NCBI GenBank assembly: GCA_903836265.1
Contig: CAILQK010000286.1
Span: 1 to 40,657 of the forward strand
Direction: 5' to 3'
Origin: an uncultured Bacteroidota bacterium
Lineage (GTDB): Bacteria > Bacteroidota > Bacteroidia > Chitinophagales > Saprospiraceae
DNA length: 40,657 nucleotides
Part shown: piece after piece, positions 1 to 40,657 of the stretch
Layout: every line of letters begins with the position of its first letter
How positions within the stretch are numbered: position 1 is the stretch's first letter
The notes under the pieces: model-generated
Seen by the model: the letters and a program-made list of their open reading frames with translations, nothing else
The model's database searches: none
What the model was told of the DNA's origin: nothing
Translations under genes and position numbers: made by a program

Positions 1-477
1 AACCTCGAGGTGAAAGATTCGATGCTGGCATATCTGATGGAAGCTTATGGCGGTGTATCGAAGGGAACAGGTGTTAGTACAGCCATCCGCATGGAGAAAT
101 CATTTATGGCTGGCGATATAGACGGCGTGATGAAAGCATTACAATCTATTTTTGCCCATATCCCGTATCAACTGTACGAGAAGCGTCCGGAGAAGTTCTA
201 TCATGCTGCGATACACCTGTTGTTCACGTACATGGGCCTGCGCGTGCGCAGCGAGGTATGCACCTCCGACGGTCGTGTGGACAGCCTGGTCGAAACGCCC
301 GACCGTATCTACCTGCTGGAGTTCAAGCTCGACAGGACGGCCCGGGAGGCGCTGGATCAGATTCTGAGCCGGAAATATTACCGGAGTGCCTGGGAGCTTG
401 GCAAGCCTGTCACGTGTGTGGGCGTCAATTTTTCGAGTGAGACGAAGAATATAGAGAGCTGGGTATCGGAGCCTTGA
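1..477 (+). CDS. C-terminal part of a PD-(D/E)XK nuclease-domain protein (AAA-ATPase-like/DUF1703 family), 5' truncated
   Basis: The reading frame is open from the first base, so the gene begins outside the window. The first codons encode N-L-E-V-K-D-S, which matches the linker before the nuclease domain in this family, so the GTG at 10 is probably not the true start. The visible 158 residues contain the nuclease-like core: an Asp in GRVDSLVE, then LLEFKL with the E-x-K pair, followed by a helix with ALDQI. In full-length members an N-terminal AAA-type ATPase-like domain precedes this part. These proteins are common and often multicopy in Bacteroidota; their biological role is not established. 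The gene converges with susD, 156 bases away. I saw no clear terminator in that gap. Confidence 0.8.
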   Translation, partial: NLEVKDSMLAYLMEAYGGVSKGTGVSTAIRMEKSFMAGDIDGVMKALQSIFAHIPYQLYEKRPEKFYHAAIHLLFTYMGLRVRSEVCTSDGRVDSLVETPDRIYLLEFKLDRTAREALDQILSRKYYRSAWELGKPVTCVGVNFSSETKNIESWVSEP

Positions 478-633
478 GTCTCCGGGACAACACAAAAAGT
501 ACTTTCGACAGAATCATTAACTTCACGGGAGGGTAATATCACTTTGTGAAGCACATTCCTTTATTGCTGCTCAGTTGTCTGATTCCTGGTTTTCGGAACC
601 CCTGACAAGTATCGTATTGCCAGGTATTTCCCG

Positions 634-2010
634 TCAATACCCCGGATTTTGCAACATTCTGCCCTTTCCGGTTGCAATTTCATTGGAAGGAATGGGAAGA
701 ATACTCCTGAATTCTTCAATGTTCAGTACTGTTCCGACCTGTCTGGTACGCGCCAGATCAAAGTAACGATGCCCTTCGAAGTTGAACTCGGCGCGGCGTT
801 CATCCAGTACAGCCCGAAGGAAATCTGCATCGGCAGGTACATCTGCGGCGGTGAGCGGCTGCATACCGCGTTTTGTGCGAATCAGGTTTAAGTCATCCAG
901 CCCGGCAGAACGCCCCAGTGCCTCGGCGCGTATAAGGTACATCTCCGCCAGTCGAAGAATGTACGCGGGATTGTCGCGAGACTCTTCGCCGCGGTACTTC
1001 TGCGTACGACCGTCAGGAACAATGGTAACGTCGTTCCGGTTTTCATCGTAGTCAAGCAGCTCAGCGCGCACATCACCCGGTCTGCCCTGAAAAAAAACGT
1101 TCAGGTTTTCAGATGCCAGATAGAACAGTTCGGTACGCAATGCGTCATCGCGGCTGTACGTCAGTCCGTTGAAATCGCTGCGATTCTGCTTGTTGAAAGC
1201 CAGCTCAAAGATGGACTCTGAACTGCGGCGGGTACTGAATATATCTTTGTACAGCGTTGCATCGAGCAGATTGTACGGGCTGTTGCTGATTACGCTGCCG
1301 GCATAGGCGACAGCGCCTGCATAATCCTTTTTGTACAGGCAAACCCTGGCCAGCAAGCCGTTGATGGTGTGAATATTGACGTATTGTACCCGGTCGTCGG
1401 TCTTGCTGATGCCTGCCAGCGCTGCTGTCAGCTCGTCAATGACAAAAGAGTAGGTTTCATTAACGGTTGCCCTCACCGGTATATCTGTAATACCCTGTAC
1501 CCCTGATATTACAGGAATTCCATAGGCGGAACTGGTGTCCCAGTGCTCGCCAAAGTATCGCAGGATATCAAAATGAACCATGGCGCGTATGGCTCTTGCC
1601 TGCGCTTCAATCTCCTGCCTGCGCTGGTCTTCGAGTCCGGTCACACCGGGAAGTGCCTCAAGCAGGTAATTGCAGTTAACAATTGTGCGGTACATACTGA
1701 TATACAGATCCTGAACCAGTGCATTGGCGGGTGTTACCTGTTTGTTGCCAATCTGGTCCAGCGACAGGTACGAGTAGCCTCCTGTTGTAGCGTTATCCGA
1801 CAGTGCCTCGCTCATCAGTGGAAACTGTCCGCCATAACAGGCGCCCTGCTGCAGGGTATTGTAAACACCCAGCAGGGCAGCTTCCGCATCTGCTGCGGTG
1901 CTGATCGCATCTCCGGTACCGATATCGTTGGGTGATACCTGATCGAGAAAATTGCACGATGAAAGTCCGAGAAGGGCCGCAAGGAGTGTGATTATGCTGT
2001 ATTTTTTCAT
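634..2010 (-). CDS. susD: SusD/RagB family nutrient-binding outer-membrane lipoprotein
   Basis: The 458-residue product starts with a lipoprotein signal (MKKYSIITLL, then lipobox LSSC with Cys at about residue 20), so it should be lipidated and surface-exposed. The length and the C-terminal half (a YLIRAEAL helix, then RRAEFNFEGHRYFDLAR) are typical of SusD/RagB proteins, which sit as a lid on a SusC channel and capture substrate. The ATG at 2010 was chosen over a longer in-frame start at 2106 because only 2010 gives the signal peptide directly. It lies 4 bases after the susC stop, so the two genes are certainly translated from one mRNA. No glycoside hydrolase, polysaccharide lyase or peptidase lies nearby, so the ligand cannot be assumed to be a glycan. 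The neighbours point instead to an amine, amide or peptide-like compound, which is inference. Confidence 0.95.
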   Translation of the reverse strand: MKKYSIITLLAALLGLSSCNFLDQVSPNDIGTGDAISTAADAEAALLGVYNTLQQGACYGGQFPLMSEALSDNATTGGYSYLSLDQIGNKQVTPANALVQDLYISMYRTIVNCNYLLEALPGVTGLEDQRRQEIEAQARAIRAMVHFDILRYFGEHWDTSSAYGIPVISGVQGITDIPVRATVNETYSFVIDELTAALAGISKTDDRVQYVNIHTINGLLARVCLYKKDYAGAVAYAGSVISNSPYNLLDATLYKDIFSTRRSSESIFELAFNKQNRSDFNGLTYSRDDALRTELFYLASENLNVFFQGRPGDVRAELLDYDENRNDVTIVPDGRTQKYRGEESRDNPAYILRLAEMYLIRAEALGRSAGLDDLNLIRTKRGMQPLTAADVPADADFLRAVLDERRAEFNFEGHRYFDLARTRQVGTVLNIEEFRSILPIPSNEIATGKGRMLQNPGY

Positions 2011-2014
2011 CGAA

Positions 2015-5000
2015 TTACAGTTTGAGATTGATGCCAAGGGTGACAGTGCGTGCCTGAGGGTAGGCTCCGTAGTCAATTCCCGCAGTGCGATCGGTGGAGG
2101 CGCCATTGGATGAAACCTCAGGATCGAAACCCTTGTATTTACTGAAAAGCCACAGATTCTGTCCCTCCAGATAGACCATCATGTTGCTGAATTTTCCGAC
2201 TTTCGGGAAGGTGTAACTTAAATTGACATTCTGAATACGCACAAAGGAGCCGTTTTCCAGAAACTGTGATGAATTGATAAAAAAGTTGGGGTTGACAAAC
2301 GAGGCGCGCCCGTATTCTGCCACATCACCCGGTTTGCGCCAGCGGTTCACCAGATCGGCCCTGTTGTTGGCATATACCGAGGAAAGCCCTCCCTCGTTGC
2401 TGTAGCCAAGATTGTCAGAAGTGGCGCGCATGAGATTGTAAACCTGATTCCCGCCCGTAAATCGGGCGAATATGCTCAGATTCCAGTTGTTGTAGCTGAA
2501 TTTGTTGGTTATCCCGCCAAAGAAGGTCGGAAGCGCTTTCCCGATAATCTGCGCATCGTCGTAATCAATAATTCCGTCTTCGTTGGTATCTTCATATGTA
2601 GCATCTCCGGTCTGTGTATCAATCCCCGTAAATTTCAGTCCCACGAAAGAACCGATGGGCTCACCGACTTTCAGGATATGTGATGCCTCCAGATCGCTGA
2701 ATGCGTTCAGGTAAATCTCGTCGCTGCTCAGACTTTTGATTTCATTTTTCACATAGGTACCGTTGACGTTGATCGTCCAGTTGAAATTGCCTCCTCTTCG
2801 CAGATAGGCTGTGAGATTACCCTCCGCACCGGTATTCTGTACCTCGCCGCTGTTGCGCGTCACGGTGGCAAAGCCGGTGGTGCCCGGAATGGCATCGCGG
2901 CTCAGCAGCCGGGTTTTGCGGGACTGGAAGAATTCCAGCGACCCGTTGAAGCGCCCGCCCCATATTTCGTAGTCCAAACCGACATTCAGCATGCGGTTGG
3001 ACTGCCACGAAAGGGACGGGTCAGCTATGTTTCTGATGGCTATTCCTGCCTGATTGTCGTAATTGGCAGCAGAATAGAAGGATACATTTTCAAAGTCACC
3101 AATCTCCTGATCTCCTGTGATACCGTAGCTCAGGCGCATTTTCAGATCAGAAAAGAAGTTTCTGTTGAAAAAATCCTCCCCGCTGATTCGCCAGGCTGCC
3201 GAGGCAGAGGGGAAATAGCCGAAGCGGTTGTCTTTTGAAAAGCGTGATGAGCCATCAGCGCGCATAGTGGCGGTGAACAGATAGCGGTCGTTACGGGCGT
3301 AGTTGACGCGCGACAGGAAAGAGAGCAGCGAAAACGATGTTCCACTGGAGCTGGCACCTACAATATTGGCAGCACTTGATATTTTCTCCAGTCCGGAAGG
3401 CGGGAATCCCTGTCCGGTAATGCTGTTGCGCTCCAGTTGGGTGCGTTGTGCTGTGATACCTCCCAGAATGGAAAAGTTGTTTTTACCGCTCGTTCTGGTA
3501 TAGGCAAGTGTATTTTCATTCAGCCAGGTGACAGCCCTGAAGCCGGCTTCGTATGCCTCTCCACCCACTGCTGCCGCATCGGCAGTGAGGGCTGATTTGA
3601 ACTGGTTATCGAAAAGGAACGCTGCGTCTGTTGAAAAACTGCTCTTGAAACGGAGGTTCGGTTGGATGGCATACTCGCCGTAAGCGGTAGCCAGTACGCG
3701 ATAATTATTGGTGAATGCCCTGATTTCTTTGGCCGATTTTACCGGATTGTCTGAAAGCCAGCTCGCCTGATAGTTTTCAAAAGGAGCGTACGACCCATCT
3801 TCCTCGTAAACCGGCATAAAAGGCGATGCACCGATGGCGTTGGTGATCACTCCTGTGTAGGTGTCGTCGTTGAAACTGCGGCGATTGCGGGAGAAGGTAT
3901 TGCTGAGATTGAGTCCTGCGGTAAACTTTTCCGTTATATGGTGATCCAGGTTCAGTCGCAGGTTCAGTCGCTTGTAATAGTTCTCGATAACAACTCCCGT
4001 CTGGTCAAAGTAACTCAGTGCACTGAAGAAACGGGTACGGGCATCGCCCCCGCGCATGGAAAGTTCGTAGTTGCTGATTGGTGCTGTCCGGGTTACCTCG
4101 TCGAGCCAGACGGTGTTTGCCGACTCGTCAATATTGAAATTGTCTAACGGCTCTGTCAGTACCGAAGGATCAAAATCTTCGCCGAAGGCATTGTTGTCAC
4201 TGTTGTAAATCGCCAGATCGTTGCTGCGGGCCTCCTCAATCAGGTCAACAAACTGCCCTGAATCCATGAATTTGATCTTTCGGGCAGCCTGCTGAATACC
4301 GGTATATGCGTTGAAATTCACCTCGGTTTTGCCCTCCTTGCCGCGTTTGGTTGTAATAAGCACAACACCGTTTGCTGCCCGGGCCCCGTATATGGCAGCT
4401 GCCGATGCATCCTTCAGTATTTCTATGGATTCAATATCATTCGGGTTGATATCCGAAACAGAGCTCAGTGTCTGTCCTGAGCCCACTGATTCTCCCTGCA
4501 GGTTGAACGCTGTGGAAAGACTCGAGTTGCTCTCGCTCAGCATCGGAATACCATCCACCACATACAGCGGATTGAGGTTGCCGCGCACATTCACAAGTAA
4601 ACCGGCTCCTGGTGTGCCCGATGGAGTTATTACATTCAGTCCCGATACACGTCCCTGAATACTGGCAGCCAGATTTGAAACAGGCTGGTCTTTGAAGTCC
4701 TTGTTGCTGATAGAAGCAATTGCGCCGGTAATCTGACTTTTCTTCTGAACACCATAACCTACTACTATCAGATCGCTGAGCAGTGAGGTGCTCTCTCCGA
4801 GCAGTACGTCAATCCGGGTTCGGTTTTCCACCGGCACTTCCTGTCTCTCCAGTCCGACAACCTGAAATACGAGGACATCATTCCCCTGTGCCCTGATCGT
4901 GTAAGTACCGTCTGCTCCGGTCAGCGTACCCCTGGTGGTACCCCGTACAGTTACTGTGACGCCCGGAAGGGTTTCCTTGCTGGCTGCATCCCTGACGGTG

Positions 5001-5089
5001 CCACTCACGCTTGTCTCCTGCGCGCGCACGCCTGCCGGAAGTGTCAGAAGCAAAAGTGTTACAAATACAGAGTAATGTTTTAATGTCAT
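2015..5089 (-). CDS. susC: SusC/RagA family TonB-linked outer-membrane transporter
   Basis: The 1024-residue product has a signal peptide (MTLKHYSVFVTLLLLTLPAG, cut near VRAQ), then a carboxypeptidase-regulatory-like domain (about residues 26-100, starting SVSGTVRDAAS). The SusC-type plug opening VVGYG follows at about residue 108, with an AAAIYGARAANGVVLITTK segment within the plug, and then a long beta-barrel ending in TLGINLKL. Such proteins import oligomeric or bulky nutrients across the outer membrane with TonB energy and a SusD lid. The start at 5089 was preferred to 5200 because the extra 37 residues lack signal character and that region holds a promoter. The gene follows the amidohydrolase by 107 bases and is followed by susD after 4. 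There is no N-terminal anti-sigma-interaction (STN) domain, so control by a linked ECF sigma/anti-sigma pair is not expected, and none is encoded here. Confidence 0.95.
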   Translation of the reverse strand: MTLKHYSVFVTLLLLTLPAGVRAQETSVSGTVRDAASKETLPGVTVTVRGTTRGTLTGADGTYTIRAQGNDVLVFQVVGLERQEVPVENRTRIDVLLGESTSLLSDLIVVGYGVQKKSQITGAIASISNKDFKDQPVSNLAASIQGRVSGLNVITPSGTPGAGLLVNVRGNLNPLYVVDGIPMLSESNSSLSTAFNLQGESVGSGQTLSSVSDINPNDIESIEILKDASAAAIYGARAANGVVLITTKRGKEGKTEVNFNAYTGIQQAARKIKFMDSGQFVDLIEEARSNDLAIYNSDNNAFGEDFDPSVLTEPLDNFNIDESANTVWLDEVTRTAPISNYELSMRGGDARTRFFSALSYFDQTGVVIENYYKRLNLRLNLDHHITEKFTAGLNLSNTFSRNRRSFNDDTYTGVITNAIGASPFMPVYEEDGSYAPFENYQASWLSDNPVKSAKEIRAFTNNYRVLATAYGEYAIQPNLRFKSSFSTDAAFLFDNQFKSALTADAAAVGGEAYEAGFRAVTWLNENTLAYTRTSGKNNFSILGGITAQRTQLERNSITGQGFPPSGLEKISSAANIVGASSSGTSFSLLSFLSRVNYARNDRYLFTATMRADGSSRFSKDNRFGYFPSASAAWRISGEDFFNRNFFSDLKMRLSYGITGDQEIGDFENVSFYSAANYDNQAGIAIRNIADPSLSWQSNRMLNVGLDYEIWGGRFNGSLEFFQSRKTRLLSRDAIPGTTGFATVTRNSGEVQNTGAEGNLTAYLRRGGNFNWTINVNGTYVKNEIKSLSSDEIYLNAFSDLEASHILKVGEPIGSFVGLKFTGIDTQTGDATYEDTNEDGIIDYDDAQIIGKALPTFFGGITNKFSYNNWNLSIFARFTGGNQVYNLMRATSDNLGYSNEGGLSSVYANNRADLVNRWRKPGDVAEYGRASFVNPNFFINSSQFLENGSFVRIQNVNLSYTFPKVGKFSNMMVYLEGQNLWLFSKYKGFDPEVSSNGASTDRTAGIDYGAYPQARTVTLGINLKL

Positions 5090-5170
5090 TCGATGATTGT
5101 TATGATGGTCAGTAACCGCAGTGACAGGATAAGCAGTGATTAATACCTGAAAGGTTGTATCCTGGTTCAG

Positions 5171-5201
5171 CAAAGTTAATTCGATGGCTGATATATTCAA
5201 A
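5171..5201 (-). promoter_or_regulatory. Bacteroidota-type promoter for susCD
   Basis: On the minus strand TTTG (5201-5198) is followed by exactly 19 bases and then TAACTTTG (5178-5171). This fits the known Bacteroidota consensus of a TTTG-like -33 element and TAnnTTTG at -7 in every defined position. Transcription would start near 5164, giving a leader of about 75 bases before the susC ATG at 5089. The -33 element overlaps the stop codon of the amidohydrolase gene (5197-5199). Confidence 0.7.
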
Positions 5202-6786
5202 TATTATTTTGCAGCTGATATTTTACCCCTCCGGTCCAGGTGTCCGTGACGCGAATGTCTGACAACTGTTCGGGTGCTGTTTCCATCGGATTTCTGTCAA
5301 GTATCACAAAATCTGCCAGTTTTCCGGAACTCAGGGTTCCTTTGATATCACCGTCGTTGTTGGACATTGCGGCGTTTGCTGTGTATGCTTTCAGTGCCTC
5401 GGCCACGCTGATTCGCTGGTACGGTGCAATACAGGCTCCTGTATTGTCAGTCCGATCCACTGCATTCCGGATCCCCGTGAGCGGACTGAAGTCTTTCACC
5501 ACCGGTGCATCCGAAGAAAAGGCAAGATTTACACCGGCCTCAAGGACACTCCTGAACGGATATACATTGTCGAGATAGAAATCAGGTAGACTGTTTCTGA
5601 AGTTTTTACCCAGTTCGTAAAGAAAAACCGGCTGTGTTACGCAGTGAACTCCCATATCTTTCATGCGTGTGAGGTGCGACAGCTCGGGGAGTCCGAGGTG
5701 TTCAATCCTGTGTTCGATATTCCTGCTGTTCTCGCCGGCGATGGATTCATATACCTGTAATACCAGATCAATAGCACGGTCACCGATGGCGTGGGTGGCA
5801 ATTTTGAATCCGGCAGTCTGGGCTTTCAGGGCGATGTTCCTGAAAAACGTGAAGTCGAGGCGGAGTACGCCCTGATCTTTTCCGCCCTTGTAGCAATGTT
5901 TTAACGAAGCAGTCTTTCCGCTCAGTCCTCCGTCGCTGAAGAGTTTTACGGTATTGACTGTCAGAAAATCCGAACGGTAATGTTCCGGGAGCGGAAGCGG
6001 GACGGTATCGCCGTCGGGAACCAGCACAGGAATTGCGTTGATACGGATTTTCAGTTCGCCGGCCCTGTCCATTGCCTTGTACACCTCGAGCAAATCAGGC
6101 ATAACTGCCGGATCGGTGGCCGAGCTGATGCCGAGTTTCAAAAATTTTTCCTGGGCTGCGAGCACCATCTCCCGGTACATGGCCGGCGAATATGCAGGCA
6201 TGAATTTTCTGACCAGTCCGAGCGCGGTTTCGCTCAGCACACCGGAGGGATCACCGTCGCTGTTCAGTCGTATTTCGCCTCCTGCCGGAACAGGCGTTTG
6301 CCGGGTTATACCGCAAATCCCGAGAGCTCTTGTGTTCAGTACGACTACGTGCGCACAGGTGCGTGTGATGTGACACGGACGATCTTTCACCACCCTGTCA
6401 AGATCCGTCCGGTCGGGCATGCGCTGGTCAGAGAAGTTGGCTTCATTGAATCCACGTGCCGTTATCCATGGTTTTTCGGGGTTTTTTCGGGCAAAGTCGG
6501 ATATTTTATCCAGCATTTCCTCGATACTTACCACATCACGAAGGTCCAGCATGTATGTGAGCAAATCGCCCACCTTCCATATATGTATGTGTGCATCGTT
6601 GAACGCGGGCAGCAGCGTCTTCCCCTCCAGGTATGTTTCCTGTGTGCCGCTTCCCATGTGCGCGCGCACGTGGTGCAGGTTGCCCGTACATACAATCCTG
6701 TCGCCCGCTATACCGAGAGCCTCCACCTGCGGCTGCCGTGAATCCTGTGTCAGAATAATCCCGTTGGTAAAAATACGTTTTTTCAT
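5197..6786 (-). CDS. YtcJ-like metal-dependent amidohydrolase (amidohydrolase family 3)
   Basis: The 529-residue product has the layout of the YtcJ/NfdA group of metal-dependent hydrolases. A short N-terminal beta part is followed by the metal-binding H-x-H (His66 and His68 in NDAHIHIW), HAIGDRAID at about 332-340, EHRIEHLG at about 360, and the late Asp in FSSDAPV at about 423. Members hydrolyse C-N bonds in N-substituted formamides, amides and related compounds, so the substrate cannot be read off the sequence. No signal peptide is seen, so it should act in the cytoplasm. It starts 18 bases after the gabT-like gene and so belongs to the amine catabolism transcript. A plausible role is releasing an amine or amino acid from an N-acyl or cyclic derivative before transamination; this is inference. 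Confidence 0.85.
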   Translation of the reverse strand: MKKRIFTNGIILTQDSRQPQVEALGIAGDRIVCTGNLHHVRAHMGSGTQETYLEGKTLLPAFNDAHIHIWKVGDLLTYMLDLRDVVSIEEMLDKISDFARKNPEKPWITARGFNEANFSDQRMPDRTDLDRVVKDRPCHITRTCAHVVVLNTRALGICGITRQTPVPAGGEIRLNSDGDPSGVLSETALGLVRKFMPAYSPAMYREMVLAAQEKFLKLGISSATDPAVMPDLLEVYKAMDRAGELKIRINAIPVLVPDGDTVPLPLPEHYRSDFLTVNTVKLFSDGGLSGKTASLKHCYKGGKDQGVLRLDFTFFRNIALKAQTAGFKIATHAIGDRAIDLVLQVYESIAGENSRNIEHRIEHLGLPELSHLTRMKDMGVHCVTQPVFLYELGKNFRNSLPDFYLDNVYPFRSVLEAGVNLAFSSDAPVVKDFSPLTGIRNAVDRTDNTGACIAPYQRISVAEALKAYTANAAMSNNDGDIKGTLSSGKLADFVILDRNPMETAPEQLSDIRVTDTWTGGVKYQLQNNI

Positions 6787-6804
6787 GCCGGACGGAGATT
6801 CACG

Positions 6805-8166
6805 TTACAGCAATCCCCTTTTTTCATGAGCTCTCCTGATGGCAGCTTCCAGCACCGCCAGTCCTTCGGCCAGCTGATTTTTGGTGATAACCAGCGGGGG
6901 CAGCAGACGAATACAGTTGGAATACAGTCCGGCCCGAATCAGCAGAATACCGTTGGCAACTGCATCCCGGATAATTTCGAGGGTCAGATCCGGATCCGGC
7001 TCCCTGCTTTTGCGGTCTTTCACAAACTCAACCAGCCGCATGGCACCCAGCCCCCTCACATCGCCCACGAGGGGATACTGTTTCTTCCAGCCCTCAAGCG
7101 TTCTGCGAATCTGTTTGCCCACACTGTCGGCTTTTGCAAGAAACTCCGGACTGGAAATCATCTTCACGGCTTCAATGGCGGCAGCGCAGGCCACCGGACT
7201 GCCGCTGTAGGTGCCACCGACACCACCGAGGTGGGGTGCATCCATTATTTCCGCCTTTCCCACCACGGCTGCAATCGGAAAACCGGCTCCCAGTGACTTG
7301 GCAGTGGTAATCATATCAGGCACCACTCCCGCGTGTTCGCAGGCAAAAATCTTGCCTGTGCGACCCATTCCCGACTGTATTTCATCAAATATCAGTACTA
7401 TATTGTGTTTGTCGCAAATCTCCCGCAGTTTCTTCAAAAATTCAGGCGGGATGGGCACAAACCCTGCTTCTCCCTGTACTGGTTCAATCAGTATGGCTGC
7501 CACAGCTGACGGATCAACCTGGGCAATGAGTGCGTGATCCAGCTGGGCAATCGAATAGTCAAGGAATTGTTTGGCGGTCATACCTGCGGGTACCCGGTAC
7601 ATGTTGGGTGTTGGCAGCCGGTAAATATCGCTGGCCATGGATCCGAACCCTTTTTTGAACAGGTTATACTTGCTCGTCAGGCTCAGTGTCAGGTGTGTGC
7701 GCCCGTGATAGCCGCCTTCAAAAACTATGATGGCTGGCCGCTGTGTGTAATATCGGGCAATATTCACCGCATTCTCTACAGCTTCTGATCCGGAGTTTGA
7801 AAACAGCGTTTTCTTGGGAAAATCACCCGGCGTCACCCTGTGAAGCAATTCTGCCAGCTCCACCACTGGCTCGTAGGTGGTAACAATGGCACAGGTATGG
7901 ATAAATTTGTCCAGCTGCTTTTTCGCGGCATTGACTACCGCAGCTGGCGAGTGACCCACATTCGCCAGTCCAATACCGCCCGCAAAGTCGAGCAGAGTAT
8001 TGCCGTCAATGTCTTTCACAACGGCACCGCGGGCCGATTCCACCACCACATCGGTGGAGCGGGCGGCACCCGATGGCAGTGAGGCTGCTCTCCGGGCCAG
8101 TATGTCTTTGCTTTTAGGGCCGGGAACAGGTGTTTTAAGGTCAATGGTCTTTTTTATTTCTGTCAT
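6805..8166 (-). CDS. gabT: Class III PLP-dependent aminotransferase, probable 4-aminobutyrate aminotransferase
   Basis: The 453-residue product is a class III (omega) aminotransferase of normal length. Visible marks are the N-terminal DFAGGIGLANVGHSP, the GYHGRTHLTLSLTSK segment, IFDEIQSGMGRTGK, and the PLP Lys at about residue 290 in TTAKSLGAGFPI. The similarity to GabT is strong: GABA plus 2-oxoglutarate gives succinate semialdehyde plus glutamate. Related enzymes act on 5-aminovalerate, putrescine or beta-alanine, so the exact substrate is uncertain. ATG 8166 (MTEIKKTI) was chosen; a start at 8226 would overlap the GNAT gene by 20 bases and adds sequence unlike the family. It lies 40 bases after the GNAT gene and 18 before the amidohydrolase. 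It is a clear paralogue of the aminotransferase at 11692-13011, which suggests division of labour along one pathway. Confidence 0.85.
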   Translation of the reverse strand: MTEIKKTIDLKTPVPGPKSKDILARRAASLPSGAARSTDVVVESARGAVVKDIDGNTLLDFAGGIGLANVGHSPAAVVNAAKKQLDKFIHTCAIVTTYEPVVELAELLHRVTPGDFPKKTLFSNSGSEAVENAVNIARYYTQRPAIIVFEGGYHGRTHLTLSLTSKYNLFKKGFGSMASDIYRLPTPNMYRVPAGMTAKQFLDYSIAQLDHALIAQVDPSAVAAILIEPVQGEAGFVPIPPEFLKKLREICDKHNIVLIFDEIQSGMGRTGKIFACEHAGVVPDMITTAKSLGAGFPIAAVVGKAEIMDAPHLGGVGGTYSGSPVACAAAIEAVKMISSPEFLAKADSVGKQIRRTLEGWKKQYPLVGDVRGLGAMRLVEFVKDRKSREPDPDLTLEIIRDAVANGILLIRAGLYSNCIRLLPPLVITKNQLAEGLAVLEAAIRRAHEKRGLL

Positions 8167-8206
8167 GGCAGACTTGTTTAAAACTGAAAATAAGCCGGAC
8201 CGGCCA

Positions 8207-8845
8207 TCATAATATGTCCTTTTCAACAGGCAATATCATCAGGACACCGCCATTTCCGCACTGCGGGTCATCGAGGTAGTTGTGGATCAGACGAAGCAGT
8301 TCAAATCCCATTTTCTGTTGCGTACCCACGGTGGAATCAAAGATATTTCCCTTCATTATCTCGGCATAGTATTCATCCAGGGTCATTTTATCTGCGTGGT
8401 TCAGGTAACTGTTGGGCATTCCGACAGTAATTTGTCCTTTCAGCCCCAGCGTGCGGCACAGTTCCTGTCGCGCGCGGTAAATCGCCTTTGCTATTCCCCT
8501 TCCACGGTAATCCGGGTGAACACCCACATCCATCCCGTACAGCCAGTCGCCGTCGTCTTCGTGGGTTGTCATCCAGAGGTTGCCCGATATTTCCAGATAA
8601 GTGTGGTCGTTTTCCGGCAGGTGATGGCGGATGGTGGTACTCATCCCGATGATTTTTTCTCCATCCAGCACAACAAACTGGCCATCCGGAAACAGATCAA
8701 TGTGTTTCAGGTAGTGCCTGGCCTGCAGAGTTTCCTCTGGTGAGAGGGTGGGGAAGACGATGCGCTGCAATTCTCCCAGGCCTTCCGCATGCGCGGGAAG
8801 CGTATTCTGAATGATATATCCGTTGGGCAGTTCCCGGTAATACAT
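8207..8845 (-). CDS. GNAT family N-acetyltransferase
   Basis: The 212-residue product carries the acetyl-CoA-binding motif of the GNAT fold in DVGVHPDYRGRGIAKAIYRA (about residues 109-128), preceded by a beta strand with YLEISGNLW. It is longer than a minimal GNAT, with a C-terminal extension ending VLMILPVEKDIL. The acceptor cannot be read from sequence. Placed between an antiporter and a GABA-type aminotransferase, it could acetylate a polyamine, an amino acid or an intermediate of the pathway, but that is inference from context. It starts 42 bases after the antiporter gene stops, and a short perfect inverted repeat lies in that gap. Confidence 0.85.
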   Translation of the reverse strand: MYYRELPNGYIIQNTLPAHAEGLGELQRIVFPTLSPEETLQARHYLKHIDLFPDGQFVVLDGEKIIGMSTTIRHHLPENDHTYLEISGNLWMTTHEDDGDWLYGMDVGVHPDYRGRGIAKAIYRARQELCRTLGLKGQITVGMPNSYLNHADKMTLDEYYAEIMKGNIFDSTVGTQQKMGFELLRLIHNYLDDPQCGNGGVLMILPVEKDIL

Positions 8846-8860
8846 GGCTCGTTTTGTTTT

Positions 8861-8875
8861 CCGGAATGATTCCGG
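8861..8875. repeat. Perfect inverted repeat before the GNAT gene
   Basis: The bases CCGGAA-TGA-TTCCGG form a 6-base-pair stem with a 3-base loop. It lies between the antiporter stop and the GNAT start (ATG at 8845), about 15 bases before that ATG. On the coding strand it is followed by an A-rich stretch, not a T-tract, so it is not an intrinsic terminator for the operon. It could be an mRNA stabilising or processing hairpin or a small operator. Confidence 0.4.
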
Positions 8876-8887
8876 CCTGTCTGGTGA

Positions 8888-10219
8888 TTAAATAATGAAG
8901 CCGCACGAAAGAAACAGTATGGCGGCAATGGCAACTGCCATCATGCTGTACGGAAACTGTGCGAACGACAATTGCACGTTGGGACATTCGGTACTGCCTG
9001 ATGTAAGTACTGTCACGTCGGAGAAGAAGCTGGCCTGGGAACCGAATGCGCCTGACGAAAAAACTGCGGCGATGGAAAGCCAGACATTGGCACCAACAGC
9101 CTGCGCCAACGGGACAACAATCGGCAGCGCAACCGCATAAAGTCCCCAGGATGAAGCTGTTGTGTAAGAAATGAAGCTCAGTGCCAGGAATACAATCACT
9201 GGTAACAGATTTTTTGACAAAACAGGTTTGACACTCTCGATCACATAAGGCGTAAGTCCCATCTCGTCGCCCACTCTTTTGAGGATATAGGACATGGTGA
9301 GAATGGCGAGTGCGACAATCATCGTCTTGAAACCGTCGAAAATACCCTCTGAAACGGCCTCAAATTTCATTACTCCGGTAATCCAGTAGTAGAAACAAGT
9401 GAATGAGACACCCACCATCACGCCTTTCAGGGCGTCCTTGTTCAGCAGCAGTGTGGCGGCGATGAGTACTCCGAGGGGCAATATGAAATGAATTGGCCCC
9501 GATTTCCCGCCAGATCCGGATTCATTTCCTGAACCTGCAGGGGTAGTGAATCCGTTTTTTGCAGCCAGCTCGGCCGTTTTCAGTCGGCCGACAACCGGAA
9601 AAAATCCCAGTCCGACCAGCAGGGCAAGTGTGACGATAGCCCACGGATAGAACATAAATGGAATTGTGTTCACAAATCCCTGGAAGGCCTGTCCTTTTTC
9701 CACGATGTGGTTGCTCTCCAGCAGGCTGCCGCAGTAGATGGACCAGGTACTCATCGGTATCAGCAGACAGACGGGTGCAGCGGTGGCACTGACCATGAAT
9801 GCCAGCATTTCGCGTGAAACTCTGTAATTGTCTGTAATCTTCCGCATGGTGACACCGGTAGCCAGGGCACTCATGTAGTCGTCAATAAATACAATAACAC
9901 CCATTATCCATGAAACGAGGAGCGCGGTCCGGCGATTTTTTACATATTGCAAGAGATAATCACCAAAAGAAAGCACGCTTCCCGACTGAATAATCAGGTG
10001 AATGAGTGATCCGTACAGCCCGCAAACGAGTATTATCCAGACCATGTCTTCATGCTGAAGCGTTTTGGTCAGAGCTTCCACAAAATTGCCCGGAAAGCCG
10101 GACGGACTGATCATCAGGAAACCGACAAGGCAGCCTGCCAGCAGCGGCTCGAATGCCCTGCGGGTGATGATGCCGAGGATGACAACAACCAGCGGCGGGA
10201 CGAGCGAGTAGATACCCAT
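8888..10219 (-). CDS. NhaC-type Na+/H+ antiporter family membrane transporter
   Basis: The 443-residue product is strongly hydrophobic with about ten or eleven membrane segments. It shows NhaC/SLC34-like family marks: IVFIDDYMSALATG at about residues 109-122, then VSATAAPVCLLIPMSTW, and a C-terminal half with SFISYTTASSWGLYAVALP. NhaC proteins exchange Na+ for H+; relatives (MleN, the lysine or tyrosine exchangers) move organic ions with Na+ or H+. Its place inside an amine catabolism operon (49 bases after the aldehyde dehydrogenase, 42 before the GNAT) makes an amine, amino acid or GABA exchanger at least as likely as a pure Na+/H+ antiporter. That reassignment is inference. The length is slightly short for NhaC but both homologous halves are present. 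Confidence 0.8.
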   Translation of the reverse strand: MGIYSLVPPLVVVILGIITRRAFEPLLAGCLVGFLMISPSGFPGNFVEALTKTLQHEDMVWIILVCGLYGSLIHLIIQSGSVLSFGDYLLQYVKNRRTALLVSWIMGVIVFIDDYMSALATGVTMRKITDNYRVSREMLAFMVSATAAPVCLLIPMSTWSIYCGSLLESNHIVEKGQAFQGFVNTIPFMFYPWAIVTLALLVGLGFFPVVGRLKTAELAAKNGFTTPAGSGNESGSGGKSGPIHFILPLGVLIAATLLLNKDALKGVMVGVSFTCFYYWITGVMKFEAVSEGIFDGFKTMIVALAILTMSYILKRVGDEMGLTPYVIESVKPVLSKNLLPVIVFLALSFISYTTASSWGLYAVALPIVVPLAQAVGANVWLSIAAVFSSGAFGSQASFFSDVTVLTSGSTECPNVQLSFAQFPYSMMAVAIAAILFLSCGFII

Positions 10220-10268
10220 GGATATAGAGGTTTGTGTGACTGTCAGTATGTTTGTTCAGGCACCTTCA

Positions 10269-11702
10269 TCACAGGTTTCCAATGGCGACAAGTTTCTTTT
10301 CCAGGTACTCATGCAGGCCTTCTTCACCGCATTCGTAGCCCGAACCGCTTTGTTTCCAGCCTCCAAAAGGCGCCTCAACAGCGTGTGCTGCCCACTCGTT
10401 GATGCCGACAATGCCGAATTCAAGTGCCTCCGAAACATGAATACTGGTATTCAGATCGTTGGTCCACAGGTACGCAGCCAGGCCATATTCTGTATCATTG
10501 GCCAGCGCGATGGCTTCCTCCGTGGTATCAAATGGCGTAACGCTCATTACAGGGCCGAATATCTCATGCCTGAACAGCGGATTGGAGGCACTGACATCCC
10601 TGACAAGCGTCGGCTCGTAGAAATATCCTTTTTCAAGCCCGGCCGGAATTTTCCCTCCGCAGAGCAGGATGCCACCAGCCTCCACACCTGACTTTACCAT
10701 GGAAGCTACCTGTTCCCGCTGCCTGACATTGATCAGCGGCCCAACCTGTGTGTCCGGATCGGCGCCATCTCCGACGGTCAGCGCACTCAGATGACCGGCA
10801 GTCAGCTCGCAAAATTGTTCATAAATATCTCTGTGCACGATGAATCGCTGGGGCGATACACAAACCTGACCGCAATTGCGCGTTTTGGCAACTGCCGCCG
10901 CCCTGGCCAGCGTTTCAATATTCACATCCGGGAAAATGATACATGGTGCATTTCCTCCCAGCTCCAGCGACAGTCGCGTGTGCGTCAGAGAGGCTGTATT
11001 CATCAGCAACCTGCCTACTCTGGTGCTGCCTACAAAGTGTACTTTCCGAACTTCAGGCCGCATCATGAGTACATTCCCAATTGCGGCTGCATCTCCGGGT
11101 ACCACATTGGCTACCCCGGCGGGCAGGCCAGCTTCTTCCAGCAAGGCCGCCAGTGCCATCGCTGTGAGCGGGGTGTATTCGGATGGTTTGGCAACAAAAG
11201 CACAACCGGCAGCCAGTGATGCCGCCCACACCCGTGCAACATTCCAGACCGGGAAATTCCATGCAGTGATGATGCCCACAACGCCAACGGGCTGGTGAAT
11301 GACACTCATCCGCCTGTTGCTGCGGCTGCTCACAATGGTGCGACCGTGCGCACGCTTGCCCTCCTCGGCAAACCACTCGAAAAACTGGGCAGCAACCACC
11401 CACTCCCCGCGCGCCTCCATTGCCGGCTTTCCGGATTCAGCCACCGTAATGGCCGACAATTCTGCAGCCCGCGCGCGCATGAGATGCGCTACCTGCTTCA
11501 GAATATCTGCCCGTTGATAGGGATTTGTGCCCGCCCACGCTTTTTGCGACCGGACAGCAGCATCAACCGCCCTGTTGGCATCGGTTGCGCCGCCAAACGA
11601 AACAGTGGCAATGGTCTCCTCCGTTGCCGGATTGATCACCTGCCAGGTGCGGCCATCTGCTGCGTCAGTCCAGGAACCACCGATATAGCTTTTATTGTGC
11701 AT
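10269..11702 (-). CDS. gabD: NAD(P)-dependent aldehyde dehydrogenase, succinate-semialdehyde dehydrogenase type
   Basis: The 477-residue product is a full-length aldehyde dehydrogenase. Visible marks are GIITAWNFPVWNVARVWAAS (substrate and cofactor entry), the catalytic Glu in LELGGNAP (about residue 247), the catalytic Cys at about residue 281 in NCGQVCVSPQRF, FGPVMSVTPF, and the C-terminal APFGGWKQSGSG. It most resembles GabD, which oxidises succinate semialdehyde to succinate, but 4-aminobutanal could also be a substrate in this locus. ATG 11702 (MHNKSYIGG) is used; it overlaps the end of the upstream aminotransferase gene by 11 bases, so the pair is translationally coupled. The only aldehyde dehydrogenase in the window, it would have to serve two steps if the whole putrescine-to-succinate route runs from this locus. 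Confidence 0.88.
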   Translation of the reverse strand: MHNKSYIGGSWTDAADGRTWQVINPATEETIATVSFGGATDANRAVDAAVRSQKAWAGTNPYQRADILKQVAHLMRARAAELSAITVAESGKPAMEARGEWVVAAQFFEWFAEEGKRAHGRTIVSSRSNRRMSVIHQPVGVVGIITAWNFPVWNVARVWAASLAAGCAFVAKPSEYTPLTAMALAALLEEAGLPAGVANVVPGDAAAIGNVLMMRPEVRKVHFVGSTRVGRLLMNTASLTHTRLSLELGGNAPCIIFPDVNIETLARAAAVAKTRNCGQVCVSPQRFIVHRDIYEQFCELTAGHLSALTVGDGADPDTQVGPLINVRQREQVASMVKSGVEAGGILLCGGKIPAGLEKGYFYEPTLVRDVSASNPLFRHEIFGPVMSVTPFDTTEEAIALANDTEYGLAAYLWTNDLNTSIHVSEALEFGIVGINEWAAHAVEAPFGGWKQSGSGYECGEEGLHEYLEKKLVAIGNL

Positions 11703-13011
11703 GATACCTGATTTGATAGAGTCGGTACAATTCTGATTCCAGTATATCAAGTCCTCTTTTCAGTTCGTTGTCTTTGATTACCAGCGGCGACAGTACGCGT
11801 ATGACATTTCCGAAAGTACCGGCACTGATGACAATAAGTCCCTGTTCATGGCAGGCATTTACCAGATCTTTCGTCAGTACCGCATCGGGTACAGACGGAT
11901 CGCCGTTTTGTACCAGTTCGAAGGCCAGCATGGCACCCAGTCCGCGGACATGACCGATAGCCAGCGGCATTTTCTTTTGCATCTGCTCAAATCGCCGGCG
12001 CACCGTCCTGCCCACCTTCTCGCCCAGTGCGTTGATATTGATCTTTTCCATGTAACTGATGGTGGCCAGCGATGCTGCACAACAAACCGGGTTTCCCAGG
12101 TAGGTGCCACCAAGAGTGCCTCCCTGAGCGGCATCCATCACCTCGGCGCGCCCGATCACACAGCCTATTGGCATGCCCGAGCCCATTGATTTGGCCCAGG
12201 TTGAAATATCAGGCGTGATTCCGTAGTGCTCGTATGCCGCCCATTTGCCCGTACGCCCGAATCCGCTCTGTACCTCGTCTATAATCAGGAGCATCTTTTT
12301 TTCAGTGCAAATTTGCTGCACTGCCTTGAGGTAATCGGGTGGACAAACATTGAAACCGCCCTCACCCTGCACCAGTTCGAGGATCACAGCCGCCATATTG
12401 CCGGCGTCGGCATGCGTCAGGAAAAAATCTTTCAGCTTCTGAATTTCGTAGTCAACGTAATCCTTTTCAGACCTGAACCGCTTCCCGTATCTGAAAAAAT
12501 TGGGATAGTCAAGGCGATAAACCTCGCCGGCAAAGGGGCCGCACCCGAGCTTGTTCCCGGTTTTGGCGGTCAGCGTCATGGCCATCATCGAGCGACCGTG
12601 AAAGGCGCCTGTATAACAGAGAATACCACTTTTACCCGTTGCCTGGCGCGCAATTTTGATGGCATTTTCCACCGCTTCAGCACCCGAATTGGTAATCATG
12701 ACCTTGGTACCGTTCTCTCCGTGCGGGAAAATCCCGGCCAGTTTTTCTGCCAGTTCTATGTACTTTTCATACATGGCTACATTAAAGCAGGTGTGAATCA
12801 GGGTTTCTGCCTGTTTTTTGATGGCATCTACAACCGGTTTGGGAGAGTGTCCGGCGTTGAGGACACCGATACCGCCTGCAAAATCTATCAGCTGCCGGCC
12901 ACTGGTGTCTGTTACTATTGCGCCTCTGGCAGCAACCGCAGTGGCAGGATTGAAAACGCCGATTGCGTTGGGTACAACTTTTTTTCTGCGATCAGAAAGT
13001 GAATCACTCAT
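11692..13011 (-). CDS. Class III PLP-dependent aminotransferase, probable putrescine or GABA aminotransferase
   Basis: The 439-residue product is a second class III aminotransferase, clearly related to the one at 6805-8166. It has DFAGGIGVLNAGHSPK, AFHGRSMMAMTLTAK, LLIIDEVQSGFGRTGKWA, and the PLP Lys at about residue 274 in WAKSMGSGMP. Members use omega-amino donors such as GABA, putrescine or ornithine. As the first gene of a minus-strand series that begins back to back with aguAB, putrescine is a reasonable substrate (giving 4-aminobutanal), but GABA is equally compatible with the sequence. ATG 13011 (MSDSLSDRRKKV) was chosen over 13059 because the extra 16 residues are not family-like. It overlaps the aldehyde dehydrogenase start by 11 bases. 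The 179-base gap to the aguA start should hold divergent promoters. Confidence 0.85.
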   Translation of the reverse strand: MSDSLSDRRKKVVPNAIGVFNPATAVAARGAIVTDTSGRQLIDFAGGIGVLNAGHSPKPVVDAIKKQAETLIHTCFNVAMYEKYIELAEKLAGIFPHGENGTKVMITNSGAEAVENAIKIARQATGKSGILCYTGAFHGRSMMAMTLTAKTGNKLGCGPFAGEVYRLDYPNFFRYGKRFRSEKDYVDYEIQKLKDFFLTHADAGNMAAVILELVQGEGGFNVCPPDYLKAVQQICTEKKMLLIIDEVQSGFGRTGKWAAYEHYGITPDISTWAKSMGSGMPIGCVIGRAEVMDAAQGGTLGGTYLGNPVCCAASLATISYMEKININALGEKVGRTVRRRFEQMQKKMPLAIGHVRGLGAMLAFELVQNGDPSVPDAVLTKDLVNACHEQGLIVISAGTFGNVIRVLSPLVIKDNELKRGLDILESELYRLYQIRYHAQ

Positions 13012-13190
13012 TACAGTCAGTATTGCCGGTTCAGTCTGGAACAGAATATTCCGGTGCAATGCTATAAAGATTTTAATTATCAGGAGTAATTTTTTTGAAA
13101 TACGAAAAATGCCGAATTTACAGTATTGCTGTTAACTTTACAACCGTAAAAATGTCCCTCGTATCGTTTTTTGCAAACAACTGTACTATA

Positions 13191-14465
13191 ATGTCTGGCT
13201 ATTTGATTTTTTTCGCCTCGCTGGTCATCTCTGCCTGCAATTCGTGCAAATGTTCTGTCAGTACACAGAGCGGGGCTGTCCGGCAGGCTGCCGAATTTGA
13301 ACCTGCCGGGGCAATCTGGATGCTTTGGCCCAACTACGATCACAAGCAGGGTTTTTCCAATGAACAGGTTTCTCTCGATATCATTCACGCGTTGCTCCCG
13401 TACGCGCGTGTGAAACTCGTATTCCCTTCCGACAGTATTCGAAACAGAAAAACCGCACTCCTCCCGGCTGATGCCCTGCAATCCGGCACACTGGAAACAC
13501 TGGTATTGCCTTACCGCGAATTTTGGGCCCGTGATATGGGCCCCTCATTCGTTATCAGGAATAACAGACTCGCAATAGCCGATTTCAATTTTAACGGCTG
13601 GAATTACGGAAGTTTAACCGACTCACTGACCTGCCTCGATGAAAAACTGGATGAAAAAATAGCTGCTTATCTTGGGTTGCCCGTTTTTTCTACCGACATG
13701 ATTACTGAAGGAGGAAATCATGAGGTGAACGGGAAAGGTACCATTATCCTGACAGCCAGTGTGGAAAAAACACGAAATCCCGGAATGTCTCAGGAACAAA
13801 TTGAATCCGAGTTCAGGCGGGTACTTGGTGTTCGCAAGATAATATGGCTTGAAAAAGGACTCTGTGAGGACGATAATACGCAAACTGGACCTCTCACAAA
13901 CAGGTTCGGAGAAAAGGTATATATGCCCCTGACCACCAACGGACATGCGGATGAATATGTCCGGTTTGTCGGCCCGCGAACTATTCTGCTCGCACAGGCA
14001 GATACCACCGGCGGCGATCCGATTTCAATGGAAAACCACCGGAGGCTGGAGGCTGCATTTCGCACGCTCAGCCAGGAAACTGATCAGGACGGGAATCCTT
14101 TTCACATCGCAAGAATGCCCTTGCCTTGTCATACCTTTGAATACATGAAGCCGGGGGATGTCGTGTACGATATCATAAGCACGTTTTCATTCAGCGACGG
14201 GAGCACTTTCCCGAATGGTAAACCAGTCCTTGTTATTGCCGCTGCCAGTTACCTGAACTTTCTGATCGCCAATGACTGTGTTATTATGCCTGCATACTGG
14301 AAGGAAGGATTGCCTGTCGAAATCAGACAAAGAGACGAGGAGGCAAGAAATATCATGCAGTCAGTTTTTCCTGATAAAAAAATCATCTCACTCGATGTGA
14401 TGCCTGTAAATCTTGGCGGTGGCGGAATTCACTGCATCACACGAAACGAACCAAAACCAGGCTAA
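13191..14465 (+). CDS. aguA: Agmatine deiminase/PAD_porph family protein with a lipoprotein signal
   Basis: The 424-residue product belongs to the agmatine deiminase/Porphyromonas-type peptidylarginine deiminase family. Catalytic marks are visible: RDMGPSF (Asp115), TEGGNHEV, NGHADEYVRF (His252, Asp254, Glu255), and the nucleophile Cys415 in GGGGIHCITR. These enzymes hydrolyse a guanidino group; agmatine gives N-carbamoylputrescine and ammonia. Unlike the usual cytosolic AguA, the family core (AEFEPAGAIWMLWP) is preceded by a signal with lipobox-like LVISACNS, so the protein is probably a lipoprotein outside the cytoplasm. ATG 13191 gives this signal; ATG 13152 or a start at 13095 would lengthen it. 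The aguB gene starts 2 bases after the stop, which supports agmatine as substrate, although a secreted peptidylarginine deiminase role cannot be excluded. Confidence 0.85.
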   Translation: MSGYLIFFASLVISACNSCKCSVSTQSGAVRQAAEFEPAGAIWMLWPNYDHKQGFSNEQVSLDIIHALLPYARVKLVFPSDSIRNRKTALLPADALQSGTLETLVLPYREFWARDMGPSFVIRNNRLAIADFNFNGWNYGSLTDSLTCLDEKLDEKIAAYLGLPVFSTDMITEGGNHEVNGKGTIILTASVEKTRNPGMSQEQIESEFRRVLGVRKIIWLEKGLCEDDNTQTGPLTNRFGEKVYMPLTTNGHADEYVRFVGPRTILLAQADTTGGDPISMENHRRLEAAFRTLSQETDQDGNPFHIARMPLPCHTFEYMKPGDVVYDIISTFSFSDGSTFPNGKPVLVIAAASYLNFLIANDCVIMPAYWKEGLPVEIRQRDEEARNIMQSVFPDKKIISLDVMPVNLGGGGIHCITRNEPKPG

Positions 14466-14467
14466 TA

Positions 14468-15331
14468 ATGAGCACTGAAACTACTGTCCGAATTGCCCTG
14501 ATACAACTCGCCTGTGGCGAAAATGTGCGGGATAATGAAAAGAAACACATTGAAAAAATCAGGGAGGCAGCAGCCTGCGGAGCCCGGATAATCGGACTGC
14601 AGGAGTTGTTCCACGCGCAGTATTTCCCCCGGACGGTGGATGTGAAGAATTACCGGTTTGCCACAAAAATCCGGTCGGAACTTACCGATATGCTCACCGC
14701 GCTGGCGGCCGAACTCGAAGTGGTACTGATTGTACCCATTTATGAAGAAGCTTTGCCAGGTGTATATTTCAACACGGCAATCGTGCTTGATGCAGACGGG
14801 ATCATGTTGGGGAAATACAGAAAAAATCACATTCCCGATGGCCCGCAGTACCATGAAAAGTTCTACTTCACACCAGGTGATACAGGTTATCCTGTCTTCG
14901 ATACCAGATATGGTCGTATCGCAGTGGGTATCTGCTGGGATGAATGGTTTCCCGAAGTGGCACGCATTTTCGCACTGCAGGGTGCCGATATCATTTTTTA
15001 CCCGTCTGCAATCGGGAGCGAGCCTGATCGCCCGGATTACAGCAGCCACGAAGCATGGCAGACTGTTATCAGGTCACACGGAATCACCAACGGCGTATTC
15101 ATTGCTGCCAGCAACAGGGTGGGCACTGAAAAGGATATGACGTTCTATGGCCACAGCTTCATCAGCGACCCCTTTGGTGATTTCCTCGCCAGCGCACAAC
15201 ACGAGGAAACCATTATTCATGCCGAATGCAACTTCAACAGGATTCGTGAAGCCCGCGAACTGCTGCAATTTTTACGGGACAGAAGGGTAGATACCTATGC
15301 CCCGATATTGAAAAAACTGTTATCTGATTAG
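14468..15331 (+). CDS. aguB: N-carbamoylputrescine amidase (nitrilase superfamily)
   Basis: The 287-residue product is a carbon-nitrogen hydrolase with the complete catalytic triad: Glu46 in LQELFHAQYF, Lys119 in YRKNHIPDGPQYHEKFYFTP, and Cys156 in GICWDEWFPE. These contexts are those of AguB, which hydrolyses N-carbamoylputrescine to putrescine, CO2 and ammonia. There is no signal peptide, so it acts in the cytoplasm, in contrast with the exported-looking AguA upstream. Its length is normal for the family. It directly follows aguA (2 bases) and must share its transcript. Its last 12 bases overlap the end of the convergent giant surface protein gene, so there is no room for a separate terminator between them. 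Confidence 0.93.
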   Translation: MSTETTVRIALIQLACGENVRDNEKKHIEKIREAAACGARIIGLQELFHAQYFPRTVDVKNYRFATKIRSELTDMLTALAAELEVVLIVPIYEEALPGVYFNTAIVLDADGIMLGKYRKNHIPDGPQYHEKFYFTPGDTGYPVFDTRYGRIAVGICWDEWFPEVARIFALQGADIIFYPSAIGSEPDRPDYSSHEAWQTVIRSHGITNGVFIAASNRVGTEKDMTFYGHSFISDPFGDFLASAQHEETIIHAECNFNRIREARELLQFLRDRRVDTYAPILKKLLSD

Positions 15332-18300
15332 TGTCACATTGCCCACCCGCCTGAAGCGGTCACCGGAACAATCCAGTTCAATTACGTATATGTAAACATC
15401 TGAAACTGCCGGTTTCCCCCGCACGTTCCCGTCCCATGAGGCGGCTCCTGCATACTCGTACACTTTTTCACCCCAGCGGTCATAAATGGTCATTCGTCCG
15501 ATGGCTGGCCCTCCCTCCGCCAGCACAGGCGCAAATGTGTCATTAGAACCATCTCCGTTGGGTGTAAATGCGTTGGGAATATCTGCCTGTTCCGGACCAC
15601 AGGGTGGCGCCACAACTATCCTCCATACTATGGTGTCTGCACATCCGCTGTTGTTGGTAATCACCAGTATATATTCAAAATATCCCGATGAATCGGGTGT
15701 GACAGTTATTTCCTGACAGTTGTCGCAGTTGACAGCCGGATACCAGGTATAGCCTGTATATCCGGTTATCCCTCCCAGCACAACAGAAGCTCCGGAATTG
15801 CCGTACAGGGTATCAGGTTGAGGCTCATCAGGCAAATCAAGTGCTGTTGCCGTTACGCAGTGTATGCTGTCGCATCCGTTTGCACCAGTGTAGATTCGGC
15901 ATATTTTCCCGGATTGTACTATCACTGTATCCAGTACGGGAACTGCTGTGCCTGCACAAAAACTGATTTCTTCGCTGGTCTCTTTCCTGTCCAGAATAAC
16001 CACCTCCTGTGTCACGATACTGTCGCATCCGTTCCGGTTCGATAACAACAGGGAGAATACCCCCTCTGTGGCTGTGACGCTGCTGCCAAGTACGGTGATG
16101 GTTTCGCCATCACAGCTGCGGATAACCGGAAGTACCGTCGAGTCTGGCGGAAAAACTTCCACCTGCGCAGCAGAGGTGGTAGTACATCCATTCGAAAAAG
16201 TGACTGTTACTGTATATGTCCCGCTTTGTACGGCTGTTATCAACTGGCTCTGGGATCCTGACGCCGTAATGCCGGTTCCTGACCAGTTGTACAGTTGCCC
16301 GGTCGGCTGAGCTTCCAGTCTGATGCTGTCTCCGGCGCAAACTGTACTGCTTGTCAGGGTGATGGAGGCGTTTTCTCCGAAAGAATAAAAGAAATGATGG
16401 ATAACCTCACAATCACCGTTCTTTTCCAGGAGTCTCAGCTCACTGTTCAGTGCTTGCGGAGTGAACGTGGTGACAGCGCACGAAAGGCATGCCAACCCGT
16501 CGGCAGGCGGAAGCCAGGTGTAGGTCGCGCCCGCCTGCGCGGGTACACCCGTCTGTACAGGCGTAAGATCACAATAGCTGATGGTATCGTTGAGTTGCTC
16601 AATCAGATGCAGTGGCAACAAGACCGGACTGCAAATACAGTTTTGACCGGCAGGAAGTTCAACAAGCAATCCGCACAAGTAGGAAGGATGGAAAGGCAAA
16701 CTGTCCGATAACATTACCACTTCACCCGGCGCAATGCCGGGTATATCATCAAAATGGAGTAAAAGAGAGTCCCCTGTACTCACTTCTCCATTTCTGTCTC
16801 TGTCAAACCAGATGTTTGTCTGGTCAGTGTAGGCATAAACCGACCCGTTGTTGGCCAGATTGATACGTGCAGTGATTTGTCCGTTCTGCACAACTGCGCT
16901 GGCCGACTCGATCGCCAGTTCGGGACGGAGCACCTGCAACGGAATGGTAGCAGACCCCGTGGCTATATATACATCACAGGGCGCCCCCAGTGTGGCGCAA
17001 TAGGCGACTGTCCGGATGCGTGTCTGTACGGTCAGGTTCAAATCGTCACATCCCGTATCACCCCTGAATTCTGCTTCAAAAAAGAAAACAAACTGACTTC
17101 CTGCCCCCCCGGGAGGCAATGGCAGCCTGAATCCGCCGGAAGTAATGGTTGGCGGCCCCGCAGGCGCACCCGGCCCCGGTTCGTATGAATTTGTCAGATA
17201 AATAACACCTTCTGGCAGGGTTACGTAAATACTGTCGCCCGGCGAAGGACTGCCCAGCAGCGTGACAACTGTCTGGAAGGTCTGCAATGTACCACATACA
17301 CCCGATCCGGTTACCTGACTGACTGAAATAGAGACTCCGTACGATGGCGATAACCCCTGAACTTTTATTTCCTGTCCCGGTTTGTTCAGCCTGTTTGTAC
17401 TCGCTCCGCACGGCTCATTGCCAGATACGCCGTAAATAATTGGCGTATTGGACACAAATCCGCAGGTAGTCCTCACCCTGAAACGTAGAAAAATGATATT
17501 CGCCGGCGACTGGTTGATACCTGGAAGGCCGTTGACAGCAATAAACGGAACTATTTCTGCCAGTTTCCACAGACCCAGGTTTCCGTTCAGTAAAGTCGGG
17601 TCAGGTATATTCACCCAACCGGCCGGGGCATATTGTATCTGGGATGTTCCAGGCTCCACTTCCATACCCTGTGGCAATTTTACTGTGGCCGAAATATCAT
17701 AGGCGTAACCGGCATTTGCATTGTAAATTTTCATTATATAATAACCGGATGTATCGCAGAGCGACAGGTCGTTATCTTCCTGTAAAATATCCAGTTCCAG
17801 CTCGGGTTTGGCGAGCCGGAGCAGTATTCTGAAGGTGTCTCTCGAACAACTGGTTGCATTGATATCGGTGTAGGCTGCACAATCCCAGCCATAAATCAGC
17901 ATCAGGGTATCGGTTGCGCAGTGGGTAGTCTCTCCGGCAAGTCTGAACGGGGAGGACGAGAATCCCGACAAATTGGGCAGGTTGAACAGATTGTTTACTG
18001 ACGGCACCTGCTGTCCTGACGGCATTTTGAGCAGACTGAAGTTGCCGGTCTGTCCTGAAGATGACTGAATGTTCAGCCATACGTTTTTTGCTGTGTTTAC
18101 AAACAGATTTTTCAGGTCGAAATCGGCTTCAAACCGGCGACTGTCGGAAATAATTACAGTATCCGCCGATTTGATATCGAGGTCGGGATAATTGGAAAAG
18201 TATCCGATCTGGTTTTTAAGGATGGTATCGAAAACCATCCTGTCGCTGTTCAGGCATCCCTCGAAGGTGGTGGTAATAATTTGCCGCGATGTATCGGGGT

Positions 18301-21208
18301 TCCTGAAGGTACAATTGGGGTCAAAAACGATATTGGTTTTGAGCAGGAAACCTTCATCAACCAGCGAAGCAAAGGCAGGAGAGAAGTCAACATCCATCAA
18401 CCCGGGTGTCTGAACGAAGGGTAATGCCGTGTTGCTCAGCAGCAGCTGATTGTCCTGCAGCAATAACTGGCTGACTCTGACAGTATTTGCTGTTATTCCG
18501 TCAGGCACAGTAAGCCGGTATCCGGAAATTATCCCCAGTGGCCTGACTTCTTTCGTAAAAAGATTGGCTCGTGCAATACGCAGCGAATAGTTGAAGTCGC
18601 TTACCTCCAGCGATGGTTCGCACGGCCGAATATTGAATGTGTTGTTTTTGAGTTTGAATCTGAATCCGGAGTACTGCTGTTTGACTCTGGGGAACCGCGT
18701 CCAGGCACACAGCCAGTCGCCATGACTGAGTGCTGTCTGAATGCCAATCAGCACCGGATTTTCCGGATTGTTGTTCGTTTCGTTGTAGTTCAGGTCAATT
18801 TTGAAGTCTGTGCAGAAAAAAATGGAATCCCCCGGCCCCAGAACTGGACTCGGCAGCAATCCCTGAGCAAACAACTGACCGAAATTAACGATGAAACTGT
18901 GTTTCTGTGAACTCAGCTGATCCAGCAGGTTGTCGGGATACTTGTTGGGTATCAGCATTCGTATGAAATTGTTGTCGTCGGTGTCCGCCAGACTGGCGAT
19001 TCCGAGTGCAACGGAACTGCCATCGGCATACCTTATTCTCATACTGTCGCCCAGAAGCCTGAATCTGGTTTCTTCGAACATTCGGGTGCGAAGATCAAGC
19101 AGTGAGACTGAATCGTTCTCCGGGTCTGCCATATCGCTCAGCAGTGCCTCGTGAAAAATATTTCTGGGAAGGATGGCTATTTTGCCGGTATCAACGTATC
19201 CGCAGTATTCAACCCGCATGGTATCTCCCGCCAGGAAACGGTCGCGCCGTATCTCGTTTTTGACTGCACGGGTACCGTCGTCGGCAATCCGGTCATCATT
19301 GCTGTCTCTGTATCCGATATTCAGCCGGAAGGCATCGAATTTCCATTGATAATTGCCAGGAAGAGATCCTGAACCGCCGCTGCCGTTCCCGCCACCACCA
19401 CCGCCGCCCCAAGTGCAGTCCTCAAGCACCAGATCGTACTCTCTGCAAACACCAGTCCCGCACGTCGTGGTGCTGTCTGATGAACCCGAAACAAACGAAA
19501 CAACCGACATTTTGCGGATACAGGGCAGGCAGTTGGCTACATAGATATCAAAAAAATCGGGATCCGGCGAGAGCTGCTGCGGACATACTGCTGCCGGATC
19601 GCAATCATACCTGATGCAAAAATTCATCTGCATCTGAAAAGATGGCAGCGGCAAACTGTAAACCCAGCGGAATCTCCCACCCGGAAGTTGTGTGAAACTC
19701 AGTGGGTCGGCACCTGAAAGTGTAGTCTGGCAAGCCGTATCCAGACTGATTCCCGGCGGAAGCTGCATGTCAATGTGCAGGTAGCGTCCGGATGCAGACA
19801 GTTGTGCTGATCTGACCATCAGGGTTACCGGATAGGAGTTGCCGCTTGTCAGGCAAGCCTCCACATCCATGAATAATTCTTCGTTCAGCTGAGCTCCCGT
19901 ACTTGTTTTGAGATTCAGAAAGCCTGACACAAATCCTCCTGGCGGACAATCCTTCTGATAATAATAATCAACACGAATATCTGCCTTTGTCTGTTCACAA
20001 AACGATGCACAGGTGAGCAGGTCAAAGGTGAGGGTAGCTGTGTCTCCCGCTTTTATTTCCGGAATAATCAGTGTCATACTGCCAGCCTTGCCCGGATCAC
20101 ATGAAAACGAATCACTGACCGGAGCGACGTTGGGAACAATGGGAAAGTCAGTGCCCGACTGGCTCAGCACCACGCTCGTCTGGTCAAAGACGTGAATACC
20201 GGCCCCCATTTCAAAAGTGGTATTGATAATGATGTTTTTAGCCGGTGCACCGCCTGTATTTACAATTTTTACACCCATCAGCGCACCTTCTCCGGCACAC
20301 TGGCTCACTATCGGACCGGTGATTCCGGTAAAATTCAAATCGGGTACCAGCGTGGAGGGTTTGATCAGTATATTTGCCTGAATACTGTCGTAGGTGCAAA
20401 GTTCTGTTCCGCAACCCCAGCCGGCTCTCATCACTGATGGTAACAGAAACGAGGGGGTGCCACAACTTTGTATAACTATTTTTTCAGTAAAACAGATGGT
20501 TTCTCCAAATTCAAGCAATTCATCATTGTCGCCTGCAGAACTGATCAGCGCCGGATCAATTTCCGCCCTGAACAAGAGGGCACCCGAAGTACTGTTCAGG
20601 ACATGATCCATGAAAATGTTCATCCCGGAAGCGTGGGCGTCTTCAAAAAAAACGCGCCTGATTGCTCCCAAACGTGTGTTTTTTACACATATTTTCCGAT
20701 AAAGCGTATCAAAACGCTCACCCTCCATATAAACGTCATCTACACTTTCAATTAGTAACAGTCCGGTTTCCAGCGGAATAGAGCTGGTGACCACCGAGAC
20801 AGATACGTTGCTGCCGGTCAACCCAATTGTACACGGAAAAAGACTTCCTGCATTCAGTCCGCGTGCTGCCAGACAATCTGCTGTAATAATCAGAGATACC
20901 GTGCGGCTGGCACCCGGTGGCAATGAACTCACTTCAAACAGCGGCTCTGCCAGGTTGCCGGTGTTCAGCTCCGTTGCACCGGTTGCTGTTCCCGGCTCAT
21001 ACCAGATTCCTCCGGGCAGTTTTACCGACAAATTTCCCGAAACAGGCTGTATGCCACCATTTTGAAGACTGACGAAAAGTGTGTCTCTCCCGCATACATA
21101 CAGTGAATCTGGCAGGGTGTATTGCAGAACGACACCCTGATTTTGTGCCAGTGCGACTGACAAAGAAAAAACAGGCAGGGAGGCACAGAGAAGAAGGTGT
21201 TTCAACAT
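15320..21208 (-). CDS. Giant secreted surface protein with type IX secretion type B (gliding-motility) C-terminal domain
   Basis: The 1962-residue product starts with a signal peptide (MLKHLLLCASLPVFSLSVAL, cut near AQNQG). It ends with a type B sorting domain at about residues 1870-1962, recognisable by IPNAFTPNGDGSNDTF, MTIYDRWGEKVYEY and WDGNVRGKP, so it should be exported through the type IX system to the cell surface. The body is a chain of extracellular beta-sandwich modules of the DUF11/conserved-repeat type (for example VTLPEGVIYLTNSYEPGPG and VKLPQGMEVEPGTSQIQY) rich in Cys pairs. A Gly-rich linker (WGGGGGGGNGSGGSGS) lies near residues 600-615, an Ig-like segment at about 1620-1685, and two SprB-type units containing NGCDSI near 1725 and 1780. 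A role as adhesin or surface scaffold is the usual inference; no enzyme domain is seen. Confidence 0.92.
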   Translation of the reverse strand: MLKHLLLCASLPVFSLSVALAQNQGVVLQYTLPDSLYVCGRDTLFVSLQNGGIQPVSGNLSVKLPGGIWYEPGTATGATELNTGNLAEPLFEVSSLPPGASRTVSLIITADCLAARGLNAGSLFPCTIGLTGSNVSVSVVTSSIPLETGLLLIESVDDVYMEGERFDTLYRKICVKNTRLGAIRRVFFEDAHASGMNIFMDHVLNSTSGALLFRAEIDPALISSAGDNDELLEFGETICFTEKIVIQSCGTPSFLLPSVMRAGWGCGTELCTYDSIQANILIKPSTLVPDLNFTGITGPIVSQCAGEGALMGVKIVNTGGAPAKNIIINTTFEMGAGIHVFDQTSVVLSQSGTDFPIVPNVAPVSDSFSCDPGKAGSMTLIIPEIKAGDTATLTFDLLTCASFCEQTKADIRVDYYYQKDCPPGGFVSGFLNLKTSTGAQLNEELFMDVEACLTSGNSYPVTLMVRSAQLSASGRYLHIDMQLPPGISLDTACQTTLSGADPLSFTQLPGGRFRWVYSLPLPSFQMQMNFCIRYDCDPAAVCPQQLSPDPDFFDIYVANCLPCIRKMSVVSFVSGSSDSTTTCGTGVCREYDLVLEDCTWGGGGGGGNGSGGSGSLPGNYQWKFDAFRLNIGYRDSNDDRIADDGTRAVKNEIRRDRFLAGDTMRVEYCGYVDTGKIAILPRNIFHEALLSDMADPENDSVSLLDLRTRMFEETRFRLLGDSMRIRYADGSSVALGIASLADTDDNNFIRMLIPNKYPDNLLDQLSSQKHSFIVNFGQLFAQGLLPSPVLGPGDSIFFCTDFKIDLNYNETNNNPENPVLIGIQTALSHGDWLCAWTRFPRVKQQYSGFRFKLKNNTFNIRPCEPSLEVSDFNYSLRIARANLFTKEVRPLGIISGYRLTVPDGITANTVRVSQLLLQDNQLLLSNTALPFVQTPGLMDVDFSPAFASLVDEGFLLKTNIVFDPNCTFRNPDTSRQIITTTFEGCLNSDRMVFDTILKNQIGYFSNYPDLDIKSADTVIISDSRRFEADFDLKNLFVNTAKNVWLNIQSSSGQTGNFSLLKMPSGQQVPSVNNLFNLPNLSGFSSSPFRLAGETTHCATDTLMLIYGWDCAAYTDINATSCSRDTFRILLRLAKPELELDILQEDNDLSLCDTSGYYIMKIYNANAGYAYDISATVKLPQGMEVEPGTSQIQYAPAGWVNIPDPTLLNGNLGLWKLAEIVPFIAVNGLPGINQSPANIIFLRFRVRTTCGFVSNTPIIYGVSGNEPCGASTNRLNKPGQEIKVQGLSPSYGVSISVSQVTGSGVCGTLQTFQTVVTLLGSPSPGDSIYVTLPEGVIYLTNSYEPGPGAPAGPPTITSGGFRLPLPPGGAGSQFVFFFEAEFRGDTGCDDLNLTVQTRIRTVAYCATLGAPCDVYIATGSATIPLQVLRPELAIESASAVVQNGQITARINLANNGSVYAYTDQTNIWFDRDRNGEVSTGDSLLLHFDDIPGIAPGEVVMLSDSLPFHPSYLCGLLVELPAGQNCICSPVLLPLHLIEQLNDTISYCDLTPVQTGVPAQAGATYTWLPPADGLACLSCAVTTFTPQALNSELRLLEKNGDCEVIHHFFYSFGENASITLTSSTVCAGDSIRLEAQPTGQLYNWSGTGITASGSQSQLITAVQSGTYTVTVTFSNGCTTTSAAQVEVFPPDSTVLPVIRSCDGETITVLGSSVTATEGVFSLLLSNRNGCDSIVTQEVVILDRKETSEEISFCAGTAVPVLDTVIVQSGKICRIYTGANGCDSIHCVTATALDLPDEPQPDTLYGNSGASVVLGGITGYTGYTWYPAVNCDNCQEITVTPDSSGYFEYILVITNNSGCADTIVWRIVVAPPCGPEQADIPNAFTPNGDGSNDTFAPVLAEGGPAIGRMTIYDRWGEKVYEYAGAASWDGNVRGKPAVSDVYIYVIELDCSGDRFRRVGNVTLIR

Positions 21209-21234
21209 CGGATTCAGTTAACAGGCAACAAGGT

Positions 21235-21266
21235 CAAAAAGTAAACATACTTTTGCAGTGAACAAA
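21235..21266 (-). promoter_or_regulatory. Promoter for the giant surface protein gene
   Basis: On the minus strand TTTG (21266-21263) is followed by 19 bases and then TACTTTTTG (21243-21235), which is TAnnTTT with one extra T before the G. The spacing is that of Bacteroidota vegetative promoters. Start of transcription would be near 21228, about 20 bases before the ATG at 21208. It overlaps the plus-strand promoter proposed for plsC. Confidence 0.55.
21248..21255 (+). promoter_or_regulatory. -7 element of a probable plsC promoter
   Basis: TACTTTTG matches TAnnTTTG fully and would place the transcript start near 21262, about 17 bases before the TTG start of plsC. No convincing -33 TTTG is seen 19-21 bases upstream. 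The element lies inside the -33 to -7 interval of the divergent promoter for the surface protein gene, so the two may compete. Confidence 0.45.
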
Positions 21267-21278
21267 CGCTGTTGACAA

Positions 21279-22016
21279 TTGATTATTTTAAGAAAGATTT
21301 GGTTGCTTTGGGCTGTGCTGCTTTTTTTGCTCATGATGGGGTTCAACCTGCTGGTTCTGTTCCTCAATTCGGCAGTTTTTTCGGAAGAAAGGGCACTCAA
21401 ATATAATATTTGGTGGTTACACCACGCTTTCACCAACGTATTTCTGCCCCTGATTGGCGTATTTCTGGTGGTGAAAGGCCGTGATCAGCTGGATCCTGCG
21501 AAATCCTACGTCATAGTGGGCAATCACAAGTCTTCCCTTGATTTTATCCTGAACGCGAGGGCCTATCCGGGTGGCTATCAGTATCTTGCCAAACAGGAGC
21601 TGCAGAAAATTCCCATTTTTGGATGGGTTGTGAAGAAAATGTGTCTGATTGTTGATCGTGGCAGTCCGATGAGCCGTGCCCGCAGTGTGGTCATGCTGAA
21701 ACAAAAACTCGCAAAGGGTATCAGTATTTTTATTTATCCGGAGGGCAGCAGAAACAGAACGCCGGAACCGTTAGGCCCCTTTTACGACGGTGCTTTCAGG
21801 ATTGCCATTCAGACGGGAGCGCCTGTCGCTGTTCAGACGATTACCAATATTGACAGGGTGGCGGGCCCCGACGACTCGTGGCTGCAGCCCGGCGTGGTCA
21901 GGATTGTGTGGGAAAAGCCCATTGAGACCGTACAGTTGACGGATGCCGATATTCCTGCACTCCGCGAAAAGATAGCTGCCATGATGACCTCCCGCATACT
22001 GGAAGTCAGAAAGTGA
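21279..22016 (+). CDS. plsC: 1-acyl-sn-glycerol-3-phosphate acyltransferase (PlsC family)
   Basis: The 245-residue product has an N-terminal membrane helix (about residues 5-30), then the acyltransferase core: motif HX4D as NHKSSLD (His83, Asp88) and motif III in YPEGSRNRT (Glu155). It transfers an acyl chain to lysophosphatidic acid at the inner membrane in phospholipid synthesis. The start is taken as TTG at 21279: an in-frame stop lies at 21273-21275, and the first in-frame ATG (21333) would cut the membrane helix in half. The end overlaps the convergent hypothetical gene by 11 bases. It is an ordinary housekeeping gene, apart from the unusual start codon and the promoter shared back to back with the giant surface protein. 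Confidence 0.9.
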   Translation: MIILRKIWLLWAVLLFLLMMGFNLLVLFLNSAVFSEERALKYNIWWLHHAFTNVFLPLIGVFLVVKGRDQLDPAKSYVIVGNHKSSLDFILNARAYPGGYQYLAKQELQKIPIFGWVVKKMCLIVDRGSPMSRARSVVMLKQKLAKGISIFIYPEGSRNRTPEPLGPFYDGAFRIAIQTGAPVAVQTITNIDRVAGPDDSWLQPGVVRIVWEKPIETVQLTDADIPALREKIAAMMTSRILEVRK

Positions 22017-22590
22017 GTCGCTTTACCCGGCCGTTTACCATGGCATCTGTCACCTGAAATACAATCAGAGGTTTCTGTGAACGCCAGAAAATATCGTTGT
22101 ACTCATCACCGAAATGAATGTAGTGCTGAAGCCTGGCCTCCTGCATTTCTTCCATCACATGCTGACGGGTATTGAGACACACCACCCAGCCACCTTCTTC
22201 ATGCACTTCTTCGGCCAGTTCTGCATAGTAATCATCATCTGAACTGTGAAAATTAAGAACATTGTCGCAGAAAAGAATGAACTTGACAATGCCCTTTTCA
22301 TACAGCATTTCAAGTACACGCCTTTTCAGGTGCATGATATCGTTGTACAGCGCATCATTCCACTCGCCAATCAGCTCGATCAGCGCGAACTGATCATCAT
22401 AATCCACGAACAATATCTTGCAGTACAGCGTTGATGAGCCGAATGCATCCCATTGCGGATGCAGATAAAAATTGTACAACTTGTGCGTGTACTGAAACTC
22501 GCTGTACTTTCGGCCGAAAAAGGGCGAATCCCTGTCTTCCTCTGCCGTGTAAAGTTCGCGCCACTGATAATGAGGCTCAATGTTGTGCAT
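22006..22590 (-). CDS. Conserved hypothetical protein, cytoplasmic
   Basis: I do not recognise a named family for this 194-residue product. It has no signal peptide or membrane segment. It is rich in aromatic and acidic residues (SEFQYTHKLYNFYLHPQWDA near the N terminus, SSDDDYYAELAEEVHEEGG in the middle). A Rossmann-like alternation of strands and helices seems possible: KILFVDYDDQFALIEL, then a helix, then IVKFILFCDNVLNF, a helix, and WVVCLNTRQHV. The coding sequence looks genuine: it is free of rare-looking stretches, ends 11 bases inside the plsC end and starts 35 bases from a divergent kinase gene. A perfect TAACTTTG (22623-22616) sits 26 bases upstream of its ATG and could be its -7 element. 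Confidence 0.75.
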   Translation of the reverse strand: MHNIEPHYQWRELYTAEEDRDSPFFGRKYSEFQYTHKLYNFYLHPQWDAFGSSTLYCKILFVDYDDQFALIELIGEWNDALYNDIMHLKRRVLEMLYEKGIVKFILFCDNVLNFHSSDDDYYAELAEEVHEEGGWVVCLNTRQHVMEEMQEARLQHYIHFGDEYNDIFWRSQKPLIVFQVTDAMVNGRVKRLTF

Positions 22591-22615
22591 GTTTCACTGA
22601 ATTGTTCAAGCGCCG

Positions 22616-22623
22616 CAAAGTTA
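22616..22623 (-). promoter_or_regulatory. -7 promoter element upstream of the hypothetical gene at 22006-22590
   Basis: On the minus strand these bases read TAACTTTG, a full match to TAnnTTTG, placing a transcript start near 22609 and a leader of about 20 bases before the ATG at 22590. No clear -33 TTTG is seen at the right distance, because that region lies inside the start of the divergent kinase gene. Confidence 0.4.
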
Positions 22624-22625
22624 CC

Positions 22626-23150
22626 ATGATCTCACAACATGTACGACTGAGAGTTGTACTTACAGGGCCAGAATCTTCCGGGAAAACCACGCTGGCCCGC
22701 GCGCTGGCCGACTTTTACAGTTGCGGAATGGTGCCCGAGTTCGCCCGCTCCTTCCTTGACGCACTCCGAAGGGAATACCACCACAACGATCTGGCACTTA
22801 TCGCCCGCGGACAGGCTGCCTGGGAGCGATGGCATGCCGCCCACTCAAAACACTGGCTGCTTGTTTGCGATACCGACTGGACTGTCATCAGAATCTGGGA
22901 ATCATTCAAATACGGATCCACCCAACACACACTGCACTGCGCTCCCGCACCTGATACGCTTCACCTCCTTTGTAAACCGGATATTGAATGGGAGCCCGAT
23001 CCGCTCCGGGAAAATCCGGACAATCGCGATGAATTGTTCGCGCTTTATGAACAATTGCTGAAAGAAACTGGTTTAAGATACTGTATTTTGTCAGGCAATC
23101 TGACACACAGGTTTCAGAATGCTGTGTCTGCGATTGAAAAATATTCCTGA
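22626..23150 (+). CDS. NadR-like P-loop kinase (AAA_28 family ATPase)
   Basis: The 174-residue product opens with a Walker A loop at residues 14-21 (GPESSGKT), followed by VPEFARSFLDAL, the typical second motif of the NadR nicotinamide riboside kinase domain, and LLVCDTDWTVIRIW as the Walker B-like strand. Its length equals the kinase domain alone, so the NMN adenylyltransferase and regulator domains of full NadR are absent. In other Bacteroidota such stand-alone kinases are found beside PnuC-type transporters and TonB receptors controlled by TPP riboswitches. Here the gene ends 6 bases before a TPP riboswitch. A role in trapping a vitamin precursor (nicotinamide riboside or thiamine) by phosphorylation is inference. 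ATG 22626 was chosen over 22431 because residues before it are not family-like. Confidence 0.8.
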   Translation: MISQHVRLRVVLTGPESSGKTTLARALADFYSCGMVPEFARSFLDALRREYHHNDLALIARGQAAWERWHAAHSKHWLLVCDTDWTVIRIWESFKYGSTQHTLHCAPAPDTLHLLCKPDIEWEPDPLRENPDNRDELFALYEQLLKETGLRYCILSGNLTHRFQNAVSAIEKYS

Positions 23151-23156
23151 CATTTG

Positions 23157-23237
23157 CAGTCCTCATTGGGGTGCTGGCTCTGCCGGCTGAGATAAAACCC
23201 ATCGAACTTGCGCGGGTAATTCCGGGCAAGGAACTGA
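23157..23237 (+). promoter_or_regulatory. TPP (THI-box) riboswitch aptamer
   Basis: The leader of the TonB receptor gene contains the conserved blocks of the thiamine pyrophosphate aptamer in order. GGGGTGC (23168-23174) comes first, then GGCTGAGATAAAACCC, ATCGAACTTG, GGGTAATTCCGG and GCAAGGAACTGAG. The outer P1 stem can form between CAGTCC (23157-23162) and GGAACTG (about 23230-23236) with one bulged base. TPP binding to this aptamer normally lowers expression of thiamine synthesis or uptake genes. Confidence 0.88.
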
Positions 23238-23242
23238 GACGG

Positions 23243-23284
23243 GTAGTGGCATCACTACACCTGCAAAAGCCCCTTTGGCAGGTG
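23243..23284 (+). promoter_or_regulatory. Expression platform of the TPP riboswitch: two consecutive hairpins
   Basis: Directly after the aptamer lies GTAGTG-GCAT-CACTAC (23243-23258). A second hairpin follows with outer arms CACCTGC (23258-23264) and GCAGGTG (23278-23284) and an inner AAAG/CTTT extension. The two stems share base 23258. A T-rich stretch (TTCTTTTTTC) follows 16 bases after the second stem and runs into the ATG at 23311. The second hairpin is therefore not a classical terminator with an immediate T-tract. It could act by attenuation or by occluding the translation start. Confidence 0.55.
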
Positions 23285-23310
23285 GATGTTTCACTCAATC
23301 TTCTTTTTTC

Positions 23311-25539
23311 ATGACAAAGTTTGTCAGTCCACTGGCCTTTGCGTCGTTCTTCCTGTCTTCTTCTCTGTTCTCACAGTCTCCCGACTCGACATCCCTGAAG
23401 GAGGTTGTCATTCAGGCCACTCGTGCGGGCGAGCGCATGCCCGTGCCACACAACAATTTCAGGTCGAAAGCAATTCTTGAAACGTTGCATACACAGGACG
23501 TACCCTATCTGCTGTCCGCAACACCCTCGCTGGTGGAAAGTTCCGACGGAGGTACAGGAACCGGTTATACGGGTATGCGCATCCGCGGGAGCGATCAGTC
23601 GAGAATCAATGTCACTATCAATGGTGTGCCGCTCAACGATGCCGAAAGTCAGAATGTTTTCTGGGTCAATTTGCCAGATCTGGCGGCCTCGGCTTCTGAA
23701 ATTCAGGTGCAGCGCGGAGTGGGGAGCAGTACGAACGGGGCCGGCGCATTCGGAGCCACGGTAAACCTGGATCTGACCAGAATAGTTGCCGATGCATCCG
23801 CTTCCGCAGCTGTTTCAGCCGGGTCGTTTAATACCCGACGACTGTCGGCCCAGCTCAATTCCGGATTGCTGGGCCGCTGGGCTTTCTCCGGAAGGGCATC
23901 AGCCATTGAAGCGGACGGATATATTGACCGCGCCAGTGCCAGTCTCCGCTCCATGCACTTGTCAGGCGCCTATGTCGGAGACAAACACACTGTTCAGGCG
24001 CACGCGCTGCTCGGCAGGGAGATCACTTACCAGGCGTGGAACGGTGTGCCCGTACAATACGTCAACGACCCGGTGCTGCGTACTTTCAACAGCGCAGGAG
24101 CAGAGCGGTCGGGTGAGCCATACAACAACGAGATTGACAATTACACCCAGAATCATTATCTGCTGCATTACAAATATGCCATTTCGCCGCTGTGGCTGTT
24201 ACAGCTGAATGGCCACTATACCCGCGGATACGGATATTTTGAACAATACAAAGCCGACCAGCAATTTAAAAGATATGGACTGACACCGCTGCTTGTCGCC
24301 GATACGGTGATTGAAGAAACTGACCTCGTCAGACAGCGCTGGCTCGACAATCACTTCTACGGAGCCACCTTCGCTCTTCGCCGCAACTCGCGCTCCGATG
24401 CAGGCACTTATGCCATGGCTGGCGGAGCTTTGAGTCGTTATGAGGGTGATCACTTCGGCAAGGTAATCTGGTCGGAATGGCCTGCTGGAAACGGGAAGGA
24501 CTATCGCTACTACGACAATTCTGCCTCAAAACTCGACGCCAATATCTATGTCAAAGCCCAGAAGCAGTTTACACAGCGACTGAATGCCTATCTCGATCTG
24601 CAGGGCCGTATGGTCAATTATGATTTTGTGGGCTTCAATCAGAATCTGGAGCCGGCAACTCAGCGAGTCGAGCACAGGTTCTTCAATCCGAAAGCCGGTC
24701 TTACCTTCACTTTTTCAGACAATCTGAATGCTTATGCGTTTTGGGGTACAGGCCACCGGGAGCCCAACAGGGATGATTACACGCAGTCGAGCCCGTCATC
24801 CAGGCCGTCGGCCGAGCGACTGAGCGATTCCGAGCTGGGAGTTCGCTACGGGAAAGACGGATTTGCACTTGCAGCCAATCTGTTTTACATGAACTACAAA
24901 AACCAGCTGATCCCTGACGGACGAATCAATGATGTAGGTGCATATATCAGAACGAATGTGCCCGACAGCTATCGGGCCGGACTGGAACTGGAGGCATCGT
25001 TCTCGGCAGGAATATGGCAGTTTGCAGGAAATGCTGCCATCAGCCGGAACAGGGTGCGCAGTTTCACCGAATACCGCGACAACTGGGACACAGGCGGACA
25101 GGATGTCTTTGAGTATAAAAACACTGCCCTTGCTTTCTCTCCGGAAATGATAGCACGCGGGGAGGTGGCATGCAAAATCCTTGAAAGAAAACAAACAAAA
25201 CTGATGCTCACTGCTGTCGGCAAATATGTGGGGAGCCAGTTCCTCGACAATACCGGGTCTTCTGCCATGCTGAATGCCTATTTTGTCAGCGATCTGCGAC
25301 TGAATATTGATTTTCCGTGGATGAAAATGCAAAAAGGCAGCTTTATTCTCACCTGTAACAACTGGCTGAATGAGCAGTTTGCGAACAATGGCTGGGTTTA
25401 CAGATTTACCTCTGCCGGTTATGACCCTCGTCCCGATGATCCCTATTCGGTTGGAGATGGCAATGGCGTTTACCGCCAGACCGGCCTGTTTCCGCAGGCA
25501 GGACGAAACTGGATGGGTACCCTGAGGGTTGAATTTTGA
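23311..25539 (+). CDS. TonB-dependent outer-membrane receptor, probable thiamine-compound importer
   Basis: The 742-residue product has a signal peptide (MTKFVSPLAFASFFLSSSLF, cut near SQSPD), a TonB-box-like LKEVVIQATRA at about residues 25-35, and a plug with MRIRGSDQSRINVTINGVPL and FWVNLPDLAASASEIQVQRG. A 22-strand-type barrel follows, ending LFPQAGRNWMGTLRVEF with a terminal Phe. It lacks the carboxypeptidase-like domain of SusC proteins and its size is that of vitamin, heme or siderophore receptors. The TPP riboswitch in its leader points to thiamine or a thiamine phosphate as cargo; TPP-controlled TonB receptors are known in Bacteroidota. ATG 23311 was chosen over 23275 because it gives the signal peptide directly. 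No inner-membrane transporter gene (PnuT/PnuC type) follows; instead a tRNA gene on the other strand does. Confidence 0.9.
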   Translation: MTKFVSPLAFASFFLSSSLFSQSPDSTSLKEVVIQATRAGERMPVPHNNFRSKAILETLHTQDVPYLLSATPSLVESSDGGTGTGYTGMRIRGSDQSRINVTINGVPLNDAESQNVFWVNLPDLAASASEIQVQRGVGSSTNGAGAFGATVNLDLTRIVADASASAAVSAGSFNTRRLSAQLNSGLLGRWAFSGRASAIEADGYIDRASASLRSMHLSGAYVGDKHTVQAHALLGREITYQAWNGVPVQYVNDPVLRTFNSAGAERSGEPYNNEIDNYTQNHYLLHYKYAISPLWLLQLNGHYTRGYGYFEQYKADQQFKRYGLTPLLVADTVIEETDLVRQRWLDNHFYGATFALRRNSRSDAGTYAMAGGALSRYEGDHFGKVIWSEWPAGNGKDYRYYDNSASKLDANIYVKAQKQFTQRLNAYLDLQGRMVNYDFVGFNQNLEPATQRVEHRFFNPKAGLTFTFSDNLNAYAFWGTGHREPNRDDYTQSSPSSRPSAERLSDSELGVRYGKDGFALAANLFYMNYKNQLIPDGRINDVGAYIRTNVPDSYRAGLELEASFSAGIWQFAGNAAISRNRVRSFTEYRDNWDTGGQDVFEYKNTALAFSPEMIARGEVACKILERKQTKLMLTAVGKYVGSQFLDNTGSSAMLNAYFVSDLRLNIDFPWMKMQKGSFILTCNNWLNEQFANNGWVYRFTSAGYDPRPDDPYSVGDGNGVYRQTGLFPQAGRNWMGTLRVEF

Positions 25540-25544
25540 GCAAC

Positions 25545-25580
25545 AAAAAAGGGGATACCGGTTTTTATGCCAGTATCCCC
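25545..25580 (-). terminator. Intrinsic terminator of tRNA-Leu
   Basis: On the minus strand a stem with arms GGGGATAC and GTATCCCC (25580-25551), extended by inner GGC/GCC-like pairs, is followed at once by six T (25550-25545). It lies 7 bases beyond the tRNA 3' end. On the plus strand no T-tract follows, so it should not stop transcripts of the TonB receptor gene. Confidence 0.85.
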
Positions 25581-25587
25581 CTGTCTG

Positions 25588-25671
25588 TGCCCGGAACAGG
25601 ACTCGAACCTGCACGACCTTTGGGGTCAAGGGATTTTAAGTCCCTCGTGTCTACCATTTCACCACCCGGGC
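25588..25671 (-). tRNA. tRNA-Leu (anticodon UAA)
   Basis: Read on the minus strand, the 84-base gene folds as a class II tRNA. The acceptor stem is GCCCGGG with TCCGGGC (one G-U) and discriminator A. The D arm carries GGTAGAC, the anticodon arm GGGAC-TTAAAA-TCCC places UAA at the anticodon, a long variable arm (TTGACCCC...GGTCGTG region) follows, and the T arm is CAGG-TTCGAGT-CCTG. The long variable arm and UAA identify leucine. The CCA end is not encoded. It stands alone, between the TonB receptor and the CotH pair. Confidence 0.95.
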
Positions 25672-25683
25672 CACATCGGGGCA

Positions 25684-25691
25684 CAAAGATA
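25684..25691 (-). promoter_or_regulatory. -7 promoter element of tRNA-Leu
   Basis: On the minus strand these bases read TATCTTTG, a full TAnnTTTG match, 12 bases before the mature tRNA 5' end. That leaves a leader of about 5 bases, as expected for a tRNA promoter. No clear -33 TTTG is visible; the region lies in the end of the CotH gene. Confidence 0.6.
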
Positions 25692-25702
25692 GTTTTTTTA
25701 TC

Positions 25703-27280
25703 TTATTCCGCCTTCAGAAACTCATAAGACGCACGCTCGGGGAAAACAGCGGCGGCTTCGTCATTTTCGGCAGCCACGTAATAGTGTTTCACCTTCGATT
25801 TGTCAATCAGTGCAGTGTATATTCCGTCTGCGGCCTTCGCATCGCCGTTGGTGCCATCGTCGGTCATGGGAATATGGGAGAATGCAAAACTTTTGTCTCT
25901 GCGGAAATAAAGTGTACCGCCTTTGGTTGCTCCGGTCAGTTTGGCTGTGACCCGCAGTTTTTCAGCTTCCCTGACGTGTTTTACCTCTGCAATAACCGGC
26001 TGAACCTTGTTGAGAAGCGGATGCTTGGCAAGCCATTCTGTGCGCCTGGCCATGAGTTGTCGCAGTCCGATCAGGTGGTCGGGCGCAAAGGTGAGAGTAC
26101 TGTCAAGCGAGTTGCTGAAGTCTTTCTGACTGTACAGTTTCAGCGAGTCCAGTTTCACCCAGGGTTCTATTTCCTTTTGCATGGCCTGGGCACGCGTCAA
26201 CAGCTGATTGTTCAGAAGCCAGTCGCTGGTGATCGTGCGCACGTGTGCGAGATAAATCTTCCGGTAGGTGTTGTTGCGCAGTATTTTTGAGATCAGCGGT
26301 CGCTTCACATTGTCAATCTCAGTCAGCGGCTGATACTTTACAAGTTCGTCGTCTTTCATTTCCTCGAAGGAGAAGTTGCGCCGCCATCCGCCAAAGCACA
26401 TGTTGAGGTCCCAGAGAATCGGATGGGCAACGCCGGTTGTATCGAACCACAGGTAGTAATTGTGCGAGAGTGATCCGTTGTAGCTGTCGAGGTTGACCAT
26501 GACATTGTTGAAGGCGAGCATCCAGAGGGTCTGGTCAACGTCAAGTACGGTTTCAATCTGGTCGGGTGTCCGGTTGAGTACGCGAATCAGATTCAGCAGC
26601 GGTTTCCAGGTTCTTTCGTTTTCCACCTCGTAAAATGCTTCATAACATCCTGGGCTCTCGTTCAGGTAAACCAGCGATGCGTTTTCGCCTTTCGGGCACC
26701 CGGTCTGGCTTCTTGTTTTCTTCCAGTTGTCGGGGTCACATTTTACAATGTCGCCGGTGGTGGTGCCGAAATGTTTATTGATGAAATTTGCGTCAACAGA
26801 TTCGGAATTTACGTAAAGTCCGTAATACTTGTTGTTGATATAAACATTTGCAAAGTTGCACAACGGGGCGGGCATGTATTTTCTTGCCACCTCGTAACCA
26901 AGGGGCTCTCTTACAAAACCCGGGTCAAGGAAGCCGTTGGAGAGTTTGATGGTTCTGTGTCCACCCTTTAACTGCTGGTTGCGCTTTTTGTAGTCGAGTT
27001 TGATATTGAGCGGCAGTTTCTTGTAGGTATCCTTTCTGGTTTTGAAATAGGAGCTGTTACCCTTGTATCTTACACCAACGCTGTCCAGCTTGAGGCCATT
27101 CACCCAAACCAGACCCTGAGCCCTTGCATCCGGATTGGCTTTTTTCAGCGAGTCGAGTTGCTGGTCCCAGCGCTGATAGGGGAGTCCGATTTTTACTTCC
27201 TGTACCCCGGTGCCGTAGAAATCCTGTGCACTCAGGCCGAAGGAAAAAAGCAGAAAAAAGAGAAGTGCTGTATTCTTCAT
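25703..27280 (-). CDS. Secreted CotH-type kinase family protein (second of a tandem pair)
   Basis: The 525-residue product has a signal peptide (MKNTALLFFLLFSFGLSAQD) and the features of the CotH family: VRYKGNSSY near residue 75 (the R-x-KG motif), NVYINNKYYGLYVNSESVD, the segment MVNLDSYNGSLSHNYYLWFD, and the probable metal-binding HPILWDLNMCFGGW. CotH of Bacillus spores is an atypical protein kinase; the role of exported bacterial relatives is not known. The C-terminal 100 residues form a separate beta-rich domain (from about PVIAEVKHVREAEKL) with a choice-of-anchor-like GDAKAADGIYTALI segment. It starts 20 bases after the paralogue upstream, so the two are co-transcribed. Without a sorting domain, it is probably periplasmic. 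Confidence 0.88.
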   Translation of the reverse strand: MKNTALLFFLLFSFGLSAQDFYGTGVQEVKIGLPYQRWDQQLDSLKKANPDARAQGLVWVNGLKLDSVGVRYKGNSSYFKTRKDTYKKLPLNIKLDYKKRNQQLKGGHRTIKLSNGFLDPGFVREPLGYEVARKYMPAPLCNFANVYINNKYYGLYVNSESVDANFINKHFGTTTGDIVKCDPDNWKKTRSQTGCPKGENASLVYLNESPGCYEAFYEVENERTWKPLLNLIRVLNRTPDQIETVLDVDQTLWMLAFNNVMVNLDSYNGSLSHNYYLWFDTTGVAHPILWDLNMCFGGWRRNFSFEEMKDDELVKYQPLTEIDNVKRPLISKILRNNTYRKIYLAHVRTITSDWLLNNQLLTRAQAMQKEIEPWVKLDSLKLYSQKDFSNSLDSTLTFAPDHLIGLRQLMARRTEWLAKHPLLNKVQPVIAEVKHVREAEKLRVTAKLTGATKGGTLYFRRDKSFAFSHIPMTDDGTNGDAKAADGIYTALIDKSKVKHYYVAAENDEAAAVFPERASYEFLKAE

Positions 27281-27300
27281 TTGAAACTGTATATTCGCTT

Positions 27301-28908
27301 TTATTTATTCAAATCGCTGAGTTTTACCCTGTAAGGCTCGCGTGTGTAGCCTGCAGGAGCAAAATTGACCGATCCTGCATTTTCTGCCACAATATAGTAT
27401 TCCATTTCGGTATCCGGGCCCTTCGCTTCGATGCTGGCCGTGAAACTCTTGACGCCGGATGGCAATCCGCCCGTATTATCCTCGTTCATCGGAACCAATG
27501 AATAGGACTGACTATGATCAAAGCGATAGTAAACCAGCATTCGCTTGGGGAAACGATCGGCACGGGCAGTGATATTGAAGGTATTGACGGGCTGATTTTC
27601 GAATTTGGCTCTTGCCTGTACTTTTACCTCCGAGACGGAAGATGGCAGGGTAGTGAGCTCCGGATGGTTTTTCAGGTATTTGCTCCGTCTCGACATCAGC
27701 TCAATAATGCCGGGAATCTTGCTCTTCTTGCCAATTGTGGTGCGCAAACTCGACTGAAAATCGTCGAGACTGTATGTCTTGTACTTGTCTTCGCTGAGTG
27801 GTACCACAATCATGCCCTGCAATTCGGCCGACCGCTTCTCGTATGCGCCATTCAGAAAGTTCTCTTCATTGATCTGCCTGATGTGCGCCAGATATACTTT
27901 TTTATAGTAAGGGTCTTTCAGCAGCTGGCTGATCAGGGGTTTGTACGGGTTGTCAGCATGCAGCAGCGGATCGAGCTCCTGCAGTTGTGTGAGCTCCAGA
28001 TCACTTCCCTCACCTGTATTTTTGTAGCTGCCAAAAGCAAGGTTGAGATCCCAGTGTATCGGCTGGAATTTTCCGTTCCCGTCTTTGTAGAGGTAGTAAT
28101 TTACACTGTGGTTACCGGAGTAACTGTTCAGGTTTACCATGATATTGTTGAGGGCCAGCATCCAGAGAGCCCTGTCAGTGTCCAGTACTTTTTCAACGTC
28201 CTTCGGCCCCTGTGAAAGCAGTCGGGCAAATTCCTGCAAGCCCTTCCAGTCAGCTTCAGAATTTCCCTCAAAATTGCCTTTGTAGCAGTCTGCGTTGCTC
28301 TCGTACTCGAGCGAACCATAGATATTCAGTTTGCATGAAGCCGGCAGATTACCCGGCCTGTTGTCAACACCTGCCTTGAATACAGAACCGCCCGAGTTGC
28401 CAAAATTTCGCTCAAGCATTTGCTTTTCAATGCTTTCCACATTAATAAAAACCCCTATGTACTCGTCGTTGACAAACAGTTTTGTGAAGCCTGTTTTCGA
28501 CCCGGGCATGTATCTGGCTGCTATTTCGTGAAACAGGGCCTCCCTGATCATGCTCGGATCGCGAACGGCAGCCGACAATTTGACGGTGCTGTAGCCCTGA
28601 TGCTGCTGTCCGGGGGTTTTATAGTCAAGTTTGATCTGAAACGGGTTTCTTTTCAGTCCGGTGGTATATGACTTGTCCCCCCTGAATCGTACGCCGGCAC
28701 CCTGATAGGATTTGCCGTCAATGATAACTGTGGCATCCATCAGTCCGCCTCCGTATATACGCATGGAGTCGAGCTGGTCAGACCAGTTCCGGGCATCAAC
28801 CCTGATCCTTATCTCTCCGACTGTTTTGCTGTCGAAAAGCTGACGCCCCGACTGCGCGTAAAGGTGCAGTGTAGCAAACAAAAAGATGAGAATCAGACTG
28901 TTTTTCAT
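27301..28908 (-). CDS. Secreted CotH-type kinase family protein (first of a tandem pair)
   Basis: The 535-residue product has a signal peptide (MKNSLILIFLFATLHLYAQS) and the same plan as its neighbour: VRFRGDKSY, KLFVNDEYIGVFINVESIE, MVNLNSYSGNHSVNYYLYKD and the WDLNLAFGS motif at about residue 290. A C-terminal beta-rich domain begins near PSSVSEVKVQARAKFENQ and ends in a part about AENAGSVNFAP. ATG 28908 was chosen over 28926 because it starts the signal peptide. It is a clear paralogue of the 25703-27280 product and probably arose with it by tandem duplication. A promoter-like sequence lies 42 bases upstream. Confidence 0.88.
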   Translation of the reverse strand: MKNSLILIFLFATLHLYAQSGRQLFDSKTVGEIRIRVDARNWSDQLDSMRIYGGGLMDATVIIDGKSYQGAGVRFRGDKSYTTGLKRNPFQIKLDYKTPGQQHQGYSTVKLSAAVRDPSMIREALFHEIAARYMPGSKTGFTKLFVNDEYIGVFINVESIEKQMLERNFGNSGGSVFKAGVDNRPGNLPASCKLNIYGSLEYESNADCYKGNFEGNSEADWKGLQEFARLLSQGPKDVEKVLDTDRALWMLALNNIMVNLNSYSGNHSVNYYLYKDGNGKFQPIHWDLNLAFGSYKNTGEGSDLELTQLQELDPLLHADNPYKPLISQLLKDPYYKKVYLAHIRQINEENFLNGAYEKRSAELQGMIVVPLSEDKYKTYSLDDFQSSLRTTIGKKSKIPGIIELMSRRSKYLKNHPELTTLPSSVSEVKVQARAKFENQPVNTFNITARADRFPKRMLVYYRFDHSQSYSLVPMNEDNTGGLPSGVKSFTASIEAKGPDTEMEYYIVAENAGSVNFAPAGYTREPYRVKLSDLNK

Positions 28909-28949
28909 GTTCAATTGCTTAGGCATGTTGAGAATGGAGAATCGGGGCG

Positions 28950-28981
28950 CAATGTTACGAACTCTGAACTCATATTACAAC
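28950..28981 (-). promoter_or_regulatory. Promoter for the CotH pair
   Basis: On the minus strand GTTG (28981-28978) is followed by 20 bases and TAACATTG (28957-28950), one mismatch from TAnnTTTG. The start of transcription would be near 28943, about 35 bases before the ATG at 28908. The -33 element abuts the kynU stop codon (28975-28977). Confidence 0.5.
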
Positions 28982-30234
28982 AGATTGCCGAGTTTCCAGA
29001 TATCTGTGAAGCTGTTGTACAACGGAACCGGGGCAAATCTTATTACATTGGGTTCGCGCCAGTCAGCAACAACTCCCTGTTCTGTGAGGCGGTCGAAAAG
29101 CGCACGTCCTCCCGGCCCGGTGAGCAGCGACAGCTGACAGCCGCGGGCGTTCTTGTATCCCGGAGTGATGATCCTGAAGTCGAGTCCTCTTGCGCGGGCA
29201 TTATTTAGGGTGTATTCCAGATAGGCGGTCATCAGCAGACTTTTGCTTCTCAGCCGGTACATCTCTGCCTCGTCGAATATTTTCAAACTGGCAAGATGTG
29301 CGGCAAAAGATAAAATCTGTGCGTTGCTGAGCTGCCACCCGGCTGCACCGTACATTGGATTGAAACCCTTCTCCATCCTGAACCGGGAGTCTTCATCATG
29401 ACCCCACCATCCGGCAAAACGGGGAAGTTCGGGGTTACTGGCGTGTCGCTCGTGCACAAATACGCCGGAAGGCCCCCCCGGTCCGGAGTTCAGGTATTTG
29501 TAGCTGCACCATACAGCGAAATCCGGTCCCCAGTCATGCAATCGCAGCATCATGTTTCCTGCGGTATGTGCCAGGTCAAAACCGGCGTATGCTCCGGCCT
29601 GGTGCGCGGCCTTTGTGATGTTTTCCAGATCAAAGTACTGGCCCGTATAGTACTGGATGCCCGGGAAGAGCACCAGCGCTGTTTCTTCGCCATGTCTGCT
29701 GATGGTATCCAGTATGTCCGCATTCCGAAGCGTATCCTCTCCTTCGCGCGGAGAAATCTCAATGATGGCATCGGCCGGGTCGTATCCGTGAAATCGCACC
29801 TGCGACTCAACGGCATACTGATCACTCGGGAAAGCGCCTGCTTCCATGATGATTTTGTACCGCTTCCCGGCCGGCCGGTAAAACGAAACCATCATGAGAT
29901 GCAGATTGACACTCAGGGTGTTCATCACTACCACCTCGTGCGGGAGTGCGCCAACCAGTCGGGCTGTGGACTCTGTCAGAAATTTGTGGTAGTACATCCA
30001 GGGCTTTTCACCCCGGAAATGACCCTCCACGGCGTACTCTCCCCAGTGATCCAGTTCGGCATTGACCGCCTCCCTGACAGCAACTGGCTGCAGACCGAGT
30101 GAGTTTCCACAAAAATACAGCACCGGCTCGCCCTTGTGCTGTGGAAATACAAACTTGTCCCGGAAAGACCGCAGCGGATCATCCTGATCCAGTATCCGGG
30201 CAAATTCTGGTGATGGTTGGAAAAGGCTTGGCAC
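28975..30234 (-). CDS. kynU: Kynureninase
   Basis: The 419-residue product is a fold-type I PLP enzyme with kynureninase marks: YFCGNSLGLQP at about residues 40-50, VVVMNTLSVNLHLMM, FDLAHTAGNMMLRLHDW, and the PLP Lys at about residue 246 in WCSYKYLNSGPGG. It cleaves kynurenine or 3-hydroxykynurenine to (hydroxy)anthranilate and alanine, in tryptophan breakdown or the eukaryote-like NAD route. Length and motifs are complete. The start is a GTG at 30234, giving MPSLFQPSPEF; the family normally starts near here. It lies 10 bases after a lipoprotein gene and so shares its mRNA. No kynurenine monooxygenase, formamidase or dioxygenase gene is in the window. Confidence 0.95.
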   Translation of the reverse strand: MPSLFQPSPEFARILDQDDPLRSFRDKFVFPQHKGEPVLYFCGNSLGLQPVAVREAVNAELDHWGEYAVEGHFRGEKPWMYYHKFLTESTARLVGALPHEVVVMNTLSVNLHLMMVSFYRPAGKRYKIIMEAGAFPSDQYAVESQVRFHGYDPADAIIEISPREGEDTLRNADILDTISRHGEETALVLFPGIQYYTGQYFDLENITKAAHQAGAYAGFDLAHTAGNMMLRLHDWGPDFAVWCSYKYLNSGPGGPSGVFVHERHASNPELPRFAGWWGHDEDSRFRMEKGFNPMYGAAGWQLSNAQILSFAAHLASLKIFDEAEMYRLRSKSLLMTAYLEYTLNNARARGLDFRIITPGYKNARGCQLSLLTGPGGRALFDRLTEQGVVADWREPNVIRFAPVPLYNSFTDIWKLGNLL

Positions 30235-30244
30235 TTGAGGTACT

Positions 30245-31012
30245 TTAGTTCAACTTGATTTTGGTGGCAACACTTGCTTTCTGTTTCGCCTGCTCTTCAT
30301 CGAAAGGCTTGAGTGTAACTGTCAGCGTATGATCATCATCCGAGAGTTCTCCGAGCTTGTTATCAGATTTTTTGATTTTACGGTCTGTAAAACGATAAAT
30401 CTGCTGATAACTCATGTCAGCAAAGAACATCTTCATCATATCCATCTGACTTTCGTCCACTTCATCAGATTCGCTGAGCGTCTTTTTGATTTCTCCACCC
30501 AGATCGCCAACGCCCAGTCGCTCGAAACTCTTGCCACTGAAACGGAAGGTTTCCTCGGTTTTCGTGTCGTACTTTTCCTTGCCAATAACCTTCAGTGCTC
30601 TGTTAAGTGCATTGATGTCAGCGAAATCGAAGGAATAGCCGAACTTGTAGGCAGCCGTGTCATTGATAGCTGTGACATTTGAAATTCCCGGTATTCCATT
30701 CAGGGAGCTGGCCACTCCGCTGAATTCTTCCCCAATGTTTCCCATCGGATTTTCGTCTTCTTCACTGGCTGGCGGGGTGTAGTCACCCTCTCCTCCGATG
30801 GTGGTGGAGTCGGCTTCCTCACCGGGCATATTCTCACCCATGCCTTTCATCATGTCCATCATTCCTTTCAGCTCGCTCATGTCAACTACCATCTGGTAGC
30901 TGCCGCTGCCTTTCGAGGAAAGTGTTACTTCTTCAATGATGTGCAGGCAGCCCGTCAGTGTGGAGAAGGCGAGAAGGACTGCCGGAATGAGAAAATTCTT
31001 GGTCTTGAACAT
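30245..31012 (-). CDS. Lipoprotein of unknown function
   Basis: The 255-residue product has a lipoprotein signal (MFKTKNFLIPAVLLAFSTL, lipobox LTGC). The mature part begins with a beta hairpin-like HIIEEVTLSSKGSGSYQM, reminiscent of LppM/DUF3153-type domains, then a Met- and Glu-rich low-complexity part (MMDMMKGMGENMPGEEAD through the mid-50s to 90s), then a second domain that ends in LTVTLKPFDEEQAKQKASV. I cannot assign a function; the LppM likeness is weak and by eye only. ATG 31012 gives the signal peptide and is preferred to 31048. The kynureninase GTG start follows 10 bases after the stop, yet nothing in the sequence links the two functions. Confidence 0.75.
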   Translation of the reverse strand: MFKTKNFLIPAVLLAFSTLTGCLHIIEEVTLSSKGSGSYQMVVDMSELKGMMDMMKGMGENMPGEEADSTTIGGEGDYTPPASEEDENPMGNIGEEFSGVASSLNGIPGISNVTAINDTAAYKFGYSFDFADINALNRALKVIGKEKYDTKTEETFRFSGKSFERLGVGDLGGEIKKTLSESDEVDESQMDMMKMFFADMSYQQIYRFTDRKIKKSDNKLGELSDDDHTLTVTLKPFDEEQAKQKASVATKIKLN

Positions 31013-31142
31013 GCGAGTTTTACGTTTTAGTTTTGAATTCAGTTGCAAAGATCGAACGGTTTGTCCGGAGCTTTTACAGGATTTTTCACCTGCTGCGAAA
31101 ATATGTTGATTTCGACCCGGCGAGAGAATCCCGATGGCACTC

Positions 31143-34031
31143 TCAGTCTATGAAAAAGTCTTTTTCCACCCGGACTCCGTCCTTTTCAGCAACCAACTGG
31201 TATGAACCCTTGCGCAGGTATATCTTCCCGGTGTCAGCTTTTTCGAGTTCCGGCATTTTTTTCGGATCTTTTTGTGCTGCCTGCAGTTTTTCACAATATG
31301 CTTTTTGCGAGCTGTTTACTACCGACAGATCGTACTTCAGACAGTTTAGTCCTTTAACGATTTTTTTTGTCCCCTCGTTCAGCACGAGGTCATTTTCTTT
31401 CATTTTTATCGTCCAGTTAACATTTCCGGGTTTATTGGAATAGATCCAGACGGGCAATTCCGGGTCTTTGGCTGTATCGTAGGCCGGTTTTTTACCCCAG
31501 TTGCGATTGTATTTTCTTTTGGGCACTTCGAATATGTGCAGCGATGAAGCAAGTACTTCCGGTGTGAGCAATCTGACTTGCCTGATATCGGCTGTGTACA
31601 TGGAGCGCCCGTGTGTACCAATAACCAGTGTGCCCGACGGATGTACATCGAGATCGTGCACTGCCACATCAGGGAATGACGCTCCGGGCGTATTAAAGGT
31701 TTCTCCGCGATCGAGCGAAACATACACATGATGATCTGTCCCGACGTACAGGATATTCTCGTTTTCGTCGTCTTCCTTCACCACATTGACCGGTTCGGCC
31801 GGCAGGGAGGTTCCAATCTTTTCCCATGTTTGTCCGTAATCCTCTGAAGCATACAGATATGCGCTGAAATCGTCGTTGCGATAACCGTTCAGGCTCGCAT
31901 ACACGCGCCCGCGCTCGTGGGCCGATGCCTGTACGCGGGATACCCACAAATCCTGCGGCAGGTTGTCTGATATTCGTGTCCAGGTTTCACCGCCATCGCG
32001 GGTAACATGAATGAGTCCGTCGTCGGAGGCTGCATACAGCAGTCCGAACCTGAGCGGACTTTCATGCAGGGAAGTGAGTGTTCCGTAGGGTACGTTGCCC
32101 GGCTTGCCGCCTTTGGTCAGATCGCCGGAAATAGCCTCCCATTTGTCACCCCTGTCGAAGGAGCGATACACTTTGTTGGCGCCGAGGTACAATACATCCT
32201 GCTGATGGCGACTCAGGTGAATCGGCGTCTGCCAGTTGAAACGAAGCGGGCGCTCGCCCAGTTCATGTTGCGGGGTTATCCTTTTCGCATCCTCCGCTTT
32301 TCGATCCATGCGGTAGTAGTTTCCAAACTGGTAGCCGGTGTAAAGGGTGTTGTTGTCACGGTAGTCAACCTGTATCTGCATACCGTCGCCGCCAATGAGT
32401 TCCTCATAGGGGTAAGCACCGGTCTGGTGCCACTCGTCGGAAGCCCGGTATCCGGAAGGGCCGGTCCATACGCCGTTGTCCTGTGCTCCGCCATAAACAC
32501 GAAATGGTTCCGCACGGTCGGTTGTCACGGCGTAAAACTGTCCGACCGGCGGGTTATTGCATTTCATCCAGGAGGCGCCGTTGTCCCAGGAGATATTGAC
32601 ACCTCCATCATTGCCGTTGATAATATGACCAGGTCGGGCCGGATTGAGCCAAAGTGCATGATGGTCAACATGCACATTGTCGCCGTTGATGTTTTTCCAG
32701 GTTTTTCCACCGTCTTCAGAGCGTACAATGAGAAATCCGATCAGATAGACCTGGTCGGCATTATCATTCATGCAGCGCACGTTGGCGAAATAGTAACCGT
32801 ATGTGAAAAACATCTGTTCCAGGGGGTCTTCATGTGTTTTCTTCCACGAAACACCGCCATCTTCGCTTCTGTAAAGTTCGGCTCCTGTGTAATCTGTCTG
32901 AAACAGTTGCTGGTTGGCGTCTTCCAGATACTCCACCAGTGCAACCGGTTTTATTTTGTCTTTCGAGACAAGCTCCCTTACTTTATTCACTGAGTATATT
33001 TCAGGAAAACGGTTGTCTTTCAGATAGTTTGCGATTTTGTCATCCGACAGTTTCAGGAAGTCTTCCTTCGATATTTTTCCGAGTTGCTCTTTGGTCAGCC
33101 CGTCTTCTTTTTTTTCCTCTTTTTCATTTTTTAGGTTCTGATTGTCAATGAAAGCATAGAGCACGGTTTTGCCGTTCTTTTTCCCTGCAGCCAGACCGAT
33201 TCTTCCCGCCCCGGGGCCCAGCGGAAATCCTTTCTGTGCCGAAGCGCTCCAGGTATTTCCTCCATCGGTACTCTTCCAGATTCCGGATCCTGATCCGGCG
33301 CCCTCGAAATGCCATGCTCTTCTTGTGCGTTCCCAGGTAGCCGCATAGAGGGTATTGGGTTCGTTCGGGTCTGCGACCAGGTCAATAGCGCCGCTGTTTT
33401 CGTTCACAAACAGAGTTCGCTGCCATGTTTTTCCGCCGTCGGTGGTTTTGTAAACGCCTCTTTCCGCAGAGGCGGAGTACAGTTTTCCGAGTACTGCCAC
33501 CCACAGCGTATTCGGATCCGATGGGTGGAGTATGATCCGCGCTATATGATGACTTTCGGGCAAACCGCGGTGTTCCCATGTTTTACCACCGTCCTGACTG
33601 CGGTACATACCGGTCCCGGCGTACGAGGACCGACTGCTGTTGGCCTCGCCGGTTCCCACCCATATAATATTGCTTTGCCAGTTTACGGCAATATCGCCGA
33701 TGGTCATACTCGCTTCGTGATCAAAAAGCGGCTCGAATCGAATACCGTTGTTCTTCGAGTGCCACAATCCGCCCGAGGCATAAGCCACATACATTTCGGT
33801 CGGGTCTGCAGGATTCACATCGAGATCGGTGACCCTGCATGAAAACACGGAGGGGCCGATACTGGAGGTCTCGACTTCGGACAAAAGTGACGAGGAACGC
33901 AAAGAATTTCTGGTGTCAAACCCCTTCAGGCGTTGTTCGGCAGAAGTGGGAGCGGGTTGTGCCTGAACTGAAATTGAAACAGCCAGGAACAGGAATGAAA
34001 GCAGAGCTGAAGCAGAATACTGTCGTCGCAT
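31143..34031 (-). CDS. Large secreted BNR/Asp-box beta-propeller protein (VPS10/sortilin-like)
   Basis: The 962-residue product has a signal peptide (MRRQYSASALLSFLFLAV, cut near VQAQP) and at least eight Asp-box repeats of the S-x-D-x-G-x-T-W type: SQDGGKTWE, TTDGGKTWQ, STDGGNTWS, SEDGGVSWK, SEDGGKTWK, TRDGGETWT, SEDYGQTWE and SLDRGETFN. This is the sortilin/VPS10-like propeller often named 'glycosyl hydrolase' in databases, but catalytic residues are not apparent. A strongly charged insert of about 80 residues (about 300-380, with NEKEEKKEDGLTKEQLGK and KISKEDFLKLSDDKIANYL) interrupts the propeller. The C-terminal part (after about 840) ends in a beta-rich KGSYQLVAEKDGVRVEKDF. There is no sorting domain. 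The gene starts just after the terminator of the preceding operon, so it needs its own promoter. ATG 34031 was chosen over 34100, which lies in the terminator. Confidence 0.85.
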   Translation of the reverse strand: MRRQYSASALLSFLFLAVSISVQAQPAPTSAEQRLKGFDTRNSLRSSSLLSEVETSSIGPSVFSCRVTDLDVNPADPTEMYVAYASGGLWHSKNNGIRFEPLFDHEASMTIGDIAVNWQSNIIWVGTGEANSSRSSYAGTGMYRSQDGGKTWEHRGLPESHHIARIILHPSDPNTLWVAVLGKLYSASAERGVYKTTDGGKTWQRTLFVNENSGAIDLVADPNEPNTLYAATWERTRRAWHFEGAGSGSGIWKSTDGGNTWSASAQKGFPLGPGAGRIGLAAGKKNGKTVLYAFIDNQNLKNEKEEKKEDGLTKEQLGKISKEDFLKLSDDKIANYLKDNRFPEIYSVNKVRELVSKDKIKPVALVEYLEDANQQLFQTDYTGAELYRSEDGGVSWKKTHEDPLEQMFFTYGYYFANVRCMNDNADQVYLIGFLIVRSEDGGKTWKNINGDNVHVDHHALWLNPARPGHIINGNDGGVNISWDNGASWMKCNNPPVGQFYAVTTDRAEPFRVYGGAQDNGVWTGPSGYRASDEWHQTGAYPYEELIGGDGMQIQVDYRDNNTLYTGYQFGNYYRMDRKAEDAKRITPQHELGERPLRFNWQTPIHLSRHQQDVLYLGANKVYRSFDRGDKWEAISGDLTKGGKPGNVPYGTLTSLHESPLRFGLLYAASDDGLIHVTRDGGETWTRISDNLPQDLWVSRVQASAHERGRVYASLNGYRNDDFSAYLYASEDYGQTWEKIGTSLPAEPVNVVKEDDENENILYVGTDHHVYVSLDRGETFNTPGASFPDVAVHDLDVHPSGTLVIGTHGRSMYTADIRQVRLLTPEVLASSLHIFEVPKRKYNRNWGKKPAYDTAKDPELPVWIYSNKPGNVNWTIKMKENDLVLNEGTKKIVKGLNCLKYDLSVVNSSQKAYCEKLQAAQKDPKKMPELEKADTGKIYLRKGSYQLVAEKDGVRVEKDFFID

Positions 34032-34054
34032 ATCGGAAATTTGGGGGCAAGATA

Positions 34055-34096
34055 AGCAAAACCCCCGGCCTGTATCTGTCTGATACACACCGGGGG
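34055..34096 (-). terminator. Intrinsic terminator closing the sugar-oxidation operon
   Basis: On the minus strand a hairpin with arms CCCCCGG and CCGGGGG (34096-34062), with a second inner pairing GTATC/GATAC and the loop TGTCT or its complement, is followed by TTTTGCTT (34061-34054). It starts 20 bases after the stop of the gluconate dehydrogenase subunit 3-like gene and ends about 24 bases before the ATG of the beta-propeller gene. Confidence 0.75.
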
Positions 34097-34116
34097 CCAA
34101 ATCTGGTAAAAATCAA

Positions 34117-34704
34117 TCAGTAGCCGCCGAAATTGCGGTCACCTTTCTTGTAATCTATGGTAGTGTACTTGCCCGGGTATTCCACAAATCGAAGCGCCTG
34201 TGCAGAGCCGATTTCGGATGTGAAATATCCCCAAAGTGTCAGGTCCCTGATGGTACGGAAATAATGTGCAGGATCCTCTTTCTTCTTGCTCTTGTGATAT
34301 GCTTTCTGTGCAACATCCAGACCGGAGAGGAATGACTGTCGCTCCTGAGCGGAGCATTTCATGAAATTCTTGCCTGTTTTTTCCCTGCAGTCGTTTTCCA
34401 GCGTCACCAGTCCGTCGAGGAATCGCTTCTGATCGGCAGGTTCGTAGCAGTCGCTTACAATAACTGCAATAAATTGTCCGGTTTTGGCAGCTTTGGCCCC
34501 CGGTGTGTCGGTTGTCGGGATGATTGTATCGGCCACCTCGTTCAGCAGCTGCACCTGCTTTTTACTGAAAAGCCCGATACCTTTCGCCGACAGTTCGGCT
34601 TCCATATCGTCCCAGCTGATATTTTTGGCAAGGAGGCTGTCAGCACCCAGTATCGAACCGGATACCAGCATGGATGCCCGTTGGAGAAGTTCTCTTCTGT
34701 TCAT
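34117..34704 (-). CDS. Gluconate 2-dehydrogenase subunit 3 family protein, Tat-exported
   Basis: The 195-residue product begins with a twin-arginine signal (MNRRELLQRASMLVSGSILG) and continues with QVQLLNEVADTIIPTTDTPG, the hallmark of the small subunit of membrane-associated sugar and gluconate dehydrogenases. The C-terminal half has YFRTIRDLTLWGYFTSEIGS. This subunit is needed for export or maturation of the flavoprotein subunit, which itself has no signal. It follows the GMC oxidoreductase gene by 27 bases and is the last gene before an intrinsic terminator. A cytochrome c subunit, found in classical three-subunit enzymes, is not in the window. Confidence 0.9.
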   Translation of the reverse strand: MNRRELLQRASMLVSGSILGADSLLAKNISWDDMEAELSAKGIGLFSKKQVQLLNEVADTIIPTTDTPGAKAAKTGQFIAVIVSDCYEPADQKRFLDGLVTLENDCREKTGKNFMKCSAQERQSFLSGLDVAQKAYHKSKKKEDPAHYFRTIRDLTLWGYFTSEIGSAQALRFVEYPGKYTTIDYKKGDRNFGGY

Positions 34705-34731
34705 AATTTGTTCAGTGGATGAGGTTTAGCG

Positions 34732-36408
34732 TTAAAGGTCTCCTTTTTTCAGTGATTCAACGGCATATTCTGCAGCCCGTGCTGTGAGTGCCATGTAGGT
34801 GAGCGACGGGTTCTGGCAGGAGGCTGATGTCATGCAGGAGCCGTCAGTCACGAACACGTTTTTGACGTCGTGCATCTGGTTCCACTTGTTGAGCACGGAT
34901 GTTTTCGGGTCGTTACCCATTCGTGCGGTTCCCATTTCATGGATGGCCATGCCGGGGTATGAACCGTTGTCGTAAGTTCTGATATTCTTCACGCCGGCTG
35001 CCTCGAGCATTTCCGCGGCGTCATTGATCATGTCTTTCCGCATTTTCTTCTCGTTTTCCTTTATTTCGCAGTCAATGGCGAGTACATATTGCCCCCACTT
35101 GTCCTTTTTGGACTTGTCGAGGGTGATGCGGTTGTCCTCGTAGGGAAGCATTTCGCCAAAGCCAGTCATGCCGATTGTCCACTTTCCGGGCTCCTGCAGC
35201 GCGTTTTTCAGGTCAGCACCGATAGAAAGCTCAGCCACTTCGCGCTGCCAGCCTTCGCGGCTTGCACCGCCCTGATAGCCGAAACCGCGCAGGTATTCGC
35301 GCTTGTCGCCGAAGAAATTCCTGTATCTCGGAATGTAGAAGCCATTTGCACGGCGTCCAAATGCTATCTTGTCCTCGTAACCTTCCACATCACCGCTGGC
35401 ACCGCAACGGAAATGGTGATCCATGAGGTTGCGGCCAAGTTGTCCGCTGGTATTGCCGAGTCCGTCGGGCAGGCTGCCGGAATCAACCGAATTGAGCAGA
35501 ATGAAAGTGGAAGCCAGTGTGGAAGCGCACATGAATACCACTTTTGCCTCGTATTCGATGCTCTCCATGGTTTCCGCATCAATAACGCGTACGCCTTTGG
35601 CTCTTTTTTTATCCTTGTCGTAGGTAACCTCTGTGACGATGGAGAACGGCCTGAGCGTAAGGTTGCCTGTGGCTACCGCTGCCGGCAGGGTAGCCGACTG
35701 CGTGCTGAAATAGGCTCCGAACGGACAACCTCTGCTGCACAGGTTTCTGTACTGGCAGGAGCCGCGGCCATTGTGCTCAACAGTGAGGTTGGCAGAGCGC
35801 CCGATAATCATTCTCCGGTGTTCGTATTTGGCTTTGATACGGGCTGCCACGTCTTTTTCGACAATATTCAACTCCATGGGTGGCAGGAACTTCCCGTCGG
35901 GCAGCTGTGGCAAGCCCTCGATAGATCCGGAGATGCCGGCAAAAGTTTCCACATAATCATACCACTTTGCCAGATCTTCATAACGGATTGGCCAGTCGGC
36001 TCCGTGTCCGTCGTTTTTGTTGCTTTCAAAATCCCACGGACTCCAGCGATAGCTCTGTCGGCCCCACATGAGCGAGCGCCCGCCCACGTGAAAGCCCCTG
36101 TACCAGTCGAAACGCTTGATTTCGGTGTACGGACAGTCGAGGTCGTCCACCCAGAAATCGGGAGCAAATTCGCTGTAAGGGTAATCGCGCTTCTGTACCG
36201 GATGCCTTTCCTTCATGGCATTGGTAATGCGTCCGCGGTGTGGAAACTCCCACGTTTTGGTAGTGGCAGTGGGGTAGTCCTTGACGTGCTCCACATTTCT
36301 GCCCCGTTCCAGAAGCAGCACTTTCAGTCCGCGTTCTGTGAGTTCTTTTGCTGCCCATCCGCCTGATATGCCGGATCCTACAACAATTGCATCGTATTTT
36401 TCAGCCAT
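34732..36408 (-). CDS. GMC family flavoprotein oxidoreductase (gluconate 2-dehydrogenase-like large subunit)
   Basis: The 558-residue product has the FAD-binding Rossmann motif IVVGSGISGGWAAKEL at residues 7-22, the GMC segment GGRSLMWGRQSYRW near residue 115, and a C-terminal EMGTARMGNDP and CQNPSLTYMALTARA. It oxidises a sugar, polyol or gluconate and passes electrons on to the respiratory chain. A Cys cluster C-x5-C-x3-C (CQYRNLCSRGCPFGAYFS near residue 215-232) recalls the 3Fe-4S ligands of FAD-dependent glucose and fructose dehydrogenases, although a fourth Cys is not obvious close by. ATG 36408 (MAEKYDA) is preferred to 36468. No signal peptide is present; export together with the Tat-bearing subunit 3 is likely. 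It lies 40 bases after the isomerase-like gene. Confidence 0.9.
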   Translation of the reverse strand: MAEKYDAIVVGSGISGGWAAKELTERGLKVLLLERGRNVEHVKDYPTATTKTWEFPHRGRITNAMKERHPVQKRDYPYSEFAPDFWVDDLDCPYTEIKRFDWYRGFHVGGRSLMWGRQSYRWSPWDFESNKNDGHGADWPIRYEDLAKWYDYVETFAGISGSIEGLPQLPDGKFLPPMELNIVEKDVAARIKAKYEHRRMIIGRSANLTVEHNGRGSCQYRNLCSRGCPFGAYFSTQSATLPAAVATGNLTLRPFSIVTEVTYDKDKKRAKGVRVIDAETMESIEYEAKVVFMCASTLASTFILLNSVDSGSLPDGLGNTSGQLGRNLMDHHFRCGASGDVEGYEDKIAFGRRANGFYIPRYRNFFGDKREYLRGFGYQGGASREGWQREVAELSIGADLKNALQEPGKWTIGMTGFGEMLPYEDNRITLDKSKKDKWGQYVLAIDCEIKENEKKMRKDMINDAAEMLEAAGVKNIRTYDNGSYPGMAIHEMGTARMGNDPKTSVLNKWNQMHDVKNVFVTDGSCMTSASCQNPSLTYMALTARAAEYAVESLKKGDL

Positions 36409-36448
36409 AGTAGTGTAATGTGCTGTAAATGGTGAATGAATGGATTTC

Positions 36449-37321
36449 TCAGATGTCGCAAATATCAATGGATGCAGCCAGTGAGCCGAGCGGATCTCCC
36501 GAAAGGGGAATAAATTCCTGCGCTACATACCCTTTGTAACCGGTTTCGGCAATTGCCCGCATGATAGCGGGATAATTCAGCTCCTGCGTTTCATCAATCT
36601 CGTTCCGGCCCGGCACCCCAGCTGTGTGATAATGGCCAAACCACTGGTGATGATCTCGAATGGTACGGATGATGTCGCCTTCGCTGATCTGCATGTGATA
36701 TATGTCGTAAAGAATTTTTACATTCTCCGAGCCGGTCTGTTTGCAAAGTTCTATTGCCCACGGCGTGTTGTCTGCCATGTAGTCTTTATGGTCAACTTTG
36801 GAGTTGAAAACCTCGAGCTGCAGGGTCACGCCATTCTTCTCTGCCAGTCCGACGATCTTCTTCAGTCCGTCCACACAGTTCCTGAGCCCTGTTTCATCGT
36901 CCATACCCCGGCGGTTTCCGCTGAAAAAGATCAGGTTTTTATAGCCCGCTTTCGACACCAGGGGTATCATCTCCGAATAGTTTTGTATGAGTCTGGAGTG
37001 AAATTTCGGATCGTTCCATCCGTCCACCAGATTGATTTCGGCGCCGTTGCACATGGAGGAGTCGAGGCCGTGCTTTTTCAGCACGTCCCATTCGCCGGGG
37101 CCAATGAGGTCGATGGCGGCAATTCCGATTTGTCTGGCAAAAACACAGAGCTGGTCGAGAGTGAAACCGCTGTAACACCAGCGGCATACTGAGTGCCGGA
37201 TGTTGCCCTTGCGGACAACCGGTGCATGTTTTTCAGCCATGGATAATCCGATTTCCGGACTGGAGGCAACTGCAGCTGCTCCAGCCAGAATAGTTTTGAT
37301 AGCTCGGCGTCGAGTGGTCAT
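36449..37321 (-). CDS. Tat-exported hydroxypyruvate isomerase-like TIM-barrel protein
   Basis: The 290-residue product begins with a twin-arginine signal (MTTRRRAIKTILAGAAAVAS) and is otherwise a xylose isomerase-like TIM barrel of the Hyi group. Visible marks are IAAIDLIGPGEWDVLKKHGL, TLQLEVFNSKVDHKDYM with a probable metal-ligand Glu, VKILYDIYHMQISEGD, GHYHTAGVPGRNEID, and GYKGYVAQEFIPLSGDPL. Hydroxypyruvate isomerase interconverts hydroxypyruvate and tartronate semialdehyde; exported relatives in Bacteroidota more likely act on sugars or sugar acids oxidised outside the cytoplasm. It is the first of three co-directional genes with the GMC oxidoreductase and subunit 3. Two of the three products have Tat signals, which supports an extracytoplasmic oxidation-isomerisation pathway. 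Confidence 0.85.
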   Translation of the reverse strand: MTTRRRAIKTILAGAAAVASSPEIGLSMAEKHAPVVRKGNIRHSVCRWCYSGFTLDQLCVFARQIGIAAIDLIGPGEWDVLKKHGLDSSMCNGAEINLVDGWNDPKFHSRLIQNYSEMIPLVSKAGYKNLIFFSGNRRGMDDETGLRNCVDGLKKIVGLAEKNGVTLQLEVFNSKVDHKDYMADNTPWAIELCKQTGSENVKILYDIYHMQISEGDIIRTIRDHHQWFGHYHTAGVPGRNEIDETQELNYPAIMRAIAETGYKGYVAQEFIPLSGDPLGSLAASIDICDI

Positions 37322-37496
37322 AAAGCGTAAAGTTCGTTCAGAAATACAGCGGGTGTCTGTTTGGCCAGGGCTTGCCTTGCGCGGTAATGCGAACTTTGGC
37401 GCAACAAATGAATGAGTTTTTTGTGAATTGGCGGAATCTTTTTTGGGATTCAGATAATGTATCGGTGAATGCCGCCAACAGGAGTCAGAAACAAAC

Positions 37497-37524
37497 TTTT
37501 ATTCGCTTTTTAGCCGTACCTTTG
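37497..37524 (+). promoter_or_regulatory. Promoter for the E1 dehydrogenase gene
   Basis: TACCTTTG (37517-37524) is a full match to the Bacteroidota -7 element TAnnTTTG. CTTTTA at about 37496-37501 is the best -33 candidate, one mismatch from TTTG and spaced 16 bases away, which is slightly short. The transcript would start near 37531, about 17 bases before the ATG at 37548. Confidence 0.6.
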
Positions 37525-37547
37525 CGTTCCCTTACCTGAATAATGCT

Positions 37548-39941
37548 ATGACTGACAATAAAGTGCCGAAAGGTAACAAATCAAAAAAGTCCCTCACTTC
37601 CGAATACCGTCAGCAGGTTATTGATGACTTCAAAATCTGTTGTCTGAGCCGGGAAGCCAGTATTATTGCCCGCAAGGAAGTACTCAACGGCAGGGCCAAT
37701 TTCGGTATTATCGGCGACGGAAAGGAGGTGGCGCAGGTGGCTATGGCGAGAGCCTGGAAAAAAGGCGATTTCCGCTCCGGTTACTACCGCGACCAGACGC
37801 TCGTGCTCGCGCTCGGCCTGATGAATCTCGATCAGTTTTTCGGCCAGCTGTACGGTGATCCGTACAACGACCCGTTTTCCGGAGGGCGACAGATGAACTG
37901 CCACTTTGCAACGCCGTTTGTCAATGATCTGGGCGAGTTTCTTGATCTGAAAAATCGCTTCAACATCACCTCCGACATTGCACCCACTGGTGGACAGATG
38001 GCCCGCGGCCTCGGTCTTGCCTTTGCCTCAAAAAAATTCAGGGAAAATCCGTCGCTCTGTGCCAATCTGAGCGAAAATGGCAATGAAGTCGCGTTTGTCA
38101 CTATCGGGGATGCATCCACCTCTGAAGGCGCATTCTGGGAAACAATCAATGCCGCAGGTGTTGTTCAGGCGCCGCTCGCCGTGAGTGTCTGGGATGACGG
38201 ATACGGCATTTCTGTTCCGAAAAAATACCAGACGAGCCGCGAAAGTATCAGTGAAGCACTCAGTGGTTTCGCGTCCGAAAGCGGCAGTGGTATCAGTATT
38301 TATACCGGAAAAGCATGGGATTATCCCGGTTTGTGTGAGCTCTATCAAACCGGCGTGGAAAAAATGCGCGCTGATCACCGCCCCGCTCTGTTCCATATCC
38401 AGGAGGTTACGCAGCAACTCGGTCACTCCACCTCCGGCGATCACCGCCGCTACAAATCCCCGGAGCGTCTGGAGTTTGAAGAAAATTTCGACTGCAACCG
38501 CCGAATGGCCGAATGGATGCTGGAAAGCGGGATCGCTGTACCGGAAGAAATCGAACAGATCAGGGCAGATGCCAAAAAAGAGGCCGCCGCCGCCGCGTTG
38601 CGCGCTTACCGCCACTATCACGACAAGGTTGCCGAAACCAGACGAACGGTTGAAGCGCTGCTCGGCAAACTGGTTTCGGATTTCCCGGATGTCACCGATG
38701 TCAGTGCGCTGCAGTCGGAACTGGCTCAGAAGAAGGATCCGCTCCGTTATGATATTATCTCCGTTGCCCGCCGCGCACTCGCAGCACTCGGAAAACGTCA
38801 GGGAATAGCCAAATCCGCACTCGCTGACTTCATCAGCACCGAAATGAATGAAGGCAACCGGATCTACTCCTCCAACCTGCTCAGCTCATCGCCTCGCTCG
38901 CCAATGAATGTGGCGTCCGAACCCGCCAGATATACCGATGAATCACCCACTAAGGACGGTTTTGAAATCCTGAATGCCTGCTTTGACCATAACCTGAGCC
39001 GCGACCCGCGTCTCTTCTTTTTCGGCGAAGATGTGGGCTTTATAGGCGACGTCAATCAGGGACTGCGCGGTATGCAGCAAAAGTATGGAGAGGAGCGGGT
39101 GTTTGATACGGGCATACGCGAATGGACTATCATGGGGCAGGCTGTCGGTATGGCTATGCGTGGCCTCCGTCCGATAGCTGAAATCCAGTATCTCGACTAC
39201 CTGCTTTACGGACTCTCTCCGCTGTCCGACGACCTGTGTACGCTTCGCTGGCGTTCAAACAACCTGCAGGCAGCTCCGGCAATCATACGCACGCGCGGAC
39301 ACAGGCTCGTGGGTGTGTGGCACAGCGGTTCACCAATGGGAATGATGCTCGGCGCTCTCAGAGGAATGCATGTATGTGTGCCCCGAAACATGACCCAGGC
39401 TGCAGGTATTTACAATACGCTGCTGCAGGGAGATGACCCTGCCATTGTGGTTGAAGTGCTCAACGGATACCGCCTGAAAGAAAGAATGCCTGAAAATATT
39501 GCCACATTCAAGGTGCCACTCGGAATCCCGGAAATCCTGAAACAGGGATCTGATATCACGGTAATTACCTATGGTGCATCCGTACAAATAGCAGAGGCAG
39601 CCGCCACCCGTTTGGCCGGGTCTGGTATCTCAGTCGAAATAATTGATGTTCAGACACTTCTGCCGTTCGATTCGCATCAGGTATGTGTTGAGAGCCTCAA
39701 AAAAACGAACCGGGTTCTGTTCCTCGACGAAGATTTTGAGGGCGGAGCATCTGCCTACATGATGCAACAGGTGCTGGAAGTGCAGGGCGGTTACCGCTGG
39801 CTCGACTCCAGACCGGCTACGCTGTGCGCAAAACCACATCGCCCGGCTTATGGGCAGGATGGCGACTACTTCTCAAAGCCTCAGGTGGAAGATGTCGTGG
39901 AAATGGTCACTTCAATCATGCAGGAAGCAGGGCTGTTCTGA
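37548..39941 (+). CDS. Fused alpha/beta 2-oxoacid dehydrogenase E1 component
   Basis: The 797-residue product joins both E1 subunits of a thiamine-diphosphate-dependent 2-oxoacid dehydrogenase (branched-chain or pyruvate type). Residues about 30-400 are the alpha part: FRSGYYRDQTLVLALGLM, the QMNCHFATPF segment, and TPP-binding GDASTSEGAFWETINAAG followed by VWDDGYGIS. Residues about 470-797 are the beta part: FFGEDVGFIGDVNQGLRG, DTGIREWTIMGQAVGMA, IRTRGHRLVGVWHSGSP, and a transketolase C-terminal domain with VQTLLPFDSHQVCVES and FLDEDFEGGASAYM. It decarboxylates the oxoacid and acetylates (acylates) E2 lipoyl groups. Fused E1 proteins of this length are common in Bacteroidota. E2 and E3 are not in the window. 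Its cofactor is TPP, the ligand of the riboswitch in this window, but the two are far apart and nothing shows a link. Confidence 0.92.
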   Translation: MTDNKVPKGNKSKKSLTSEYRQQVIDDFKICCLSREASIIARKEVLNGRANFGIIGDGKEVAQVAMARAWKKGDFRSGYYRDQTLVLALGLMNLDQFFGQLYGDPYNDPFSGGRQMNCHFATPFVNDLGEFLDLKNRFNITSDIAPTGGQMARGLGLAFASKKFRENPSLCANLSENGNEVAFVTIGDASTSEGAFWETINAAGVVQAPLAVSVWDDGYGISVPKKYQTSRESISEALSGFASESGSGISIYTGKAWDYPGLCELYQTGVEKMRADHRPALFHIQEVTQQLGHSTSGDHRRYKSPERLEFEENFDCNRRMAEWMLESGIAVPEEIEQIRADAKKEAAAAALRAYRHYHDKVAETRRTVEALLGKLVSDFPDVTDVSALQSELAQKKDPLRYDIISVARRALAALGKRQGIAKSALADFISTEMNEGNRIYSSNLLSSSPRSPMNVASEPARYTDESPTKDGFEILNACFDHNLSRDPRLFFFGEDVGFIGDVNQGLRGMQQKYGEERVFDTGIREWTIMGQAVGMAMRGLRPIAEIQYLDYLLYGLSPLSDDLCTLRWRSNNLQAAPAIIRTRGHRLVGVWHSGSPMGMMLGALRGMHVCVPRNMTQAAGIYNTLLQGDDPAIVVEVLNGYRLKERMPENIATFKVPLGIPEILKQGSDITVITYGASVQIAEAAATRLAGSGISVEIIDVQTLLPFDSHQVCVESLKKTNRVLFLDEDFEGGASAYMMQQVLEVQGGYRWLDSRPATLCAKPHRPAYGQDGDYFSKPQVEDVVEMVTSIMQEAGLF

Positions 39942-40250
39942 TCTGACCTCAAATCTGCTGTTCCCCCCCTTCCGGAGAAACCGGTATCCGGTTACTTTTG
40001 GGCAAAAGAAGCATTTGGGTGTATTTGGAATGATTTTTGATGTGATTATCTTGTAATCATCCCGCCTTTGGTTTGCCTGAATCCCTGAATCGTGCCGCGC
40101 GTAACGGCGCAGGGCCCCTTTACTTGTGTTTCAGCGCCTTCCGTGCAGATACCGGCAATTTCGCTGGTATTCCGCCAGGCCGGGCGCCAGGCTCTGTCCG
40201 GTTACCTACGGTGTGTTTCTGTATCATCTCTCAGAGTTACAATCATCACC
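39942..40250 (+). other. Intergenic stretch without a recognisable gene
   Basis: These 309 bases after the E1 stop contain a short perfect inverted repeat AACCGG-TAT-CCGGTT (39979-39993) followed by ACTTTTGGG, a weak terminator candidate. An overlapping TACTTTTG (39993-40000) matches the -7 promoter consensus but has no -33 partner. A 71-codon open frame at 40073-40288 has no family-like features and runs in another frame into the following gene, so I treat it as noise. Confidence 0.5.
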
Positions 40251-40657
40251 ATGGTCAGCCTCCCGCATCTGAACTCAATAATCCCTGAAAAAGACATCTC
40301 GACACCATTGTTCCGCTCCGTATCGTATGGAGTGGTAATTCGCTGTGAAATCATATTCGGTTCCCCCTCCATGGATTGCAGAGGCACAGGTATCTGCAAA
40401 ATCATCAGTACCGAAGAACTCACAGGTATCACCGATGCCTGCGCAAGATTCCCGGCATATATCGCATCACGTCGTGACGGCTGCGGATTGCTGTTGTTCT
40501 TCAGCAAAGATCAGTTGTCGGATACTGCGTTCAGCAGGCATTTCCCGGAAAATACACTCGGAATGAACGAGGATTGTCCAGTGCCCGAGTTCATTCGTGC
40601 GGGTCTCAATGCGGATATCAACAGTCTTTCGGCGGGAAGCTATTCACTGCATACCGA
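40251..40657 (+). CDS. Unrecognised protein, 3' end outside the window
   Basis: An open frame begins at ATG 40251 (MVSLPHLNSIIPEKDISTPL) and stays open to the last base, giving 135 codons so far. The visible part has no signal peptide. It has an FGSPSMDCRGTGICKI segment with two close Cys (C-x5-C) preceded by a Cys in RCEIIF, a GCGLLLFFSKDQL strand-like segment, and then NEDCPVPEFIRAGLNADINS. I do not know the family. The Cys arrangement could suit a metal site or disulfides, which is a guess. The even codon structure and lack of stops over 400 bases support it as a real gene. An earlier in-frame start cannot be ruled out. Confidence 0.6.
   Translation, partial: MVSLPHLNSIIPEKDISTPLFRSVSYGVVIRCEIIFGSPSMDCRGTGICKIISTEELTGITDACARFPAYIASRRDGCGLLLFFSKDQLSDTAFSRHFPENTLGMNEDCPVPEFIRAGLNADINSLSAGSYSLHT

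What the first reader, a model, noticed from the sequence alone, without database searches (positions are those of the whole stretch)
23157..23310. TPP riboswitch in front of a TonB receptor with an unusual two-hairpin platform
The conserved THI-box blocks are all present, which identifies the receptor as a thiamine-related importer without relying on protein homology. After the aptamer come two perfect hairpins that share one base, and the T-rich tract is 16 bases away, next to the ATG. This layout does not fit a plain intrinsic terminator and may act on translation or by a switch between stems.
Basis: partly seen in the sequence, partly recalled or inferred. Interest (0 to 1): 0.58.

Follow-up and report, generated by a model that had tools for sequence, protein, structure and literature searches.

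The report
Thiamine riboswitch with conserved two-fold leader
A vitamin B1-sensing RNA switch sits in front of an outer-membrane importer gene in an environmental Saprospiraceae bacterium, followed by a conserved RNA element that can fold in two mutually exclusive ways just before the start codon, which probably sets importer protein output in bacteria that seem unable to make the vitamin.

Summary
The TPP aptamer is real: RF00059 matches 23157-23250 end to end (47.4 bits, below the 54.3 cut-off, E 2e-8), the only TPP match in this genome. The two hairpins are real too. They belong to a leader kept in 41 of 42 genomes of this Saprospiraceae genus; the exact pattern occurs once in each of 34, always at the TPP site. 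Hairpin 2 covaries (7 of 8 pairs) and carries an RCCC tip in 39 of 39 loci. The conserved UUUCAC strand of stem B ends 15-20 nt before the start codon in 28 of 34 leaders; no terminator was found. This favours control of translation in a phylum without Shine-Dalgarno sites. How TPP tips the balance, and in which direction, is not shown: my folding calculation tended against an OFF switch. Riboswitch plus TonB receptor is known; the platform is a new variant. ThiC and TPK_catalytic were found in 0 of 42 genus genomes.

The parts
23157..23250 (+). TPP aptamer (RF00059), without P3a
   Evidence: cmscan 47.4 bits, full model length, E 2e-8; only TPP match in the genome
23162..23165 (+). P1 5' strand CUCA (pairs with UGAG 23235-23238)
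   Evidence: model alignment, sequence
23168..23172 (+). P2 5' strand GGGGU; proposed alternative partner of the RCCCC tip
   Evidence: at least 5 contiguous pairs (G-U counted) with the tip in 39 of 39 genus loci; the pairing itself is inference
23235..23238 (+). P1 3' strand UGAG
   Evidence: model alignment
23243..23258 (+). hairpin 1, GUAGUG-GCAU-CACUAC
   Evidence: 90.0% of cells paired over 35 distinct sequences
23258..23284 (+). hairpin 2, variable stem
   Evidence: 7 of 8 consensus pairs have compensatory changes
23269..23273 (+). RCCCC (here GCCCC) at the tip of hairpin 2
   Evidence: alignment A2
23245..23253 (+). stem B 5' side: AGUG (23245-23248) and CAUC (23250-23253); overlaps hairpin 1
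   Evidence: 90.4% of cells paired; part of the lowest-energy fold of the full leader
23285..23295 (+). stem B 3' side: GAUG (23285-23288) and CACU (23292-23295), holding the conserved tail UGUUUCAC
23301..23309 (+). T-rich tract, too far from hairpin 2 for an intrinsic terminator
23311..25539 (+). TonB-dependent outer-membrane receptor, 742 aa, regulated gene
   Evidence: PF07715 1.4e-10, PF00593 5.7e-21; downstream gene in 38 of 39 genus loci
22431..23150 (+). AAA_28 / NadR-kinase-like P-loop protein (likely start near 22626, by inspection); its stop is about 9 nt before P1
   Evidence: PF13521 1.6e-24; upstream neighbour in 24 of 39 genus loci, stop within 80 nt of P1 in 23 of those 24

Best explanation
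It is a TPP riboswitch, probably inside an operon, that sets production of a thiamine-related TonB receptor, most likely by controlling translation start. The segment after the aptamer is a bistable platform. In one fold, hairpin 1 and hairpin 2 stand side by side and the strand UUUCAC, about 15-20 nt before the AUG, is free. In the other fold the 5' half of hairpin 1 pairs instead with that strand (stem B), making one long hairpin capped by the RCCCC tip and closing the ribosome landing zone. I infer that TPP binding favours the long hairpin and lowers receptor synthesis, and that without TPP the RCCCC tip, which copies the 3' strand of aptamer helix P2, pairs with the aptamer's GGGGU and holds the aptamer open. 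Shown: aptamer, conservation, covariation of hairpin 2, mutual exclusion of hairpin 1 and stem B by shared bases, spacing to the AUG, no terminator match. Supported but weaker: stem B by compensatory change. Inferred: tip-aptamer pairing, direction of the switch, translation as the level of control.
For: Aptamer. Platform: the exact pattern CCCCN{3,16}GGATGTTTCAC occurs once in each of 34 of 42 genus genomes, at the TPP site in all 34, including G009 and G017, whose aptamers the model missed because of insertions; 7 more genomes have variants; only G028 (76% complete) has none. Hairpin 2: 7 of 8 pairs compensatory. Stem B: 90.4% of cells paired, reached by 0 of 500 shuffles; 4 cells changed on both sides, reached by 1 of 500; it is in the lowest-energy fold of the full leader. 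G014 has a rewritten tail (GAACAUUGCU) and partner (GGUAGUGUUC) that still give 10 contiguous pairs, G-U included. Five leaders from other genera (G065, G262, G092, G195, G114) fold into the same kind of long hairpin with an (R)CCC tip (19 leaders chosen by eye); the genus model finds G092 at E 5.7e-4 and G065 at 0.015 among 67 loci. Bistability: the two forced folds differ by at most 3 kcal/mol in 29 of 35, stem B lower in 24 of 35. Tip and aptamer: at least 5 contiguous pairs in 39 of 39; tip and GGG linker: 12 of 39 as printed, 11 after correcting G035. The three CACCC tips (G003, G007, G023) reach six pairs, ACACCC with GGGUGU. Translation: tail to AUG spacing 15-20 nt in 28 of 34; no terminator match; the riboswitch follows the AAA_28 stop codon closely; Bacteroidetes lack Shine-Dalgarno sequences and tune initiation by mRNA structure (PMC6847099, start of abstract in the search listing); in B. 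thetaiotaomicron the predicted TPP-riboswitch transport operons showed no significant mRNA change with thiamine (PMC5613172, passages).
Against: Direction: forcing the aptamer fold raised mean tail pairing only from 0.50 to 0.58, and made the AUG region more open, not less (mean 0.58 to 0.67; up by 0.03 or more in 18 of 34 loci, down by as much in 6; in this genome 0.48 to 0.85). In this genome the lowest-energy fold extends stem B by pairing part of the P1 3' strand (GAGA, 23236-23239) with UCUU (23302-23305), so aptamer formation would open the start region: this argues against an OFF switch. Vienna cannot include the proposed tip-aptamer pairing. The swap test for stem B is not significant (284 of 5000; 654 of 10,000 on 18 distinct pairs). 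Most stem B and hairpin 1 positions rarely change, so their covariation is thin, and the sequences are related; RNAalifold predicts only hairpin 2. Stem B and tip-aptamer pairing do not exclude each other by sequence, so the coupling is a gap in the model. The aptamer GGGG is fixed for TPP binding, so '39 of 39' reflects conservation of the tip, not covariation.
Confidence: 0.45

Rival explanations
1. Conventional P1-strand exchange: a downstream segment pairs with the P1 3' strand (UGAG) when TPP is absent; the hairpins are spacers.
For: In this genome the tail contains CUCA (23294-23297), complementary to UGAG, and the lowest-energy fold of the full leader does consume part of the P1 3' strand, though by pairing GAGA (23236-23239) with UCUU (23302-23305), not with CUCA.
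Against: UGAG and tail CUCA occur together in only 15 of 39 genus loci; complementarity of leaders to the P1 3' side is not above shuffles in any of three groups (mean z 0.04, 0.09, 0.20). It does not explain the RCCCC tip or the GGAUGUUUCAC tail.
Confidence: 0.2
2. Transcription control: factor-dependent (Rho) or pausing-based termination in the leader, with the long hairpin as terminator or anti-terminator.
For: T-rich tract before the ATG; in this genome the long hairpin of the lowest-energy fold extends into it. Rho control of riboswitch leaders is known in E. coli (cited in PMC12121620, passage).
Against: No intrinsic terminator match; the T tract is not kept in all relatives, for example G004. 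In TaRTLEt only 6 of 57 TPP riboswitches showed transcriptional activity, none of them named from the Bacteroides species whose data were included (PMC12121620, passages).
Confidence: 0.2
3. The platform is a fixed structured insulator or RNA-stability element; hairpin 1 and stem B do not exchange in the cell.
For: Hairpin 1 and stem B positions are mostly invariant, so exchange is not proven; hairpin 1 is weak or absent in G001, G010, G018, G035 and G062.
Against: Both pairings are kept in about 90% of cells; near-equal energies in 29 of 35; tight spacing to the AUG.
Confidence: 0.1

Closest known systems
TPP riboswitch with OMthi (BT2390) and pnuT in Bacteroides thetaiotaomicron (PMC5613172, passages read)
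   Same: TPP riboswitch with a TonB-dependent thiamine receptor; a PnuC/PnuT-type transporter gene elsewhere in the genome
   Different: B. thetaiotaomicron has ThiC and Tnr3; here ThiC and TPK_catalytic were found in 0 of 42 genus genomes, the aptamer follows a NadR-like kinase gene, and the leader holds a conserved platform. The paper calls the mechanism in Bacteroidetes uncertain; the passages read describe no platform
E. coli thiM and thiB/tbpA translational TPP riboswitches (recalled; thiB is cited in a reference of PMC13273304)
   Same: TPP aptamer with a platform proposed to gate ribosome access
   Different: Those hide a Shine-Dalgarno site and use the P1 switching strand (recalled); no conserved P1 3' strand competitor was found here
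AdoCbl riboswitch loop pseudoknot (PMC2258182, passages read)
   Same: A C-rich loop taking part in a pairing between aptamer and sequences outside it
   Different: There the pseudoknot forms in response to ligand; here the C-rich loop is in the platform and the proposed pairing would oppose the ligand-bound aptamer fold
Terminator-type TPP platform covariation model (PMC13273304, passages read)
   Same: RF00059 aptamer plus a covarying downstream hairpin
   Different: That model was built from sequences filtered for intrinsic terminators, which this leader lacks

Membership tests
TPP riboswitch (RF00059) | Significant full-length match to the covariance model | tested here: met
   47.4 bits, positions 1-105, E 2e-8, E 6e-8 genome-wide
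TPP riboswitch (RF00059) | Conserved GGGGUG, CUGAGA and ACCC core blocks | tested here: met
TPP riboswitch (RF00059) | Score above Rfam's gathering cut-off, 54.3 (a curation threshold, not a structural feature) | tested here: not met
   47.4 bits; 13 of 42 genus genomes exceed it, so the lineage straddles the cut-off
TPP riboswitch (RF00059) | Binds TPP | not testable with these tools
   needs in-line probing
Thiamine-related TonB receptor (OMthi type) | Plug and beta-barrel domains | tested here: met
Thiamine-related TonB receptor (OMthi type) | TPP riboswitch upstream, conserved in relatives | tested here: met
Thiamine-related TonB receptor (OMthi type) | Transports thiamine | not testable with these tools
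   needs growth or uptake assay
Intrinsic transcription terminator | G+C-rich stem followed at once by a U tract | tested here: not met
   0 sites in 23000-23500; U tract starts 16 nt after hairpin 2
Shine-Dalgarno sequestering platform | SD hidden in a ligand-stabilised helix | tested here: not met
   no SD-like sequence at normal spacing before 23311, by inspection
P1-strand exchange platform | Conserved leader segment complementary to the P1 3' strand | tested here: not met
   UGAG with tail CUCA in 15 of 39 loci; mean z near 0; this genome alone has a GAGA/UCUU pairing in its lowest-energy fold

The most novel reading that the evidence does not exclude
A new, Shine-Dalgarno-independent TPP expression platform: a long start-proximal hairpin whose RCCCC tip mimics the aptamer's own P2 3' strand and captures the P2 5' strand GGGGU when TPP is absent, coupled to a hairpin 1 / stem B exchange that gates the ribosome landing zone. 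In this genus it is fixed; looser C-tip hairpins in other Saprospiraceae genera (14 of 65 leaders have an RCCC-loop hairpin against 4.4, sd 1.9, in shuffles; 12 of the 14 are not before ThiS-like starts, judged by eye, most of them receptor-like, one unresolved) would be its relatives.
Probability: 0.3. Interest if true: 0.6.

Novelty: new variant of a known kind. Interest (0 to 1): 0.45.

Why it matters
How TPP riboswitches work in Bacteroidetes, whose mRNAs lack Shine-Dalgarno sites, was called uncertain in 2017 (PMC5613172, passage). A leader found in 41 of 42 genomes, with two named alternative helices, turns that question into a set of point mutations and compensations. It also shows that Rfam's cut-off passes TPP riboswitches in only 13 of 42 genomes of this genus, and the genus is a case of probable thiamine importers without ThiC or a recognised thiamine pyrophosphokinase domain.

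Tried and rejected
Linker GGG(U) (23241-23244) as partner of the RCCCC tip: at least 4 pairs in 37 of 39 but at least 5 in only 12 of 39 (11 after correcting G035), and only 2 in G002 and G011; there are no free bases between linker, hairpin 1 and hairpin 2, so the tip is hard to reach (inference).

Conserved upstream start codon in GGATGTTTCAC: the triplet is ATG in most but CTG or TTG in G003, G007 and other genera, and its frame relative to the receptor varies with the spacing; not a conserved upstream ORF.

Second aptamer or reusable module: the exact pattern occurs nowhere else in 42 genus genomes; the platform model matches 4 of 248 family genomes at E 0.001, all four in the genus, and misses the other genera genome-wide.

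RNAalifold on my first alignment gave almost no structure (-0.2 kcal/mol) because variable-length stems were misaligned; alignment A2 was better, but its consensus shows only hairpin 2. The swap test for stem B was not significant.

Family-wide anti-5'-strand idea: leaders of other families of the order are complementary to the P1/P2 5' strand (mean z -1.82, 55% of 20 at p 0.05 or less), but in this genus the longer 5' strand is not (z -0.36) and only the short GGGG core tends to be (z -1.31); kept as a lead. RCCCC is not enriched in other families (3 of 21 against 2.0).

Known flaws: the script took a stem ACCC instead of the tip in G035; the true tip AACCCC still gives 5 pairs with the aptamer but only 4 with the linker. 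In one search the unconstrained minimum lies more than 5 kcal/mol below the forced stem B fold in 8 of 35 rows (G001, G003, G004, G007, G010, G014, G018, G035), because the alignment register is not their best one. In one search the start codons of G012, G014, G029 and G034 are uncertain; they are included in the 34, and G060-G064 were not in that run.

Full report
What was claimed. A TPP riboswitch before a TonB receptor, with two hairpins sharing one base and a T-rich tract too far away for a plain terminator.

The aptamer. Default Rfam scanning of the window reports only a tRNA. With an E-value threshold, RF00059 matches 23157-23250 (+) over positions 1-105 at 47.4 bits, E 2e-8; in the whole 4.3-Mb genome it is the only TPP match at E 0.001, E 6e-8. 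The score is under Rfam's cut-off of 54.3, as in most of the genus: 39 of 42 genomes have a match at E 0.001 or better but only 13 of 42 pass the cut-off. Two of the three genomes without a match (G009, G017) do carry the riboswitch: the conserved leader pattern found them and the sequence shows aptamers interrupted by an insertion in or next to P3. G028 (76% complete) remains without. In the wider family 184 of 248 sampled genomes have a TPP match.

The genes. The gene at 23311-25539 encodes 742 aa with Plug and TonB barrel domains. A related receptor lies downstream in 38 of 39 genus loci; the contig of the 39th, G024, ends too early. The nearest named relative is a Saprospiraceae metagenome-assembled genome with an 87% identical receptor (L057). 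ThiC was not found in this genome nor in any of 42 genus genomes, 29 of them at least 90% complete (the control search rang in 13 of 14 genomes). TPK_catalytic was found in 0 of 42 (control rang in 7 of 14). One PnuC/PnuT-type transporter gene is present on another contig. The organism is most simply read as an importer of thiamine (inference). The gene just upstream (AAA_28, NadR-kinase-like) ends about 9 nt before P1. A homologue precedes the riboswitch in 24 of 39 genus loci (the other 15 have 82 to 3011 bases of upstream sequence), with its stop within 20 nt of P1 in 13 and within 80 nt in 23 of those 24. No promoter-like site was found in 23000-23500. The riboswitch thus appears to lie inside an operon and to act on the receptor only (inference).

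The platform. Alignment of 35 distinct leaders shows linker GGG, hairpin 1, hairpin 2 with an RCCCC tip, and tail GGAUGUUUCAC. The tip is RCCC in 39 of 39 loci and RCCCC in 35 of 39 (G003, G007, G014 and G023 have three C). The tail has identity 0.92 against 0.47 for the next 12 nt. The pattern CCCCN{3,16}GGATGTTTCAC occurs exactly once in each of 34 of 42 genomes, at the TPP site each time; G003, G004, G007, G014, G016, G023 and G063 carry variants. Outside the genus the covariance model of the platform finds nothing genome-wide at E 0.001 (4 of 248 genomes match, all four in the genus). Among 67 TPP loci of other genera it finds three at E 5 or better: G092 5.7e-4, G065 0.015, G262 0.83.

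Helices. Hairpin 2 is supported by covariation: 7 of 8 consensus pairs carry compensatory changes. Hairpin 1 pairs in 90.0% of cells with two cells changed on both sides. A third helix, stem B, pairs AGUG (23245-23248) with CACU (23292-23295) and CAUC (23250-23253) with GAUG (23285-23288); it encloses hairpin 2, excludes hairpin 1, and is part of the lowest-energy fold of the full leader. It pairs in 90.4% of cells, 0 of 500 shuffles reaching that, with four cells changed on both sides (the sequences are related, so shuffle counts are not probabilities). G014, whose tail is rewritten, keeps it with 10 contiguous pairs, G-U included, and G010 and G062 keep it clearly better than hairpin 1 (by 6.6 and 6.7 kcal/mol). 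Five leaders of other genera, among 19 picked by eye, fold into the same kind of long hairpin. A swap test of stem B partners was not significant. Forced folds of the two states differ by 3 kcal/mol or less in 29 of 35 sequences, with stem B lower in 24; in 8 of 35 the forced register is not the best one.

Mechanism. No intrinsic terminator match is present. The tail ends 15-20 nt before the receptor AUG in 28 of 34 leaders, about where a 30S subunit would land. Bacteroidetes lack Shine-Dalgarno sequences and initiation there is tuned by mRNA structure (PMC6847099, start of abstract in listing). In B. thetaiotaomicron the TPP-riboswitch transport operons showed no significant mRNA change with thiamine (PMC5613172, passages). 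These point to translation. The RCCCC tip can pair with aptamer GGGGU over at least 5 contiguous bases (G-U counted) in 39 of 39 loci; the tips of G003, G007 and G023 read ACACCC and match GGGUGU over six. That is compatible with a tip that mimics P2's 3' strand; it does not prove it. I could not derive the direction. Forcing the aptamer raised mean tail pairing from 0.50 to 0.58 but opened the AUG region (0.58 to 0.67; up in 18 of 34, down in 6). In this genome the lowest-energy fold also pairs the linker GGGU with AUCU and P1 3' GAGA with UCUU before the start codon, so aptamer formation would free the start region there. These results speak against an OFF switch; Vienna does not model the proposed pseudoknot.

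Literature. Riboswitch plus OMthi is known (PMC5613172, passages). The covariation study of whole TPP riboswitches treats terminator-type platforms (PMC13273304, passages). Searches listed no paper whose title or abstract start describes this platform; the library holds open-licence papers only.

Verdict. Confirmed; ordinary as a riboswitch-gene pair, new as an expression platform. Interest 0.45.

Noticed in passing
22431-23150 (+), and 42 genus genomes: NadR-kinase-like AAA_28 gene directly before the riboswitch in 24 of 39 genus loci, in a genus with TPK_catalytic in 0 of 42; AAA_28 is found in 40 of 42 genomes. A candidate non-orthologous thiamine kinase or pyrophosphokinase; G002 and G013 show neither, so the enzyme question stays open.
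   Followed up: partly
L057 / L231 (G017), aptamer region: Closest relative (87% identical receptor) has an insertion with terminal inverted repeats (TAGAGCGTGTCCAG...CTGGACACGCTCTA) at the optional P3a position of the aptamer, core and platform kept; G003, G007, G009, G012, G023 and G026 also have long inserts in the P3 region. The P3 arm seems to be a tolerated landing site.
   Followed up: partly
leaders of other families of the order (L002-L017, L022, L026, L031, L054-L056): The leader is often complementary to the P1/P2 5' strand (mean z -1.82, 55% of 20 at p 0.05 or less), for example L009, where UCCGG may also pair with CCGGA before the AUG (by eye). Suggests that TPP platforms there use the 5' strand instead of the P1 3' strand.
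   Followed up: partly
25703-28926 (-): Two adjacent CotH-kinase genes (PF08757), one with a choice-of-anchor X domain.
   Followed up: no
13095-15331 (+): Agmatine deiminase-like (two matched stretches) and N-carbamoylputrescine amidase-like genes side by side.
   Followed up: no
25588-25671 (-): tRNA gene (RF00005, 56.3 bits) with a 13-nt insertion in the variable arm, convergent with the receptor gene.
   Followed up: no
15320-21208 (-): Very long ORF of 1962 aa, not analysed.
   Followed up: no
L053 (G012): Predicted receptor start lies 189 nt after the tail; possible insertion between platform and gene, or a missed start codon.
   Followed up: no
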